A stretch of DNA of 64,000 bases from Oscillatoria sp. FACHB-1406 (GTDB taxonomy: Bacteria; Cyanobacteriota; Cyanobacteriia; Cyanobacteriales; Spirulinaceae): contig NZ_JACJSM010000001.1 of assembly GCF_014698145.1 (NCBI RefSeq), forward strand, positions 408,633 through 472,632, in the 5' to 3' direction. Position 1 is the stretch's first letter, and each line of letters begins with the position of its first letter. Position numbers and translations under genes: made by a program. Under the pieces are notes generated by a model that was not told the origin of the DNA, did no database searches, and saw nothing but the letters and a program-made list of their open reading frames with translations. This document shows positions 1 to 64,000 of this stretch, piece by piece.

Positions 1-1193
1 ACATAAGCGGGAACTAAAGGGCGCGATCGCGCATTTTTCGTCTGTTCGATGAATACTTGCAAAGCTGGATTTTTAGCTAAATACGCCTGATAAGTCTTAC
101 TTTGTTGGGCTTTTAGATTAACAGGTAAATATCCCGTTTCTAATGCCCATTGCGTTTGAAATTCTTCGCCTAGAATGTATTCAAGAAATTCTAACGCTGC
201 CTTTTCGCGATCTCTTCGCGATCGAGGAACGACATCGCGCGTCGTTTTCATCACAAACAAATTTTCTCCCCCCAAAACAGTTGCCGCTTCTCGGTTTTGC
301 GGAATGGGCATTACCCCGTAATCATTCTTAATCGGCGTTTCCTTTAAAAAGCCTAAAGTCCAAGGCCCGGTTAATTGCATTGCCACCCGCCCCGCAATAA
401 AATCGTCTTGTTCGTAACCGCGTTCTGGTGCAGAAAGAATAGTCGAACCATCTTGCCTTAAATCTGCCCAAAATTGCAACGCCGCGATCGCTTCTTCACT
501 CAACAAATTAACGCTGCCATCGCGCACTAACTCTCCCCCCGAACTGTAAAAAAAGGGCAACCAAGTAAAAACCGTCCATTCACCTTTTCCAAGCGATAAA
601 ACCAAACCATAACGCTTGCCATTACCGCCACTTTCTCGCGTCAACCGTTGCGCTGTCTGTCGCAATTCCGCCCAAGTTTTTGGCAACTCAGTAATTCCCG
701 CTGCTTTCAACAAACTGGGACGATAAAATAAACCTACATTATTCGTCGCCATCGGCACCGACCAAATTTTTCCATCTAACTGCATGGTCGGTAAAAGTGC
801 GGGATTTAATTCTGCTTTTAAGGGCGAACTATTCCACCAGTCATCGAGAGAGCGGATCGCACCTAATTCTTTTAACTGCCCTGTCAGCGTCGGCGCAAAC
901 CATAATAAATCCGGCGCAGCATTCCCAATAACTGCTGTTAGAATTTTTGGTAGTTGTTGGTCGGCTTGACCGACATATAAGGCTTCAACTTGAATCTTTT
1001 CATGAGTTTGATTGAAGCGCTCGACTAAGCGATTGAAAACATCGCGGTTAGGCGGCGGGTTAATTCCGTGCCATAAGGTTAAATGAACGACATCGGTATT
1101 GGTGCGGGATTGAAGCTGACAACTTGTAAGGAGAAAGAGGTTAAAACAGAGGAAGATAATTGCGAGCAAGCGAGCGTAGGTTCTTGTGGTCAT
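1..1193 (-). CDS. ABC transporter substrate-binding lipoprotein (sugar type), 3' end outside window
   Basis: Reading the minus strand from an ATG at 1193 gives an open frame to the window edge. The N-terminus is a lipoprotein signal: positive start, hydrophobic stretch, then the lipobox LLTSC followed by Q. After it come features of family-1 extracellular solute-binding proteins (UgpB/MalE type): an early LTLWHGIN-type strand, VPMATNN, an FYSSGGEL segment, GRVAMQLTGPW and a late MPIPQ-containing stretch. The inferred role is periplasmic capture of a sugar or glycerol-phosphate-like ligand for an ABC importer; the permease genes are not in the window. The stop lies upstream of position 1, so the gene is cut by the window and is not a pseudogene. 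The substrate cannot be told from sequence. Confidence 0.85.
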   Translation of the reverse strand, partial: MTTRTYARLLAIIFLCFNLFLLTSCQLQSRTNTDVVHLTLWHGINPPPNRDVFNRLVERFNQTHEKIQVEALYVGQADQQLPKILTAVIGNAAPDLLWFAPTLTGQLKELGAIRSLDDWWNSSPLKAELNPALLPTMQLDGKIWSVPMATNNVGLFYRPSLLKAAGITELPKTWAELRQTAQRLTRESGGNGKRYGLVLSLGKGEWTVFTWLPFFYSSGGELVRDGSVNLLSEEAIAALQFWADLRQDGSTILSAPERGYEQDDFIAGRVAMQLTGPWTLGFLKETPIKNDYGVMPIPQNREAATVLGGENLFVMKTTRDVVPRSRRDREKAALEFLEYILGEEFQTQWALETGYLPVNLKAQQSKTYQAYLAKNPALQVFIEQTKNARSRPLVPAY

Positions 1194-1245
1194 TCAATAT
1201 AGAGAAACACGGTAGGGCGGTACGCTTTAAATGATTATTATCGGT

Positions 1246-1872
1246 TTACTGAATTATGCCTTGAAGGTGTTGTCGAAATGCTTTAACTGCTAAAAGTGGG
1301 TTAGAGTGTCGGACATATTCAGAAAGCAAAGTTAAATCGAGATCGGGAAGTAGTTCGCTGTGGGGTATCTCTTTGTAAGATTCCCCTTCCAGACGATATA
1401 AGGAGAATCGCTCTTTTTGCCAAAACCAAACTTCTAAAATACCAAGTCTTTGATACACGGCTAATTTATCGATACCACCACTGGTAAAAACAACTTCTAT
1501 TGCTAAGTCAGGCAGCGTTTTTTCCTCACCAATGCAATAACTTTCATCGGGTTCTGTTCCTCCAAGCCGTTCTTGTTGGCGCAAAGTGGTGGAACCGAGG
1601 GGATAATATTGAGTATCTGTTTCTTCAAAATACACTTCCAATAGCGTTGCGATGCGCTTTTTTACGCCTTCGTGACGACGACTGGGCGACACAATTTCTA
1701 AGACTCCATTCAGATAAGTGACGCGATAATAAGCAGTATCTTGCAATTTGAGCAGAAGCATTTCGTACTGCTGCCAACTTACCGGGCGAGCATTCGCACG
1801 TTCCTCGATTTCCAGCTTACTGGAAATTTCTGGCTCTAAGGATTGGATGAGTTCGGCTAAGTTCCCAGACAT
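1246..1872 (-). CDS. Uma2 family (DUF820) endonuclease-like protein
   Basis: This 208-residue protein has the Uma2/DUF820 PD-(D/E)XK-like core that is highly multiplied in cyanobacteria. Visible parts are the YLNGVLEIVSP strand, the EPDESYCIG segment, PDLAIEVVFTSGG with the acidic D and E spaced as in the family, and the KLAVYQRLGILEVWFW segment. The length is normal for the family. The N-terminal 40 residues are variable and probably an extension. It stands alone between the binding-protein gene and the kinase gene. Biological role is unknown; nuclease activity is inferred from fold only. Confidence 0.85.
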   Translation of the reverse strand: MSGNLAELIQSLEPEISSKLEIEERANARPVSWQQYEMLLLKLQDTAYYRVTYLNGVLEIVSPSRRHEGVKKRIATLLEVYFEETDTQYYPLGSTTLRQQERLGGTEPDESYCIGEEKTLPDLAIEVVFTSGGIDKLAVYQRLGILEVWFWQKERFSLYRLEGESYKEIPHSELLPDLDLTLLSEYVRHSNPLLAVKAFRQHLQGIIQ

Positions 1873-1941
1873 CGCGAGGGATAAAATAACTTTATGTAAT
1901 CTTCCTATTATAGTAGCGATTTGCCGTCTCGTTTAAGCCAT

Positions 1942-3291
1942 TTAAAAGCGATCGGGATTTGCTGCCGGATTTTTGCTTCCAAAAACACAATAACTCTCAG
2001 GATTGCGAAGTCGATAACTTTCAATGAACTTAGCGCAAGAATCTCTATCTACAAATTTAGCCGGATAGACCTGCAAAAGGTTTTTCCCCGATAGATTTGG
2101 ATATTCTCTAATCCAGAACATCCCGGCTCCCTGATAGCCCAATCTTTGCAAGTTTTCAACTCTTTCACTAGCAAAGTTTATATTCGAGTAAGCATCATCT
2201 GCAACAAAATAAAATTCTTGAGGTTGCTTATTAATATAATTAAAATTTCTTGTCTTAGATTGATTTAAAACTAACCCTCCTGTCAAAAATATCCCCATAA
2301 CACTGCCCGCAATACCTGCTTTTTGCCAGTTGTTTAACCCAGTGCTAGATAATTGTTCGGGCGGAGAGGATGTAGAAACTGGGCTTTGAGAGAAACTGGT
2401 TATAGTTGGCAAAAACTGAGGAGATTGAGAAGGCAGAACTGTTGTTGGAAAGGGAAGATCTATGGCTAGAGGTTGGAGTGCATCGAGCATTTCTCTAGCG
2501 CTTTGGTAGCGATCGCGCGGATGCGGTTGAATAACCTTATCGAGAATTGCCGCTAATGTCGCACTTACCGTTGGTGCATACTGCCGCCATAATATTGTTC
2601 CCGTGACCGGATCGGTGGAAATTTCCTGGGGAATTTTACCCGTTAATAAATAGATTGCCGTTAGCCCCAAGCTATATAAATCGCTAGCAAACATCGGTCT
2701 TCCGATCGCTTGTTCGCTCGGCATGAAACCCGGAGTTCCAATGATAATAGAGCTACTACCGTTTCCCGAAGTTGTTATCGTCGTTCCCATGATTTCCTTG
2801 ACGGCTCCAAAATCAATAAGAACGGGAGAGTTATCTCGGTTTCGTAAGATAATATTATCAGGTTTAATATCGCGGTGAATAATACGCTTATAATGCACGT
2901 AATCTAATACAGGTAGGAGGCTGCATAAAATTTCGATCGCGGCACTTTCTGTAATAGTCTTCTCCCGCATCAGTTTGTTGGTTAATGTTTCCCCCTCAAT
3001 CCATTCTTGCACTAAGTAAAATTTTCCATTGGATTCAAAGTAAGCATAGAGTGAAGGAATTTGTGGATGAGAATTTCCTAACTCTTCAAGGATTGCAGCT
3101 TCCCGTGCAAATCGTTCTTGCACCAGTTGATGAACGGTTGGATTGTGTGCTATTGGTTTAAGTTGTTTGATAACGCAGCGACGAGCGGATGGCATATGCA
3201 GATCTTCAGCGAGATATGTTTCGCCAAATCCACCACTGCCCAAAGATCGGATGATTCGGTAACGGTTTTCCAGGATTTGCTCGGTTGTCAT
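1942..3291 (-). CDS. Membrane-anchored serine/threonine protein kinase
   Basis: The 449-residue protein has an N-terminal Hanks-type kinase domain at about 11-275: glycine loop GSGGFG at 18-23, Lys42 in VIKQLK, catalytic HRDIKPDN at 139-146 and DFG at 160-162. The activation segment ends in MPSEQ instead of the usual APE. A Ser/Pro-rich linker follows, then a single membrane segment at about 325-345. The C-terminal ~95 residues form a putative periplasmic domain (YFVADDAYSN to VFGSKNP) with paired aromatic and Cys residues, reminiscent of the small SPOR-like tails on cyanobacterial kinases; I cannot name it firmly. All catalytic residues are present, so it should be active. Its ligand and targets are unknown. 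Confidence 0.92.
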   Translation of the reverse strand: MTTEQILENRYRIIRSLGSGGFGETYLAEDLHMPSARRCVIKQLKPIAHNPTVHQLVQERFAREAAILEELGNSHPQIPSLYAYFESNGKFYLVQEWIEGETLTNKLMREKTITESAAIEILCSLLPVLDYVHYKRIIHRDIKPDNIILRNRDNSPVLIDFGAVKEIMGTTITTSGNGSSSIIIGTPGFMPSEQAIGRPMFASDLYSLGLTAIYLLTGKIPQEISTDPVTGTILWRQYAPTVSATLAAILDKVIQPHPRDRYQSAREMLDALQPLAIDLPFPTTVLPSQSPQFLPTITSFSQSPVSTSSPPEQLSSTGLNNWQKAGIAGSVMGIFLTGGLVLNQSKTRNFNYINKQPQEFYFVADDAYSNINFASERVENLQRLGYQGAGMFWIREYPNLSGKNLLQVYPAKFVDRDSCAKFIESYRLRNPESYCVFGSKNPAANPDRF

Positions 3292-3328
3292 TTTGACGTA
3301 GGATTATTTTATCCTTACACTTCTATTA

Positions 3329-3865
3329 TTACGCCAAGTCAACAAAGCTATCGCGACGATGAAAGTCGGCTTCTGTTCCGCAATGTTTCAATGCCCAATA
3401 AGTTACCCCGCCGGTTTGGGTTTGAATAACGCTCGCGATCGCGATTTCTAATGCTTCAGGTTCGCTGACAATTGCTGCTAAATCGAATTCCAAGCTAAGA
3501 GCAACATAATTATCGCGCGATCGCACCTCAAAGGGCAACCTCGAGATTCTGCGTTCTTCTTCCATTCCGTGGCGATAGTCCTCGAAGCGATAAACATTCC
3601 AATCGCCGCTCGGAGATAGATTGAATTCCCAGTAGCGGGACGATTTTTTCATGCCTAAAAAGAACTCAAAACAAGTGGTTTTCCACAATTCATTTTTACG
3701 TTCTGTTTCAATCCTAAATTCTGGCAATTCGATCGACTTCACTTCTCCTGATAGGATATAATCAATTTTAAAAAGATAATTGGAATGTCGAATTTTTCCC
3801 TCGATTTTTACTCTTGGGCTATCTATTATCTCGAAAGGTTGTAGGGAAAAGGTAAATTCGCTCAT
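3329..3865 (-). CDS. DOMON-like domain protein
   Basis: The 178-residue protein has no signal peptide. It resembles the short DOMON-like family found in cyanobacteria and proteobacteria: an ELWKTTCFEFFLG segment followed by YWEFNLSPSGDWNVYRFEDYR, then a late THYWAL-like motif (here VTYWALKH) and a terminal DFHRRDSF. The DOMON fold usually binds heme or sugar, but no ligand can be assigned here. Its ATG overlaps the stop of the upstream phosphotransferase gene by 4 bases (ATGA), so the two are very probably co-translated, which suggests a shared carbohydrate-related job. Confidence 0.8.
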   Translation of the reverse strand: MSEFTFSLQPFEIIDSPRVKIEGKIRHSNYLFKIDYILSGEVKSIELPEFRIETERKNELWKTTCFEFFLGMKKSSRYWEFNLSPSGDWNVYRFEDYRHGMEEERRISRLPFEVRSRDNYVALSLEFDLAAIVSEPEALEIAIASVIQTQTGGVTYWALKHCGTEADFHRRDSFVDLA

Positions 3866-4962
3866 TGTAATGCTCGGATTGCTTGGCGTAACGATTCTTC
3901 CTGCTTTTCGATACTTTCTGCGAGCCGCAATTGAACTAAAGCTCTCCTTAAATTGTGTTCGGGATCGGTGGTTTTAAAGTAAATATTCCCAGCGAGATAA
4001 TCGCAGAAGAAGCGCAGCCCAAGTTCAAAGGCGATAGTAAAAATAGATTCGTAGAGGTAGCGATAATCATTTTCGGTGAGAAAGTTGTTCGCGACGGAAA
4101 GATACCCTTGTAAGACAGCGTTACAAAGATCGCGATCGAATTTAACCGCTTCCCAATTGTGAGTTTCTTCTCCTAAAGGATTGCAACTCGATCGCAAACA
4201 ATCGCCGATATCGTAATGAATCAGTCCGGGTTTAACGGTATCGAGATCGATAATCGAGATTGCCCGTCCCGTTGCCGTAGCGATCGCGACATTATTGACC
4301 TTCGGATCGCCGTGAATCGGGCGCAGTTGCAGCAATCCGCGCGCTTTCGCCACTTCTAAGACCGTTGCTTTTGGGGCGCGATCGCGGATAAACTGCAAGC
4401 AATAATTCACCTCCGCAGAGGGTTTAAATTCCGCCGCCGCCAAAACCTTTTCGTATTGTTCCAAATAGTTGGGCGTAATATGAAATCCCGGCAGCGTATC
4501 GTTGAGTTTATCTGCCGGTAAATCGCTAATTAAGGTATGAAAAGCGCCCAGCGCAAAGCCAATCTCTTCAGCTAGCGCCGAATTGTCAATCGTATCGACA
4601 AAGTGCGCCCCTTCAATAAAACTCAGCGCCCGCCAGAAACTTCCTTCCCCATCAATAACGTGATTTTTCCCCTCCCGAGTCGGGAGAACGCGCGGCACTT
4701 GCCAAACGCGATCGCGCAAAAAAGGACTTTCCTGCACCCTCGCTTGCATATGCTGCGTCACCCGCTCCATATTATCCATCACCTGCTCCGGTTGGCGAAA
4801 AATATCCGTATTCAGGCGTTGGAGAATGAAATCGCTTTCTGGGATGCGATCGCAGCTAACGCGGTAAGTTCGATTAATATTGCCATTGCCCCATTCCCGA
4901 ATTTCAACAAACTTTGCTTCGGGTTGAAATTGACGGGCTAAGTCGGTTAGAGGAAGATTCAA
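3862..4962 (-). CDS. Phosphotransferase (APH/N-acetylhexosamine-kinase-like fold)
   Basis: The 366-residue protein has the aminoglycoside-phosphotransferase/choline-kinase fold. The N-terminal GNGNINRTYRV nucleotide loop is typical of the NahK-like (N-acetylhexosamine 1-kinase) branch. The catalytic loop is RPIHGDPKVNNVAI and the metal-binding Asp is in IIDLDTVKPG. The start is a TTG; no in-frame ATG lies near it. It is translationally coupled to the DOMON-like gene downstream. Sugar 1-phosphorylation is a reasonable guess from family resemblance; the substrate is unproven. Confidence 0.82.
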   Translation of the reverse strand: MNLPLTDLARQFQPEAKFVEIREWGNGNINRTYRVSCDRIPESDFILQRLNTDIFRQPEQVMDNMERVTQHMQARVQESPFLRDRVWQVPRVLPTREGKNHVIDGEGSFWRALSFIEGAHFVDTIDNSALAEEIGFALGAFHTLISDLPADKLNDTLPGFHITPNYLEQYEKVLAAAEFKPSAEVNYCLQFIRDRAPKATVLEVAKARGLLQLRPIHGDPKVNNVAIATATGRAISIIDLDTVKPGLIHYDIGDCLRSSCNPLGEETHNWEAVKFDRDLCNAVLQGYLSVANNFLTENDYRYLYESIFTIAFELGLRFFCDYLAGNIYFKTTDPEHNLRRALVQLRLAESIEKQEESLRQAIRALQ

Positions 4963-5089
4963 GATTGAATGAGAGAGATTGATTAAAGGAGTTGCTTAGC
5001 GATCGCAAGCATTCGAGTATATCCCAATTTTAAAACGATCGTCTCTCCCCTCGTACTCCTAACCGGCAGAAGCGAGCGATCGCGTTCGT

Positions 5090-5192
5090 ATACCAATTCT
5101 CCGAGTTCGGACGACACATCTTGAGGCTGAAACCCCTAATATATCTAGGTTTCTTCATTTTAAATTTTGAATTTTTAATTTTGAATTGGTAT
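5090..5192. mobile_element. MITE-like palindromic element, family A (103 bp)
   Basis: The element is bounded by ATACCAATTCT at the left and GAATTGGTAT at the right, which are inverted copies of one another. The same termini bound elements at 23942-24017, 27241-27543 and 37428-37529. This copy's interior differs from the others, so it may be a diverged or recombined member. It fills most of the 317-base gap between the phosphotransferase and 2TM genes; I see no gene in that gap. Confidence 0.6.
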
Positions 5193-5279
5193 TAAGAGTG
5201 GCTCCCGACGGCGGCAAAGCAGTTTCTCATAGAATAGAGTTAGCCCAACTCACCTACTGAATGGCTTGCTTCTGGAATC

Positions 5280-5777
5280 ATGAAAGCTTCAGACCTCGAT
5301 CTCCCTCGTACCTATCAACAAGAGGAAGCCCAACAAATCCTGCAACTCGCCTTTGCCCGCCAAACCGAGGAAGGCGAACTTTCGCGATCGCAACTCTTAG
5401 AAATTGCCTCAGAACTCGGTATATCTGCGGATTGCCTGCAAGCCGCAGAGCAAGACTGGCAACAGCAAAATTCCCTCACCCAACAACATCTCGCCTTTGA
5501 TACCGCGCGGCGACAACAACTCCACCATCGCATCGGGCGATATTCGATCTTCAATATCTTCTTAATTTCCTGGGATAGCTTAATGGGAGGGAACGTCTCT
5601 TGGTCGCTCTACATCTTGCTGCTGTGTGCTTTATTCGTCTCCCTCGATGCTTGGAAAGTCTATCAACTCAAAGGCGATGCTTACGAAGAAGCCTTTCAAA
5701 ATTGGCAGCGAAAACGTCAAATTAAGCGGTCTTTAGGAGAATTGTGGGAGAGCGCGCAAAAATTTTGGCAAGCCTGA
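5280..5777 (+). CDS. 2TM domain-containing protein
   Basis: The 165-residue protein has an N-terminal ~70-residue helical region (QEEAQQILQLAF, SRSQLLEIASELGIS) that looks like the short SHOCT/DUF1707-like helical modules, then two closely spaced membrane segments at about 88-125 (YSIFNIFLISWD and SWSLYILLLCALFVSLDAW). It ends in an amphipathic helix ending SAQKFWQA. This matches the 2TM-domain family of small cyanobacterial membrane proteins. Function is unknown. It lies 99 bases upstream of terC on the same strand and could share its transcript. Confidence 0.78.
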   Translation: MKASDLDLPRTYQQEEAQQILQLAFARQTEEGELSRSQLLEIASELGISADCLQAAEQDWQQQNSLTQQHLAFDTARRQQLHHRIGRYSIFNIFLISWDSLMGGNVSWSLYILLLCALFVSLDAWKVYQLKGDAYEEAFQNWQRKRQIKRSLGELWESAQKFWQA

Positions 5778-5876
5778 TCCCGCCATATTAAAAATTCAAG
5801 GTGGGCGGCGAAAAACTACAATGGAAAGGGTACAGATAACAATCTCCTGTTTTTTTAAGTTGTTGTTCGCGATCCC

Positions 5877-6572
5877 ATGTTAGAACAAGTATTTCAGAAT
5901 CAGATTGCCATCGATTTTACCGTTCCGTTCATTTTACTGCTGCTGGTCGTACTAGAAGCCGTTTTATCCGCCGATAACGCGATCGCGCTTGCCTCCATTG
6001 CCCAAGGCTTAGAAGACCGCGCCATGCAGCGCCGCGCCCTTAACATCGGCTTAATCGCCGCCTACTTCCTCCGCATCGCCTTGATTTTAACGGCAACTTG
6101 GGTCATCAAGTTTTGGCAGTTTGAAGTTTTAGGGGCGCTGTACTTGTTGTGGTTGTCCTGGAAATACTTTAGCTCTGGGGGAAACTCACAAGATAACAGC
6201 AAAGGCTTTCGTTTTGCCTCCCTTTGGCAAGCCATCCCCATGATTGCCGTGACCGACTTAGCCTTTTCCCTCGATAGCGTCACCACGGCGATCGCCGTCG
6301 CCGACCAAACCTGGTTGATCTTAGCAGGGGGTACTATCGGCGTAATTGCCTTGCGCTTTATGGCTGGATTGTTCATCCGCTGGATTGAAGAATACGACAA
6401 CCTCGAAGATGCAGGATATATTGCCGTCGCCGTTGTCGGTGCGCGCCTGATGATGAAAGCCCTCGCTCCAGCTTACGTTCCTCCAGAATGGCTGATGATT
6501 GTCGCGATCGCGCTTATTTTTATCTGGGGATTTTCCCGGCGCACCGCCTCAGAAACTTCTGCATCGGATTGA
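5877..6572 (+). CDS. TerC family integral membrane protein
   Basis: The 231-residue protein has about seven membrane segments and both TerC signature motifs: EAVLSADNAIALA near residue 30 and DLAFSLDSVTTAIAVAD near residue 130. The acidic residues inside these membrane motifs are thought to bind divalent metal. Bacterial homologues (MeeF/MeeY, Alx) export Mn2+ or supply metal to exported enzymes; the plant homologue acts in thylakoid biogenesis. I infer a metal-transport role but not the metal. I found no yybP-ykoY-type riboswitch in the 99-base leader. Confidence 0.9.
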   Translation: MLEQVFQNQIAIDFTVPFILLLLVVLEAVLSADNAIALASIAQGLEDRAMQRRALNIGLIAAYFLRIALILTATWVIKFWQFEVLGALYLLWLSWKYFSSGGNSQDNSKGFRFASLWQAIPMIAVTDLAFSLDSVTTAIAVADQTWLILAGGTIGVIALRFMAGLFIRWIEEYDNLEDAGYIAVAVVGARLMMKALAPAYVPPEWLMIVAIALIFIWGFSRRTASETSASD

Positions 6573-6656
6573 TGCGCTCTTCAAAATTCAAAATTAAATT
6601 TTCATCAAGACTTTTGCTAAACCCCGTCATCTTGCGAGTGGGAGTTATTAAAAGCT

Positions 6657-6686
6657 TGCAGCCCGAAAAATGAATTTCGGGCTGCA
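6657..6686 (-). terminator. Hairpin terminator between convergent terC and ndk
   Basis: A perfect 12-bp inverted repeat (TGCAGCCCGAAA / TTTCGGGCTGCA) with a 6-base loop lies between the ends of terC and ndk. Read on the minus strand it is followed by AGCTTTTAAT, so it most likely terminates ndk; it may also stop terC transcripts from the other side. Confidence 0.75.
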
Positions 6687-6705
6687 CTCTAGCGTCAAAT
6701 TCGAG

Positions 6706-7155
6706 TTACTCGTACAACCAAGCTTTGTTACAAGGTTCCCAACTCACTAACTCGCTGTCACTGAACCACAACTTAATTTCCGTTTGCGCCGTTTCAATCG
6801 CATCGGAACCGTGAATGATATTCCTGCCAACACTCACGCCAAAATCCCCCCGAATCGTTCCCGGTTCCGCATTGAGAGGATTCGTCGCCCCAATCAGTTT
6901 GCGGGCGGAAGCCACTACGCCATCACCCTGCCAAACCATCGCCACCACGGGGCCAGAGCAAATGAAATCCACTAAGCCCCCAAAGAAAGGTCTTTCCTTG
7001 TGGACACCGTAATGCTTTTCGGCTAAATCGCGCGACACCGATACCAGCTTCAGTCCGACTAGGGTAAAACCCTTCGTTTCAAAGCGCCGAATCACTTCGC
7101 CCACCAAGTTGCGTTGCACGCCGTCAGGCTTAATCATGATAAAAGACCGTTCCAA
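6706..7155 (-). CDS. ndk: Nucleoside-diphosphate kinase
   Basis: The enzyme moves the gamma phosphate from ATP to other NDPs through a phospho-His intermediate. The sequence has the N-terminal [11 protein letters not shown], the Kpn-loop region, and the active-site NIIHGSD carrying the catalytic His. I chose the TTG at 7155 because AGGAGG stands five bases before it and it gives 149 residues ([12 protein letters not shown]), the usual family length. A TTG five codons further upstream (7170) would place the ribosome site inside the gene. Confidence 0.95.
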
Positions 7156-7676
7156 GATTCCCTCCTGCAAATTTACAAACGGTTACATATAGACAAGATT
7201 AGCTTAGAACGCGGCAGGTTCGGTTCGCATTTAAGAAGATTGCGCCAAATTGCCGTTTCCAGCCGTCTCGTGCGTCCCCTCGGTCAAATGCTAGCGATCG
7301 AGGCAGTTTCCGACAGCATTCGAGGAAACTTTAATTTTTTTTAAGTGCTGAAAGTGCAAACAAACTGTAACATTCTTGTTAATTTGTGCGAACTATATCT
7401 CCTTTTTATCCGGAGTGGGTTTTAAGATCGAGACATGAGGATTTTATCGATATCCTCGCGTTGAGTTGGCATCGACGGTATAAGTTACGATCGGTTTCCT
7501 CTCGTGCAAATTTGCGAAAACGCGCTGGCAAGATTGAGGCTCTTGCGATTGATAAAGCAAGAAAAATTGAGATAAATCGAACTGGGATCGAATTTCAAGA
7601 GAAAACCCGAGCTATTAAACTGTTGCCGTATCGAGTTACAACCAGGGCTTAACCAAGTTCAAAAAAAGAGGTAGTT
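7156..7676. other. Intergenic region upstream of ndk
   Basis: This 521-base stretch separates ndk from the small gene on the other strand. An 88-codon plus-strand frame at 7386-7652 is open but has no ribosome site, an unlikely composition and no recognisable motif, so I do not call it. The region presumably holds the divergent promoters of ndk and the small gene; I cannot place them with confidence. Confidence 0.4.
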
Positions 7677-7820
7677 ATGGAAGGACTTAAAGACACGCTA
7701 CTTTATCTTTGGAACGGAATTAAACGGATATTCAGTCCATCAGACGATAATTATCCGGCAACAGGCGTTCAACCGTTTAAAGGCGAACCTTTTGACGAGA
7801 GCAAGCAGCAGTCGCTATAG
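7677..7820 (+). CDS. Small 47-residue protein
   Basis: An ATG at 7677 is preceded by AAAGAGGT at good spacing. The frame encodes 47 residues: an amphipathic N-terminal helix (MEGLKDTLLYLWNGIKRIF) and then a Pro-rich tail with PATGVQPFKGEPF. The clean ribosome site, the ordered composition and the sharp contrast with flanking repeats argue that it is real. Function is unknown; the N-terminal helix could lie on a membrane. I recall similar short cyanobacterial proteins with a PPTGVQPF-like tail, but cannot verify that here. Confidence 0.65.
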   Translation: MEGLKDTLLYLWNGIKRIFSPSDDNYPATGVQPFKGEPFDESKQQSL

Positions 7821-7880
7821 CGAATAGTGAATATCGCCTTTTTTTTGAGGCGTGAGGTACAAATTTCAAAATTGAATTTG

Positions 7881-7994
7881 TAGGGGCGCGGGTTTCGAGA
7901 CGGGGCGGCTCCAATTTTCGAGGGAACCTCAAGGGGCGCGCTAGTCGAGGTTCCCTCGACAATCAAGCGCCGCCCCGTGAAAACAGCGCCCCTA
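7881..7994. repeat. Long imperfect palindrome (114 bp)
   Basis: The outer arms begin TAGGGGCGC and end GCGCCCCTA. An inner pair GAGGGAACCTC / GAGGTTCCCTC surrounds a 16-base centre. Both arms also carry matching GGGGCGGC / GCCGCCCC blocks. It looks like a MITE-type or REP-type intergenic element. A partial echo (GCCGCCCCGTAGGGGCG) follows directly after it. Confidence 0.65.
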
Positions 7995-8099
7995 AAACCT
8001 CGAAATTCAACGCCGCCCCGTAGGGGCGAATGGTATTCGCCCTTCTTTTGTATAGCTTTTAAAAAGAGCGTACCTCACCCCTATGAAAAACGCTATACC

Positions 8100-8172
8100 T
8101 CTATTCATTATTCATTATCCATTATTCATTATTCATTATCCATTATTCATTATCCATTATCCATTATCCATT
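8100..8172. repeat. Heptameric tandem repeat (ATTCATT/ATCCATT)
   Basis: About ten units alternate between ATTCATT and ATCCATT. This is the STRR class known from cyanobacterial genomes. The array abuts the polA stop codon, whose TAA is inside the last unit. With the palindrome before it, this fills the 350-base gap between the small gene and polA. Confidence 0.85.
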
Positions 8173-11089
8173 ACTTAGCTTCCATCCAGTTTTTGCCAGC
8201 GCGAACTTCTACCACTAACGGAACGCTTAACTGAATTGCACCTTCCATCGTCGCTTTAATTTTGGGTTCTAATTCCTGCCATTCTTCCGGCGGAACTTCA
8301 AAAACTAATTCATCGTGAACTTGCAATAATAGGCGCGCGCGATAGTTTTGTAAAATCGGCTCCAACTGAATCATCGCCAGTTTAATAATATCAGCGCTCG
8401 ATCCTTGAATCGGTGCATTGGCGGCAGCCCTTAATAATTGAGAGTCGCCTTGCCCGACGTTGGTAAACTTATCGAGTTCGATGCGATCTGGAGCGCTCCC
8501 GCGTAATTTTTGTAAACTCGGACTGGCGAAGTTAAAATAGCGGCGGCGCTGGAGAATCGTCGTTACATATCCTTGCGCGATCGCGGCTTTTTTCATGCTT
8601 TCTAAAAACTCAAACACTTTAGCATAGCGCGCGCGATATTTATCGATAAAGATTTTACCTTCTGCACTACTTACGGCAGCTTCTCGCGCAAATCGTTGCG
8701 CCCCCATCCCATAAATTACCCCAAAATTAATCGTTTTCCCTAAACGACGCTCGTCTGCCGTTACTTTCTCTTTATCGAACACCAATTGCGCCGTCACAGT
8801 ATGGACATCTCTGCTATTTTGGTAAGCTTCGAGCAAGACAGGTTCTTGACTTAAATGCGCTAAGATGCGTAGTTCAATTTGCGAATAGTCGGCAGAGACT
8901 AAAAGCCAATCTGATTTGGGTAAAAATGCCTTGCGAATTTGTCGGGAAAACTCGCTGCGAACAGGGATATTTTGTAAGTTGGGATTGGAGGAAGAAAGCC
9001 TTCCGGTTGAAGTAACGGTTTGATTAAAATCGGTATGAACGCGATGAGTTTCTGGATCTGCGAGGGCGGGCAGCGCATCGACGTAGGTCGATTTTAACTT
9101 GGAGAGAGTACGATGTTCCAGGATGCGATCGATAACGGGATGATCGCCTTGTAATTTCTCTAAAGTCGCATGGTCAGTCGAATAACCCGTTTTGATTTTA
9201 CGCGATTTTTTGCGGTTTAAATTGAGTTTATCGAATAACAGTTCGCTCAACTGTTTGGGCGAACCGAGATTGAACTTTTCGCCTGCTGCTTCGTAAGCGC
9301 TATCTTCGATTTCCTGTAAATCTTTTTCGAGTTGCTGGGAAAGATCGCTTAGGTAGGGAATATCGATGCGAATCCCGCGTTCCTCCATCGCTGCAAGAAT
9401 CGGTTCTAAGGGTTGTTCGACTTCAAGCAGAAGTTTTTTCAGTTCGGGAACGGCTTCAAACTCTGCCTGAAGTTTTTCAACTAAACAATAGGTTGCATAG
9501 GCATCCATTCCGCAGTAATCTGCACCAGTTGAAATGCTGAGATCGGCAATCGTTTTTCCTTTAGGAATGCCCAAATCTTTATAACTTTGAGATTCAATCC
9601 CCGATAGGTAACGTAATGAGAGTTCGCTGAGACTGTGACCGCGATCTGGGTTTAAGATATAGCTTGCCAGCATCGTGTCAAAAACGACACCCCGAAGCTG
9701 AATATCTTGGGCAAATAAAACTAAGCGATCGAATTTAGCATTTTGGAACGCTTTGGGATATTGTTCGCTTTCAAGAAAGGGGCGCAAAGCCTCGATCGCT
9801 TGTTGCTTTTCGAGTTGCGTTCCGAGGGTATGTCCGAGGGGAATATAAGCGACATTATCCGTAGCGGTTCCCCAAGCGCAGCCGAGTCCGACTAAATCGG
9901 ATTGCAACGGTTCTAAAGATGTCGTTTCGGTATCCCAAGCAACGGGATTTTGTGGATTAACCTGCTGTTTGAGTTGTTGAATGAGTTGCTCTAATTTTTC
10001 CGGCGTATCGACGATAAGCGGCTCGATTAGGGCTTTTTCTTCTTTCTGGGCTTGGCGCGTATCTTCGGCGCTAAAAAACCATAACGCTTCGTCTTCAAAT
10101 TCTTCGTCCGGTTCGGGCGCAATTGTCGTTTCTTCTGGCGCTTCGGGAGGGGGTTCGATTGTACCGCCAAATTGCTCTTGGATGCGATCGATCTGTTGAA
10201 TAAAGCGTTTAAGTTCTAACTCTTCGAGGATGGGTTGAACTGCGGTTGTGTCGAACCCTCGCAGTTGCAATCTTTCTAGAGGGATTTCGATGGGAACGTC
10301 GAATTTGAGTTGCGCGAGATAGCGAGAATTTTCTGCGTCTTGTTTGCCGGAGTCGAGTTTCTTTTGGTTTGCTCCTTTAATGCTATCGAGGTTTTGATAA
10401 ATCGCTTCTAAGTTGTCATATTCTGCCAGTAGCTTGACGGCAGTTTTTTCGCCAATCCCTTTAACGCCGGGAATGTTATCGGATTTATCGCCGCAAAGGG
10501 CTTTGTAATCGACAATTTGAGTGGGTTTTACGCCTAATTTTTTCTCGACGGCGGCAGCGTTGAATTCGATCGCGCCGATCGCGGAATACCCCTTAATCGC
10601 ACTATTATCGAAATACAAAATGCTCACATTCCGTTCGTCATCCACCAATTGAAACAAATCGCGATCGCCGCTAGCAATTTTGACGCGATACCCCGCCTCC
10701 CTCCCCAGCGTCGCCAAGGTTGCGAGAATATCGTCCGCCTCGTAACCCGGAGCGGTAATCAGCGGTAATTCGAGCGCTGACAGCAGTCTTTGCAAGTTTT
10801 CGAGATCCGGGGCAAAATCTTCCGGCGCGTCGGGTCTATCCGCCTTATAGGTCGCGTCCGCTTCATGTCTGAAGGTGGGTGTAGCCAGATCGAAAGCCAC
10901 CGCTAAATATTGAGGCTGTTCTGCTTGCATGACTTGCAACAACGACTTGAGAAAGCCGAAACAAATATTCGTCGGCGTACCGTTAGAAGTTCGCAAACCC
11001 CCATCGCGCCCCTTCGCGAAAGCAAAGTAGGAGCGGAATGCGAGGGAATGTCCGTCGATGAGGAGAAGCAGGGGGGCGGTGGAAGTCAT
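8171..11089 (-). CDS. polA: DNA polymerase I
   Basis: The roughly 972-residue protein has the full three-part layout. The N-terminal 5'-3' exonuclease (about 1-300) has LLIDGHSLAFRSYFA, DKSDNIPGVKGIGEKTA and the acidic cluster. The 3'-5' exonuclease (about 375-560) keeps DTETTSL (Exo I), NAKFDRLV (Exo II) and the YCGMDAYA segment (Exo III), so proofreading should be intact. The C-terminal polymerase has the DYSQIELRILAHL (motif A), RRLGKTINFGVIYGM (motif B) and QVHDELVFEVP (motif C) signatures. It acts in Okazaki-fragment maturation and repair. I prefer the ATG at 11089 to a GTG four codons upstream; neither has a clear ribosome site. Confidence 0.96.
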   Translation of the reverse strand: MTSTAPLLLLIDGHSLAFRSYFAFAKGRDGGLRTSNGTPTNICFGFLKSLLQVMQAEQPQYLAVAFDLATPTFRHEADATYKADRPDAPEDFAPDLENLQRLLSALELPLITAPGYEADDILATLATLGREAGYRVKIASGDRDLFQLVDDERNVSILYFDNSAIKGYSAIGAIEFNAAAVEKKLGVKPTQIVDYKALCGDKSDNIPGVKGIGEKTAVKLLAEYDNLEAIYQNLDSIKGANQKKLDSGKQDAENSRYLAQLKFDVPIEIPLERLQLRGFDTTAVQPILEELELKRFIQQIDRIQEQFGGTIEPPPEAPEETTIAPEPDEEFEDEALWFFSAEDTRQAQKEEKALIEPLIVDTPEKLEQLIQQLKQQVNPQNPVAWDTETTSLEPLQSDLVGLGCAWGTATDNVAYIPLGHTLGTQLEKQQAIEALRPFLESEQYPKAFQNAKFDRLVLFAQDIQLRGVVFDTMLASYILNPDRGHSLSELSLRYLSGIESQSYKDLGIPKGKTIADLSISTGADYCGMDAYATYCLVEKLQAEFEAVPELKKLLLEVEQPLEPILAAMEERGIRIDIPYLSDLSQQLEKDLQEIEDSAYEAAGEKFNLGSPKQLSELLFDKLNLNRKKSRKIKTGYSTDHATLEKLQGDHPVIDRILEHRTLSKLKSTYVDALPALADPETHRVHTDFNQTVTSTGRLSSSNPNLQNIPVRSEFSRQIRKAFLPKSDWLLVSADYSQIELRILAHLSQEPVLLEAYQNSRDVHTVTAQLVFDKEKVTADERRLGKTINFGVIYGMGAQRFAREAAVSSAEGKIFIDKYRARYAKVFEFLESMKKAAIAQGYVTTILQRRRYFNFASPSLQKLRGSAPDRIELDKFTNVGQGDSQLLRAAANAPIQGSSADIIKLAMIQLEPILQNYRARLLLQVHDELVFEVPPEEWQELEPKIKATMEGAIQLSVPLVVEVRAGKNWMEAK

Positions 11090-11298
11090 TTCAGTTATCA
11101 CTCATCAGTCATCCGTTATCAGTCATTGAAGCATCAGATTCAAGCCGCAAGTAATACATTTGCACTTTAAGCCTTGAGGTATTCTAACGTAAATCCTACC
11201 AGTACGATGCTGCCAGTCATCGCAGATACTACTGCCGGATGCTCGAGAAATTGTAGGTTATATAACTCTAGGTTGCCCAGCGATCGGCTCGAGTCCAC

Positions 11299-12288
11299 CT
11301 AAAACAAGGGACAATCGGGGGATGCTAAATGTTTGAGTTGTTCCAAGCGCTGCCGAAAGTAATAGTCGTCCAAGCGGCACCAGTTATGCACGACGGCCAT
11401 GTTGATATTAATCGACCATACCCAAATATGAGCGACTTTTGTGAAAGCGCGCAACGCATTAATTTCGATTTCGGTTAAGGGTTGAACGCTTTGATAGCCC
11501 GCCATGAAAGCTTCTCGCACCGTTTTGCTCAAACCAGCGCGGGCGGAAACTTGTAAAAACTTCCCTAAATCGAAGGCGCGCCAACCGTAACCGCATTGGT
11601 CGAAGTCAAAGAGGGAAATTTGTTCGTCTGGGGTAAAATGAGCGTTACCGCTGTGAGGATCTCCCCAACAGATGCCCCAAAATGGCGGTTCGCAGGGGAA
11701 ATCGCCTAACTGAAGTTTAACCCGAGAGATCGCGCCCTCGAGATATTCTAAGTCTTGGGAGCGCTCTTGCAAAAACGGCGCGATCGCTCCAAAAGAGTCA
11801 TCCAGCAAATACTCGAGAGTTAAAGCTTGGCGCGGTGCCGTGCAGCGAAAATCCAACGCTGTATTATGCACTTTTGCGAGTGTCTCTCCTAATTGCCAAC
11901 TTTGCTTCGGGTTGAGATCTCCGACGGGGATTTGTCCCGGTGCGTAAATAAACAAGGCTGCATAACGCTGTCCTTCCGGCGCATCAATCGGCACAAACAA
12001 TTGCCCGTCTGTGGTGCGCAACGGGTAAGCAATAGGCAAATGGCGCTGTCGCAAAAAATCGAGCAATTCAAGCTCAAACTGGATATCGGACTGGGAACGC
12101 CAATGGTGGTGAGAAACTCTTAAAATGTAGGGTTTCCCGAGCGTTTCCACTAAATATACATCGCTCAATCCCCGATTCCAAAACTGACAGTTCTCAATCG
12201 CTTCGATTTTGTACTGCGTCAGCACGCGGTTAACAAGCGCCGAACTCTCGAGGGTTGAATAGGTTACGGGAAACACATTGTCCTTCAT
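11299..12288 (-). CDS. Phosphotransferase family protein (SrkA/homoserine-kinase-II-like)
   Basis: The 329-residue protein has the APH-type kinase fold: an N-terminal RGLSDVYLV loop, YILRVSHHHWRS nucleotide-binding strand, catalytic ICWGDPHSGNAHF and metal-binding LFDFDQCGYGWRAFDLGKF. This pattern is close to the HomK type II / stress-response kinase A group. The substrate could be a small alcohol or a protein Ser/Thr; nothing in the neighbourhood decides. It is a different subfamily from the phosphotransferase at 3862-4962. Confidence 0.82.
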   Translation of the reverse strand: MKDNVFPVTYSTLESSALVNRVLTQYKIEAIENCQFWNRGLSDVYLVETLGKPYILRVSHHHWRSQSDIQFELELLDFLRQRHLPIAYPLRTTDGQLFVPIDAPEGQRYAALFIYAPGQIPVGDLNPKQSWQLGETLAKVHNTALDFRCTAPRQALTLEYLLDDSFGAIAPFLQERSQDLEYLEGAISRVKLQLGDFPCEPPFWGICWGDPHSGNAHFTPDEQISLFDFDQCGYGWRAFDLGKFLQVSARAGLSKTVREAFMAGYQSVQPLTEIEINALRAFTKVAHIWVWSININMAVVHNWCRLDDYYFRQRLEQLKHLASPDCPLF

Positions 12289-12570
12289 GAAATCCTTCGG
12301 GGCAGGTGGTCAGCATTACCCACAATGATTTTGAGGGGGAATCCCGCGATCGATCTGTAGCCTGTCGAACGACTCTCGATTTTTCTTCTATGCTTAAGTA
12401 CAGGTAGAAAATCCCTTCTTACTTGACAATAATTCTCAAAAAGTGTTTGATGGAGGCAGAGATGCCGCGCGGTTTGAGAAGAAGCCGCAAGGCGCTACAG
12501 GCAGTTTGTTTGTCCGAACAACTTCTGCAAGCTAACCCAAACCCTTACTCAATAACGTTGAAAAGAAGCC

Positions 12571-13008
12571 ATGAAAGAACTCGATCGCGAAAAAACAATC
12601 CACCTCCTCAATCAGATTATGGAGTTTGAATTGGCTGGTGTCGTCCGCTACACGCATTATTCCTTAATGGTGACGGGGCCGCATCGCATCCCCATCGTCC
12701 AATTTTTCCAAGCGCAAGCGAATGAATCGCTGATGCACGCCCAACAAGCAGGAGAAGTGCTAACCGGACTGGAAGGACATCCCAGTATGCGAATTGCGCC
12801 GATTGAAGAAACGAACCGCCACGATCTCAAAGCCCTTTTGACAGAGAGTCTCAACCACGAGCGTAAGGCATTAGAGTTGTATAAATCTTTACTCGATGTA
12901 GTCGAAGATGCCAGTGTTTATCTAGAAGAATTTGCACGCGGCGCGATCGGTCAAGAAGAGTTGCACAACGTTGAGATCCGGAAAATGCTGCGAGATTATG
13001 TTTTTTAA
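12571..13008 (+). CDS. Ferritin-like / bacterioferritin-type protein
   Basis: The 145-residue four-helix protein carries ferritin-type carboxylate motifs: EFELAGVVRYTHY, ESLMHAQQAGEVLTGLEGHPS, NHERKALELY and GQEELHNVEIRKML. The E...ExxH pairs in helices 1-2 and 3-4 would form the di-iron ferroxidase site. Length and the conserved GLEGHP turn match cyanobacterial bacterioferritins, so an iron-storage or Fe2+-detoxifying role is likely. I do not see a clear heme-ligand Met, so I leave the symbol blank. Confidence 0.85.
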   Translation: MKELDREKTIHLLNQIMEFELAGVVRYTHYSLMVTGPHRIPIVQFFQAQANESLMHAQQAGEVLTGLEGHPSMRIAPIEETNRHDLKALLTESLNHERKALELYKSLLDVVEDASVYLEEFARGAIGQEELHNVEIRKMLRDYVF

Positions 13009-13160
13009 GGAACCCTAAAAGCATAATGTATCTCGAAATTCCGGCACGGCGGCTCTCCAGCGCATTTTAGCGATAACATAACTGCTCCAAGGCTTCGATC
13101 GCAAACCCCAAATTTAAGTTTGCCGGTAACTCCTAATCTCCCAAAGAATCAATCGTTTTT

Positions 13161-13195
13161 CACAAAAAAGAGCCAAGTTTATAACAACTTGACTC
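13161..13195 (-). terminator. Rho-independent terminator of ftsH
   Basis: On the minus strand the sequence GAGTCAAGTT, loop GTTATA, AACTTGGCTC is followed by TTTTTTG. The hairpin plus U-run lies 45 bases past the ftsH stop and is a textbook terminator for that gene. Confidence 0.88.
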
Positions 13196-13239
13196 TTGTT
13201 AATTTAGGGATTGCTGAATAATTGCTAAAGCTCAATTAT

Positions 13240-15120
13240 TCAGGAATGACTCGCTAATTCCAACCCTTTAACTTGACCGAGTAATTCTTGCAAAGTATCA
13301 CCTTCAATCACTTCAACTTCGAGAATTTTTTGAGCGATACTTTCAAGCAATTCTCGATTGTCATTCAGAATTGAGAGCGCTTTTTGATGCGCCGTTTCGA
13401 CAATTTCCTTAACTTCTTCGTCGATCGCCTTTGCCGTGTCATCGCTGACCATGCGTCGGGGATTCATCCCATCGCCAAGGAAAGTATTTTGCTGCCCTTT
13501 TTGATAAGCGAGCGGTCCTAGAACCTTACTCATTCCGTAAGTCGTGACCATTTGTTCCGCCATATCGGTGGCCCGTTGCAAGTCGTTAGAAGCGCCCGTA
13601 GTAATGCTACCGAAAACAATTTCCTCCGCCGCGCGCCCGCCGAGGAGGGTGGCAATTTGACCGCGCAGTTCCGATTCTGAGAGCAGGAAACGGTCTTCGG
13701 TGGGCATTTGTAAGGTATAACCCAGGGCAGCCATCCCGCGCGGCACGATCGAGATTTTCGCCACTTTGCTGCCGCCCGGTAAAGTCGCGCCAACTAAAGC
13801 GTGACCGACTTCGTGATAAGCGACAATTTTCTTCTCTTTTTCATTAAGAACGCGGCTTTTCTTCTCGAGACCGGCGACGACGCGCTCGATCGCTTCGTTA
13901 AAGTCCGCTTGCGCTACCTTCTCGTGTTTGCCCCGCGCAGCGAGTAAGGCCGCTTCGTTGACCAAATTTGCTAAATCCGCACCGGCAAAACCGGGAGTGC
14001 GCGCCGCGATCGTTTTTAAATCGACTTCAGAATCCAGTTTGATTTTTTGGGCGTAAATTTCGAGAATTTTTAAACGACCGGCGAGATCGGGGCGATCGAC
14101 GAGGACTTGGCGATCGAAACGTCCGGGACGCAACAACGCCGGATCCAGCGTTTCCGGTCGGTTAGTCGCCGCAAGAACGATAACCGTCGCGTCGCCCGCA
14201 CCGAAACCGTCCATCTCCGTCAGCAATTGGTTGAGAGTTTGCTCGCGTTCGTCATTACCGCCGACAAAACCGCCGCTACCGGCGCGAGACTTACCGATCG
14301 CGTCTAACTCGTCGATGAAAATAATACAAGGTGCTTTCTGCTTCGCTTGCTCGAACAAATCGCGAACCCGCGCCGCACCCGCACCCACAAACAGTTCGAC
14401 AAACTCCGAACCCGAAATGCTAAAAAACGGCACGCCTGCTTCACCCGCTACGGCTTTCGCCAACAGGGTTTTACCCGTTCCCGGCGGCCCGACCAGCAGT
14501 ACGCCGCGAGGAATGCGCGCGCCGATATCAATATAGCGTTGCGGCGTTTTCAAGAATTCGACAATTTCTTCGAGTTCCGTTTTCGCTTCCTCCACGCCCG
14601 CGACATCATCAAAGGTAATCTTGCCCGAGTCGCCTTCAACGTAAACTTTCGCCTTACTCTTCGTAAACGAAAGCGCGCCTTGCGGACCGCCGCCCCCAGC
14701 ACCGCGTCCGAGGAAAAACCACCAAATCCCGACAAAAATCAGGGGAGGAACCACCCAACCGATGACGCTGCCCAACCAGCTATTACGAGGCGGCGGCGCG
14801 GCGGCAAACTTCACGCCCTTAGCTTCTAAGCGTTTCGGCAGTTCGAGGTCAAAAATCGGGGTAGTCGAAAGAATTTGACCGGGCTTTCCTTCTTCTTCGC
14901 TTTTCAGGCGGTAGCGAATTTCTTTATCGCCTACTAACACTTCTGTTACCTCGGCTCCTTCAACTTGGTCGATAAAGAGGCTGTAGGGAACGCGGGGAAT
15001 AGCCGGACCAAACAGTTGCGGTAACAAGAGATTGGCCAGCAGGAACAACACCCCCGACACAAACAGAATGTTGCCGATGATGCGAGAAATTGGAACTTTA
15101 GGTTTATCTTTGATGCTCAT
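13240..15120 (-). CDS. ftsH: ATP-dependent zinc metalloprotease FtsH
   Basis: The 626-residue membrane AAA+ protease has two N-terminal membrane segments (about 12-36 and 115-138) with a small lumenal/periplasmic domain between them. Walker A is GPPGTGKT at 211-218, Walker B IIFIDELDA at 266-274, the second region of homology is around 318-345, and the zinc site HEVGH is at 436-440 with a downstream Asp. Cyanobacteria have several FtsH forms; the GGG-rich linker after the second membrane segment and the overall length fit the thylakoid/plasma-membrane group that turns over damaged photosystem II D1. Which paralogue this is cannot be fixed from sequence alone. It is transcribed alone, with a strong terminator. 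Confidence 0.97.
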   Translation of the reverse strand: MSIKDKPKVPISRIIGNILFVSGVLFLLANLLLPQLFGPAIPRVPYSLFIDQVEGAEVTEVLVGDKEIRYRLKSEEEGKPGQILSTTPIFDLELPKRLEAKGVKFAAAPPPRNSWLGSVIGWVVPPLIFVGIWWFFLGRGAGGGGPQGALSFTKSKAKVYVEGDSGKITFDDVAGVEEAKTELEEIVEFLKTPQRYIDIGARIPRGVLLVGPPGTGKTLLAKAVAGEAGVPFFSISGSEFVELFVGAGAARVRDLFEQAKQKAPCIIFIDELDAIGKSRAGSGGFVGGNDEREQTLNQLLTEMDGFGAGDATVIVLAATNRPETLDPALLRPGRFDRQVLVDRPDLAGRLKILEIYAQKIKLDSEVDLKTIAARTPGFAGADLANLVNEAALLAARGKHEKVAQADFNEAIERVVAGLEKKSRVLNEKEKKIVAYHEVGHALVGATLPGGSKVAKISIVPRGMAALGYTLQMPTEDRFLLSESELRGQIATLLGGRAAEEIVFGSITTGASNDLQRATDMAEQMVTTYGMSKVLGPLAYQKGQQNTFLGDGMNPRRMVSDDTAKAIDEEVKEIVETAHQKALSILNDNRELLESIAQKILEVEVIEGDTLQELLGQVKGLELASHS

Positions 15121-15192
15121 GGATTTGTCTAAACGTTAAGCCATTACCGGCTTTTTCAAGGCAGTAGATTTCCCACAAGGGATACTATCAGT

Positions 15193-18100
15193 TTATTCGT
15201 TTTGCCGGAGAAAAGGTTCGCTCAGCCGCGCAATGCTGGGAAAGTCGAAGTTTTCGATCGCGTCCTCAATCTGGCGGCGCAAGCTGTGGCGCTCGGGAGG
15301 AATCTCCTCGAGCAGGTGGGAAATTTCATCGCGATCGCAAGCCACTGCCGCCCAATGCAAAGGAGTCAGCCACGCGATCGGCATTTCCTTAAAGCTGTCC
15401 TCTGTCAGCGTCAGCGGTCGTTCGAGGGGCTGAGAATTTTTGCAGGCGGTCGTTTCGTACAAGTATCGAACTCCTAAAGATGCCGCGATCGCTTCGAGCA
15501 GTTCTTCGACTTGAAAAGGCTTAGTCAGGTAGTCCCGACAGCCCGCCGCCAACACCTGTTTGCGCTCGCTCTCAAATGCCGCCGCCGTCAGTGCAATAAT
15601 CGGAATGTCGCGGCCGCCGGGAGCGGATTGAATTCGTTGAATCGCTTCGTAGCCGTTCATCACCGGCATTTGTAAATCCATTAACACTAAATGCGGTTTG
15701 TATTTTTCCCACATCTGCACGCCCTCTAAACCGTTACTGGCTTCTAAAACCTCAAACCCGAGAGGCAACAGCAATTCGACCAGTAATTTTCTGTTATCCC
15801 AACCATCCTCGACAGCGAGGATACGATATTGAGATTGATGGGGGGCTAAACCGCAAATGCGCTGGCGCAGTTGCCCGCAAGCGACGGTTTCCGAAGCGCT
15901 GGGCGCAATCTTGATGTTAAAGCGAACCCTTGTCCCGACATCCAACGTACTGTCAATCTCGATTTGCCCCCCCATCAGTTCGACGAAGTGCTTGCTAATC
16001 GCTAAACCCAAGCCCGTCCCGCCTTCTAAAGCATAGCGTCCGGCTTCGCTTTGCGCGAACGCCTCGAATAAGCCATCGAGTTCGCGCTCGGCAATACCGC
16101 ATCCGGTATCGACAACCTCGAACCGTAGGGACTCGACTTCCGTCGATTCTGAGTTTGGTTCTTCCCAATCTCCTAGAGCGACTCGCACTGTAATGAAACC
16201 CATTTTTGTAAATTTGATGGCATTGCCGATCAGATTGATGAGGACTTGGCGCAATTTTTGTTCGTCGGCGCAGAGATATTGGGGAACCTCGGGAGCGACT
16301 TCTACGCTCAGCGCTAATCCCTTCACTTGCGCTTTAAACCTCAACATCTGCTCGAGGGTATGGATCAAAATGTAGAAGTCAAAATGAGTGAGGTTGAGTT
16401 CGACTTTACCGGCTTCAATTTTGGACATATCGAGAATATCGTCAATTAAAGTTAAGAGGTGTTCGCCGCTGCTGAGGATGATTTCTAATTGCTGGTATTG
16501 ATCGGGTTGGAGATTTTCAGCACGGGTGAGGATTTGCGTAAAGCCTAAAATGGCGTTGAGCGGCGTGCGCAATTCGTGGGTCATTTTTGCCAAAAAGTCG
16601 CTTTTGGATTGGTTAGCAGCCTCGGCGTTTTGTTTGGCGCGTTCGAGTTCGACGTTGGAGTTGCGCAGTTGTTGGTTGAGTTCTTGAAGTTCGGTTTCGG
16701 CTCGCTTGCGTTCGGTGATATCCATTGCAATCCCCGCCGTACCGGTAACTTGATTGTCGTCGTCAAAGATGGGGCGTTTGTAAGTTTCTACCCAACGATA
16801 TTCTCCTTCAGGGGTAATCCAGTCTTCTTCAACGCGCTGTTGTTTGCCGGAGGCGATAACGGCGCGATCGCGTTCTTTGTACTCTCGCGCCAGTTCGGGC
16901 GAACAAATATCATCGTCGGTTTTGCCGATTAGCTCCTGGGGTTTGAGTCCGAGCGCGTCGCAGAATGGCAGATTGACTGCGACAAAGCGACTTTCTCGAT
17001 CTTTGAGCCATGCTTTATGGGGGATATTGTTGAGAATGGCGCGGAATTTGGCTTCACTGTCTTTGAATTGCGCGGTTCGCTCCCGCACCCGCTCTTCTAA
17101 AGTTCGGGCGAGTTGCTGGAGTTTGTCTCGATCGCGTTTGCGATCGCCAATGAATTCGCTGCCGATCGTCAAGCCGCCGATCTTGCCAGTACGATCTTGC
17201 CAGGGATGAATTTCATAGCGCAACCATTCTTTGCTACCGTTGGCTAGGGTCACTTCCACTTCTTCAACATTGACAAATTCGCCGTTTAATGCTTTATTAT
17301 GGAGTTCTCGCCAACCTTCGTCGAGGTTGGGAAAGATTTCGTAGTAGGAGCGTCCGATGACATCGCGCTCGTTTAATTGATAGTTGCTCAGCCAGCGACG
17401 GCTGACGGCAAGGTGGCGCATTTGACGATCGAACATCGCGATCGCGCTCGGGGCGTGTTCGACAAACAAATGTAACACTCCCTGGCTCTCTCGCAATTGC
17501 GCTTCCACCTGTTTGAGTTCGGTGATATCGGTAGACAGACCGCAGATGGCGTAGATATTTCCGCTCTCATCGCGCAGGGGCGCTTTAATCGAAATATAAG
17601 AATGCTCCTTCCCGTTGCTCAGGAGAACCCGTTCTTCAAATTTTAAGGGAATTCCAGCCTCAAGAACCTTGCGATCGTTTGCCATAAACGATTCAACGAA
17701 TTCTGACTGCAAAATTTCGCGATCGCTCTTTCCTAATAGTTCTGCTTCGGAAAGATTAAAAATTCTTAAAACTTCCGGGTTAACCAACAGATAGCGGCCC
17801 TCTAAATCTTTGACATAAATGGCTGAGGTCGTATTATCCAAGATAGCTTTCAAGCGCTGTTCGCTTTCTTGGAGGGCAGCGGTGCGCTCCCGCACTCGTT
17901 CTTCTAAGGCTTCGTTAGCTTGACGCAGTGCAGCTTTTGTCTGTTTGAGCCGCGTAATATCGCTGACGGAACCGGCCATGCGCAGCGGTTTCCCGTTTCG
18001 ATCCCAGGTGGCTTGTCCCCGCGAAGAAATCCAGCAATATTCGCCTTGTTTGTTGCGAAGGCGGTATTCAACGCAGTAGGGCGCTTGCTCTTGGAGATGT

Positions 18101-19338
18101 GCTTGCACGGCAGCCATGATACGCTCTCTATCTTCTGGATGCAGCCAGTTTAAAGAGTCTTCCCGCGTATAGGGGACGATCTCATCTTCGCTATACCCTA
18201 AAATTTCCGCGAAGCGCGGGGAGATATAAATTCGATCCGTAACGAGATCCCAATCCCAAATCCCGTTCCCGGAAACGCTGGTTGCGAGTTCGTAGCGCTC
18301 CTGAACTTGGCGCAAGGCAATTTCGGCAGCAGTGCGCTCGCGAATCTCCAGAAGCAAATGTTCGTTAGCCGCATTAAGAGCAGCCGTTCGCTCTGCCACT
18401 CGCGACTCTAACTCTTCTCGATATTGATGGAGTTCTGCTTCTGCTTCTTTGAGGCGAGTAATATCGCTGATGGAGCCAGCCATGCGCGCGGGAGTGCCGA
18501 CTTTATCCCAAATGACTTGCCCGCGCGAAGCCACCCAGCAATAATCTCCATTTTTTTTGCGCAAGCGATATTCGATGCGGTAAGGCTCCCCAGTATTGAG
18601 GTGGCGGCAGCGCGCTTGCCAAACGCGAGGGCGGTCTTCGGGATGCACCCAACTGGTAAACTCCGCACAGGAGACGCGATCGATTTCTCCGGGTGCATAG
18701 CCCAAAATTTCTATGTAACGCGGCGAGATATAAGCTTCGTCGCTCGCCAAATTCCAATCCCAAATTCCATCCCCCGAACCCTGCACTACTAATTCGTAAC
18801 GCTGTTGCGCTTCTTTTAGGGCAGCTTCTGCTTCTTGACGCTCGGCGATTTCTTGCCGCAGTTGCGCGTTTGCCCGTTCTAGTTCGGCAGTTCGTTCGGC
18901 AACCCGCAACTCTAACTCAGCATTTTTGCGATCGAGTTGCGCTTGCAGCGATCGAATCGTAAGTTGATGGCGAATGCGCGCTAGCATTTCTTTTAGGTGG
19001 AACGGCTTGGCAATGTAATCCACACCCCCCACTTCAAAGCATTTGATGCGAGTGTCTTCATCATCGTAGCCCGTCATAAATACGACCGGAATTTCTCGCG
19101 TTGCAGGCTTATTTTTGAGCGCGGCGCATAGCTCGTAACCATCGAGTCCCGGAATATGAAGATCGAGTAAAATTAGGTCGGGCTGTTCGGATTCGGCAAC
19201 CTCCAACCCTCGATTTCCAATTTGTGCGGTTAAAACGCTAAAGTTAGCGAGTTCCAAGCACTGCTTCAACACCTCTAGGTTGCTAGGATTGTCATCGATA
19301 ATGAGGATGACTCCAGCCTTAATGGTTGCGAGACTCAT
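15193..19338 (-). CDS. Multi-PAS hybrid histidine kinase with two receiver domains
   Basis: The 1381-residue soluble sensor has no membrane segment. Order: N-terminal receiver (about 10-130; [13 protein letters not shown] with the phospho-Asp, and a KPF Lys), a coiled coil, five PAS domains, HisKA with [15 protein letters not shown] (His present), HATPase_c with N box [10 protein letters not shown]1 DTGCGI and G2 [10 protein letters not shown], then a second receiver ([13 protein letters not shown]) and a ~100-residue helical tail. PAS1 and PAS2 with their coiled-coil linkers are near-repeats of each other (GDGIWDW / GNGIWDW; YISPR in both), so one arose by internal duplication. The tail has no clear HPt His. 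The next kinase gene lies 245 bases upstream on the same strand; the pair may form one pathway. Confidence 0.93.
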
Positions 19339-19583
19339 ACTTCTCTGGAGACCGATTTTAAATGGGATTAATTATTGTTGATGGCTATTCCACCCAAAAA
19401 AATTTTAAAATCACCCTGAATCATGAAAAAGAGAGCGACAGCATCCTCTGAGAAACTTTAAATTGATATCTCTTGTTTCTACGGTTGAGGAGTTGGGCTA
19501 ACGCGCAAACTTTCTCTCTAGAGTAGCATAAAGTCTGAGTTTGTATTGCTTGCTACGGTTATTAAAACTGAAGGGAACGGGAT

Positions 19584-20885
19584 TTAAAAGGCCGCTTGTC
19601 GGGGAAGACGCAGGAAAAATTCAGTTCCTTCCCCCACATTTGAGGAATACTGTAATTGTCCGCCGTGGCGCTCGACGACGATGGAATGCGCGATCGATAA
19701 GCCGATCGCATTTCCTTTTAGAGGAGCCTCACTGGCAAAATAGCGATTGAATAAGCGATCTTCTACTTCCCCGCTGCTGCCATTGCCATTATCGCCGATC
19801 CGAATCTCGACTCCGGGAAAGGGGGACTCAATCGCCTGCGTTGAAACTGCGATCGTTGGGGCAAAGTCTACTCCCGCTTCGAGCTTTTCCTCTAGCTTAT
19901 CGATCGCGTTACTTAAAAGCGTCAAAAAAACTTGATTGAGTTGTCCAGGATAGCCTTCAATCAAAGGAATATTTCCATAATTTTTTCTAAGCAAAATGGG
20001 GGGAAGTTCCTCGCGGGTTTGCAGGCGGTTTTGCAGGATAGTAATCGTACTTTCTAAGCCTTTATGTACGTCTAACTGCTGCATCTGGGCGCTATCGGTA
20101 CGCGCAAAATAGCACATCGAAGCCATAATGTCTTCGATTCTAGCTGCATCGCTTTTCAGGGTCGTTACAGCTTTTGAAAATCCTTCGATTGACGGTTGAA
20201 TTTTATCTCTATCTAATTGCGCCAACCCGTCAGGATTGGTATTGAGATCGGTTGCAAAATAGGAGGCGAGCGGCTCTAAGATTTGACTGGCTTCTTTGAC
20301 AACTCGATTGATATTTTGATGAATAGAATTCATCGGTTGTTGAACTTCGTAAGCAACGCCTGCTGCTAACTGCCCCAAACTCGACATTTTTTCGGCATGG
20401 ATGAGTTGCAGTTGCATATTCTTTAGCTGGCTAAGCGTTAACTCGAGCTTCTCATTTTTTTTCTGCAATTGACGTTGAAGGGAGCGAATTTTGAGTTGAT
20501 GCTCGATTCGCGCGATCGCTTCTTGAGATTGGAACGGTTTAGTAATATAGTCAGCACCGCCTACTTCAAAACCTTTAACTTTATCGTTGGTTCGATTTAA
20601 GGCACTTAAAAAGATAATCGGAATTTCTGCCGTTGCTGGGTTCTGCTTCAACTGTTGGCAGATTTCATAACCGCCAATATCGGGGATAATAATGTCTAAA
20701 AGAATTAAATCAGGTGGTTCGACTTCAATCGCTTTTAGTGCAGTCCTCCCATCGATCGCTTGTCTCACTCCATAACCATACGATTGGAGAATTGCTGAAA
20801 GAACTCGCAAATTATTCAATTCGTCATCAACAATGAGAATATCGCCAAGCGGATGGGTCTCTGAGTTGTGCAGGTCAGGATTCAT
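19584..20885 (-). CDS. Receiver-histidine kinase-like protein lacking the phospho-accepting His
   Basis: The 433-residue protein begins with a receiver domain (about 14-130; phospho-Asp64 in LILLDIIIP, Lys116 in KPF), then a coiled coil, then a HisKA-like helix reading GQLAAGVAYEVQQPMNS. In normal kinases of this type the motif is AHEINNPL; here Tyr179 (codon TAC at 20349-20351) takes the place of His. The ATPase domain keeps an N box (LLSNAIDKLEE), a G1-like GDNGNG, and a G2-like GLSIAHSIV. It may be a pseudokinase that dimerises with or regulates another kinase, or a phospho-acceptor variant. The coding frame is otherwise intact over its whole length. Confidence 0.9.
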   Translation of the reverse strand: MNPDLHNSETHPLGDILIVDDELNNLRVLSAILQSYGYGVRQAIDGRTALKAIEVEPPDLILLDIIIPDIGGYEICQQLKQNPATAEIPIIFLSALNRTNDKVKGFEVGGADYITKPFQSQEAIARIEHQLKIRSLQRQLQKKNEKLELTLSQLKNMQLQLIHAEKMSSLGQLAAGVAYEVQQPMNSIHQNINRVVKEASQILEPLASYFATDLNTNPDGLAQLDRDKIQPSIEGFSKAVTTLKSDAARIEDIMASMCYFARTDSAQMQQLDVHKGLESTITILQNRLQTREELPPILLRKNYGNIPLIEGYPGQLNQVFLTLLSNAIDKLEEKLEAGVDFAPTIAVSTQAIESPFPGVEIRIGDNGNGSSGEVEDRLFNRYFASEAPLKGNAIGLSIAHSIVVERHGGQLQYSSNVGEGTEFFLRLPRQAAF

Positions 20886-21484
20886 AAGTACGCGAGCGTA
20901 AGGGGGCTTCCAGGGGGCGTAAGACTCACTTCAGATCGGCATTTAAGCTTCTACTCTAAACGCTTTCCTCTAACTCCTTAAGGGAACGGTCAAATAAATT
21001 CCACTCAGCTAAACAGGGTAAAGAGGGGCTGCATATAGGAAGAACTTCAACCTATAATATCTCTCTTTTTTGGCGAACTCTGCGGACGTGCATTACCCCT
21101 ACCCCCCAATTGACGTTAAACTGAGTTGTTGCGGGGGGAGTGTTGATTGTATGCAATCGCCCACTGCATCAACGATCGAATTTCTCCATCTCGGACTGAC
21201 AGCGGACAATCTTTATTGTAGCCAAAGTTGATTTAGAAATTCGTTTAAACGGTTGCTTGTTCTTTCTGAAGACGTTCCCCTCTCTCGCTACTCCCCAAAA
21301 TCTCAAACTCTGCGATCGCGTCCTAGAAAGGTCGATTCTAGTTCGCTCCCTTCTATTTAAGCAAATAGCGAGCCAGATGTCTGCATCTTAAGAATTTATT
21401 TGATTTCCCTAGCTCGGATGAATTCTTAAAATGAGCAAACGATAAAACTCGCTTAATGCCCAAATAATTGGCTCATTGTTAGTT
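20886..21484. other. 599-base intergenic region
   Basis: The region lies between the kinase start (minus strand) and the stop of the helicase (minus strand). No frame with a ribosome site, no tRNA-like fold and no hairpin with a U-run stood out. It should contain the promoter of the kinase gene near 20890-21000. I see nothing else I can support. Confidence 0.4.
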
Positions 21485-23692
21485 CTACCTTGCGCTCCAG
21501 TCTCGGCAAAATTGTTTAACTTCTTCCAGGTCTAAATTGTCAGCAGCAAAAGCTTTTCGCAATAAATAATGGGGAATAAAGGCATCGTATTTCTGCAATC
21601 TCGGTGCTTCTTTTGCAGCAACCAGTTCTTCATTTGTCAAGTCTTGTTCGCAAAAATATATCATTTGCTGTTGAAAGTCGTCAATTGAAGTTTTATTCCC
21701 CAAGCGAACCCAAAAATAATAGGGCGAAACAATTTGTAAGCGTTGGATATCCACCACTTCACGCACAAACAACTGAATTAAACGTTCCAGAGTATTGCAA
21801 CCCTTCGTTCCCAGCCAAGGAAAAATGCAGTAAGTTCGCTCGTCGATCTCAACTAAATTTTCTCGTTCTAATCCTGCTAACTTAGCGGTTTGACGTGCTT
21901 TCGTTAATCGCTCTTTCGCCGACTCTAACAAATAAGGATATTGAACCTCAGAACACAACACTTGCCGCATTTTTTGCAAGACTTTTTTATGGACTTCACC
22001 ACGACTTCCCCCTCGTCCATACCAAGCAGGATTGGCAATTCCTTCAACGGGTTTTACAAACAAGCTGCGGCGCTGTTCGTCAATATCTAAAACTTCCCAA
22101 GTGCGACCGGCGAGAGCAAACTGTTGACCCAACATGGGCATAATTGGAATCGTGCCGATCGCGCCCACTTCTCCCCGCACCGTATATTCAACCGTATCGG
22201 CAAAAACTGCATAAAAACTAAAGTGACGCACGATTTTTTCTCCTTTTACCCCAAGAATATACCTGCCTCTCTCTGTTTTTTCTAACTGGTCATTATTCAG
22301 CCAGTATTGTAAAAGTTCTTTGAACATTTTTGGAGTAATTTTAGTAAGAATGGGAAAACTCAATATTTCTCCCATTAATTTTGATTCGGATAGTTCTCCT
22401 TTTGTTGCTAAAATACTCAGCGTTTGATGAAATAACAAGCTAAAGGGATAACTGGGAAGAGATACGGGTTCTATCCAACGTTCTTCAACATAAAGTTGAA
22501 TGACCGCGATCGATTGTAACAAATCCCAAGGAATACTTTCCGGGAGCGATTCATCCCCCGTTAATTCTGGTTCGCGACAAATAAACCGCATATCTGCCGG
22601 GGTTCCGCGCCGTCCCGTTCTGCCCAAACGCTGAAGAAAACTCGCCACAGATAGCGGAGCATTAATCTGAATAACTCGTTCGAGTTGCCCGATATCAATT
22701 CCGAGTTCGAGGGTTAAAGTAGCAGCAATAACTGCCGCACCGGGTTCGCGCATTGCTGTTTCGGCATCTTCGCGTAGCAGTGACGAAATGCTGCCGTGAT
22801 GGACGTGATAAATATCGGGAAAGTTCTGAGTTTTAGCGATTTGCCGCAAGTTAGCCGTAATCGTTTCGGTTTCATTACGGTTGTTGGTAAAAATCAGGCA
22901 TTTCTGGTTTTTACTGCTCTCGAAAAGATATTGATAATAAGGAGCGGTAAAGTCTTCGGCTTCTGTTTTTGGGAAATGCGCGATCGCGAGCCGAACCGGA
23001 CGCTTTGTATCTGCCGTCTCTGGCGCAAGCGAATCTTCATCGACATAACGCAATGCGGGTAAATTTGTCCCCGCTTCCAACCATTGTTTCGCTAACGTAT
23101 AATCCCCTAACGTTGCCGATAATCCGATGCGGCGTGCTGGTTTTTGAATTAAGGGGGCGAGGCGCGATAATTGACAGAGAATTTGACCTCCTCGCTGCGA
23201 ACCCATAAAAACGTGAAGTTCGTCAATAACAATAAAACGTAAATCGCCAAATAAACGCGGTAGTTCTTCAGTTTTGTTGATTAACAAACTTTCTAATGAT
23301 TCCGGAGTAATTTGCAGAATCCCTTGCGGTTGTTTGAGAAAGCGCCGCTTGCGACTTTGAGAAATATCCCCATGCCACGCCCAAACTTCGGTATGCGATT
23401 GTTTGAGTAATTCGCTGAGACGCTCGAATTGATCGTTAATTAAGGCTTTAATAGGACTGATATAGAGAACGCCCACCGTACTGGAAGGTTCGCGATCTAA
23501 AATGCTTAAAATGGGGAGAAATGCGGCTTCGGTTTTTCCCGATGCTGTCCCCGACGCGATCAAAAGATGGGCATTAGTTTCAAAGATGACGCGACAAGCT
23601 TCAACTTGAACGGGACGCAGTTCCGTCCAACCGCGATCGTAAAGATATTCTTGAAGAAAAGGGGCTAGTTTTTGGTAAACTTGAGAGAGCAT
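21485..23692 (-). CDS. Lhr-like superfamily 2 DEAD/DEAH helicase
   Basis: The 735-residue protein has SF2 motifs: Q-like RPVQVEA, motif I ASGTASGKTEAAFLP, Ia YISPIKALINDQ, motif II IDELHVF (DELH), motif III LSATLGD, motif V ATLTLELGIDIG and motif VI QRLGRTGRRG. The C-terminal ~300 residues contain a winged-helix-like part and a beta-rich domain typical of Lhr-related helicases. It has no DUF1998 Cys cluster that I can see. I start at the ATG at 23692 (MLSQVYQKLAPF); the longer frame upstream translates a heptamer repeat. A DNA-repair or RNA-processing role is inferred from family only. Confidence 0.88.
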   Translation of the reverse strand: MLSQVYQKLAPFLQEYLYDRGWTELRPVQVEACRVIFETNAHLLIASGTASGKTEAAFLPILSILDREPSSTVGVLYISPIKALINDQFERLSELLKQSHTEVWAWHGDISQSRKRRFLKQPQGILQITPESLESLLINKTEELPRLFGDLRFIVIDELHVFMGSQRGGQILCQLSRLAPLIQKPARRIGLSATLGDYTLAKQWLEAGTNLPALRYVDEDSLAPETADTKRPVRLAIAHFPKTEAEDFTAPYYQYLFESSKNQKCLIFTNNRNETETITANLRQIAKTQNFPDIYHVHHGSISSLLREDAETAMREPGAAVIAATLTLELGIDIGQLERVIQINAPLSVASFLQRLGRTGRRGTPADMRFICREPELTGDESLPESIPWDLLQSIAVIQLYVEERWIEPVSLPSYPFSLLFHQTLSILATKGELSESKLMGEILSFPILTKITPKMFKELLQYWLNNDQLEKTERGRYILGVKGEKIVRHFSFYAVFADTVEYTVRGEVGAIGTIPIMPMLGQQFALAGRTWEVLDIDEQRRSLFVKPVEGIANPAWYGRGGSRGEVHKKVLQKMRQVLCSEVQYPYLLESAKERLTKARQTAKLAGLERENLVEIDERTYCIFPWLGTKGCNTLERLIQLFVREVVDIQRLQIVSPYYFWVRLGNKTSIDDFQQQMIYFCEQDLTNEELVAAKEAPRLQKYDAFIPHYLLRKAFAADNLDLEEVKQFCRDWSAR

Positions 23693-23740
23693 AAAATAAT
23701 GAATAATGAATGATGAATAATGAAGATGATAAGTAATTAA
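23693..23740. repeat. Heptameric tandem repeat upstream of the helicase
   Basis: Degenerate AATAATG / AATGATG units begin at the second base after the helicase start codon, so the leader of that gene is repeat DNA with no recognisable ribosome site. Confidence 0.7.
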
Positions 23741-23780
23741 ACAAAATTGAATGGCACTGAAATAAGAGTTGAAAAATCGC

Positions 23781-23839
23781 CGTAGAGACGTTGTATACAA
23801 CGTCGTTATTGATATTTCGTAGGGTGGGCAGCGCCCACC
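23781..23839. repeat. Two short palindromes (ACGTTGTATACAACGT and GGTGGGCAGCGCCCACC)
   Basis: Two adjacent short palindromes occur here. The second recurs exactly at 27195-27211, and a close relative of the first is at 37576-37603. Both are therefore dispersed repeats and not local regulatory sites. Confidence 0.65.
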
Positions 23840-23941
23840 AGCCTTAAGTCAGTGCCATTCAAACAAAATTAATTACATACGAACTACCATGAAACCATTA
23901 GAGGACAAAGAACCTGATTGTAAATAATTCTGTGTAGGGAC

Positions 23942-24017
23942 TTACCAATTCCCAATCCCGATCGCTAAATTTTAATCGGTAGGGGCGGAATAGTGCAAAA
24001 TCAATGAGAATGGGGAT
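23942..24017. mobile_element. MITE-like palindromic element, family A (76 bp)
   Basis: The termini are TTACCAATTCCCA and TGAGAATGGGGAT. The interior has the CTAAATTTTAATCGGTAGGGGC and GTGCAAAATCAATGAGAA blocks shared with the copies at 27241-27543 and 37428-37529. It is the shortest copy and may approximate the minimal element. With the two palindromes before it, it fills the 558-base gap upstream of ycf4. Confidence 0.72.
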
Positions 24018-24250
24018 AACGCACCCTACCCAAGAGCTTAGTACGGCGCGCAGAAAAAGCGATCGCCTCTCAGTTCGATGTGAGGGCGGCGCGATGCAGC
24101 AAGTCCGAATCTATTATGAGGCTTCCGGAGAGGGGTTTATCGGTTCTGGCGCAAAGTCCGAGCTTATCCACGGGTTCGAGCATTGAATTTCGAGCCAAAG
24201 AGTTAGAGTATAGAGAGATCGCAATTCTCAAATCGAAACGCAAAGTAGTA

Positions 24251-24817
24251 ATGTCAGCACAGACTGAAACAAAAGACGGACTGGTACTTCGGCAAGAAGT
24301 CCTGGGTTCTCGTCGATTGAGTAATTATTTTTGGGCAGTCATCTCCGCAATTGGAGGAGTCGGCTTTCTCTTAGCCGGACTGTCAAGCTACCTCCAGACT
24401 AACTTGTTGGTGGTCAGCGATCCTTCGCAGTTAGTTTTTATCCCTCAAGGGGTGGCGCTACTGTTTTATGGGGTTGCGGGTTCCTTGGTTGCACTGTACC
24501 AAGTGCTGCTTATTGTCTGGGATGTGGGCGGCGGTTATAACGAGTTTGATAAAAAAACGGGCAAACTCACAATTTTTCGATCGGGATACCCCGGTAAAAA
24601 TCGTCGGATTGAGTTCGTTTCTAAGCTCGAAGAGGTGCAATCGGTGCGCGCAGAAATTCGGGACGGATTAAACCCCAAGCGCAATCTTTATTTGCGCGTG
24701 AAGAAGCGGCGCGATATTCCGCTGACTCGTGTTGGCACTCCGATTTCGCTGTCGGAACTGGAAAATCAAGGGGCGGAACTGGCTCGATTTTTGAACGTCC
24801 CCTTGGAAGGTCTCTAG
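24251..24817 (+). CDS. ycf4: Photosystem I assembly protein Ycf4
   Basis: The 188-residue thylakoid membrane protein has two membrane segments in a hairpin (about 24-46 and 65-90: FWAVISAIGGVGFLLAGLSSYL; LLFYGVAGSLVALYQVLLIVW), then a soluble domain with DVGGGYNEFDKKTGKLTIFRSGYPGKNR-type sequence and the end motif ELARFLNVPLEGL, all characteristic of Ycf4. It scaffolds PSI complex assembly. I start at the ATG at 24251, which gives the family length; the 57 codons upstream in frame run through repeat and leader DNA. The lipoprotein cyclophilin gene follows after 29 bases. Confidence 0.96.
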   Translation: MSAQTETKDGLVLRQEVLGSRRLSNYFWAVISAIGGVGFLLAGLSSYLQTNLLVVSDPSQLVFIPQGVALLFYGVAGSLVALYQVLLIVWDVGGGYNEFDKKTGKLTIFRSGYPGKNRRIEFVSKLEEVQSVRAEIRDGLNPKRNLYLRVKKRRDIPLTRVGTPISLSELENQGAELARFLNVPLEGL

Positions 24818-24846
24818 AACTTTAACATTCAAAAGCAAAAATTCAG

Positions 24847-25578
24847 ATGACGTTTAAGATGCCATCTTGGTTAAAATTAACGCCGATTGTTGCGATCGCT
24901 GCGAGTGTCTCGCTCTTAGTTGGATGCGCAACGATGCAGGCAGATTCAAATCAGCCCACAGAACAATATTCCATTACGGCTCAAGCGAGCAATCAAAATA
25001 TGAGCGAATTAGCCAAACTTGAAGGCACGGCGACGGTAGAAATGACGATTAACGGCAAGCCCGTTACGATTGAGTTAGACGGAAAGAACGCACCGATTAC
25101 GGCGGGAAATTTTGTCGAGTTGGTCAATAGCGGTTTCTACAATGGGTTAAAATTTCACCGCGTCGTCAAAGATCCGGGTCAACCGCCCTTTGTCGCTCAA
25201 GGGGGCGATCCCCAAGGTACGGGAATGGGCGGATTTGTCGATCCGACGACAAAGCGTTCCCGCTATATTCCCTTAGAAATTACCCCCGAAGGAGCCGATA
25301 CGCCGGTTTATAGTAAAACTTTACCGCAAGCCGGTATTAACAAACCGCCCGCTTTAAGGCATACGCGCGGTGCGGTAGCGATGGCGCGATCGCAAATGCC
25401 CGATTCTGCTTCTTCTCAGTTTTATTTCGCCCTTTCCGATCTCTCTTTCTTAGATGGCAATTACGCTGTTTTTGGTTACGTGAAAGAAGGAATGGATGCG
25501 GTCGATAGCATCAAGCAAGGCGATAAGATTGAGTCGGCGAAAGTGGTTTCCGGTCTGGAAAATTTGAAGAAACCGTAA
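24847..25578 (+). CDS. Lipoprotein cyclophilin-type peptidyl-prolyl isomerase
   Basis: The 243-residue protein has a lipoprotein signal (lipobox LLVGC, Cys27), a ~35-residue linker, then a cyclophilin domain with [45 protein letters not shown] and the [14 protein letters not shown] end. The catalytic Arg in FHRV is present. It catalyses cis-trans proline isomerisation, probably in the periplasm or thylakoid lumen face. Its closeness to ycf4 suggests one transcript; a hairpin terminator follows. Confidence 0.93.
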
Positions 25579-25608
25579 ATAATTCTCAAGCTAAGTCTTG
25601 AAATTTTG

Positions 25609-25651
25609 AAAGGGAGAAACGACGAAGGAGATCGCTTCTCCCTTTTGTTTT
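25609..25651 (+). terminator. Rho-independent terminator after the ycf4-cyclophilin pair
   Basis: AAAGGGAGAA and TTCTCCCTTT form the arms, followed by TGTTTT. It lies 30 bases past the cyclophilin stop on the plus strand. Confidence 0.8.
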
Positions 25652-25930
25652 GACGGCTCCTCGCCCTAAAGATGCGAGGATTCTTGGATCGTAGGGAGTC
25701 TAATGACTTTACCCTCACCAAAATTCACGGCGATGCGCCCCACCGCTGTATGAGAAAATTCTTCCTGCTCCCTTGGAGCCAAAACTTTCCCAGGAAATTA
25801 CGCCCATTGCGAGACAGGTTCCTCCGCTCTTGGCGCGAGTCTCTGACTGTGTGGCGGATGTCTTTATCCTACCATCAGGCATCCGCCCTAGAAGGGCGTA
25901 GCTCTGTATCCCATATTTTCGGTCAGTTAA
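25649..25930 (-). mobile_element. Possible decayed IS200/IS605-type (TnpB) right end
   Basis: On the minus strand the sequence ends in a CCTCGC ... GCGAGG hairpin followed by GCCGTCAA, which resembles the right end of TnpB-only IS200/IS605 elements. Just inside are a second hairpin (GGCGGATG / CATCCGCC) and GC-rich structure as in the reRNA (omega RNA) segment near the tnpB 3' end. No tnpB coding frame survives; the region beyond is the ketoacyl-synthase leader. I consider this a remnant at best. It fills most of the 425-base gap between the cyclophilin and ketoacyl-synthase genes. Confidence 0.35.
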
Positions 25931-26003
25931 AATTCAAAATCAAAAATTACGTTGAATTAACGTTAGCAAATCCCTTTTCAGCTAATCAGTTGCACCCCCT
26001 ATT

Positions 26004-27191
26004 GTGTCTCCTCCATTCCTCCATCTCCCCCTCTCCCAGTCCCCCAGTCCCCCAGTCCCCTTCTCTCCCAAGCCGGTTGTCGTGACGGGAATCGGCTTAA
26101 ATTCTTGTTTGGGTTCGCTGCGGGAAAGCTGGCGGCGTTTATTAGCCGCAGAGTCGGGAATTCAGTTTCATCAACCGTTTCCGGAACTGCCGCCCTATCC
26201 TTTGGGACTTATCGGGGCGAAACCGGCGACTTTTTTGTCGTTGGTGGAGGATTGCGCGATCGCGGCGTTGGCAGATGCGGGGTTGCAGTCGCCTTTACCC
26301 GATTGTGGCGTTGTCGTTGCTTCGAGTCGCAGTTTTCAGGCGCAATGGGAAGAATGGCGGCGTGGGGAGGAGAAAGCGAGGGAAAATTGGCTGGAGTTGC
26401 TGCCCCATTGCGGCGCGATCGCGGCGGCTGGGATTGTCGGTTCGAGGGGGCCTGTGTTTGCGCCGATGGCGGCTTGTGCGAGCGGAATTTGGGCGATCGC
26501 GCGCGCTTTTGAACTTATCCAAATGGGAGAGTGCGATCGCGTCCTCGCCGGAGCCGCAGAAGCGCCCATAAGCCCCCTTACGCTCGCTGGATTTCAAAAA
26601 ATGGGTGCAATGGCTCGAACGGGCTGCTATCCCTTCGATAAGCACCGCGAGGGGCTGGTTTTGGGGGAGGGTGCAGCCCTGTTTTTATTGGAATCTGCGG
26701 AGGCGGCGATCGCGCGTAACGCTAAGATTTACGGGCAAGTTTTAGGGGTGGGTTTAACCGCCGATGGGTATCACGTTAGCGCGCCAGAAATGCAAAGTCG
26801 CAGTGCCGCGATCGCGATTAAACAGTGTTTGGAACGCAGCGGTTTGCAACCCGCAGAAATCGACTACATTCACGCCCACGGAACCAGCACGCTGTTAAAC
26901 GATCGCAACGAAGCCGAGTTAATTCAAGCTTTATTTTCTCATCCCGTTGCCGTCAGTTCGACTAAAGGAGCGACGGGACATACATTAGGCGCATCCGGCG
27001 CGATCGGAATGGCTTTTTGTTTGCTGGCTTTAACGGAACAAATCTTACCCCCATGTGTGGGCTTAAAAACATCTGAATTTAACTTAAACTTGGTTCGAGA
27101 ATCGCGGAAAACTTGCCTCAAAAATCTTCTTTGTTTGAGTTTTGGGTTTGGCGGACAAAATGCTGTATTGGCATTAAGCTTGCCGGTCTAG
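26004..27191 (+). CDS. Beta-ketoacyl-ACP synthase (FabF-like)
   Basis: The ~395-residue condensing enzyme has the KAS Cys-His-His triad: Cys in MAACASG, His in HAHGTST and His in KGATGHTLGASG. A KHREGLVLGEGAA segment and the final FGFGGQNAVL are also typical. It would extend an acyl-ACP with malonyl-ACP. It is shorter and more divergent than the housekeeping FabF, so it may serve a special lipid. The GTG at 26004 is used because a GTG at 26082 would delete the first beta strand (KPVVVTGIG). The resulting first 22 residues are Pro/Ser-rich and come from a CCCAGTCC-type microsatellite, so the start is uncertain. Confidence 0.85.
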   Translation: MSPPFLHLPLSQSPSPPVPFSPKPVVVTGIGLNSCLGSLRESWRRLLAAESGIQFHQPFPELPPYPLGLIGAKPATFLSLVEDCAIAALADAGLQSPLPDCGVVVASSRSFQAQWEEWRRGEEKARENWLELLPHCGAIAAAGIVGSRGPVFAPMAACASGIWAIARAFELIQMGECDRVLAGAAEAPISPLTLAGFQKMGAMARTGCYPFDKHREGLVLGEGAALFLLESAEAAIARNAKIYGQVLGVGLTADGYHVSAPEMQSRSAAIAIKQCLERSGLQPAEIDYIHAHGTSTLLNDRNEAELIQALFSHPVAVSSTKGATGHTLGASGAIGMAFCLLALTEQILPPCVGLKTSEFNLNLVRESRKTCLKNLLCLSFGFGGQNAVLALSLPV

Positions 27192-27194
27192 TAG

Positions 27195-27211
27195 GGTGGG
27201 CAGCGCCCACC
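27195..27211. repeat. 17-bp palindrome GGTGGGCAGCGCCCACC
   Basis: An exact copy of the palindrome at 23823-23839, here just past the ketoacyl-synthase stop. The flanking TAGGGT ... AGC also matches. No U-run follows, so I call it a dispersed repeat and not a terminator. Confidence 0.6.
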
Positions 27212-27240
27212 AGCTAATACTTTTATGCGTTTCTAAACTT

Positions 27241-27543
27241 ATACCAATTCTCAGTTACGATGCACTAAATTTTTCGTCGTAGGGGCAGCCACATTATTCA
27301 TTGTTGTCAACTTAAGCTTAAACGCTCGCACAGACCGCCTTGGGTTCAAACCCAAGGCTAATAACTCAAGTCCTCATTTATAGGACTGGGAAATTCAGAT
27401 GTATCCAACCCGTTTCAACGGGTTTCAGCTAATCGCTGTAGAACTTGAGTTCTTGGCGGGCTAAGTGTTTCACCTTAAGTTGACGCTAATGAACATTGTT
27501 ATGCCCTCTTCGGGAATCGTGCAAAATCAATGAGAATTGGTAT
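27241..27543. mobile_element. MITE-like element, family A, with a nested insertion (303 bp)
   Basis: Perfect 13-bp termini ATACCAATTCTCA / TGAGAATTGGTAT bound the element. Just inside are the family blocks GATGCACTAAATTTTTCG, TAGGGGCAG and GTGCAAAATCA. The centre holds about 190 extra bases that are themselves bounded by CAACTTAAG / CTTAAGTTG and contain two hairpins (CCTTGGGTTCAAACCCAAGG and AACCCGTTTCAACGGGTT). The simplest reading is one palindromic element inserted into another. The element occupies most of the 415 bases between the ketoacyl-synthase and RecQ genes. Confidence 0.75.
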
Positions 27544-27606
27544 TACATTCACGCTTCAATGCAGCGCGATATCGGTACAATAAAGGAACTCTTTTTCTAA
27601 CCTAAA

Positions 27607-29073
27607 GTGCAGCCATCTACATCATCCGAAGAATGGGAACGAGTCAAAGCCACATTCCAGAAGATTTGGGGTTATGCTGATTTTCGTCCGCCCCAAGGTG
27701 AAATTGTTCGCGCAATTTTAGCGGGAAAAGATGCGTTAATCGTGCTGCCGACGGGGGGCGGAAAATCGATTTGCTTTCAGTTACCCGCGCTGCTGAAAAC
27801 GGGGTTAACGTTGGTGGTTTCGCCGTTGGTGGCGTTGATGGAAAATCAGGTGCAAGAATTGCGCGATCGCAACCTTCCGGCGGCACTACTGCATAGCGAA
27901 GTTCCCAAATTACAACGCCGTCAAACCTTAGACGCGATCGCGAAACAAACCCTTCGCTTACTCTACCTTTCTCCGGAAACGTTATTAAGTCCTCCCGTTT
28001 GGGAAAGACTCTCGCAACCGCAAGTTAAAATTAACGCTTTAATCCTTGATGAAGCCCACTGTTTGGTACAATGGGGCGATACCTTTCGACCGGCTTATCG
28101 ACGTTTAGGGGCAGTGCGTCCGGCGTTATTAAAAGGGAAACCCGAGGGCGAAAAAATCGCGATCGCAGCCTTCACCGCTACCGCCGATCCTCGCGCCCAA
28201 ACTATTATTCGCAACACCCTCCAACTCCACAACCCCCAGCCCTTTCTCCTCAGTCCCTATCGCCGCAATCTCAACCTGAAAGTACAAGTGATTTGGACTC
28301 CGAGGGGGCGACGACAGGAGATGTTAAAGTTTATTAAAAACAAAGGCAAACAAGCCGGTTTGGTGTATGTGCGATCGCGCAAAGATAGCGAAGAATTAGC
28401 TGCCTGGTTTCAAACGTTAAGCTATCAAACCGCTGCCTATCACGCCGGATTGAGTGGAGAAGAACGGCGTAAAATTGAAGGAGATTGGTTGAGCGGAAAA
28501 ACGCAATTTGTCGTCTGTACTTGCGCCTTTGGCATGGGAATTAATAAACCCGACGTGCGCTGGATCGTTCATTTCCAAGCGCCCTGTTTGCTCTCAGAAT
28601 ACATTCAAGAAGTCGGGCGCGGCGGGCGGGATGGAAAACCCGCCGATGCGTTAACCTTAATGAGCGAACCGAGTGGATTTTTAAACCCAGAAGATAAACA
28701 GCGCAACCAATTTTTTAGCGATCGCGCCCAACAACAATACCAACAAGCGCGAGAAGTAGCTAAAAAGTTACCCCCCTCCGGAGAAATTGCCGCAATTTCC
28801 CGACAGATTCGCGGCGGCGATATTGCCCTTTCTTTACTCCACAGCGCCGGTCGAGTTATCTGGTCGGATCCGTTCCATTATCGCCAAATTAAAAGCAGTT
28901 CGGCGCAAAACTTAAACGAATTGAGCAAGCAACAACAAAAAGCTCAAACACAAATGCAAGACTATTTAATAACCCGCAAATGTCGCTGGCAATTTCTCTT
29001 GGAAGCCTTTGGACTTGTTCGCGAAGCAACGGGGTTGAAATGCGGTCATTGCGATAATTGCAATTCCAGATAA
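27607..29073 (+). CDS. RecQ-family ATP-dependent DNA helicase (short form)
   Basis: The 488-residue protein has all RecQ helicase motifs: FRPPQGEIVRAIL (motif 0), PTGGGKSICFQLPA (I), LILDEAHCLVQWGDTFRPAYRRL (II, DEAH with the RecQ aromatic-loop region), FTATAD (III), YHAGLSGEER (IV/V region), GMGINKPDVRW and QEVGRGGRDG (VI). The C-terminal part has a winged-helix-like segment and ends in a CGHCDNC zinc ribbon; there is no HRDC domain. It would unwind DNA during repair. Start is GTG at 27607; no better start exists. Confidence 0.92.
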   Translation: MQPSTSSEEWERVKATFQKIWGYADFRPPQGEIVRAILAGKDALIVLPTGGGKSICFQLPALLKTGLTLVVSPLVALMENQVQELRDRNLPAALLHSEVPKLQRRQTLDAIAKQTLRLLYLSPETLLSPPVWERLSQPQVKINALILDEAHCLVQWGDTFRPAYRRLGAVRPALLKGKPEGEKIAIAAFTATADPRAQTIIRNTLQLHNPQPFLLSPYRRNLNLKVQVIWTPRGRRQEMLKFIKNKGKQAGLVYVRSRKDSEELAAWFQTLSYQTAAYHAGLSGEERRKIEGDWLSGKTQFVVCTCAFGMGINKPDVRWIVHFQAPCLLSEYIQEVGRGGRDGKPADALTLMSEPSGFLNPEDKQRNQFFSDRAQQQYQQAREVAKKLPPSGEIAAISRQIRGGDIALSLLHSAGRVIWSDPFHYRQIKSSSAQNLNELSKQQQKAQTQMQDYLITRKCRWQFLLEAFGLVREATGLKCGHCDNCNSR

Positions 29074-29210
29074 CTCGGATCATTTGAGAATTGGTATTAG
29101 ATTAATATAATATGTCATAATGAGTTTCGTAGCGCTATATTAGTTCGGGTTTAGAAGCAAGTTAAGTCAATCCTCACTCTATTGAAACGATGTCTGAAGC
29201 AGGAATCGAT

Positions 29211-29313
29211 AAGTATCCAAGCAAAATTATTTACACATCGCCCTGCATCAGAACCTTTGTAAATCAAGGATTTCAGCGATAGAGAATAGGTAATTTATTT
29301 TGCATGAGTGCTT
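29211..29313. mobile_element. MITE-like element, family B (103 bp)
   Basis: This stretch shares ATTATTTACACATCGCC, the TGTAA..CAAGG..TTTC core and GGTAATTTATTTTGC..GTGCTTAT with 51801-51903. The ends are imperfect inverted repeats of about 25 bases. Apart from this element I see nothing I can name in the 423-base gap 29074-29496. Confidence 0.7.
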
Positions 29314-29496
29314 ATTAGCAATCAAACATCAAATTCAACTCTTACTGTAATATTCGCTGCCTTTGCCTAGCCTACTACCGCAACTGTCTTAGAATCGGGG
29401 GGGCGCGATCGCTGAAATACCTTCTAAATCTTGACTTTGGCGAGCGCTTTTTCCCTCATTAAAAAATGCTTAAAGATGGTTGCGGTAATACAAAGC

Positions 29497-30297
29497 TTAA
29501 CCCACTTTTCGACGCAACAATGCGAGCGAACCAAGACCGAAAACTATCAGCGATGAAGCCCATCCTGTTTCGGGGACAGATACAGAAGAGGGGTCAGAAG
29601 GTTTAATAATACCATTATACAGTCGCAAGGATGCGATGCGACCGTCTGCAAATTCTAATTGCGCCGGACCGCGAAGATTGTCAACAAAAAAATGCAATAA
29701 ATGCCCGGGGTTGTTAGGGTTATTCAGGTTCAATTGGTCTGTATTTGAGACAAGCTCCAAGTTTCCGTCTAAATAAGCTTTGACTTCCCGAACTCCATCC
29801 ACTACAAAATTTGTCAATACAACATTGTGAAATCCCGGCGTTGTAAAGGTAGTAGAACCCGTCACAACAGGGTAGACTTGCAAAGCGTTATTAGGAGATA
29901 CATAGAAGCCGTTGTCAGATTGACGATTCTGAGTGTCCATGACTCGACGCCAGCCACCGCCATAGGCAGCCCGAGACTTAAACTCAAAGGTCATTTCGAC
30001 CGAGTAATTGCTGTAATCTATGAGTCCAGTCGTGTCAAGTGACAATCCGGCATTCAAAGTTGGACTACTTCCATCTCCCGACCATCTGAACACTCGTTGG
30101 CTCTTCCCATTAACCGATGCGGTTTCAAAGCCATTTAGACCTAGCGGATCGATGGAGATTAAGGCAGGCGCTGATGCTTCATTGGCAGCAAGTGTGTCAT
30201 TGAAACCATAGGTAGCAACCAATGATGCTGCTTGTGCTCCAGTTGCTGACAATCCAAGTGATACTGCCAAGAAGGTCAGTGTTTGTAGAGTTTTCAT
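29497..30297 (-). CDS. Secreted LamG-like protein with PEP-CTERM-type sorting signal
   Basis: The 266-residue protein has a signal peptide ending in AQAA, a concanavalin/LamG-like beta-sandwich (VEMTFEFKSR, HNVVLTNFVVDGVREVKAYLDGNLEL, GRIASLRLYN), and a C-terminal VPETGWASSLIVFGLGSLALLRRK tail: a VPE-type motif, hydrophobic helix and basic end, as in PEP-CTERM proteins processed by exosortase. I start at 30297 because GGAGAAAG stands nine bases before that ATG; the frame extends 12 codons further up without a signal peptide start. It probably ends up on the surface or in the exopolysaccharide. It is unrelated in sequence to the PEP-CTERM pair at 38-40 kb apart from the sorting tail. Confidence 0.86.
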   Translation of the reverse strand: MKTLQTLTFLAVSLGLSATGAQAASLVATYGFNDTLAANEASAPALISIDPLGLNGFETASVNGKSQRVFRWSGDGSSPTLNAGLSLDTTGLIDYSNYSVEMTFEFKSRAAYGGGWRRVMDTQNRQSDNGFYVSPNNALQVYPVVTGSTTFTTPGFHNVVLTNFVVDGVREVKAYLDGNLELVSNTDQLNLNNPNNPGHLLHFFVDNLRGPAQLEFADGRIASLRLYNGIIKPSDPSSVSVPETGWASSLIVFGLGSLALLRRKVG

Positions 30298-30537
30298 TGC
30301 TAACTTTCTCCTATCTAGAGTAGACATCTCCAAAATATCCCGTAGAGAGCCTAATAGACATTATATATCCAAAATAACTGGAAGTATTGTGAGCGGGGGA
30401 GAGGGGGAGAAAAATTTGACCCGCAGTGCGTTAGGTGCGCGCCGAAAAATCTGTTCCTCCCCTCCAAAGTCTACAAAGCGCCTAACGCACCCTACCTAGG
30501 AGCTTAGCAGAAACTGATATGAAATGACTGGTGGTTC

Positions 30538-33240
30538 TCAACCATCACTAACACTCGACTTCTTACTCTTAGAAGTCGTTTTTTTCGTTGTAGTTGTCTT
30601 CTTTTTCGTTGTTGACTCCTCGGCAGTTGTCGCCTTCTTTCTCGTCGTTGATTTCTTCGTTGTAGTTGTCTTCTTTTTCGTCGTTGATTTCTTCGTTGCA
30701 GCTTTTGCCGACAGCAGTTCTACTGCTTTTTCTAAGCTAATACTTTCAACCGTTTCGCCTTCGGGAATGCCGACGTTAACTTTACCGTGCTTAATATAAA
30801 TACCGTAAGGCCCTTGGTAAATATTCACAGGTTCGCTGTCCGCCGGATGCGCTCCCAATTCTCGCAGCGGAGTTTGAGTTTTGCTGCGACCGCCGCGACC
30901 GACTTTCGGTTGGGCAAGCAACTCTAATGCACGTTCCAGGGTAATTGTCAAGGGGTCGTCGGGGGCTTTAATCGAGCGGTAATCCTTTCCTTCTTTGCCT
31001 TGGTCGTGGACGACGTAGGGGCCAAAGCGTCCGAGGCTGGCTTGGACTTTTGCGCCGGTGGCGGGATGCTGCCCCAATAGGCGCGGCAAAGCGAGCAAAC
31101 CGACTGCCATTTCTAAGGTTGCATCCTCCGGTTTCACGCCTTTAGGGAGGGAAGCGCGTTTGGGTTTGGGGTTATCGTCGGTTTTCTCGCCGAGTTGGAC
31201 GTAAGGGCCATAGTTGCCGATTAAAACGAAGATGGGTTCGCCGGTTTCGGGGTGGAGTCCGAGTTTGTCGGGGCCGTCGATTTTTTGGCGCAGGAGTATG
31301 TCTACTTGTTCGGGGTTGAGGTCGGCGGGGGTTAAGTCGGGGGGAATGGAAGCGGTGAGGGTTTCTTCGCCTTTTTGGACTTCGATGTAAGGGCCGAATT
31401 TACCGATCTTAACTTTACCGGGGAGGTTTTCGAGCGCGATCGCTTTAGCCGCACTCGGTTCGATTTGCGTTTCTCGGACTTTAATTTGCGTTTCTAGGCC
31501 CTGTTCCCCGGAGTAGAATTTCTCTAAATAGGGCAGCCATTTTACTTCTCCCGTCGCGATGTCATCAAGGGTTTGTTCCATTTTCGAGGTGAACCGAGTA
31601 TCGACGAGATCGGGGAAATGTTCTTCGAGTAGGGAAGTGACGGCAAAGGCGGTGAAAGTAGGAATCAGGGTTTTATTCCGCATCTGGGCGTAACCGCGAT
31701 CGATAATCGTGGCGATGATGCTGGCGTAGGTACTGGGGCGACCGATGCCTTCATTTTCCAGCGTTTTCACCAGGGATGCTTCGCTATAGCGCGCGGGCGG
31801 CTGGGTTTCGTGCTTTAGGGCTTCAAGATCGACGCATTCGGGCGTATCGCCGACTTTGAGGGGCGGCAAGATGGCATCTTTATCTTCGAGGGCGGCTTCG
31901 GGGTCGTCGCTGCCTTCGACGTAGGCGCGGAAGAATCCGGGAAAGTCGATGCGTTTGCCGGTGGCGCGGAAACTGGCATCTTCAACATCAATGTTGACGG
32001 TGAATTGGGTTAGGCGCGCGTCTGCCATTTGGCAGGCAACGGTACGTTTCCAAATGAGGGAGTAGAGGGAGAATTCGCGGCCGCCCAGTCCGGTTTCTTG
32101 GGGGATGCGGAAGCGTTCGCCCGCCGGACGGATGGCTTCGTGGGCTTCTTGCGCGCCTTTGCTTTTGGTGGTGTATTGTTTGGGTTTAGGGGAGAGGTAC
32201 TCTTTGCCGTATTTTTCTTCAACGCAAGCTCGGGCTGCCGCGATCGCTTGAGCGGACAGATGCACCGAGTCGGTTCGCATATAGGTAATGTAGCCCTCTT
32301 CGTAGAGTTTTTGGGCGACACGCATTGTATCTTTGGCAGAAAGACCGAGTTTGCGGTTGGCTTCTTGTTGCAGGGTGGAGGTGGTGAAGGGCGGTGCGGG
32401 CTTGCGAACGGTGGGGCGTTCTTCGGTATTCGTCACCGTCCAGGTTTTATCGGCGATGCGGTCTTTGAGCGCGATCGCGTCCTGCTCGTTCAGCAACACG
32501 ACTTTACGCCCTTTAATAATCTTCCCAGTGTTAGGATCGAAATCGCTCCCGGTTGCCAGTTTTTGCCCCGCTAAAGCCACTAATTTCGCCTCAAAGGGAT
32601 TTTTATCCTGCTCTAAGGTAGCCTTTAAATCCCAATATCCCCCCGATTTAAACAAGCGCCGTTCTCGTTCCCGCTGCACTAACAAGCGCACGGCGACGGA
32701 TTGAACTCGTCCGGCGGAGAGTCCGTAGGAAATCTTTTTCCACAGTAAAGGCGAGAGGGTGTAACCGACGAGGCGATCGAGGATGCGGCGCGTTTCTTGG
32801 GCGCGCACGAGGTTTTCATCAATCGTGCGACAATCCTTAAGAGCCTGCTGAATCGCTTCGCGCGTGATCTCGTGAAATACCATCCGCTTGGTGGGAATTT
32901 TTGGATTGAGAACCTGCGCCAGATGCCAACTAATGCTTTCTCCTTCGCGATCTTCGTCTGTGGCGAGAATTAGCTCGTCTGCGACTTTGAGGGCTTCTTT
33001 GAGTTCTTTGACAACCTGTTTCTTTTTTTTCGGGACGACGTAAATCGGCTCAAAATTTTCGCTGACGTTTACCCCCAACTGAGACCACTCTTTTCCTTTA
33101 TGCTGAGCGGGAATTTCGTCGGCTGAGGAGGGTAAGTCGCGCACGTGACCCATCGAGGCTTCGACGCGATAGCTCGAAGGAAGGTAGTTACGAATTGTAC
33201 GAGCTTTAGTGGGAGATTCAACGATAACGAGCGTTGGCAT
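30538..33240 (-). CDS. topA: DNA topoisomerase I
   Basis: The 900-residue type IA topoisomerase has an N-terminal Toprim domain ([20 protein letters not shown]), the active-site Tyr in [10 protein letters not shown], and the core up to about residue 600. The C-terminal region has four repeated small domains with GxYGPY/GxFGPY motifs and no tetra-Cys zinc ribbons, as is usual in cyanobacteria. The last ~50 residues are an almost pure Lys/Thr tail made by repeated ACAACnAAGAAG-like codons; it should bind DNA non-specifically. Start is the ATG at 33240 (MPTLVIVES); a start seven codons up adds unconserved residues. Confidence 0.96.
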
Positions 33241-33403
33241 AGCGGATAGTAGGGTTCTCAAAAAGCAATTTTAATGAAGCACTCGGAGCGGAATCCTTGA
33301 GAAAGGCGGGACTCTCCCAACACCAGAATCTAGCAATGATTTCTTTTTAATCTATACTTTAGCTTCTTCGATCGCAATTCATACTCTTCCACTCTCCGAG
33401 TCT

Positions 33404-33889
33404 ATGGTACTTATTGCTACAGTACAACAACTGCAACTCCTGTGCGATCGCGCCGAAGCTACTTACCCGGAAGAGTGCTGCGGTTTGTTGCTCGGTACGA
33501 TTTCTGGCGAGATTAAAACGGTGCGAGAGGTGGTTCCAACGGAAAATAGCTGGGACGGGGACGCAGCAGCAGCGTTTGGCGAAGCGCTAGGGTTATCCGC
33601 GCGCGCGACGGGGAAAGAGCGAAGTTTTGCCATTGCACCCCAAATTTTACTGCAAGTGCAAAAACAAGCGCGCGATCGCCACCTTAATATTATCGGCATT
33701 TACCATTCTCATCCCGACGCTCCCGCCATCCCCTCGCAATTCGATCGCGCGATCGCATGGCCCCAATACTCCTACCCTATCATTTCCGTCCTCGCAGGCA
33801 AAGCCGAAAATCTTTTCAGTTGGACGCTCGATAATGAAGGAAATTTTCAAGCCGAAGCCATCCACATCAATGTTGTATTAGAGCGTTAA
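33404..33889 (+). CDS. JAMM/M67 family metallopeptidase
   Basis: The 161-residue single-domain protein has a complete JAMM zinc site: the Glu in YPEECCGLLLG (about residue 24), then HSHPDAPAIPSQFD, where the spacing H-x-H-x7-S-x2-D is exact. Related bacterial enzymes cut after Gly-Gly at the C-terminus of ubiquitin-like sulfur carriers such as CysO/ThiS/MoaD-type proteins; no such carrier or E1-like gene is in the window. The family length is normal. Confidence 0.92.
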   Translation: MVLIATVQQLQLLCDRAEATYPEECCGLLLGTISGEIKTVREVVPTENSWDGDAAAAFGEALGLSARATGKERSFAIAPQILLQVQKQARDRHLNIIGIYHSHPDAPAIPSQFDRAIAWPQYSYPIISVLAGKAENLFSWTLDNEGNFQAEAIHINVVLER

Positions 33890-33930
33890 AGTTCTTTCGT
33901 TATCCATTATCAATTGTCCATTATCCATTA

Positions 33931-34488
33931 TTAATCCTCCATCGTTGTGCGCTTGAGTTTATCGTAAAAATCCGAACTTTCTTGCGACGGTGTGAATTTG
34001 TGAATCGGGCGATAGTGCGGTTTCTTAGGCAAAGATTCCGTCGCTTGAGCTTCTTGAGAAACCGAAGGCGAGGGCGGTTCCACGTTCAGAAAATCTTCTA
34101 GAAACTCAGCCGGAGTTACTTCGGCTTCGGAATGAGTTGAGGGAGCAATTGTCGCTGCTGCTAAAACCTCATTTAATTTATCCCATTCCTCATCTCGTGT
34201 CGGAAACAATGGAATTTTACGACAAACTAAGCTTTCAAATTCGTGATTAAAGTGATAGGTGGGCTGTCCGCGTCGCACCCAAAACGCCAAAATTTGTTCG
34301 ACAGAAATGTCTTTATAGCGTCCTTGATAGAGTGCTTCAATCGTTGCTAAACGCACCCAAATCGGTGGAAAAACCTCTAACCAACCGCTCACTAATTCCA
34401 GCGCCGTCAAAGATCCCGTTTCAAAGCCATAATAGCGAATTAATGCCACGGTTTGATTGATGACGGCCTGAGTGGTGGGATCGGTCAT
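33931..34488 (-). CDS. Hypothetical protein, helical N-terminus and disordered tail
   Basis: The 185-residue protein has a folded N-terminal ~110 residues (ALIRYYGFETGSLTALELVSGWLEVFPPIWVRLATIEALYQGRYKDISVEQILAFW) and a low-complexity Pro/Ser/Glu tail with a final HYRPIHKFTP segment. I recognise it as the sort of conserved cyanobacterial protein without assigned function, but no family name comes to mind. It converges on the JAMM peptidase gene, separated by a heptamer repeat (33897-33936). Confidence 0.7.
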   Translation of the reverse strand: MTDPTTQAVINQTVALIRYYGFETGSLTALELVSGWLEVFPPIWVRLATIEALYQGRYKDISVEQILAFWVRRGQPTYHFNHEFESLVCRKIPLFPTRDEEWDKLNEVLAAATIAPSTHSEAEVTPAEFLEDFLNVEPPSPSVSQEAQATESLPKKPHYRPIHKFTPSQESSDFYDKLKRTTMED

Positions 34489-34780
34489 TTCAGTGATCGG
34501 TTATCAGTCATCTGGGGTGGGGAGTCGTCGTGCAGTATTAAATGCTAGCCCTGACCGAGGAAAATCTTCAACAACGCGATCGCATCCGCCGTTTAAACTT
34601 TCTTCAAGGTAAATTTAACCTATTTAGCCTGCGGTAAATTATCTAAATCTGAGTTGCGAGAAAGCATCGGGTAGTAGGCAGCCGTCAATAAAGAGAGTAA
34701 ACTACAGCAGAACGCGCTTTTGGAATTCTAATTCCCCATTCCGTGCCGTTAAATCGACTCTTGCCCGATAAATTTTACTG

Positions 34781-36043
34781 ATGTCGTCCAATCCTCCTTC
34801 CGTTCAACTTCTGCGCCAGCAAGCTGCATCGTTATTGCTGTATCAATCCGTCTTTTCCGGTGAAGTCGGGGCAACCTTTCTCCAGTTACTGCAAGCCCTA
34901 CAGAGTGGCGACGTACTCGGTAAAATCGAAGCTTACGGGCGTTGGTTTCGGGGCTTAGCAGCGCGCGATCGCAGTTGGTCGGATTATCTCATCGAACAAA
35001 TTTTACAGGACGATAACCCTTTTTCCCAACAAGCACAACGCCTTCCTTTCGATCGCCTACCGCCCGCCCTCGTGCAAGCTGCCCGCCACGATTTGCAAGC
35101 GCTGCAACTCCTTTCTCGCTGCGGGGGCAAACAATTAGCAGAATGGGTGCAAGCGCTGGCGTGGGTTCGCGACAGCGAGGACGAAACGCTGTTGCACGGG
35201 TGCGAAAATTGGGCAGATGCGATCGCCGATTTAGCCAGCCATTACGCGCGCTGCGGAACCGGGATTTTCGCCCGCTATCGCGTCTTCCGCTGGCATCAAG
35301 GCGAATTCATCGGCATTGCCTCCCCCGACCCCGTACAATGGTCGGAATTAGTCGGTTACGAACTGCAAAAAGCCGATCTCGCGCGCAATACCGAATTTCT
35401 GCTGGCGGGAACGCCCGCTTTGCACGTCCTGCTTTATGGCAGTCGCGGTTCGGGAAAATCCTCCCTCGTTAAAGCGCTTGCCAACAAATATACTCAGCAA
35501 GGACTGCGACTGATTGAAGTCAATCAAGCCCAGTTAGCCGAACTCCCGGAAATTGTGGAACAGTTGCGCGATTTGCCGCAAAAATTTGTTATTTTCGTGG
35601 ACGATCTTTCGTTTGAAGAAGATAATGCCGTTTTTAAAGCCTTAAAAGTTGTATTAGAAGGTAGCACCACCGCTCGGGCGCAAAACGTCGTCGTCTATGC
35701 GACTTCTAATCGACGGCATCTGGTGCGAGAATATTTTAGCGATCGCCCCCGCCCTAGTGATGGCGATGAAGTTCACGCTTGGGATACACTACAAGAGAAA
35801 CTCTCCTTTAGCGATCGCTTCGGTTTAACTCTTACCTTTGAACCCGCTAACCAGGATACCTACCTTGTTATTGTCCGCCACCTTGCCGCGCGATCGCGTC
35901 TCGACTTACCGACAGAAGAGTTGGAATTTCGCGCCAAACAGTGGGCAACTCGCCATAACGGACGTTCCGGGCGTACCGCGCGGCAGTTCGTCGATTTCCT
36001 GCAAAGCGAATTGGCATCAAAACGCGAGAAACAAAATTCTTAA
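34781..36043 (+). CDS. DUF815-type AAA ATPase
   Basis: The 420-residue protein has an alpha-helical N-terminal ~200 residues and a C-terminal AAA domain: Walker A YGSRGSGKSSLVKAL (about 224-237), Walker B KFVIFVDDLSFEEDN (about 270), sensor-like VVVYATSNRRHLVREYFSDR and a C-terminal RSGRTARQFVDFL lid. This pattern is DUF815, related to the DnaA/ClpX-fold clade. Function is unknown. The 292 bases before it contain no gene. Confidence 0.9.
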   Translation: MSSNPPSVQLLRQQAASLLLYQSVFSGEVGATFLQLLQALQSGDVLGKIEAYGRWFRGLAARDRSWSDYLIEQILQDDNPFSQQAQRLPFDRLPPALVQAARHDLQALQLLSRCGGKQLAEWVQALAWVRDSEDETLLHGCENWADAIADLASHYARCGTGIFARYRVFRWHQGEFIGIASPDPVQWSELVGYELQKADLARNTEFLLAGTPALHVLLYGSRGSGKSSLVKALANKYTQQGLRLIEVNQAQLAELPEIVEQLRDLPQKFVIFVDDLSFEEDNAVFKALKVVLEGSTTARAQNVVVYATSNRRHLVREYFSDRPRPSDGDEVHAWDTLQEKLSFSDRFGLTLTFEPANQDTYLVIVRHLAARSRLDLPTEELEFRAKQWATRHNGRSGRTARQFVDFLQSELASKREKQNS

Positions 36044-36180
36044 AAATCTTTGCATTGCCCGAGCCAGTTGTAAGAAAATGAGAACAATCGCCAAGGATTG
36101 CTGGCTTGTTTCAAACTCCCTTGCCTCGAAGTTAAGTTAGAAAAGGAGTAAAGTCCTTGGATTGCTATAGATTGTAGGGT

Positions 36181-37266
36181 ATGAAATTCTTTCGTTTTAC
36201 GATCGTCATTGGGGTTGTAATCTTTATTGTCAGTTTTGGCGTGACAATCGCGATCGCGCGAAACTCCCAGCTAGCCTTCCTCAGCGCCAGTCTCAGCGTC
36301 ATCGCCAGCTACATCGGCGGCACGTTCTTCTACAAACGTCGCCTCCTCGAACAGCGCACCCTTCGCAACTCCCTCTACAATCAAATCGAAGAACTCGAGC
36401 AAGAAGAAGAACAACTCTATCATTCCCTCTACGAAGCCACCGCCACCCAACAAAACCTCGAAGCCCACATTCACGCCCTTCAATACGAATCGGAACGGTT
36501 GCGGTTGCGCGTCGCCGAACTCCACAACCAGCGCAGCTTACTGCACGAAAGTTTAGTTCAACTCAAAAAAGAACACCAAGAACAAGTTGAACCCCTACAC
36601 CAACTCCAAAAACAGATTCAATTCCTCGAACAACGCCAAACTCAAGTTAAACATTCCCTCGAAATTAAAACCACCGAAGTTCAACAAGCTGAAACAAGAC
36701 TCGGTGCCTTGAAACTCGAAATTGAAACCTTACAAAATCAACTCAACAATCGCAGCAAGCAAGAAGAAGAAATCGGCGATCGCACATTTCTGCTCGAACG
36801 CAAGCGCCAAGAACTCGAACAACAAGTTCGACAACTTCAAGAACGGCTCCAAAATGGAACGGCAGTAGCAACTCAAGAAAGCGCCGATGAAGCGAAAGAA
36901 AGTAACATTCCCGCCCAACTAACACCCCTCCTCCCCAAAGAATGGTTTGACTTACTGACCTTTATCGACGGATTGAGCGATCTAGAAAAAGAAACCTTTG
37001 AAGCCATTATCGATCGCGACGAACAACGCCTTAAAGAAATTGCCGATCGCCACACCACCATGCCCGAAGTCCTCATCGAATCCCTCAACGAATCCGCACT
37101 CAGCATCTTAGGCGATACGCTTTTAATGGGCGGTAATGGCTCCCTAATTCCCGAATTTCACGAAGAATACTCGAACTTCCTGAAACAGCCCGTGCAACTC
37201 CACTTCAAGGAATTTTTATCCGTTTCCCAGCATCAAACTGAAGAGAGCAAGACAATTAATTATTAA
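36181..37266 (+). CDS. Membrane-anchored coiled-coil protein with TerB-C-like C-terminal domain
   Basis: The 361-residue protein starts with two hydrophobic segments (about 5-26 and 29-50), then a long coiled coil (about 55-225; almost all Gln/Glu/Leu heptads). The C-terminal ~110 residues (WFDLLTFIDGLSDLEKETFEAIIDRDE ... LIESLNESALSILGDTLLMGGNG ... EFHEEYSNFL) match the pattern of TerB-C domains, in which a helical pair ends in a short AFDxxGD-like strand and a hydrophobic turn. I infer TerB-C from that pattern; it needs a profile search. The DUF2791 ATPase gene lies 3.4 kb downstream. Confidence 0.75.
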   Translation: MKFFRFTIVIGVVIFIVSFGVTIAIARNSQLAFLSASLSVIASYIGGTFFYKRRLLEQRTLRNSLYNQIEELEQEEEQLYHSLYEATATQQNLEAHIHALQYESERLRLRVAELHNQRSLLHESLVQLKKEHQEQVEPLHQLQKQIQFLEQRQTQVKHSLEIKTTEVQQAETRLGALKLEIETLQNQLNNRSKQEEEIGDRTFLLERKRQELEQQVRQLQERLQNGTAVATQESADEAKESNIPAQLTPLLPKEWFDLLTFIDGLSDLEKETFEAIIDRDEQRLKEIADRHTTMPEVLIESLNESALSILGDTLLMGGNGSLIPEFHEEYSNFLKQPVQLHFKEFLSVSQHQTEESKTINY

Positions 37267-37427
37267 AAGTTTATAAGTAGCGGGGCATAAACAAAGTTAA
37301 CAAGACCTGTAGGGGGGTTAGCTGAAACTGTTGTTATGAGAGCGAGCTAGAAATCAAAACCCGCCCTCCCCGCATTCTATTTAATTACAACCTAGCATCA
37401 AGTAGGGTGCGGAGCGCGATCCTCGTA

Positions 37428-37529
37428 ATACCAGTTCTCATAAATTTTGCACTGTTCGGCAGAATTAGGGCATTGCAGTGCAATGCCCCTACAGATAAAA
37501 TTTAGTGCATCAGGATTGGGAATTGGTAT
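37428..37529. mobile_element. MITE-like palindromic element, family A (102 bp)
   Basis: Termini ATACCAGTTCTCA and TGGGAATTGGTAT with interior TTTTGCAC, GGGCAT, TGCCCCTAC and AAAATTTAGTGCATC align with the reverse complement of the 27241-27543 copy without its nested part. The 763-base gap 37267-38029 contains this, the palindrome at 37576-37603 and then an A/T-rich leader to the PEP-CTERM gene; I see no other gene. Confidence 0.75.
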
Positions 37530-37575
37530 AACGCACCATCAAGATATCTGCCCATTCAAATATTTCTCAGCCAGT

Positions 37576-37603
37576 AGTAGGGACGTTGTATATAACGTCC
37601 CTA
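37576..37603. repeat. 28-bp palindrome around TTGTATATAA
   Basis: Near-perfect palindrome GTAGGGACGTT ... AACGTCCCTAC. A relative lies at 23781-23805. It seems to be a dispersed cyanobacterial repeat. Confidence 0.6.
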
Positions 37604-38029
37604 CTGATATAGCTTACCAATAATGTCGCAAGCCTCCACACTCAATGTCCATTCACATAACTTATGATTTGTCAATCCCTCCTAGGCAGGATTTTTAAAA
37701 AATTGATGGAGTCTTTACAGAGACTTTTACGCATTATTACTGAGTAAAGCTACCAGTTTTCATATCCTGACTGGATTTACGGATTTTTTGGCTTTATTTT
37801 TATCTATCTGTAGATATATTTTTTTGACGAAGATGAGCTATAGCAGTTGACCCTGCCGATTGGCGTATGTCAGTTTATTTATAGTGAAAACACTCAGAAA
37901 AGCGCGAAGTTACCACAAGTTATACAAGATTGTTAATGGGTAGTTTCTACGAAAAATAAGGTTATTGGTAATCTCCCTTTCAGAGGATTCCTACTATCAA
38001 CCGTAACTCCTTTAGGAAATCTTAGCATC

Positions 38030-38665
38030 ATGGCTATTTCAATCACGCTCGAAAAGTTATTTATCGTTCCTGCTGGAGCAGCAATTATAGCGTTGGGAAA
38101 TGCTGGAGCGTTACAGGCAGCGGTCTTAACATTTGATGATGTTTCTAACACAAGCAGCGCTGATTTCATTAATAGCAACTATGGTGAATTCAACTGGAAC
38201 AACTTCGGGGTAGTCAACCGTATTCTTCATCCTGGAAGTGGTTACGACCGAGGAACTGTTTCAGGAAACTACACGGCATTTAATGCTTTCGCAGACCCTG
38301 CTTCCCTATCAAGCCTTAATCTTTTTGATTTTAATGGTGCTTATCTAACAGCCGCTTGGAATAATGGTCTTTCTGTGGTCGTTGAAGGTTTAAAGAATGG
38401 AATTTCTCTGTATTCAAAGACCGTAGTTGTCGATACGACAAGTCCAACTTGGTTTGATTTTAATTTCTTTGGGGTTGACCAATTAAAGTTTAGTTCTTAC
38501 GGCGGAACTAATCCAGGAAATCTCGGAGGCGCTGGTACGCATTTCGCGATGGATAACTTTACCTTCAACGAGAAAAAATCTGTCCCCGAACCTGCTTCCA
38601 CTTTAGGCTTGCTAGCATTGGGTGCAATGGGAGCCGGTTCGATGCTCAAGCGCCAACGGAAATAG
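38030..38665 (+). CDS. PEP-CTERM sorting domain protein, copy 1
   Basis: The 211-residue exported protein has a signal peptide ending in GALQAAV, a beta-rich domain starting LTFDDV with NWNNFGVVN, and a C-terminal SVPEPASTLGLLALGAMGAGSMLKRQ tail: the VPEP motif, hydrophobic helix and basic end recognised by exosortase. The role is unknown; such proteins are often linked to extracellular polymer. The next gene on the same strand is a paralogue. Bases 38307-38507 are identical to 39553-39753. Leaders of both genes share a block (TTATTT ... AGTGA.AACACTC ... GCGCGAA). Confidence 0.88.
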   Translation: MAISITLEKLFIVPAGAAIIALGNAGALQAAVLTFDDVSNTSSADFINSNYGEFNWNNFGVVNRILHPGSGYDRGTVSGNYTAFNAFADPASLSSLNLFDFNGAYLTAAWNNGLSVVVEGLKNGISLYSKTVVVDTTSPTWFDFNFFGVDQLKFSSYGGTNPGNLGGAGTHFAMDNFTFNEKKSVPEPASTLGLLALGAMGAGSMLKRQRK

Positions 38666-38722
38666 AAAGCGCTACCCAAAAGCATAACCCAGTGGCTTCA
38701 CTTCATTCAATTAAAGCAAAGT

Positions 38723-38760
38723 CCGTGTTTTCTTCAGTGGAAAGCACGGTTATTTTTTTA
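38723..38760 (+). terminator. Rho-independent terminator after PEP-CTERM copy 1
   Basis: CCGTGTTTTC and GGAAAGCACGG pair around TTCAGT and are followed by TTATTTTTTTAT. This ends the copy 1 transcript, so the two paralogues are transcribed separately. The rest of the 610-base gap to copy 2 is A/T-rich leader that partly repeats the copy 1 leader. Confidence 0.85.
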
Positions 38761-39275
38761 TCTAGAAGAATATTATCTAGCGGTTTTCGATGGGATAAGG
38801 TTCATTTCCGCGATCGCAAACATTGCACATCCCCACTAAAAACGATCTAGCTCCTAAATACGATCGCTACTACTACTACTCGTAATGTATACCGAACTCC
38901 TGCGATCTAAATCACATTGCTCGAAAATTCATAAAGTCTTCCGTCAAGCTTTTTTATCTTTCCATGCCTAAAAGCTAGAAATAATCGGAATCTTAGCCTC
39001 TTTCGCTAACGGACTGAGAGTATTTCTACTTATCCTCAGAATTTGATGTTTCGATGAAGATTGCGTGAAACTGATGACAGTGAGAATTGAGCTATGCCAA
39101 GCTTATTTCAGTGAGAACACTCCGATGAGCGCGAAACTACCCCCATAAATTCGGTTTCCTAACAAGTTACGAAAAACAATGAATGGGCGGTATCTACTCA
39201 AAAGAAATAGATAAAAAATCGCACCTCTAGAGTATTCCTACTCTCAATCTCTACTTGTTTGGATAGCTCTGAATT

Positions 39276-39908
39276 ATGGTCACTTCAAAAACGCTCGAAA
39301 AAGTATTCATGGTAGCGGCTGGAGCAGCAATTGTAGCAGTTATAAATCCCACCGCATCAACAGCAGCCGTCTTGACTTTTGATGATGTTTCGACGACAGC
39401 CAATGCTGAGCTTATTACTAGCAACTATGGTGGATTTAATTGGAACAACTTTGGTGTAGTAAATATTAACCACGCTCCCCAAAGCGGTTATAACAAGGGG
39501 ACAGTTTCAGGAAGCTACACAACTTACAACGCTTGGGGAAATCCTGCTTCTTTATCAAGCCTTAATCTTTTTGATTTTAATGGTGCTTATCTAACAGCCG
39601 CTTGGAATAATGGTCTTTCTGTGGTCGTTGAAGGTTTAAAGAATGGAATTTCTCTGTATTCAAAGACCGTAGTTGTCGATACGACAAGTCCAACTTGGTT
39701 TGATTTTAATTTCTTTGGGGTTGACCAATTAAAGTTTAGTTCTTACGGCGGAATTAATCCAGGTCTTGGAGGCAGTGGTACGCATTTCGCGATGGATAAC
39801 TTCACCTTCAACGAGAAAAAATCTGTCCCCGAACCTGCTTCCACTTTAGGCTTGCTAGCATTGGGCGCAATGGGAGCCGGTTCGATGCTCAAGCGCAAAC
39901 AGAAATAA
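39276..39908 (+). CDS. PEP-CTERM sorting domain protein, copy 2
   Basis: The 210-residue paralogue of 38030-38665 has the same layout: signal peptide ending in STAAV, LTFDDV and NWNNFGVVN in the first half, and the VPEPASTLGLLALGAMGAG tail. The first 90 codons differ clearly from copy 1 in both DNA and protein, whereas 201 bp in the second half are identical and the remainder is almost so. That mosaic is best explained by recent gene conversion on an older duplication. The stop lies five bases from the end of the convergent yoeB gene. Confidence 0.88.
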   Translation: MVTSKTLEKVFMVAAGAAIVAVINPTASTAAVLTFDDVSTTANAELITSNYGGFNWNNFGVVNINHAPQSGYNKGTVSGSYTTYNAWGNPASLSSLNLFDFNGAYLTAAWNNGLSVVVEGLKNGISLYSKTVVVDTTSPTWFDFNFFGVDQLKFSSYGGINPGLGGSGTHFAMDNFTFNEKKSVPEPASTLGLLALGAMGAGSMLKRKQK

Positions 39909-39913
39909 CCTAC

Positions 39914-40177
39914 CTAATCGTAATGTCCGCCGATCGCAAAAATGTAAATGTATCGGTCATCAAATTTGTAAATCAGACGATCCTTTGAGGATAGTCTGCG
40001 CGACCAGAATCCAGAAAGTTGATACTTGAGGGGTTCTGGTTTTCCCGTACCTTTTGCCGGATCGTCCCTTAGCATTTCCTTAAGAACCCGACATAGAACG
40101 CGATGCTGTTTGGCATCTTTTTGTCTGAGTTCCTCATAGGTTAGCCAAGTATCTCCTTCAAACACCAAAGATCTCAT
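39914..40177 (-). CDS. YoeB-family mRNA interferase toxin
   Basis: The 87-residue protein matches the YoeB/Txe family closely: the KxEPLKYxLSGFWSRRLxxxDRLIY core and a terminal GGHYD. The likely catalytic residues of E. coli YoeB (Glu46, Arg65, His83) correspond to Glu48, Arg67 and His85, so the toxin should be active. It cuts mRNA on the ribosome. The start overlaps the antitoxin frame by 20 bases, the usual coupling of antitoxin and toxin. Confidence 0.93.
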   Translation of the reverse strand: MRSLVFEGDTWLTYEELRQKDAKQHRVLCRVLKEMLRDDPAKGTGKPEPLKYQLSGFWSRRLSSKDRLIYKFDDRYIYIFAIGGHYD

Positions 40178-40430
40178 CGATCTCCCGGGCAGAGGGTTGG
40201 TAGCCTTTGCCAGTTACGTGAGTTGTTAAAGAAGCAGAGATTTGTTTCATCAGAGCGCTATTCTGGAGGACGTAGAGCGTTTCTTGGGTTTGTTCCCAAT
40301 CTTTGGCGCTGACAACGATAAAGTCAGAACCGCTCTGTCCGGTGACTTTAAGCGGTTGATGGCGGTCGATAACGCGATCGATCCAATGTTGGAATCTGTC
40401 GCGAAATTGGTCGATTCCGATACTATCCAT
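40158..40430 (-). CDS. YefM/Phd-family antitoxin
   Basis: The 90-residue protein precedes the toxin in transcription. The N-terminal IGIDQFRDRFQHWIDRV and PLKVTGQSGSDFIVVSAKDWEQTQETLYVL form the DNA-binding Phd fold; the C-terminal tail (GKGYQPSAREIDEIFGV) would wrap the toxin. It should repress its own promoter when bound to YoeB. The pair lies on the strand opposite to its neighbours, as is common for mobile toxin-antitoxin modules. Confidence 0.9.
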   Translation of the reverse strand: MDSIGIDQFRDRFQHWIDRVIDRHQPLKVTGQSGSDFIVVSAKDWEQTQETLYVLQNSALMKQISASLTTHVTGKGYQPSAREIDEIFGV

Positions 40431-40697
40431 TACAGTTTCGGGGGCAATTTATTCAAGCTTAACCGAATCGCCGTATTTTCGCGCCCACTCTTCAACCCAT
40501 TTCAACGGGTTAAGGGAAAACGCGGTTATTTTTTTTAGATTCAAAGCGTCTTCCCAGACCTCTTCAATCCTGACTCCTAAACTCCTGTATTCTTTTCCAA
40601 GAGAGTTTCACACCCAGACAGACTCGCTATAGTAGTCTAGTAAATCAGATTGTCCGCAGTGTCGATCGCTGTCGATTGTGTCTCATTCTCAGGATAG

Positions 40698-41999
40698 ATG
40701 TCTTTACCCAAACGAGTTTCAACCGCCCTCATCAACGCCCTCGCCGCCGGAGTCGTCCCCAGAATGGGATTGGAAAGCATCGCTGTCGGGAGAGAACGCG
40801 AACTTACGGCAATGACACAAGACTTAGAAACGATTGCCGACGGCGGTGCGGCGTTTCGCTTCGTCGTCGGGCGTTACGGTGCGGGAAAAAGCTTTTTATT
40901 GCAACTGTTACGCAACCGCGCGATGGAACAAGGATTCGTGGTTGCCGATGCCGATTTATCCCCCCAATTGCGCCTCGCGGGTAGCAAAAACCAAGCCCTG
41001 GCAACCTATCGAGAGTTGATGAAAAACTTAGCGACGCGCACCCATGCAAACGGCGGCGCGAGTGCTTTGATTTTGGAGAAATGGATTAGCAGCATTCTCA
41101 ATCAAGTGGCGCGAGAGACGGGAAAACAACCGGGAGAACCGGAATTCGACAGCAAAGTTGAAAGTAAGATTCGCGAAGTTGTCGAAGATTTGGAAGGGTT
41201 GGTTCACGGTTTCGATTTTGCCAATATTATCGTTGCTTACTGGCGGGGCTATCGCGAAGATAATGCGGCGCTTAAAGATGCAGCGTTGCGATGGTTGCGT
41301 GGCGAGTATTCGAGCAAAGCTGAGGCAAAAGCGGCGCTGGGAACGCGAGTGATTATCGATGACGATACTTGGTACGATTATATCAAATTATTTGCCAAGT
41401 TTTCTGCGGATTTGGGCTATAAGGGGTTGATTATTTTCCTCGATGAAGCGGTTCATTTATATAAGGTATCGAATGCAAAGTCTCGCCAAGCGAATTACGA
41501 TAAACTCTTGGCGATGTTCAACGATTCGATGCAGGGGAAGGCAGAATATTTAGGAATTGTCGTGGGCGGAACGCCGGAGTTTATTGAGGATAAACGTCGC
41601 GGTTTGCAGAGCGATGAGGCTTGGAAAACTCGTTTGGTTCCCAGTCGTTTTTTAAAGAGCGGACTGCGCGATTTTTCAATGCCTGCGGTGCGTTTGGAGC
41701 CGCTAACCGCCGCCGAAGTGACGCAACTGTTGCAGCGTCTCAATCAAGTTCGAGTCGAAAGCGATCGCTCGATTCCGCTGTTATCTGCCGCGCAAATCGA
41801 GCAGTTCCAACAAGCGGTGATGAATCGTTTGGGAGCGGATAAGTTAATTACGCCGCGCGAAATTGTGCGAGATTTTATTACAATTTTAAACCTTTTGCAA
41901 CAGAACCCGGAAGTGCGTTTAGAACAATTGCTTTCGAGTTCGGATTTCCAAGTTTTGGGAACGGATGCAGAAGAAGATGATTATACGCTCTCGCTGTAA
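40698..41999 (+). CDS. BrxC/BrxD-like (DUF2791) P-loop ATPase
   Basis: The 433-residue protein starts with an R/A-rich helix (RVSTALINALAAGVVPRMGL), then a P-loop domain: GRERE, FVVGRYGAGKSFLLQLL (Walker A, about 56-71), a middle helical insert, and GLIIFLDEAVHLYK (Walker B, about 245). A sensor-like GTPEFIEDKRRGL and a C-terminal ITPREIVRDFITILNLLQ follow. This is the DUF2791 layout seen in the BREX proteins BrxC/BrxD. No other BREX gene (pglX, pglZ, brxL, brxA, brxB) is present, so this is a stand-alone relative. Five bases separate it from the DUF2358 gene, so the pair should be an operon. Confidence 0.88.
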   Translation: MSLPKRVSTALINALAAGVVPRMGLESIAVGRERELTAMTQDLETIADGGAAFRFVVGRYGAGKSFLLQLLRNRAMEQGFVVADADLSPQLRLAGSKNQALATYRELMKNLATRTHANGGASALILEKWISSILNQVARETGKQPGEPEFDSKVESKIREVVEDLEGLVHGFDFANIIVAYWRGYREDNAALKDAALRWLRGEYSSKAEAKAALGTRVIIDDDTWYDYIKLFAKFSADLGYKGLIIFLDEAVHLYKVSNAKSRQANYDKLLAMFNDSMQGKAEYLGIVVGGTPEFIEDKRRGLQSDEAWKTRLVPSRFLKSGLRDFSMPAVRLEPLTAAEVTQLLQRLNQVRVESDRSIPLLSAAQIEQFQQAVMNRLGADKLITPREIVRDFITILNLLQQNPEVRLEQLLSSSDFQVLGTDAEEDDYTLSL

Positions 42000-42004
42000 T
42001 AGGT

Positions 42005-42442
42005 ATGTTAATTGAAGCAGAATATCAAAATCGAGTTGAAAACGCGATCGCGACACTCCAGAACGATTTACCGACGTTGTTCGAGCGGGATATTGACTAC
42101 AGTATCTATACGGGCGAGATTGAGTTTAAGGATCCGGTGAATGAGTTTAAAGGGAAGTTCAATTATCGGATTATTTTTTGGACGCTGCGCTTTCATGCGG
42201 CTTTATTTTTTACCCAAATCTTTTTTGATGTGCATCGTATCGAACAGACAGCCAAGGAGACGATTCGGGTAGAATGGACGGTGCGAGGGCGGTTGCGATT
42301 GCCGTGGGAAGCGAATTTATTTTTTAATGGCGATTCGACTTATACTTTAACACCGGAAGGATTTATCGATCGCCATCGGGATACTTGGGATCGGAAACCA
42401 ATCGAGATTTTGAAACAGTTTCTCCCGCAGAGTAAGTCGTAG
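42005..42442 (+). CDS. DUF2358 family protein
   Basis: The 145-residue protein has the DUF2358 pattern shared by cyanobacteria and plastid-targeted plant proteins: LPTLFERDIDYSIYTGEIEFKDPVNEFKGKFNYRIIFWTLRFHAALFF and WTVRGRLRLPWEANLFFNGDSTYTL. The fold is thought to be SnoaL/NTF2-like (cone-shaped beta sheet), which fits the alternating pattern. Function is unknown. It starts five bases after the DUF2791 ATPase stop. Confidence 0.85.
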   Translation: MLIEAEYQNRVENAIATLQNDLPTLFERDIDYSIYTGEIEFKDPVNEFKGKFNYRIIFWTLRFHAALFFTQIFFDVHRIEQTAKETIRVEWTVRGRLRLPWEANLFFNGDSTYTLTPEGFIDRHRDTWDRKPIEILKQFLPQSKS

Positions 42443-42548
42443 TCCCTCCGTCCCCTGGTACGCTGAGTCTCGACTTCGCTCGACTGCCGCGAAGTCGAAG
42501 CGCCCTCACCCCCTCTCCCTATCTCCGACTTGACTGATAACTGCTTTT

Positions 42549-43259
42549 ATGCTCGATCCCAGACGAAAAAAAGAACTAAAACGACTGATTGAAAAGCTAG
42601 GATTGCCGGACAACGTGCGGGTGGATTTTAATTTATTGGATTTAGCTTTAACGCATCCGTCAATTTCAAAGACGGCGAATTACGAGCAACTGGAATTTGT
42701 AGGCGATGCGGTGGTACGTTTGGCTTCTTCGGAAGTGTTGCTAGAAACTTATCCCGAAGCCACGGTGGGGGAATTTGCGGCGGTGCGATCGATTTTAGTG
42801 AGCGATCGCGTTTTAGCCTCCTTTGCCGAAATGTACGGACTCGATCGCTATTTACTCGTTTCAAACGGGATGATAAGCGATCGCGCGGGTAGAACTTCTC
42901 GTCTTGCCGATGCTTTTGAAGCCATCCTCGGCGCGCTATATCTCAGCACCCACACGATGGAATTGGTGCGTCCTTGGCTGGATCCTCTCCTCAAACAAAA
43001 AGCTGAGGAAGTGCGCCGAGATCCGGCACGCGAAAACTATAAAGATGCGTTGCAAGAGTGGACGCAGGCAAAATACAGAGTTTTGCCCGAATATCGCGTA
43101 CAAAAAAATGAACTCGAAAGTAACGAATTTCACCGTTTCAGCGCTGAAGTTTGGCTGCAAGAACGCTGTTTGGGACAAGGAACAGGAGCGACAAAAAAGG
43201 CGGCAGAACAGGCTGCGGCAAAGCAAGCCTTTTTGTCAGTGTGTCCGAATAATGAATAA
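42549..43259 (+). CDS. rnc: Ribonuclease III
   Basis: The 236-residue protein has the RNase III signature (YEQLEFVGDAVVRL; canonical LEFLGD) and the second acidic site ADAFEAILGALYL; the catalytic Glu and Asp pairs are both present. The C-terminal ~70 residues are a double-stranded RNA-binding domain (YKDALQEWTQAK, RFSAEVWLQ, GTGATKKAAEQAAAKQA). It cuts double-stranded RNA in rRNA and antisense-RNA processing. Cyanobacteria often carry several RNase III-like genes, so this may be one of a set. The stop lies at the edge of a heptamer repeat. Confidence 0.94.
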   Translation: MLDPRRKKELKRLIEKLGLPDNVRVDFNLLDLALTHPSISKTANYEQLEFVGDAVVRLASSEVLLETYPEATVGEFAAVRSILVSDRVLASFAEMYGLDRYLLVSNGMISDRAGRTSRLADAFEAILGALYLSTHTMELVRPWLDPLLKQKAEEVRRDPARENYKDALQEWTQAKYRVLPEYRVQKNELESNEFHRFSAEVWLQERCLGQGTGATKKAAEQAAAKQAFLSVCPNNE

Positions 43260-43358
43260 TGGGGAAATTATGAATTATGAGTGATGAATTATGAATTATG
43301 AATTATGAATTACGAATTACGAATTACGAATTACGAATTACGAATTACGAATTACGAA
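43252..43358. repeat. Heptameric tandem repeat between rnc and the bactofilin-like gene
   Basis: AATTATG units grade into AATTACG units; the last ones continue into the 3' end of the bactofilin-like gene on the other strand and code for its last residues. Confidence 0.85.
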
Positions 43359-44856
43359 CAACGCTTTCGGGTTCGCTCGTTCCTTCCGCTGCGATCGCGG
43401 GTAGCACCTCAAGCCGATCGCGGCGTTCCGATAGAGAGTCGCTTTGCAGTCCGCGTTGCCTCCCCTTACGCTGAGACAAAAACAGCGCCCCCAGCCCCAG
43501 ACAGATAATCGTAGCGCTAAAAATTTGACCGAGGACGGGAATCGCCGCGATCGCGACAAACAGCACTAAACCGACGCACAGTGAAATCCAGTTCCGCGCC
43601 GACCACTCCGGTTTAAAATTTTGCACGAGAACGCGCCCGCCCCAATAACTCATCGCAATTTGGGGGACGAAACTCACAAAAATTCCAAAAGCGACCAGTA
43701 AAGCAAGGTTGGCAACCATTCCCACCCCCAGAACGGGCAGCACTAAACCGCGAAGGGTGTACCCAAAAAGGACAGCTAAGACAAAGGCAACGAAGGCAAT
43801 CGCGATCGCGATTCCTCCGACCGCCAGTATCGTCGCTGCGCCCCAACCCAAACTCGCCACGGGGCGATCGCGAACCGTCCGCGCTAAACTTTGCGCCCAA
43901 TGCGGTTTCAATCCCACCAAAAGGCTACCGACTAACGCCAGCGTTGCAAAGCGCTGCAATTGTCGCCAAAACGCGCGCGCGGGATTCACCGGCACTCCCG
44001 TTACCTTAGACTCGCTCTCGAGCGGTTCTCGAACCGTACTGCCTGCAATCCAAGCTTTTTTGCCGAGTTTTGCCGTTTCTGGCGAGCGATAAGTGAAATT
44101 ACCGCCGATCTGGGCGGAGTCGGCAACAGCGAGACCATCGGGAACATTCGGCGGCGCGATCGCGGGTTCGGGGAGGAACGGAATCGTTAGGAAAGAGCGG
44201 TTCCCAACCCCGATCTGAACGTTGCCATCGAAGATACCATGCAACGCTACCGCTCCGGCAGACGCGATCGCGTTCCTCTGCACCGTTCCCGCCAGTAAAG
44301 CGCGCGCCCCCCCAAACATCATATTCCGACCGACGCGACTGCCGACGCGACTTTCCAAACTCTCCCCTAACCCTGCCACATCTTCGCCAATCTCTGCCCG
44401 CTCGTCGAGCAGTAAGACTTCTCCGACTAAGCGTAAATCTCCCCCAACCTTGCCGTTCGCAACCACCGTCTGAGCGATCGCGATCGCGTCCCCCGATACT
44501 TCCCCGTTAATCCGTACTTGCCGCGCGATAATCACGGCATCGCCGCCGATGGTTCCATTCACTGTCACCGTCTCGGCCGCGAGGTAAGCATCATCCTCAA
44601 CCGTACCGTTAATCGTAATCCTTTGCGCCGCGATCGCTGCCGTTCCGCCCACCGTTCCTTCAATCGCTACCGTTTTCGCCCTCAAATACACATCCTCATT
44701 TACAATCTTTTTCGCCTCAATCGTCGCGTTCTGCGGAACGTTCGCCGCCCCGACCAGCGTCGTACCCAACGCGAAGATTGCTAGTACCAGTCCGAGGAAT
44801 TTGAGCAGGCTTCTTCGGGTAGCCCATAAATTGGAGCGCAGTCGAGAACGAAACAT
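43345..44856 (-). CDS. Bactofilin-like polymer-forming protein fused to a membrane domain
   Basis: The 503-residue protein has a signal sequence or membrane segment (about 15-38), then a repeated beta-helix region (about 42-290) with Gly-spaced turns (VEGTVGGTA, INGTVEDDA, VNGTIGGDA, INGEVSGDA, ANGKVGGDL), as in polymer-forming (bactofilin/DUF583) domains, and finally five or so membrane segments (about 305-480). The combination places a beta-helix scaffold outside the membrane. It may organise envelope polymer. The last five residues (VVRNS) and the stop are read from a heptamer repeat. Confidence 0.82.
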   Translation of the reverse strand: MFRSRLRSNLWATRRSLLKFLGLVLAIFALGTTLVGAANVPQNATIEAKKIVNEDVYLRAKTVAIEGTVGGTAAIAAQRITINGTVEDDAYLAAETVTVNGTIGGDAVIIARQVRINGEVSGDAIAIAQTVVANGKVGGDLRLVGEVLLLDERAEIGEDVAGLGESLESRVGSRVGRNMMFGGARALLAGTVQRNAIASAGAVALHGIFDGNVQIGVGNRSFLTIPFLPEPAIAPPNVPDGLAVADSAQIGGNFTYRSPETAKLGKKAWIAGSTVREPLESESKVTGVPVNPARAFWRQLQRFATLALVGSLLVGLKPHWAQSLARTVRDRPVASLGWGAATILAVGGIAIAIAFVAFVLAVLFGYTLRGLVLPVLGVGMVANLALLVAFGIFVSFVPQIAMSYWGGRVLVQNFKPEWSARNWISLCVGLVLFVAIAAIPVLGQIFSATIICLGLGALFLSQRKGRQRGLQSDSLSERRDRLEVLPAIAAEGTSEPESVVRNS

Positions 44857-45453
44857 AGCGGGGGTTTAAAGTAGAAAATCGGCAGCCGCGAATGCAAGAA
44901 TAACAGAAGGGACGAGCGAAAAGTCTACCATTTAAAAATTTTGGTCTGTAACTCCATTCATCGCAACCTGCACCCTAGCAGCTTTGCAATCTTAGTTTAA
45001 CGTTCCTCCCATCTTCATTTTCCTACTCGATCGCTCAAAATGGTACTGCGTTCCACAACACCGAGCGTAATCCCTGGACGCTCTCCTAAGCTTAAGAGCC
45101 GGAAAATTCTTATTTCACAGGGTATTCCGAAATTCTCATCGGTAATATCGCTGAATGGTCAAGTGCGAGAAAGCCGCCTTTTTCCGGAATCTTAAGGCAT
45201 CCGGACGTAAAATATAAAACCTTCTCCTTAAGCTTTAAGCCAGTGGGTAGTTTTTCTACCCTGCGACAGTTACCTAAAGTGAAAAGGAAAGACCGATTCA
45301 TAACCCAATCGCTCGCTGCAAGTTTCACAATGGCTATCATAGATGAAGATTAGACTCGAATAGCTTTCGGATTAGAGGAGAATGCGCGCTCAATCCGCCG
45401 CCTACGCCATGTTGTGAGCCTAAAAGTCCGATCTCCTTTACTTTTCTGCTGCT
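44857..45453. other. 597-base intergenic region with a short hairpin
   Basis: This divergent promoter region separates the bactofilin-like gene and the cyclase fusion. A GGGTAG / CTACCC hairpin with a five-T loop lies at 45245-45261. Minus-strand frames here are short, lack ribosome sites and overlap the cyclase start, so I reject them. No riboswitch family was recognised. Confidence 0.4.
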
Positions 45454-48400
45454 ATGTCTCTCAAAGCAATCAAGCAATTTGCCACCCGAGGGGTCGGTCG
45501 CATCCCCCTCAATGCCTTTCTCGTTGTTCCTTTTATAGTGCAAATTGCAGGCATAGTCAGTGTTGTGGGCTACCTTTCTTTTAAAAGCGGTCAAAACGCC
45601 GTTAACGACCTCGCCGCTCAACTCCGGCAGCAAATTAGCGATCGCACCGAGCAAAAATTAGACGCATACCTCTCCATACCCCGTCAACTCAACCAAATTA
45701 ACGTCGATGCTGTCGAACTCGGGCTGCTAAAACTCAACGATTTTACCACCACGGGTCGTTATTTTCTCAAACAGATGCAAGCTTTTGAGATTGGTTATAA
45801 CAACTTCGGCAATATCAAAGGAGAATTTATTGGTGTCGAACGGCTTAATAGCGGCAAACTCCTGATTAATGAAGTTTCCGAGTCAAAGCAATTAGGCAAA
45901 CTCTACGTTTACACCACCGACGCAAAAGGAAATCGCACCCGCTTAAAGGAAATCAAAAATTACGATCCGCGCAGTGAAGCTTGGTTCTCAGATACATTCA
46001 AAGCTGGAAAACCAACCTGGAGTCCGATTTATGAATGGGAAGATAAACCGGAAATTCTCTCGGTTTCTTATAACTACCCTCTTTACGATCGCGAGCGTAA
46101 ATTTATCGGCGTTATCGGTATCGATCTTATTCTCTCCCAAATTGGCGAATTCCTCCGCACGCTCAAAATTAGTCCCTCTGCTAAAACTTTTATTATCGAA
46201 CGCGATGGATTTTTAGTCGCTACCTCAGCATCAGAAGCGCCCTACACTCTCAAAAATGGCAATGCAACGCGCATTAAAGCTTCCCAAGGGCAAGATCGCC
46301 TCATGCGAGAAACCGCCCGCTTTCTCGAGAGAAAGTACGGCAATCTCCAGCAAATCCAAAAAGCTCGATTCCTGGATTTCAAGCTGGAAGGAGAACGTCA
46401 ATTCGTACAAGTCACGCCCTGGCAAGACAAATTCGGCCTCGATTGGTTGATTGTGGTGGTCGTTCCCGAAGCCGATTTTATGGGTCAAATTAATAATAAT
46501 ATTCGCACGACCATTGTCCTCTGTCTCGCCGCTCTCGGAGTTGCGGTTGTCGTCGGCATTCTTACTGCCCGTTGGATTATCTTACCCATTCTCCGGCTTA
46601 AGGATGCCGCGATCGCGCTCTCCCAAGGAAATTTCGACTCCATTGTTCCCCTCAATCGCAAAGATGAATTAGGAATTTTAGCCAATGCTTTTAATAGCAT
46701 GGCCCAGCAATTGCAAGCCTCATTTGCAACCTTAGAAACCCAAAACGCCGAACTGCAACGCCTCGATAAACTCAAAGACGAATTTCTCGCTAATACTTCT
46801 CACGAATTGCGCACGCCCCTCAACGGAATTATCGGTTTAGCCGAATCGCTCGTTGATGGCGCGACGGGCGAACTTCCCGATACAACCAAAGCCAATTTAA
46901 ATACAATTATTGCCTCCGGTCGCCGACTTGCCAATCTCGTTAACGATCTTCTCGATTTCTCTCGCTTGCGGCACAAACATATCGAACTACAACTCACGGC
47001 GGTAGGTTTGCGGGAGATTGTTGATTTGGTATTAACCTTTTGTCAAACTCAAGTCGGTCAAAAATCGTTGCAACTGATTAACGCGATCGATCCGGAAACC
47101 CCTTTAGTTCTTGCTGATGAAAATCGCTTGCAACAAATCCTCTATAATTTAGTCGGAAATGCTATCAAATTCACCGAATCTGGCATCGTTGAAGTCTCGG
47201 CACAATTAGTTTTTCCCGAACCGCCTCCGAGCGATGATGAGCGTTTGTTTGCCACGACCGGAAACCTTGCCATCTCTGTTAAAGATACCGGCATTGGCAT
47301 TCCCGAAGATCGATATGAGAAAATTTTTGAATCTTTTGAACAAGCGGATGGTTCCACTGCCAGAGAGTACGGCGGAACCGGTTTAGGACTCGCCGTTACC
47401 CAAAAACTGGTCGAGTTGCATGGGGGAGAAATTCATCTTACTTCTCAAGTTGGCGTTGGCTCGGAGTTTGTGTTTACGCTGCCCTTAGCTCGGTCGGCAG
47501 ACAGCAAGTTACAACGCTGGGAAGATCGAGAGCGAAATAGGTCGCTTTCCTTAAAAGATTTGCGGCAAGCTCAAGACTTGCAAGCGACAAAATCAACCGC
47601 ACAAATGATTGCCAAGCTAAGCGATAGATGCCCTCTTATTTTAACAGATAATAAGCCCAAGGTTAACAGTCAATTCAGGATTTTAATTGTCGATGACGAA
47701 CCCGTAAACTTACAAGTTCTCGCCAATCATTTGTTACTAGAAAATTACGCGATCGCGCAGGCGACGAATGGTTTTGAGGCACTGGAAATTCTCAATAGAG
47801 GGTTTAAACCCGACCTGATTCTGCTCGACGTGATGATGCCGCGCATGACGGGTTACGAAGTTTGTCAAAAGATTCGAGAAAGCTTCCCCGCTCTAGAGTT
47901 ACCAATCGTCATGCTCACTGCCAAGAATCAAACCGAGGATTTAGTGCAAGCCTTTAATCTCGGGGCTAACGATTACTTAACAAAGCCTTTCGTTAAAAAA
48001 GAACTGCTCGCTCGCATTAAAACTCATATCAGTTTGTCTAAGATTAACGCTGCTTACGGTCGCTTTGTCCCGCACGATTTTCTCAAGTTTTTAGGGAAAG
48101 AGAGCATCATCGATGTCGAACTTGGCGATCATACCTACAAAGAAATGACAATTCTCTTTTCGGACATTCGCTCGTTCACTACCCTTTCCGAGCAAATGTC
48201 CCCAGAAGATAATTTCAACTTTATTAACAGTTATTTGAAGCGCGTCAGTCCGGTCATTCGCAATCGCAACGGCTTCATTGATAAATATATCGGCGATGCG
48301 ATTATGGCTTTATTTCCCCGCTGCGCTGATGATGCGGTTAAAGGTGCAATTGAAATGCAGGAACAAATTCGGCTGTATAACGCACACCGCGAGATGCAAG

Positions 48401-48933
48401 GATACGTTCCGATTTCAAGCGGTATGGGGCTGCATACTGGAGATATGATGTTAGGCACGATTGGCGAAGAACAGCGTATGGAAAGCACTGTAATTTCCGA
48501 CGCGGTGAATTTAGCCTCTCGTTTGGAAAGTCTGACGAAACCTTATGGGGCAAAAATTTTAATCAGTCAGGAGACGCTATACTCGCTGGCTGATATGGAG
48601 AAGTTTCACTATCGATTTCTCGATCGCGTTCGCGTTAAGGGCAAAAATCAGGCGATCGCGATTTTCGAGATTTTTGACGGCGATCCTGAAGAAGTTCGAG
48701 CGCTCAAGCTGCAAACCAAAAGCGAGTTCGAGCGTGCAATTGTTTATTACTACCAGCAACAGTTAGAACCCGCCGAGCAAATTTTCCAAGAAATCTTGCG
48801 CCTCAACCCCGAAGATCGCGCCGCCGCCCTCTACCTGACGCGCTGCACCCAAAACCCAGATTCCCTCCCCATCGAAGGCGAGCTAGGTACAGAAATCTTA
48901 ACCTCGAATTATAGCGTCACCCTAGGCGAATAA
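45454..48933 (+). CDS. Cache-HAMP hybrid histidine kinase fused to class III adenylate cyclase
   Basis: The 1159-residue protein has a membrane segment (about 22-44), an extracytoplasmic double-Cache sensor (about 50-330), a second membrane segment (about 350-372), HAMP, HisKA ([14 protein letters not shown]), HATPase_c ([27 protein letters not shown]), a receiver (LILLDVMMPRMTG, KPF) and a C-terminal cyclase homology domain. The cyclase has both metal Asp residues (LFSDIRSF, GDAIMALF), the ATP-selecting Lys in FIDKYIGD, and Thr in STVISDAVNLASRLE at the second purine-selecting place, which is the class IIIb pattern (often bicarbonate-responsive). It resembles Spirulina CyaC in using a kinase and receiver to drive cAMP synthesis, but senses outside the cell. 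Confidence 0.93.
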   Translation: MSLKAIKQFATRGVGRIPLNAFLVVPFIVQIAGIVSVVGYLSFKSGQNAVNDLAAQLRQQISDRTEQKLDAYLSIPRQLNQINVDAVELGLLKLNDFTTTGRYFLKQMQAFEIGYNNFGNIKGEFIGVERLNSGKLLINEVSESKQLGKLYVYTTDAKGNRTRLKEIKNYDPRSEAWFSDTFKAGKPTWSPIYEWEDKPEILSVSYNYPLYDRERKFIGVIGIDLILSQIGEFLRTLKISPSAKTFIIERDGFLVATSASEAPYTLKNGNATRIKASQGQDRLMRETARFLERKYGNLQQIQKARFLDFKLEGERQFVQVTPWQDKFGLDWLIVVVVPEADFMGQINNNIRTTIVLCLAALGVAVVVGILTARWIILPILRLKDAAIALSQGNFDSIVPLNRKDELGILANAFNSMAQQLQASFATLETQNAELQRLDKLKDEFLANTSHELRTPLNGIIGLAESLVDGATGELPDTTKANLNTIIASGRRLANLVNDLLDFSRLRHKHIELQLTAVGLREIVDLVLTFCQTQVGQKSLQLINAIDPETPLVLADENRLQQILYNLVGNAIKFTESGIVEVSAQLVFPEPPPSDDERLFATTGNLAISVKDTGIGIPEDRYEKIFESFEQADGSTAREYGGTGLGLAVTQKLVELHGGEIHLTSQVGVGSEFVFTLPLARSADSKLQRWEDRERNRSLSLKDLRQAQDLQATKSTAQMIAKLSDRCPLILTDNKPKVNSQFRILIVDDEPVNLQVLANHLLLENYAIAQATNGFEALEILNRGFKPDLILLDVMMPRMTGYEVCQKIRESFPALELPIVMLTAKNQTEDLVQAFNLGANDYLTKPFVKKELLARIKTHISLSKINAAYGRFVPHDFLKFLGKESIIDVELGDHTYKEMTILFSDIRSFTTLSEQMSPEDNFNFINSYLKRVSPVIRNRNGFIDKYIGDAIMALFPRCADDAVKGAIEMQEQIRLYNAHREMQGYVPISSGMGLHTGDMMLGTIGEEQRMESTVISDAVNLASRLESLTKPYGAKILISQETLYSLADMEKFHYRFLDRVRVKGKNQAIAIFEIFDGDPEEVRALKLQTKSEFERAIVYYYQQQLEPAEQIFQEILRLNPEDRAAALYLTRCTQNPDSLPIEGELGTEILTSNYSVTLGE

Positions 48934-49251
48934 AGAATTGAAACGGGAAAATTAAAATAATTGGAAGAGCAGTTAGACCCGCTCGAACTTTGGATTCCGG
49001 TATTCGGTAAGTTTTAAGGCGCGCGATCGTCAGCAACAAGTATAATTACTCAATGCCACACCTCATTATTCGTTAAGTGAGACTTAATCGCTTGACAAGC
49101 TTAGCTTTCCGAAATCGTAAAAATCAAAAATAGAATTAAGAAGAGAATTTCATAAGTGTGAATTTTTGATGAAAAGCTTGAGACTTCTAAGCATTTATCG
49201 GGTCAAAAAAATAGGTATTATCCACGTTTAATTTCAGCCATTGAATGCGTT

Positions 49252-49257
49252 TATAAT
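49252..49257 (+). promoter_or_regulatory. Candidate -10 box of the GTPase operon
   Basis: A perfect TATAAT stands 41 bases before the ATG at 49299. No good -35 hexamer is present at 17 bases, so it would be a cyanobacterial type-2 promoter. The 365-base gap 48934-49298 has nothing else I can name. Confidence 0.45.
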
Positions 49258-49298
49258 ACGAGCTAGAAATCGAAACTAACACTGTGTTGGAGAATCAA

Positions 49299-49766
49299 AT
49301 GCAGCTTACACGCCGTCAACAACTGGGTGATTTCAGCAGTCTGGTCTGCTTTAAAGCAGCAATTGCCGGAATGGAAGAAGCCTTGGGCGAAAAAGCAACC
49401 GCGATCGCGCTGACTGCGGCCGGTCGCAAGCGCGGGAAATCTCTCGTTCAAACACTGGGGTTAAGCCATACTTCCCTACCTAACGAGGAAATTGTCACCC
49501 AACTCCAAAAAGCTCTCGGCATAGAAGGAACCCGGTTGTGCATTGTTGAAAAGATCGAAACAGAAGGAGACAAATATAAAGTTTATGTCTCCGAAGCCCT
49601 CTGTAGTGCTGGCGAACCCGACGGAAGCGATCGCAAATGCTTATTTACCCTAGGAGCCGTCTGGGGCGCAATGGAAGAAATCTTAAACAAAAAATTCCGG
49701 GGCGTTCATACCGAAAGCGTATTGAAAGGCTCTCCCTACGACATCTTTGAACTCACGCCCATGTAA
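49299..49766 (+). CDS. V4R/HNOB-like domain protein, first gene of GTPase operon
   Basis: The 155-residue protein has an early CFKAAIAGMEEALGEKATAIALTAAGRKRGKSL helix pair, then a mixed sheet with CIVEKIE, YKVYVSEALCSAG, and an end FTLGAVWGAMEEILNKK ... HTESVLKGSPYDIFELTP. The end pattern (FxLGxxxGxxE, then GxPYxxFExxP) matches V4R (4-vinyl-reductase) domains, related to HNOB/Bet v1-like sensor folds. I start at the ATG at 49299 with GGAG six bases ahead; a GTG five codons up lacks a site. The Cys of GDPYC is replaced here. It may bind a small hydrophobic ligand and feed the GTPase switch. Confidence 0.75.
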   Translation: MQLTRRQQLGDFSSLVCFKAAIAGMEEALGEKATAIALTAAGRKRGKSLVQTLGLSHTSLPNEEIVTQLQKALGIEGTRLCIVEKIETEGDKYKVYVSEALCSAGEPDGSDRKCLFTLGAVWGAMEEILNKKFRGVHTESVLKGSPYDIFELTPM

Positions 49767-49838
49767 ACTAATGGGCATCCTGCCCCTAGGGGCGATCGCT
49801 TGCTGTACTCGTTTTGAAATTATTAAGGAGAATTCAGA

Positions 49839-50210
49839 ATGCCACTCAACGTCATGAGCCTTGAATCCACGCTGCAAAACTTCGTCGCTCAAACCAACGA
49901 TATCCAAGGAGCCGCCCTCGTCTCTCCCGACGGTCTTCCTCTGGCTTCTAACCTGCAAGGCAACATGGACGAAGAACGAGTCGCAGCTATGTCTGCAACC
50001 ATGTTGTCCCTCGGCGAACGCATTGGGATGGAACTCGCTCGAGGTAGCATCGATCGCATTTACGTTGAAGGAAACCAAGGCTACGCCATTCTGACGGGCT
50101 GCGGCGAGGATGCTGTCCTGCTTGTTCTTGCGGCTGCATCGGCAAAACAAGGCGTGCTAATGCTCGAAATCAAGCGCCTCGTTGCCGAACTGAAAGGCTA
50201 TCTGAGCTAA
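49839..50210 (+). CDS. Roadblock/LC7 domain protein
   Basis: The 123-residue protein is a single roadblock/LC7 domain: DIQGAALVSPDGLPLASNLQ, EERVAAMSATMLSLGERIGMEL, and the IDRIYVEGNQGYAILTGCGEDAVLLVLAA sheet. Such proteins (MglB, CvnB) dimerise and regulate small Ras-like GTPases, often as the activating partner. AAGGAG stands nine bases before the ATG. It is the second of four same-strand genes. Confidence 0.92.
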   Translation: MPLNVMSLESTLQNFVAQTNDIQGAALVSPDGLPLASNLQGNMDEERVAAMSATMLSLGERIGMELARGSIDRIYVEGNQGYAILTGCGEDAVLLVLAAASAKQGVLMLEIKRLVAELKGYLS

Positions 50211-50264
50211 ACGGCTCCAACTCGGACGGGATTCATTGGTTGTCAGGAAAGAGGGAGTCATAAT

Positions 50265-51164
50265 ATGGGGATTTCGGGTCGTTTAATTACATTTTCTTTA
50301 GCAGAAGTTCTGCAAATTCTCGCTCGCGGACGAAAAACCGGATTGCTAACCATTCAAGGATTAGCTGACGAACAATGGCATCCCGCCCATTATATTTGGT
50401 TCTACAACGGCCGCATCGTTGGAGCCGCCTCCTCGCTCGATTGCCAAGGACTATTACTCATGATGCACCAGCGCAAATGGCTGAGTCCCCAAGCGCTGTC
50501 CGAACTCAACCAATTACGCGAACTCGACACTCCCCTCGGCTCTTACTTAAAAATCAAAAGTCACCTCCAAGGCGAACAACTCAAACTCCTGTTCCACGTT
50601 CAAGTGCTTCAACGAGTTTGCACGCTGTTTAAATACAAAGACGGACGCTTTAAATTTGACTCCCAAGCGCCGCTTCCCAAGGCCGAAATGACAGGAATGA
50701 GTATCTCCGGAGTTGAAGGCATTTTATTAGGACTGCGCGTTCTACGAGATTGGAGCGCGCTAACGGACAAACTTCCCAGCCCGAAAATAGGGTTGATAAA
50801 ACCCTTGGGGGCTAAGCTGACGTTGAGCTTAGATAGCTTAGAACGGAAAGTTTGGGACTTGGCAGATGGAATGTTTTCCCTCGAGGAAATTGCCGTTCGT
50901 ACCGCCCTGCCTATTACCGCGATCCAACAGACAGCTTTTCGGTTAATATCGGTTGGATTGGTCGAAGAAGTCGCGATCGAAGCTTACCTCCCCACACTGG
51001 AGATCGTCGCCCCTCTGCCAGAAGAGCCGAGCGATACTCCCAAGCAAGAAGAAATTTCCCCTTCGTTTCTCAAAAATTTAGTAGGCTTTTTAAAGAGCAA
51101 AGTTTCATACCCAGGAGTTTCCTCATCAGTTCGCCAGAATTTACTCAACATTCAGAGGAGTTAA
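50265..51164 (+). CDS. DUF4388 (PATAN-type) domain protein
   Basis: The 299-residue protein has an N-terminal DUF4388/PATAN module (about 1-125: ISGRLITFSLAEVLQILARGRKTGLLTI, IWFYNGRIVGAAS, LSPQALSEL), known from the PatA-like response regulators that steer phototaxis in cyanobacteria. The middle (GVEGILLGLRVLRDWSALTDKLPSPK) and a DNA-binding-like helix pair (VWDLADGMFSLEEIAVRTALPITAIQQTAFRLISVGLVEE) follow, ending in a Pro/Glu-rich tail. There is no receiver domain. It follows the roadblock gene after 54 bases and precedes the GTPase by six. Confidence 0.85.
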   Translation: MGISGRLITFSLAEVLQILARGRKTGLLTIQGLADEQWHPAHYIWFYNGRIVGAASSLDCQGLLLMMHQRKWLSPQALSELNQLRELDTPLGSYLKIKSHLQGEQLKLLFHVQVLQRVCTLFKYKDGRFKFDSQAPLPKAEMTGMSISGVEGILLGLRVLRDWSALTDKLPSPKIGLIKPLGAKLTLSLDSLERKVWDLADGMFSLEEIAVRTALPITAIQQTAFRLISVGLVEEVAIEAYLPTLEIVAPLPEEPSDTPKQEEISPSFLKNLVGFLKSKVSYPGVSSSVRQNLLNIQRS

Positions 51165-51170
51165 CACTTA

Positions 51171-51719
51171 ATGGAGTTAATGCGATTAGTCGTAACGGGA
51201 GCCGTCGGAGCCGGGAAAAGTACCTTCGTTCGCACTGCCAGCGAAATTGAAGTTGTCGATACCGATCGCACCGCAACTGATACAACCGCTCTCCTCAAAA
51301 AAAGCACTACCGTCGCGATGGATTTTGGCAAATTTACCTTCGGTTCCGACAGAACCTTGCACGTTTATGGAACTCCCGGTCAAGCCCGCTTTGACTTTAT
51401 GTGGGATTTGTTAATCGCCAAAGCTAACGCTTATATTTTGCTTGTCGCCGCCAATCGCCCCGAAGAATTTCGCCACTCTCGACAAATTCTCACTTTCATC
51501 AATCGGCGCGTTAAAATTCCAATGGTACTCGGCATTACCCATAGCGACTGCGAAGATGCTTGGGAAGGTGAAGATATTGCTTGCGCCCTCGGATTTCCGT
51601 TTGAAAATTTTCCACCCATCTTAACCGTAAACCCAAACGATCGCACCTCCACCATTGAAGCGTTAATCGCCCTCGTCGAGCATTGTTTGTTGCACTCACC
51701 TCAAACGGTTCGCCGCTAA
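51171..51719 (+). CDS. Ras/CvnD-like small GTPase
   Basis: The 182-residue protein has a P-loop GAVGAGKST at 10-18, a switch I-like STTVAMDFGK at 45-54, and G3 read as GTPGQARFDFMWD (67-79). The usual DxxGQ Asp is Gly67. At G4, the usual NKxD is THSD at 123-126, keeping only the Asp. These changes and the FMWD motif match the CvnD group of the Streptomyces conservons and the MglA-like family. GTP would be bound, but nucleotide choice may be relaxed. A GGAG lies before the ATG; six bases separate it from the DUF4388 gene, indicating coupling. Confidence 0.9.
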   Translation: MELMRLVVTGAVGAGKSTFVRTASEIEVVDTDRTATDTTALLKKSTTVAMDFGKFTFGSDRTLHVYGTPGQARFDFMWDLLIAKANAYILLVAANRPEEFRHSRQILTFINRRVKIPMVLGITHSDCEDAWEGEDIACALGFPFENFPPILTVNPNDRTSTIEALIALVEHCLLHSPQTVRR

Positions 51720-51800
51720 AGGATAACAGACAAGCTTGCAAAAATTAATCGCTCGTCAAGTTAAACGGCTGCCTCTCATCAATTCAGTTCGTTATCCATT

Positions 51801-51903
51801 AAGCACCTATGTAGAATTATTTACACATCGCCATGAGCTAGAAGCACTGTAAGCCAAGGGTTTCGGTGCTTAAAAATTGGTAATTTATTTTGCCTAGGTG
51901 CTT
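51801..51903. mobile_element. MITE-like element, family B (103 bp)
   Basis: The ends are AAGCACCTA and TAGGTGCTT (inverted), with ATTTACACATCGCC and GGTAATTTATTTTGC inside, shared with 29211-29313. ATCCATT stands on both sides, so the element has inserted into, or duplicated, a heptamer-repeat unit. It occupies most of the gap between the GTPase and dndE genes. Confidence 0.75.
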
Positions 51904-51929
51904 ATCCATTATCCATTATCAATTAAACT

Positions 51930-52328
51930 GTGGAACCCCCTCTCGAACGCTTCAAACTCTCTCAAACGGCGAAAGACCAACTGGTTAAACTCAAACGCCA
52001 TACCAAAATCGACCAGTGGAATATTCTCTGTCGCTGGGCTTTTTGTCGCTCGCTTGCCGAACCAACCATTCCTTCTATCATTCCAATTCCTGCCGATAGT
52101 AACGTCGAGTTGACTTGGCGCGTCTTTGGGGGAGAGTTAGCCGATCTGCTTGCGATTGCGTTAACACAACGCTGCCATAACGATGGTTTAGCGACCGATA
52201 AAGAAACTCTCGCAACCCAATTTCGCCTGCACTTGCATCGCGGTATCGGATATTTAGCAGGCGATACAAATTTGCGAAAAATTGAGGATTTGGTGCAACT
52301 CGCCGCTTTCGTAATTCGTAATTCGTAA
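51930..52328 (+). CDS. dndE: DndE-family DNA sulfur modification protein (orphan)
   Basis: The 132-residue protein matches DndE along its whole length: EPPLERFKLSQTAKDQLVKLKRHT, DQWNILCRWAFCRSLAEPTIPS, VELTWRVFGGELADLLAIAL and RCHNDGL. DndE is a tetrameric DNA-binding partner of the DndBCD phosphorothioation complex and favours nicked DNA. No dndA, B, C or D is in the window. The start is GTG at 51930. The last five codons (VIRNS) and stop are read from the heptamer repeat that follows. Confidence 0.88.
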   Translation: MEPPLERFKLSQTAKDQLVKLKRHTKIDQWNILCRWAFCRSLAEPTIPSIIPIPADSNVELTWRVFGGELADLLAIALTQRCHNDGLATDKETLATQFRLHLHRGIGYLAGDTNLRKIEDLVQLAAFVIRNS

Positions 52329-52396
52329 TTCGTAATTCGTAATTCGTAATTCGTAATTCGTAATTCGTAATTCGTAATTCGTAATTCGTAATTCGT
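52312..52396. repeat. Heptameric tandem repeat (GTAATTC), about 12 units
   Basis: Near-perfect TAATTCG units overlapping the 3' end of dndE. A second, less pure array of the same unit is at 54096-54190, so the ictB gene is bracketed by them. Confidence 0.9.
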
Positions 52397-52609
52397 CTCA
52401 CCTGGTACGCTGAGCGAAGTCGAAGCGCCGCCCCCTCTACTCCTCTCCTCGTCAGCCTTAACTTAGGTCATTCAACCGATTTTATCAGAAAAATGGGTTT
52501 AAAACCCTGCCCACTTCGGCATTTCGGCAAGCTCAATTCGCCGACCGGCAGGGGAGTGTCAAATAACGTCCCGACTGAAGAGAGGAGGGGAGGGATTTCT
52601 GGGAAGATT

Positions 52610-54007
52610 TCAAGCGCTGGGCAAAGAATCGGACGAGTCTTTGGGTTCCTCACGATTCCAGTAACTCGCGACTAGCGCCACCATTAACCACCACACGCAG
52701 TTAATTTGGGGACGATACCAAACCGTATCTACCATACCGTGAGTAAGGAGACCCGCGATCGCGGCTAGTGCTGCCATCAACCAAAAAGCTTGAACCTGAC
52801 GCGATTGGTATAACTTCCTTAACTGTTGCACGCCTTGGTTAAAGATTGTCACCATTGTCCAGATAAAAGCAGCAAACCCCACGAAACCGACTTCTACAAT
52901 CGTTTCTAAGAAAATGGAGTAGGAGCTTAAAGCCGTGTAACCCGTTCGCATATAGCGGGGATAGACGGCGTTAAAAGCGCTATTTCCCGGGCCGATGCCG
53001 AATAGGGGATAATCGCCAATCATCCTGAAAACGGCTTGCCAAACGTTGATGCGGAAGTTATTGCTGCTGTCACCGCGTCCGGCAAAGATGCTGAGAACCC
53101 TCAGCCGAAACGGTGCGGCGACGAGTAAGGCGAGGGCGAGAAGAACGAAAAAGGAACCGAAAACAATGGGTAATAGCCAGCGCTGCCAAAAACTCGGCAA
53201 GTAGGGCCGCCACCAATAGTACAGCGCCAAGCCGAAAACCGCTAATAAACTTAGCGTTGCTAGCCAACCGCCGCGAGAGTCGGTGAAAAAGAGACAAGCA
53301 ATATTGACAAAAAACATCAAAGCTGCTAAAGCTTTTGGCAGTCGTCTTTGCCAAACAAAAAAGGCGGCAATGCTTAGCGCGATCGCGGCTAGCAAATATC
53401 CAGCCAGTAAGTTAGGATTGCCTAAATAGCTATAGACGCGCGTATCGCCCGCCATCGCGGAGGTGGGGTCGTTCCAGGTTGCCAACTGTCGGACTCCAAA
53501 AATTTGCTGGCGAATCCCATAGCTGCTGACGAGAAGGGCAACGAGTAGGTAGAGGGTAATCAGCCAATTGCGAAGTCGGGGCGATCGCAACACTCTAGCC
53601 GCTAACAGGAATAAGAATAAGTATAGGGTGAGTTTAACGAAGCCCGCGAGCGCTGCGGTTTTCACCGGGGAGAGGGCGGTTGCGATCGCAGCCAGTCCCC
53701 AATACGCAAACACCATATAATGAATGGGCGTGGCGGCTGCTGCCCTGCCATCATCAGCCAGCGTTACCAACAGCCAGTACGCCCCCACCGCCGCCAGCAA
53801 CGCGCCGATTAAGCCCGTCGAAACAAACGGCCCCAAGGCTAAAACAACGGCAATTAACAGCGCCCCTATCGCCTCGCTGCCGTGGGTTAGCAGCCAACTG
53901 CCAGACTGCCAGCGATTGACAAAACTTAAAAGTCTGAAGAGATAGCTACCTTTGCGCCATTGGTAAGGCGGTAAAGTAGAAAGAGTTAACTGTTGCCAAA
54001 CGGTCAT
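52610..54007 (-). CDS. ictB: IctB family membrane protein (O-antigen ligase-like)
   Basis: The 465-residue protein has about 11 membrane segments and matches cyanobacterial IctB from the start (MTVWQQLTL) through TPIHYMVFAYWGLAAIATALSP, YSYLGNPNLLAGYL, DSRGGWL, GRGDSSNNFRINVW, GIGPGNSAFN and the end AFWLMAALAAIAGLLTHGMVDTVWYRP. IctB was described as a bicarbonate transporter, but the fold is that of O-antigen ligase/polymerases, so the true job is disputed. It stands alone. The divergent dnaE-N gene starts about 190 bases away. Confidence 0.93.
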   Translation of the reverse strand: MTVWQQLTLSTLPPYQWRKGSYLFRLLSFVNRWQSGSWLLTHGSEAIGALLIAVVLALGPFVSTGLIGALLAAVGAYWLLVTLADDGRAAAATPIHYMVFAYWGLAAIATALSPVKTAALAGFVKLTLYLFLFLLAARVLRSPRLRNWLITLYLLVALLVSSYGIRQQIFGVRQLATWNDPTSAMAGDTRVYSYLGNPNLLAGYLLAAIALSIAAFFVWQRRLPKALAALMFFVNIACLFFTDSRGGWLATLSLLAVFGLALYYWWRPYLPSFWQRWLLPIVFGSFFVLLALALLVAAPFRLRVLSIFAGRGDSSNNFRINVWQAVFRMIGDYPLFGIGPGNSAFNAVYPRYMRTGYTALSSYSIFLETIVEVGFVGFAAFIWTMVTIFNQGVQQLRKLYQSRQVQAFWLMAALAAIAGLLTHGMVDTVWYRPQINCVWWLMVALVASYWNREEPKDSSDSLPSA

Positions 54008-54095
54008 ACCAATTTTAAAGTTGAATTGATTGAGATTTTAAGCGAGGAGCGGGCGGCTCCAACCCTCGATCGAACCCAATCATAGCTCAAAACGT

Positions 54096-54190
54096 AATTT
54101 GTAATTCGTAATTCGTAATTCGTAATTCGTAGTTCGTAATTCGTAATTCATAATTCATAACTCACCATTCATAATTCATAACTCATAATT
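54096..54190. repeat. Heptameric tandem repeat directly upstream of dnaE-N
   Basis: GTAATTC units grade into ATAATTC units and end four bases before the dnaE ATG. No ribosome-binding site is left, so either translation uses an unusual leader or a short leader within the repeat. Confidence 0.85.
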
Positions 54191-54193
54191 AAT

Positions 54194-56869
54194 ATGACTT
54201 TCGTCGGTCTTCATATCCACAGCGACTATAGCCTGCTCGACGGTGCATCTCAACTCCCCGCTCTCATCAATCGTGCGGTCGAACTGGGAATGCCCGCGAT
54301 CGCGCTTACCGATCACGGAGTTATGTACGGCGCGATCGAACTGATTAAAACTTGTCGCCAGCATAACATTAAGCCGATTATCGGCAACGAAATGTATGTT
54401 ATTAACGAAGACAATATCGAAATCCAACACAGACGCATTCGCAAATACCATCAAGTCGTTCTCGCGAAAAATACCCTCGGCTATAAAAACCTTGTTAAAC
54501 TCACTTCAATTTCTCACCTCCAAGGCTTCCAAGGCAAAGGAATTTTTGCTCGCCCTTGTATTAATAAAGCCCTATTAAAACAATATAGCGAAGGATTAAT
54601 TGTTACCAGTGCTTGTTTGGGCGGTGAAGTTCCCCAAGCCATTTTAGCCAGAGACTACGATCGCGCGCGCGAAGTCGCAAAATGGTATCAAGAAGTTTTT
54701 GAAGACGATTATTACCTCGAAATTCAAGATCACGGTTCGCCCGAAGATCGCTTAGTGAATGTCGAAATCGTTAAGATTGCCAAAGAACTCGATATTAAAA
54801 TCGTTGCGACCAACGATTCTCACTTTATTTCCTGCTACGATGTCGAAGCTCACGATGCGTTACTCTGCATTCAAACGCAAAAATTAATTACCGAAGACAA
54901 ACGCCTGCGCTATAGCGGTACTGAATACTTGAAGTCAGCGGACGAGATGAAGGCGTTATTCCGCGATCACCTCAGCGATGAAATTATTGAAGACGCGATC
55001 GCGAATACCCTCGAAGTTGCCGAAAAAGTTCGTCCTTATCAAATCATGGGCGAACCGCGCCTCCCGAATTACAACGTTCCTCAAGGACATACCGCCGATA
55101 GTTATGTCGAAGAAATCGCTTGGCAAGGACTACTAGAACGGTTGAAATGTCGCGCGATCGAAGAGATCGAACCCGTTTACCAAGAACGGCTAAAATACGA
55201 ACTCAAGATGATCCAGCGCATGGGATTTTCTACTTACTTTTTGGTCGTGTGGGACTTCATTAAATATGCACGGGACGAAAAAATTCCCGTTGGCCCCGGG
55301 CGCGGTTCTGCTGCTGGTTCTTTAGTTGCTTACACCCTTCATATTACCAATATCGATCCAGTACATCACGGTCTTTTATTCGAGCGTTTTTTGAACCCAG
55401 AACGCAAATCGATGCCCGATATCGATACCGACTTTTGTATCACCAAACGAGAGCAAGTCATCGATTATGTAACCCAAAAGTACGGAACCGATAAAGTCGC
55501 TCAAATTATTACCTTTAACCGCATGACATCGAAAGCGGTATTAAAAGATGTCGCGCGTGTTTTAGGTGTCAGTTATAAAGACTCCGATCGCATGGCAAAA
55601 TTAATTCCCGTATCGCGCGGAAAACCGACAAAGCTGAAAGTCATGATCTCAGCTGATACGCCCGAACCGCAGTTCAAAGAAGCCTACGAACGCGATACCG
55701 TTGCGATTAAAAACGAGCGCGACGAAGAAGTCGGACAAATGCCCGTCCGCCGCTGGGTTGATATGGCAATTCGCATCGAAGGGACGAATAAAACCTTTGG
55801 CGTTCATGCGGCGGGTGTTGTTATCTCTTGCCTGCCTTTAGATGAAATCGTTCCCCTACAACGAAATAATGAAGGAGCGGTCATTACTCAATATTCGATG
55901 GAAGAACTCGAATGTTTGGGATTATTGAAAATGGACTTTTTAGGTCTAAAGAATTTAACGACAATTCAAAAAGCGATCGCGCTAATCGAGAAAAATAATA
56001 ATACAGTTCTAGACCCTTACGACTTCCCGTTAGAAGAGCGAAAAGCGCAACGAATTCTCGAAAAAGGGACAGCAAAAAAAGTTCCAGAAGGCGTAAAAAA
56101 AACTTACGAACTCTTCCGAGATGGCGAACTTGAAGGAATATTTCAAGTCGAATCGGAAGGCATGAAACAAATCGTTCGCGACCTCAAACCTTCCTGCTTA
56201 GAAGATATTTCTTCCATTCTCGCGCTCTATCGTCCCGGCCCGTTAGATGCAGGACTCATCCCCGATTTTATTAACCGCAAACACGGTAGAGAAGAGATTA
56301 GCTACGAGCATACTTTATTAGAGCCAATCCTTAAGGAGACTTACGGCGTACTTTGCTACCAAGAGCAAATCATGAAAACCGCCCAAGATTTAGCGGGATA
56401 TTCTTTGGGACAAGCAGATTTGTTGCGCCGAGCGATGGGGAAAAAGAAATTATCGGAAATGCAAAAGCAGCGTTCGGCATTTCTTGATGGTTCGGCTAAA
56501 AATGGGATTTCGTCTCAATTAGCGAACGCGCTGTTCGATAAGATGGTTAATTTTGCCGAATATTGTTTGAGTTACAAAACGTTGATTTTAACGGAAGAAT
56601 ATGGCTTAATGCCGATCGGAAAAATTGTCGAAGAACGGATTAAATGTACGGTTTATAGCATCGATCGCAATGGTTTTGTCCGCACGCAACCGATCGCGCA
56701 ATGGCACGATCGCGGCGAACGCGAGATTTTCGAGTATGCTCTAGATAATGGCTCGACGCTGCAAGCAACCGCCGATCATAAATTTATGACCGAAACTGGC
56801 GAAATGCTGCCTATTGACGAAATTTTCGAGCGGGAATTGGATCTATTAGTCGTGCCAACTCCCGGTTAG
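54194..56869 (+). CDS. dnaE-N: DNA polymerase III alpha subunit, N-terminal part with split-intein N half
   Basis: The 891-residue protein consists of the DnaE N-extein (1-790) and the first 101 residues of the split DnaE intein. The PHP domain is at the start ([17 protein letters not shown]). The polymerase core follows with [16 protein letters not shown], the acidic PDIDTDF, and the family's [10 protein letters not shown] and GLKNLT. The extein ends FAEY and the intein begins CLSYKT at Cys791. The intein N half has the block A Cys, ECT-like [11 protein letters not shown] and the block B ATADHKF. The C half with the rest of the polymerase is encoded elsewhere and joins by protein trans-splicing. 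Confidence 0.97.
56564..56866 (+). other. Split DnaE intein, N half
   Basis: The first codon TGT at 56564 gives Cys1 after extein residue Tyr790. The block A region, [20 protein letters not shown] and DHKFMT (block B Thr/His-like), are all intact. The 101 residues match the ~102 of other cyanobacterial DnaE N inteins. The end [11 protein letters not shown] is short of the usual tail but complete. Confidence 0.95.
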
Positions 56870-56942
56870 TTAGCCCGTGCGTTGATTAGCGCCCGTAAGC
56901 CCTTCAAGGAGTGTCGTTTTGCCGATAAGCGCGATCGCGCAA

Positions 56943-57575
56943 TCAGTTACCATTGTTGCTTACTTCCTCAACAATGAGCGCGTCAGCCTCCTGTTTTCGC
57001 AAACTTAAATTGAAACCTCGCACGTTGATTTCAATCAGATCGCCGAGTGGGGCGACGCGAATCAGCAAGAATTCCGTCCCGGGAGTCAGTCCCATCGATA
57101 CCAACTTTCCTTTGTAACCGCCGAATACTCTGTCATAGCCGATTACGCGCCCCTGCGTTCCGGGAGGCATTTCGCGCAATAGCATCGTTGTTTCTGTTCC
57201 CATTTTCTCTTCCTCCTTTAGATTGTTGGGTTCGCAATCGCTGACGACTATCTTTCCCGCAATCCCAGCATCGAGTCCCAAACGGTTGTCGCCAACTGCG
57301 ATGACAACCGAACCACTCGGCTGGCGGCTAATCACTCGTAGTTCCATACCCGTTGCCAATCCAATCCCTAACCGGCGATTGATTCCGCTTTCATCTTTGA
57401 AGCTAACAATCCGAACGGGCGTATTGACGGGGGCGCGAGATAAGGATAAGTCAGCATGGGAATCGGAAGATTTTTCGTCAACTGTCGGACGGGGCGTTTC
57501 CCCGAAAAAGCTGAACTTCCAAGCTTTACGCTGTTTGGGGAGGTTGCGATCTAATTCTGAGGTGTCGTACTTCAA
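56943..57575 (-). CDS. Tandem FeoA-domain protein
   Basis: The 210-residue protein has an unstructured N-terminal ~50 residues, one FeoA (SH3-like) domain at about 50-115 (PVRIVSFKDESG, RRLGIGLATGMELRVISRQPSG) and a second at about 130-205 (EMPPGTQGRVIGYDRVFGGYKGKLVSMGLTPGTEF, INVRGFNLSLRKQEAD). FeoA domains assist FeoB ferrous iron transport; no feoB gene lies in the window. The start is TTG at 57575; an in-frame stop lies just upstream, so no longer form exists. Confidence 0.9.
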   Translation of the reverse strand: MKYDTSELDRNLPKQRKAWKFSFFGETPRPTVDEKSSDSHADLSLSRAPVNTPVRIVSFKDESGINRRLGIGLATGMELRVISRQPSGSVVIAVGDNRLGLDAGIAGKIVVSDCEPNNLKEEEKMGTETTMLLREMPPGTQGRVIGYDRVFGGYKGKLVSMGLTPGTEFLLIRVAPLGDLIEINVRGFNLSLRKQEADALIVEEVSNNGN

Positions 57576-57851
57576 GGGATTTCTCTAGTCTAAGAATGAG
57601 CAAGCGGGAATTGTTTGTTGATAACTATTTTCATTAAATAGCTCAAATTAGATATAACTCTTCTGCTTAACAATTAAGATTTTTCTTAACAAAAATTAAA
57701 GATTTAAAAAAAAAGGGGCATAAAGGCTGTAAATAGGGGGCTAAGAAAGCACCACGCATCGGGAACGGCGAGTCTTCTTAGAAAAGTCGCTGAGGTATTG
57801 CGAGCTTTATTGAGAAAGATTAGAATTGAAGTTTGGGGCTGGGGGCGCGAT

Positions 57852-57883
57852 AAAAAAATCCCCCTCCAAACAGGAGCGGGATT
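57852..57883 (-). terminator. Rho-independent terminator of mltA
   Basis: On the minus strand ATCCCGCTCC, loop TGTTT, GGAGGGGGAT is followed by seven Ts. It lies 26 bases after the mltA stop. The rest of the 333-base gap 57576-57908 is A/T-rich with no gene that I can see. Confidence 0.88.
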
Positions 57884-57908
57884 AACGTCATTTTTAGCAG
57901 CGATCGCG

Positions 57909-59120
57909 CTAATTTTTCAACAGCGGGTAATATAACTCTCCCGTCCAACCGACTACGCCCGCGCGCGCTCCGGCAGCCTGCCCAGTCCCCAAGAACAAAT
58001 CAACGCGCCCGGGGCTTTTAATCGCGCCGCCCGCATCTTGGTCGAGAACAAAACGGTTAACAGTGGGAGAATCCATTTGGCCGTTACCGGCGCTGTAAGG
58101 AATGCGCGTGCGGACGAGGGCGAGCGCGCCGGGAGGCATCAGGGCTTTATCCGTCGCGATCGAGCGATCGGGGGTCAGGGGTACGCCGATCTGCCCCGTC
58201 GCTGGCGCGCCGAAGGTTTCTCGGAAGAAAATAAAGCGATTGTTGCGGGGAATAAATACGTCTAAATCTTCTGGAACCCGTTTGAAATAGTCGATCATCA
58301 CCGGGAGCGTCAACCCACTGAGGGGAACGCGCCCTGCATTCGCCATCTCTTTGCCAACGCTGACGTAAGGATAGTCTGTATGTCCGTCGTAGCCGACGGT
58401 CATTTCTTGACCATCGGGAAGGGTCAGTCGGGCGGAACCTTGGATGTGAACGAGGAAGGCTTCAAAGCGATCGCGCAACCATACCAATTCGCCCCCTGCG
58501 ATTAAACTATCGCTTCCCGTTCCGTCGATTCCTTCGAGTTGAGCGCGAGTCGGATGCGGTTTGGGCCAAGCACTCAAATCTGCCGGTTCGCGATAAAGGG
58601 GATAGCGATATTCCGCCGTGCGAACGCGACTCGCTGCATAGATCGGTTCGTAGTAGCCGGTAAAGAACACCGTTCCATCGTCTCGTCCGACAGATTTGTA
58701 GAAGGCGAATTCTTTCCGAACGGCAGCTTGGAGTTGTTGGGGAGAGCGGGAATTAGCGACGAGTTGACGAAAGCGGACTAAGGAACGACGAACGCGATCG
58801 CGAGTAATTCCAGCAACGGGATAGTTGCTGTAAACTTCTGCTGCCGAATTACTATTGAGATAGCGCAAGCTGTTATCAATCGATTGCAGAAGCGCTTGTT
58901 TATCTCCCGCCGTTCCCGAATACCCTTGAAATAACTGTTCGTCCAGTCCGAGGGAGGTATCTTGCGGCGAGACTTCAACCAGACGTAAGGGCGTTTGGCT
59001 CTGGGTCGAAGCTTGTGCGACATTCGTCTGACGGGCGGGCGGACGAGCTTCGAGTTTAAAAGCAGGCAGAAACAGTGCCAATCCCAATCCCAATCCCAGT
59101 AAAGCTGTTTTTTTCTTCAC
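57909..59120 (-). CDS. mltA: Membrane-bound lytic murein transglycosylase A
   Basis: The 403-residue protein has a signal peptide (KKKTALLGLGLGLALFLPAF), an A/Q-rich linker, and an MltA domain: FFTGYYEPIY, FLVHIQGSARLTLPDG, YPYVSVGKEM, and the 3D-like DQDAGGAIKSPGRVDLFLG with conserved Asp residues. It cleaves peptidoglycan glycan chains with formation of 1,6-anhydro ends. The GTG at 59120 is used because the frame above it runs into the upstream gene; a signal peptide begins directly at it. It has no lipobox Cys, unlike E. coli MltA. Confidence 0.93.
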   Translation of the reverse strand: MKKKTALLGLGLGLALFLPAFKLEARPPARQTNVAQASTQSQTPLRLVEVSPQDTSLGLDEQLFQGYSGTAGDKQALLQSIDNSLRYLNSNSAAEVYSNYPVAGITRDRVRRSLVRFRQLVANSRSPQQLQAAVRKEFAFYKSVGRDDGTVFFTGYYEPIYAASRVRTAEYRYPLYREPADLSAWPKPHPTRAQLEGIDGTGSDSLIAGGELVWLRDRFEAFLVHIQGSARLTLPDGQEMTVGYDGHTDYPYVSVGKEMANAGRVPLSGLTLPVMIDYFKRVPEDLDVFIPRNNRFIFFRETFGAPATGQIGVPLTPDRSIATDKALMPPGALALVRTRIPYSAGNGQMDSPTVNRFVLDQDAGGAIKSPGRVDLFLGTGQAAGARAGVVGWTGELYYPLLKN

Positions 59121-59149
59121 GATCGTTCGTAATAAAACCCAGTAAAAAC

Positions 59150-59401
59150 TTAATAGCGATCGACGCTGCCTGCAAAAACTGGCTCGACCCGGATTGCCGC
59201 GACGCAACTCGGTCGAATGACCATATATTCGCCTTGCAGGTTTTTAATCGGTACGCTAATGAAGTTATTGTCGTTCGCTTTAGGCATTAGTTCCCCACTA
59301 TACCATTTCTGAAAATCTTGAATGGTGGTAAAGCGGACTTCTTCGCGGTGGCCGCTCGATAAGAGGATATAGACGGCGTATTCGTCAGGCGTTCTCGGCA
59401 T
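59150..59401 (-). CDS. Small hypothetical protein (83 residues)
   Basis: The 83-residue protein starts MPRTPDEYAVYILLSSGHREEVRFTT, with GAGGAAA eight bases before the ATG at 59401. The pattern is of a small beta-rich domain with alternating hydrophobic strands (FISVPIKNLQGEYMVIRPSCVAAIRVEPV). I do not know its family; it looks like a conserved cyanobacterial protein. It precedes mltA by 29 bases on the same strand and may share a transcript. Confidence 0.7.
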   Translation of the reverse strand: MPRTPDEYAVYILLSSGHREEVRFTTIQDFQKWYSGELMPKANDNNFISVPIKNLQGEYMVIRPSCVAAIRVEPVFAGSVDRY

Positions 59402-59499
59402 AAAAAATTTCCTCGATCCCAAGAGAAATGTTTTTAGGGAACTGCGCGCTTTGAACGCAATTAACCCCATCGCAAGTTAAGGTACTGCAAAGTGGGACT

Positions 59500-60255
59500 C
59501 TAAGACAACATTTTAAATCGCGCGAGGAGCGTTTCTAGGGTTTCGGGCAAGGTTTTTTGGAGGTCTTCGGCGCTTTTGAAGGTGAGTTGCTGGCGATTGA
59601 CGAGATCGAAGGGAAATTTGCCGTCGAGATGTTCTTGTTGGATGAATAAGATTTGCTCGGTGCGTTTGTGTTGGAGGGCGAAACCGATTTCGACGCAAAC
59701 GTTAGGACTGGGAAGGAGGGCGTTGCTATCGGTTTTGGCGATGGGGGTTGTATCGGCGATGAAGAGCAAGCTTTTGCGGATTTTCCGCAGTTGGCTGGCG
59801 CTGAGGCGTAGGGGCGCGTTGTGAGGGCGGGGGGCGAGTTCGAGTTTGAGGGGAAGGCGCGATCGCGGGTTGAAGGAGGCGATCGCTTCTTGTAAGCTTT
59901 CTTGTAAGATTTCAGTGGAGTTAGGATATTCCGTCTGATGGCTTAAATAGATGACGGGATCGAGGAAAGCGTTGATTTCCTGCTTGGTGAAGTAGATTTC
60001 GTGGGATACGAGATCGATATTGGAGATGGCATAACCGCCGCTGCCTTCGATGTAAAATTCGATGGTTTCTCCGTCTAGGTAGCGGGCGAACCAACTCGAG
60101 GTTTCGACAACGGCGCGATCGTCGAGAAAGTCGGCGCGCATTCCGGCTTTGAGCAAGCTATTCTGACTCAAACGCAAGTCGTGCGGGCGCTCGATTAGTT
60201 GCGCGATCGGTTCGTACCGTTCTAAATACCAAGCTTTCAGCGCGATAATTGCCAC
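59500..60255 (-). CDS. Hypothetical protein with possible TIR-like C-terminal domain
   Basis: The 251-residue protein has no signal peptide or membrane segment. The N-terminal 150 residues are unknown (VVETSSWFARYLDGETIEFYIEGSGGYAISNIDLVSHEIYFTKQEINAFLDP). The C-terminal ~100 (LLFIADTTPIAK ... LPSPNVCVEIGFALQHKRTEQILFIQQEHLDGKFPFDLVNRQQLTF ... LPETLETLL) follow the pattern of TIR-like nucleotide-binding domains: a P-N-V-x-x-E-x-G-F/Y-A helix with Glu, a short strand, then PFDL and a late helix. NADase activity is possible but unproved. Start is GTG. Confidence 0.7.
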   Translation of the reverse strand: MAIIALKAWYLERYEPIAQLIERPHDLRLSQNSLLKAGMRADFLDDRAVVETSSWFARYLDGETIEFYIEGSGGYAISNIDLVSHEIYFTKQEINAFLDPVIYLSHQTEYPNSTEILQESLQEAIASFNPRSRLPLKLELAPRPHNAPLRLSASQLRKIRKSLLFIADTTPIAKTDSNALLPSPNVCVEIGFALQHKRTEQILFIQQEHLDGKFPFDLVNRQQLTFKSAEDLQKTLPETLETLLARFKMLS

Positions 60256-60345
60256 GATCTGCGATCGCCCCTCATCAATATCAATAAATGGGTACTGAAA
60301 ATCTTATCATCGACCGCCCCGAATCCCAAGACAATGAGACGGATA

Positions 60346-60388
60346 TGAAAAAACCGGGTTTCTCGAGCGGCAGAAAACCCGGTTTCTC
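60346..60388 (-). terminator. Rho-independent terminator after the Mo-nitrogenase-like gene
   Basis: On the minus strand AAACCGGGTTT and AAACCCGGTTT form arms around a 13-base loop and run into TTTTTTC. It lies about 20 bases past the stop at 60407. Confidence 0.85.
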
Positions 60389-60406
60389 AAATGCCTTGAC
60401 CTTTCA

Positions 60407-60784
60407 TCAACAGTAGGCACTGATATCTTCGCCGCATTCATCCGCTAAGTAACACAGCGCTCGGAAACGCAGCATCACTAACTCTTCGTAGAAGGGGTTG
60501 AGCTTGCACATTGGCGGGATGTGAAATAGGGTGCGCCCGAACAGTTTTACATCCCGCTCGAACGGACATTGCGCGGGAATCAAAGAGCATAAATGGTGCG
60601 CTACGTCAACATCTTGTACTTTGATATTGTTGAACCACTCCCGCATCGGACGCAACGGCGCAAACTTGGAGCGCGGTACTCGATGCGCTGGCGTTGCGGG
60701 CTGCGATTCGGAGGCGGTAGAGTCAAGCCAACTCCAACGGGAGGCGATCGCGGATTTGGTGACGGATTCGATTACATTAGCCAT
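60407..60784 (-). CDS. Mo-dependent nitrogenase C-terminal domain protein
   Basis: The 125-residue protein has an unstructured N-terminus, then the domain (VRQWFDxIxV-like MREWFNNIKVQDVDVAHHLCSLIPAQCPFERDVKLFGRTLFHIPPMCKLNPFYEELVMLRFRALCYLADECGEDI), which Pfam calls Mo-nitrogenase_C. It is common in cyanobacteria irrespective of N2 fixation and its role is unknown. Five Cys residues could bind metal. No other nif gene is nearby. The window therefore says nothing on diazotrophy. Confidence 0.9.
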   Translation of the reverse strand: MANVIESVTKSAIASRWSWLDSTASESQPATPAHRVPRSKFAPLRPMREWFNNIKVQDVDVAHHLCSLIPAQCPFERDVKLFGRTLFHIPPMCKLNPFYEELVMLRFRALCYLADECGEDISAYC

Positions 60785-61439
60785 AACTGATTTGGGTATT
60801 CCCGGCTCGGGATAGTCTTGCTCGATCTCGATCTACAAAGATTCAATGTTGTTTTCCGGTAGAAACGATAGGCCTGTCCCACCTCGGATTTTTACACCGA
60901 TAAACTCACCGAATCTGTTTTATCACTCAGTTTAATTTATGGGAACTTTATTTAGATGAAGCAAGCTTCAATAAAGTCGATAACCCTTTAAACTGACTTT
61001 CTATATTTTAGCTTGTATTTAAAGTTTAGCACGCGATGCGATCGAGATCGTCAATCGCAGTGACTCAGCGCTTAAGATAGCTAAAGTCCTTGTGTGAAAG
61101 GCTTTCAAGAGCTTAAGCAACGCTTATATTGTTTTAAAATAGTACCGATATTATTTCAAAATCAATACGGTTTTCCGTAGGGGATAGAAAGACTTTCAAG
61201 TTGAGAAGCCGAAAAAAAATTAATGTTATCAAGGATACAAAAACTATAAAATCATCGAAGTATCTCGAAGCTTCCTTAAACTGACGCTAGTATTTTCCTT
61301 TCAAGGCTTGTTTGTTTGATGGCGGCTCGGGAATGAGCGATGCTAAAGCTTCAACGAGCCACAATTTGTCCCTCCTTCACAGGCAGCAGGGGGATTTGTC
61401 GAGAACTGCGTCCTTTAATGTCATTATGTTAACTTTGTT
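60785..61439. other. 655-base intergenic region
   Basis: This A/T-rich divergent region lies between the Mo-nitrogenase-like gene and the small protein downstream. I saw no tRNA-like fold and no frame with a ribosome site. Promoters for both genes should lie here, but I cannot place them. Confidence 0.4.
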
Positions 61440-61524
61440 GTGCTTTTGCATAGCCTTCAACCCCTCCTCGAAAACGATCTGTTAGTATGCGTAATACTGC
61501 TGAGAGGAGGCTATGCAAAAGCAC
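61440..61524. mobile_element. Short element with 16-bp perfect inverted ends (85 bp)
   Basis: GTGCTTTTGCATAGCC and GGCTATGCAAAAGCAC bound the element; just inside are CCCTCCTC and GAGAGGAGG. It resembles a MITE or two facing IS ends without the transposase. It overlaps the start of a longer reading frame and so argues that the small gene really starts later. Confidence 0.7.
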
Positions 61525-61660
61525 TTTTAGCGTCGGGAAGCTGCTGGTTTCACAACCGCCGACTATTGCAAGCATGAGAATCTCAGAAATAAAGTTCCCT
61601 TTTGCCAAAGCGAACGAAGGCTTTGGGTTATTTCTAGCGTGTGGATTTCGGATTACAAAG

Positions 61661-61987
61661 ATGAGACATTACAGGGATGAATGGATTGCGGAATGGTGCG
61701 GCGAACATGGATGGACGGATGCGTTCGCCGAGCGGCTCAATCATTACTGGGCGTTTCCCCCCGGGGCTGTTATCCCGGAACCGATTCCGACTAAGGAACT
61801 CAGAATGATTAAAGAAACAAAGGGTTTGTGTCGAGAGGAACGTTGGTGGATGGGCAGCGCGATCGCCATTACTGCGATCGCGGCAGCCTTATGCGTTATC
61901 CTGAAATCCCCCATGCCCCTCGTTCTTGCTTTTGCTTGGAGCGCGATTACGGTAGCGCGCTTAGAGGTGGAAGCGCCTTATCAGTGA
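61661..61987 (+). CDS. Conserved hypothetical protein with two C-terminal membrane segments
   Basis: The 108-residue protein starts MRHYRDEWIAEWCGEHGWTD and continues FAERLNHYWAFPPGAVIPEPIP, a pattern I associate with a small conserved cyanobacterial protein. Two hydrophobic segments (MGSAIAITAIAAALCVILKS; LVLAFAWSAITVARL) end it. I use the ATG at 61661; one at 61574 in frame adds 29 residues of unlikely composition, and an earlier start would lie inside the inverted-repeat element. The stop overlaps the next start (GTGA), so translation is coupled to the DUF202 gene. Confidence 0.72.
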   Translation: MRHYRDEWIAEWCGEHGWTDAFAERLNHYWAFPPGAVIPEPIPTKELRMIKETKGLCREERWWMGSAIAITAIAAALCVILKSPMPLVLAFAWSAITVARLEVEAPYQ

Positions 61988-62424
61988 CCAAAATTTCGCC
62001 AGTAGATAGACAGCGAGAACATCAAGCCAACGAACGCACCTTTTTAGCCTGGTTGCGAACTTCTATCGCGCTGATGGGTTTTGGGTTTGCCCTAACTCGT
62101 TTCAGTCTCTTTTTGCGTCAGTTTCAAGTCGCGACGACGCATCAAGCCGCAACCCATCGCTCGATTTTCAACTCGGAAAACTTGGGGTTGAGTTTGGTTA
62201 TTTTTGGGATTGTCGTTATCGTCTTAGCAGCTTGGCATTACAATCGGGTTTTTTGGCAAATCGAACGGGGGGACTATCGCCCCAATCGCACGATGGTTTG
62301 GATAACGACGGCAGCAGTTATCGTTTTAGGGCTTCTCAGTCTCCCGGTTTTGCTGTGGCGCGAGGTAACGCCGAATCCTTCTGTCTCGCCTTCCCAATTG
62401 CCAAAAGATGGGCAATCGTTTTAG
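61984..62424 (+). CDS. DUF202 (YidH-type) membrane protein
   Basis: The 146-residue protein has the family signature REHQANERTFLAWLRTSIALMGFGFAL, followed by three membrane segments (about 32-52, 78-97, 118-138). This is DUF202/YidH, a small inner-membrane protein of unknown role. The start is GTG at 61984, overlapping the stop of the preceding gene by four bases, which argues for a functional link. Confidence 0.9.
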   Translation: MTKISPVDRQREHQANERTFLAWLRTSIALMGFGFALTRFSLFLRQFQVATTHQAATHRSIFNSENLGLSLVIFGIVVIVLAAWHYNRVFWQIERGDYRPNRTMVWITTAAVIVLGLLSLPVLLWREVTPNPSVSPSQLPKDGQSF

Positions 62425-62454
62425 GAGTCAACGCTCCGCTCAAAGTGCGTCGTT

Positions 62455-63765
62455 TCAAGCATTTTCAACATCCCGCGCAGCTAAACTGGAGGACGATCCC
62501 GCGCCGCACAACGCTCCAAGTAATAGCCAACCGTAGGTATTGAGACGGGGATCGAAGATCGTCACATCTAAGCCGTTCAACAGCATTAAACTTGAAAAGG
62601 CAAGGATATAGCTGAAAAGGAGAAAGCGTTCGGTTTGCCATTGCTGCAAGCAAAGAACGGCACGAGCGAGAATCCATCCCGCGATCGCGCAAAATAATAA
62701 TAGTGTGGGAATGCCGGTTTCTGCTGCCAGCATTAAATATAAGTTATGGGGATGGCCGAACCAAAATTGCGTTTTCGCTTCGTATAAGGGCGTAAAATTC
62801 CGCAACCCCCAACCCAAAAGCGGGCGGGCGCGTGCCATCTCTCCAGCGAACTGCCATTGCGAAGCTCGCAACGCTGGGAGAGGCGGCGGTGCGTACATTT
62901 CTCCCGATAGCCGCCGCCAGAAAAAATCAGGTACGACGTTACGCAACGGTTTGCGCCCCCAACTCGGACCGAAAGAAGCCCAAAGTACGCTTCCCGCTGC
63001 CGTTCCTGCCGCCAATCCCAGCCAGTACCAACCTCGATAGAGGATGAAGGCGAGAAAACAAAGCGCGATCGCCCCCCAAGCATTGCGCGAACTGGTCAAA
63101 ACTAAGGCAATAAGGCATCCGGAGAGGAAAAGAGTTAAAAACAAAAGTTGTCCGCCTTTTTGACGGCTTCTGCGCCAATTTTCGTAGGTGGAGATTGCCA
63201 GACCCAACCCCAGGATAAAAACAAAAGTTAAGTAAGCGGCTAATAAATTGGCATACATAAACGTCGAAGCCATGCGCCCGGAGGGGTTCCCCTGCGGTTC
63301 CAAATGCCAACCCGCCACCGCCCACACCCATTGCGGACTTTGCCAGCCGCCCCACATTTGCCCCAAACCGAGAATCACAACTGGAACGGTAGAAATGGCG
63401 AGAATCCAAGCAATGCGGTGCAACTGCTGGGGGGTTCGCAGCAGTTGGCTGAAGGCGACGAAACCGATGAAAAAAGGCAGAAAGTTGGCTAAACCAAGAA
63501 AGGCTTCGGCGGGTTTGTTCGCGAAGCAAGCGCTGAGGATTAGGAGTAGGGAAAGTATGCCCAGAGCGCGATTGACGGGCGATCGCGCAATGGAGCGAAA
63601 CTGCTGTTTCCAGACGATTAAGATTGCGATCGCGATCGCAACCGCTCCCAAAGCCGGTAGGAGGGGAAAAATCAGCAAACCGCTTTGGAGCAATTGCCAG
63701 GGCAACGTTTGCCCGGGATTAGCCGCGCGAGAAAACCAGGGAATTAATAGGCGGGTTCCAAACAC
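62455..63765 (-). CDS. O-antigen ligase-family (Wzy/WaaL-like) membrane protein
   Basis: The ~436-residue protein has about ten membrane segments and a large periplasmic loop with GRMASTFMYANLLAAYL, LTSSRNAWGA, RARPLLGWGLRNFTPLYEAK and HPHNLYLMLAAETGIPTLLLF, the conserved His/Arg features of the O-antigen ligase family. It would transfer or polymerise polysaccharide at the outer face of the membrane. A GTG at 63765 is chosen: upstream the frame is the shadow of the neighbouring gene, whose stop this start overlaps by 22 bases. It is a distant homologue of the IctB gene at 52.6 kb. Confidence 0.88.
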   Translation of the reverse strand: MFGTRLLIPWFSRAANPGQTLPWQLLQSGLLIFPLLPALGAVAIAIAILIVWKQQFRSIARSPVNRALGILSLLLILSACFANKPAEAFLGLANFLPFFIGFVAFSQLLRTPQQLHRIAWILAISTVPVVILGLGQMWGGWQSPQWVWAVAGWHLEPQGNPSGRMASTFMYANLLAAYLTFVFILGLGLAISTYENWRRSRQKGGQLLFLTLFLSGCLIALVLTSSRNAWGAIALCFLAFILYRGWYWLGLAAGTAAGSVLWASFGPSWGRKPLRNVVPDFFWRRLSGEMYAPPPLPALRASQWQFAGEMARARPLLGWGLRNFTPLYEAKTQFWFGHPHNLYLMLAAETGIPTLLLFCAIAGWILARAVLCLQQWQTERFLLFSYILAFSSLMLLNGLDVTIFDPRLNTYGWLLLGALCGAGSSSSLAARDVENA

Positions 63766-64000
63766 TCCGAACGAATCAAGCGAATTTGAGCGAGGGCAAA
63801 AATAGCGGGGATAATGCGGCCGTAGTTGGTTGCGATCGCTTTCCAGCCCAAATCGGCAACGAACGAAGCCCACAAAACCGGCCCCAAGAAGGCAAAAGCC
63901 GATCGCACCGCAGCTTGACGCGATGCTGCTACTACCATACCGCGTCGCGCCGCTTGGACGGCTAACTGTTGCTGAATTTGTACCGCAGCAGCAGTTCCCC
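63744..64000 (-). CDS. C-terminal part of a YaaW/UPF0174-like protein, start outside window
   Basis: The open minus-strand frame enters from beyond 64000 and stops at 63744. The visible 84 residues read QIQQQLAVQAARRGMVV, FAFLGPVLWASFVADLGWKA, NYGRIIPAIFALAQIRL and end CLEPAY. The two hydrophobic helices and the RIIPAIFxLAQIRL end resemble the C-terminus of YaaW/UPF0174-type proteins, as I remember them. I cannot judge the rest. Its stop overlaps the ligase start. Confidence 0.6.
   Translation of the reverse strand, partial: GTAAAVQIQQQLAVQAARRGMVVAASRQAAVRSAFAFLGPVLWASFVADLGWKAIATNYGRIIPAIFALAQIRLIRSECLEPAY

Follow-up and report, generated by a model that had tools for sequence, protein, structure and literature searches.

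The closest described relatives of the locus reported here are prokaryotic systems that pair a small Ras-like GTPase with a roadblock protein, and the inputs to such GTPases are mostly unknown. In the MglA/MglB systems of Myxococcus and Thermus, a GTPase that, like the one here, lacks the usual G3 Asp adjoins its roadblock partner, and the pair controls polarity in Myxococcus. The conservons (CvnA-D), which encode actinobacterial G protein systems, are four-gene operons that likewise combine a roadblock protein with a GTPase carrying a GTPGQ motif; one of them, Cvn8, governs specialised metabolism (PMC13343842). In the portion used here of a survey of the MglA family, GTPGQ marks groups 2-5, CvnD belongs to group 2, which is found in Actinobacteria, group 5 is the only one given for Cyanobacteria, and the MglA genes of groups 1 and 5 occasionally have a PATAN gene in their vicinity (PMC4316618). 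Comparable fold classes (V4R/Bet3, roadblock/longin and small GTPase) meet in the TRAPP core, where longin dimers with Bet3-type subunits on their flanks serve Rab GTPases, and in Asgard archaea, which possess TRAPP folds (TRAPPC3, roadblock proteins, GTPases), generally outside operons in strain MK-D1 (PMC10933270). V4R has been proposed as the ancestor of the TRAPP subunit Bet3 (PMC2253512). Our literature search turned up no description of an operon that brings V4R, roadblock and small GTPase proteins together. A candidate for such an operon lies in a window of 64,000 nucleotides (the whole stretch of DNA analysed) from the cyanobacterium Oscillatoria sp. FACHB-1406, with the following features:

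49299..49766, + strand: gene for a protein of predicted V4R/Bet3 fold (V4), 155 aa; alternative in-frame GTG upstream at 49284
49839..50210, + strand: roadblock/LC7 gene, MglB-like, 123 aa
50265..51164, + strand: PATAN (DUF4388)-winged-helix gene, 299 aa
51171..51719, + strand: small Ras-like GTPase gene with MglA-family motifs, 182 aa
49289..49292, + strand: Shine-Dalgarno-like GGAG of the V4 gene, read directly from the sequence
49825..49830, + strand: Shine-Dalgarno-like AAGGAG of the roadblock gene, read directly from the sequence
50253..50257, + strand: Shine-Dalgarno-like GGGAG of the PATAN gene, read directly from the sequence
51155..51160, + strand: Shine-Dalgarno-like GAGGAG of the GTPase gene, within the last bases of the PATAN gene, read directly from the sequence

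The first-pass annotation had described 49299-51719 as four same-strand genes with short gaps and ribosome sites, and both the open reading frames and the sequence bear this out, with successive intergenic gaps of 72, 54 and 6 bases. A consensus scan returned one promoter-like site (2.7 expected) and four terminator-like sites (4.3 expected) and was uninformative on both counts; the case for co-transcription is therefore one of spacing and conservation.

The GTPase matches the Pfam families Ras (3.6e-6) and ATP_bind_1 (1.5e-12) and carries a P-loop, a Thr-Thr switch I and GTPGQ. Searched as a profile against solved structures, it had no match at E<=1e-6; in another search, all of the matches listed (60 of 291) were KRas, the best at 2.7e-5. 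Thr46-Thr47 is present in 100/100 sequences, placing Thr rather than Arg in G2, as in MglA groups 2-5, and within G3 Gly67, Thr68, Pro69 and Gln71 occur in 100/100 and Gly70 in 99/100. The Myxococcus and Thermus systems differ in reading TVPGQ at G3, in having the group 1 intrinsic Arg finger that Thr replaces here, and in working with RomR/Frz partners rather than with V4R-fold, protoglobin and PATAN-winged-helix proteins. G4 departs from the [NT]KxD of MglA group 5, reading T-H-x-D, with His124 in 98/100. Because GTPGQ is common to groups 2-5, with CvnD in actinobacterial group 2 and Cyanobacteria only in group 5 as the survey lists them (PMC4316618), the protein, on its motifs, fits better as MglA-family than under the earlier label 'CvnD-like'. 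The portion of that survey used here names no V4R or globin partner, and 'v4r' is absent from its main text. The other half of the comparison with conservons held: Pfam finds neither a CvnA-type kinase nor DUF742 (CvnC) among the four proteins, which come from other phyla than the conservons and have V4R-like and PATAN-type members in those two places.

The roadblock protein matches Robl_LC7 (5.2e-17) and, among solved roadblock structures, 7f8m (5.6e-24) and CvnB5 (3leq, 7.4e-12). The Asp-Gly pair conserved in the MglB/roadblock partners of MglA groups 2-5 (here D31-G32) is found in 100/100 sequences. By analogy, this protein is probably a GAP/GEF platform.

The identity of V4 came from fold alone, as sequence searches against Pfam, NCBIfam and solved structures gave nothing credible; the only Pfam match, NGF at 0.02, fell below the cut-off and was taken as noise. 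The Pfam V4R profile (PF02830) matched nowhere in the window's genome at E<=0.001, in a scan whose control gave matches in 3/14 genomes, and it matched 7/74 V4 relatives at E<=1 (best 2.2e-4). The AlphaFold2 model (pLDDT 89.9) has four helices and four strands, in keeping with the V4R/Bet3 fold, an alpha/beta arrangement that packs four or five helices on a sheet of four strands. Its closest structural matches are the phenol sensor domains of MopR, PoxR and DmpR (Z 14.3-15.9), with MopR the best (Z 15.9, 140 aligned, 2.9 A), followed by the V4R protein MJ1460 (Z 13.5), Thorarchaeal TRAPPC3 (Z 13.2), Bet3 (Z 12.9) and chains of the TRAPP-Rab complex 7kmt (Z 12.5). The phenol sensor domains share this fold as N-terminal parts of transcription activators, whereas V4 is a free-standing protein. 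Two glycine pairs with three residues between partners mark the superfamily (PMC2253512); the corresponding doublets of V4, G42/G46 and G119/G123, are invariant in 92/92 unique cyanobacterial sequences, and both motifs occur in 7/7 Deinococcus sequences. Comparison with the zinc site of PoxR and Thor-TRAPPC3 found Cys17 and Cys102 in 92/92, Cys114 in 86 and Cys81 in 76.

On its model, then, V4 is a V4R/Bet3-fold protein, and since the fold comes without a Pfam V4R match, we call it V4R-fold or V4R-like rather than a member of Pfam V4R. The first-pass label 'V4R-like' thus stands on fold and glycine doublets but not on Pfam. The alternative HNOB/H-NOX match named alongside it does not stand: H-NOX (HNOB) proteins have a conserved heme-ligating His, whereas no His is invariant in the 92 V4 sequences (best His137, in 80) and the fold match is distant (Z about 8), so heme binding by V4 was rejected. 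The likeness of the model to phenol sensors suggests that V4 is probably a small-molecule-binding input.

The PATAN protein matches DUF4388 at 2e-24 (86.4 bits against a gathering score of 25) and, weakly and below the cut-off, the winged-helix family HTH_47 (0.0054). Its AlphaFold2 model (pLDDT 90.3) has a low-confidence linker at about 240-264 and a C-terminal tail helix at 266-280; winged-helix structural matches cover residues 148-240, and the N-terminal PATAN half was barely covered by that search. The top seven Z rows for the winged helix are GATOR1/SEA complex chains (8.3-9.7, about 73 residues). Kinship with GATOR1 was nevertheless set aside as no more than a curiosity, other winged helices scoring Z 8.1-8.2 and the best Foldseek E being 0.057. 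The tail motif recurs in 78/96 PATAN sequences. We also considered the tail as an amphipathic membrane anchor, but the hydrophobic moment of the window's protein is ordinary, being reached by 0.40 of shuffles, and we therefore make no such claim. Pfam finds no receiver domain, the C-terminal part consisting of the winged helix and tail. The protein had been taken for an adaptor of the type that steers cyanobacterial phototaxis; the Synechocystis proteins of that type are PATAN-receiver proteins, which bind the pilus motor (PMC9090330), and the assignment is not supported.

The distribution of these genes was determined in 292 cyanobacterial genomes sampled evenly across the phylum, from which diverged copies may escape the counts; protein and profile searches concurred (V4 16 and 16, GTPase 25 and 25). 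V4 occurs in 16/292 genomes and the GTPase in 25/292, with both in 13 (Fisher 1.9e-13). All cyanobacterial GTPase loci retrieved (26/26) have roadblock and PATAN genes on the same strand no more than 4 kb away, and like genes are grouped in Deinococcus, so the grouping is more than chance. V4 is an optional part, because 12/25 GTPase genomes lack it; it lies within 4 kb of the GTPase in 10/26 loci and, in three genomes having both, apart from the GTPase cluster (G074, G123, G174). The three V4-bearing genomes without GTPase show decay: V4 is a pseudogene in G070, a transposase adjoins a truncated PATAN gene in G245, where roadblock and GTPase are lost, and G062 retains only a PATAN remnant.

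The expectation that the genes would be neighbours in other cyanobacteria was also confirmed from the side of V4. Around the best 80 of 156 V4 relatives, roadblock was found within 4 kb at 75 loci, GTPase at 70, PATAN at 68 and protoglobin at 37, in highly varied gene order, and V4 and roadblock were less than 700 bases apart in 61/80 and less than 300 in 55/80. These 80 loci are not independent, because some share one genome (L117/L152 and L122/L144, for instance) and contig ends truncate several. Distance correlations with V4 in this set were 0.67 for roadblock (n=80), 0.42 for GTPase (n=76), 0.74 for PATAN (n=71) and 0.74 for protoglobin (n=42), values reached by 0/500 permutations, although shared descent also gives linkage and such correlations. 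No fusions among the five families within one open frame were found at loci L048-L160.

Protoglobin is the commonest extra partner in relatives, encoded no more than 4 kb from the GTPase at 24/26 cyanobacterial loci. It occurs in 29/292 genomes, including 23/25 of those with the GTPase (Fisher 1.7e-26), matches PF11563 at 2.3e-19 and 2.3e-32, and keeps the proximal His (His101) together with Tyr45 in 18/18 sequences. A search of the window's own genome detected no protoglobin, so this partner is invisible from the window. The GTPase occurs without protoglobin in two genomes (G000 and G091), a number too small to establish that one sensor replaced the other. A natural fusion of heme globin and roadblock domain has been published as HGbRL of Methylacidiphilum (PMC4476040); as described there it is a single polypeptide whose globin belongs to another group, whereas the genes here are separate, the globin is a protoglobin, and V4R and PATAN partners are present.

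The set recurs in Deinococcus, where the copies sit on large plasmids in the order PATAN-like, GTPase, roadblock, V4 at 7/7 loci examined. The GTPases have GTPGQ (7/7), with TRQD as G4 in at least two sequences. DUF4388 was found in 0/4 of the PATAN-like first genes scanned and the cyanobacterial PATAN profile matched 0/7, the tie to PATAN coming only from profile-profile comparison (82.8%, E 9.4e-6). Neighbouring genes encode HD/HD-GYP proteins (3/7), a GAF-LuxR protein (1/7) and a GAF histidine kinase (1/7), together accounting for 5/7 loci, and no pilus genes were noted in the annotated regions around the module. Deinococcus is not phototrophic and is generally held to be non-motile. A mobile or viral origin was considered and set aside: a search of phages found no V4, and the 62 pattern matches obtained in viral contigs included no relative; in Deinococcus the carriers are large plasmids.

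We lean, with modest confidence, towards a small-molecule-responsive GTPase switch with V4R input (plus protoglobin in relatives), a roadblock GAP/GEF and PATAN-winged-helix output. The MglA-family GTPase would alternate between GDP- and GTP-bound states, and a roadblock dimer would bind it and alter its nucleotide state as GAP and/or GEF, as MglB does on MglA. V4, whose gene adjoins the roadblock gene, may take a small hydrophobic ligand and relay its occupancy to the roadblock protein or GTPase. In most cyanobacterial relatives protoglobin could bring a heme-bound gas signal (O2, NO or CO) to the switch; in the window's genome V4R input would act alone. Output would pass through the PATAN-winged-helix protein and its tail helix as adaptor, with transcription or another signalling protein as the most likely target. 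Against this reading stand the GTPase genomes without V4, the three in which V4 lies away from the GTPase cluster, and the different kind of globin in HGbRL as published. What the data show directly is the gene set, the folds or families of its products, their linkage in two phyla, conserved motifs and the tie to protoglobin; complex formation, the ligand, the direction of regulation and the output belong to the model. The ligand-responsive switch of the first-pass annotation is retained as the favoured reading; its extension to motility or polarity finds no support.

A more specific output is conceivable though on balance improbable, in which the GTPase controls a PATAN-winged-helix protein serving as DNA-binding or kinase-docking output of a transcription or second-messenger regulator, comparable to conservons such as Cvn8 that control gene expression. 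The winged-helix region and the Deinococcus neighbours point this way, as do the 19/102 roadblock loci that have genes for a HisKA_3 kinase and a LuxR response regulator upstream in the same orientation. That kinase pair is, however, missing from 83/102 roadblock loci, and winged helices serve protein contacts too, the best matches here being GATOR1 subunits rather than DNA-binding proteins.

We regard as unlikely a TRAPP-like arrangement, in which the V4R protein, rather than being mainly a free sensor, would be a structural component at the flanks of the roadblock dimer, and the complex of the two would be a GTPase exchange factor. The alignments of V4 with Bet3, archaeal TRAPPC3 and 7kmt, the closeness of V4 and roadblock genes in the best 80 of 156 loci, and the layout of TRAPP cores all agree with it. 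The top matches of V4 are nevertheless bacterial phenol sensors and not Bet3, the GTPase genomes without V4 show that the core switch does not require it, the GTPase is MglA-type and not Rab-like, and a common fold, here shared by Bet3 and V4R through descent, proves no function. Such operons are reported not to be general in MK-D1 (PMC10933270); here a single bacterial operon holds the set. A ligand-gated bacterial counterpart of the TRAPP core, with a complex of V4R/Bet3 subunit and roadblock dimer setting the GTPase state and protoglobin adding a gas signal, is a speculation to which we give little credence; if true, bacteria would already have had the fold set of the eukaryotic Rab activator arranged in an operon that regulates a GTPase, and V4R/Bet3 subunits would have begun as ligand sensors of GTPase switches.

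Most doubtful is a motility or polarity switch with PATAN output on type IV pili, perhaps for phototaxis: MglA/MglB polarity control, the occasional PATAN neighbours of MglA genes and the pilus-motor binding in Synechocystis speak for it, but the window's protein lacks a receiver domain, the GTPase is in only 25/292 cyanobacterial genomes, and the module sits on plasmids of Deinococcus, not phototrophic and generally held to be non-motile, beside HD/HD-GYP, LuxR or histidine-kinase genes, with no pilus gene noted (cyanobacterial flanking genes being identified in part), leaving phototaxis unsupported.

Recurring in cyanobacteria and on Deinococcus plasmids, the set looks like a widely used, unstudied signalling module. 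Gene linkage connects a single GTPase/roadblock switch with two candidate sensors, the V4R-fold protein and the heme protoglobin, and the question of what is sensed thereby becomes directly testable. With V4R-fold, roadblock and GTPase proteins encoded in one bacterial operon, the locus also offers a tractable biochemical system for the idea of Bet3 ancestry.

The first-pass annotation had described four same-strand genes with ribosome sites and short gaps, an arrangement confirmed by the open reading frames, their spacing and Pfam. Each gene follows a Shine-Dalgarno-like sequence, and the intergenic gaps measure 72, 54 and 6 bases:

49299-49766, + strand: V4, predicted V4R/Bet3-fold protein, 155 aa (Pfam: nothing credible)
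49839-50210, + strand: RB, roadblock/LC7 protein, 123 aa (Robl_LC7, 5.2e-17)
50265-51164, + strand: PT, PATAN (DUF4388)-winged-helix protein, 299 aa (DUF4388/PATAN, 2e-24)
51171-51719, + strand: GT, small GTPase with MglA-family motifs, 182 aa (Ras, 3.6e-6; ATP_bind_1, 1.5e-12)

The operon is preceded at 365 bases by a gene (45454-48933, + strand) for a 1159-aa hybrid protein with dCache, HAMP, histidine kinase, receiver and guanylate/adenylate cyclase domains. Just 3’ of the operon is a DndE gene of DNA phosphorothioation (51930-52328, + strand; PF08870, 6.6e-43; TIGR03184, 1.7e-39). Further on, an 891-aa DNA polymerase III alpha (54194-56869, + strand) carries only the PHP, NTPase and finger domains and ends soon after; we take it to resemble the N-terminal half of a DnaE that is divided at a split intein, an arrangement many cyanobacteria have.

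The nearest solved structures to RB by sequence are roadblock proteins, CvnB5 among them, and the Asp-Gly pair of RB occurs in 100 of 100 sequences. Across 100 unique GT sequences the P-loop is kept, together with Thr-Thr in switch I and GTPGQ as the G3 motif; the G4 motif is THxD, departing from [NT]KxD. According to Wuichet and Sogaard-Andersen (PMC4316618), GTPGQ plus Thr marks MglA groups 2-5 and an Asp-Gly pair marks their MglB partners, Cyanobacteria are placed in group 5, and PATAN neighbours are occasional for groups 1 and 5. The GT profile matched no solved structure at 1e-6, and the putative assignment of GT to an MglA group is motif-based.

The first protein had been called V4R-like; fold and motif bear this label out, whereas profile matching does not. 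Its AlphaFold2 model (mean pLDDT 89.9, pTM 0.85) gave 63 Foldseek matches at E<=0.001, with the MopR phenol sensor (1.1e-6) and mouse Bet3 (2.2e-6) at the top; Thorarchaeal TRAPPC3 (1.1e-4) and a Nostoc H-NOX (4.1e-4) were also among them. By VIA-align, MopR scored highest (Z 15.9), followed by the MJ1460 V4R protein (13.5), cellulose-synthase BcsD (13.3), TRAPPC3 (13.2) and Bet3 (12.9), with H-NOX at about 8. Bet3 and V4R have in common two glycine pairs, three residues separating the members of each (Podar and colleagues, PMC2253512); both are present in V4 (G42/G46 and G119/G123) and are fully conserved across all 92 unique sequences. V4 was aligned with 73 relatives from named genomes. The Pfam V4R profile did not match the window protein and gave only weak matches to 7 of 74 relatives (best 2.2e-4).

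In the PT model (pLDDT 90.3), the PATAN part and a winged helix are followed by a linker of low confidence (about 240-264) and then by a tail helix (266-280). Structural matches to the winged helix span residues 148-240 and are led by chains of the GATOR1/SEA complexes (Z up to 9.7), which in eukaryotes regulate Rag GTPases. Winged helices with no relation to these score up to 8.2, however, and the best Foldseek E for the model is only 0.057. We draw no conclusion from this weak likeness.

Among 292 cyanobacterial genomes, V4 was present in 16, GT in 25 (profile searches again gave 16 and 25) and a protoglobin, a frequent extra partner, in 29 (28 above the cut-off). V4 and GT occur together in 13 genomes (Fisher 1.9e-13), GT and protoglobin in 23 (1.7e-26), and V4 and protoglobin in 12 (1.2e-10), exceeding chance by far. 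The same genes also adjoin in other cyanobacteria: within 4 kb of GT on the same strand, all 26 fetched loci had RB and PT, 24 protoglobin and 10 V4. Around V4, in the best 80 of 156 relatives in named genomes, RB lay within 4 kb in 75 loci, GT in 70, PT in 68 and protoglobin in 37, with V4 and RB less than 300 bases apart in 55. Gene orders in these 80 loci are diverse (V4 RB GT PT in 11, PT GT RB V4 in 10, the window's V4 RB PT GT in 4); because linkage persists despite this rearrangement, we argue that the four genes form a functional unit.

Of 102 roadblock loci, 19 (e.g. locus L049, 3293-5172) have a same-strand pair of upstream genes for a HisKA_3 kinase and a LuxR-type response regulator, which in that lineage may belong to the signalling chain. 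Seven loci (L131, L151, L117, L121, L123, L135 and L136) have two RB genes, often also two GT genes, around a single protoglobin and V4; such tandem clusters could feed one input to two switches.

The 292 genomes hold 17 full V4 copies, 11 of them, including the window's, with GT within 4 kb. Three of the other six are unlinked (genomes G074, G123 and G174), one is a second copy that has RB and PT nearby without GT (G072), one accompanies a PT remnant (G062) and one neighbours a truncated PT gene and a transposase gene (G245). G070 carries a V4 pseudogene with stops. The module thus shows decay in all three V4 genomes that lack GT (G062, G070 and G245). The broken G245 module (L079, 4719-7727) reads protoglobin, V4, truncated PATAN gene, then DDE transposase; that stretch yielded no roadblock or GTPase gene, and no GTPase was found elsewhere in the genome.

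When plasmid records were searched at the protein level, V4 turned up in eight, all from Deinococcus; seven matches, annotated 'hypothetical protein', cover at least 80% of V4 at 45-49% identity, and all seven keep the glycine pairs. On one strand, each of these seven loci encodes, in this order, a hypothetical protein, an 'ATP/GTP-binding protein', a roadblock protein and V4, and cyanobacterial profiles recovered V4, RB and GT in 7/7. The PT profile matched none of the seven, and Pfam DUF4388 was absent from the four first genes scanned; profile-profile comparison nonetheless links these first genes to PT (211 columns, probability 82.8%, E 9.4e-6). None of the seven plasmids carries a protoglobin. 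The gene after V4 encodes an HD or HD-GYP protein (3), a GAF-LuxR protein (1), a GAF histidine kinase (1) or a hypothetical protein (2).

The protoglobin first drew attention as a gene of about 184 aa, without a label, that recurred in almost every cyanobacterial locus of the module; it was identified by Pfam (PF11563, 2.3e-19 and 2.3e-32); His101 and Tyr45 are kept in 18 of 18. Among the 25 GT genomes, only the window's and G091 have no detectable protoglobin, and in both V4 is first in the operon, directly 5’ of RB. Two such cases are too few to prove a sensor swap, although the pattern hints at one. A cyanobacterial protoglobin was already known (Thermosynechococcus NP_682779, 194 aa; PMC1457004).

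V4, to judge from its closest folds probably a hydrophobic-ligand binder, would act as an input on the RB/GT pair; protoglobin, where present, would act on the same pair as a heme gas sensor, a role proposed from its family, and PT would carry the output. Globin-to-roadblock signalling has a precedent in a globin-roadblock fusion of the non-motile bacterium Methylacidiphilum, although its globin is of another kind than protoglobin (PMC4476040). The alternative with most reach is a TRAPP-like one in which V4 and RB would form one exchange complex, much as Bet3-type subunits flank a longin dimer in TRAPP cores; in Asgard strain MK-D1, genes for small GTPases as a rule do not share operons with those for roadblock, longin or TRAPPC3 proteins (PMC10933270 for both statements).

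PATAN near MglA/MglB genes was already known (PMC4316618). Searches of open-licence PubMed Central papers turned up no description of V4R, roadblock and GTPase in one operon, or of protoglobin with such a GTPase. Within the limits of judging novelty from these papers, the module appears to be an MglA/roadblock-type system with two new candidate inputs.
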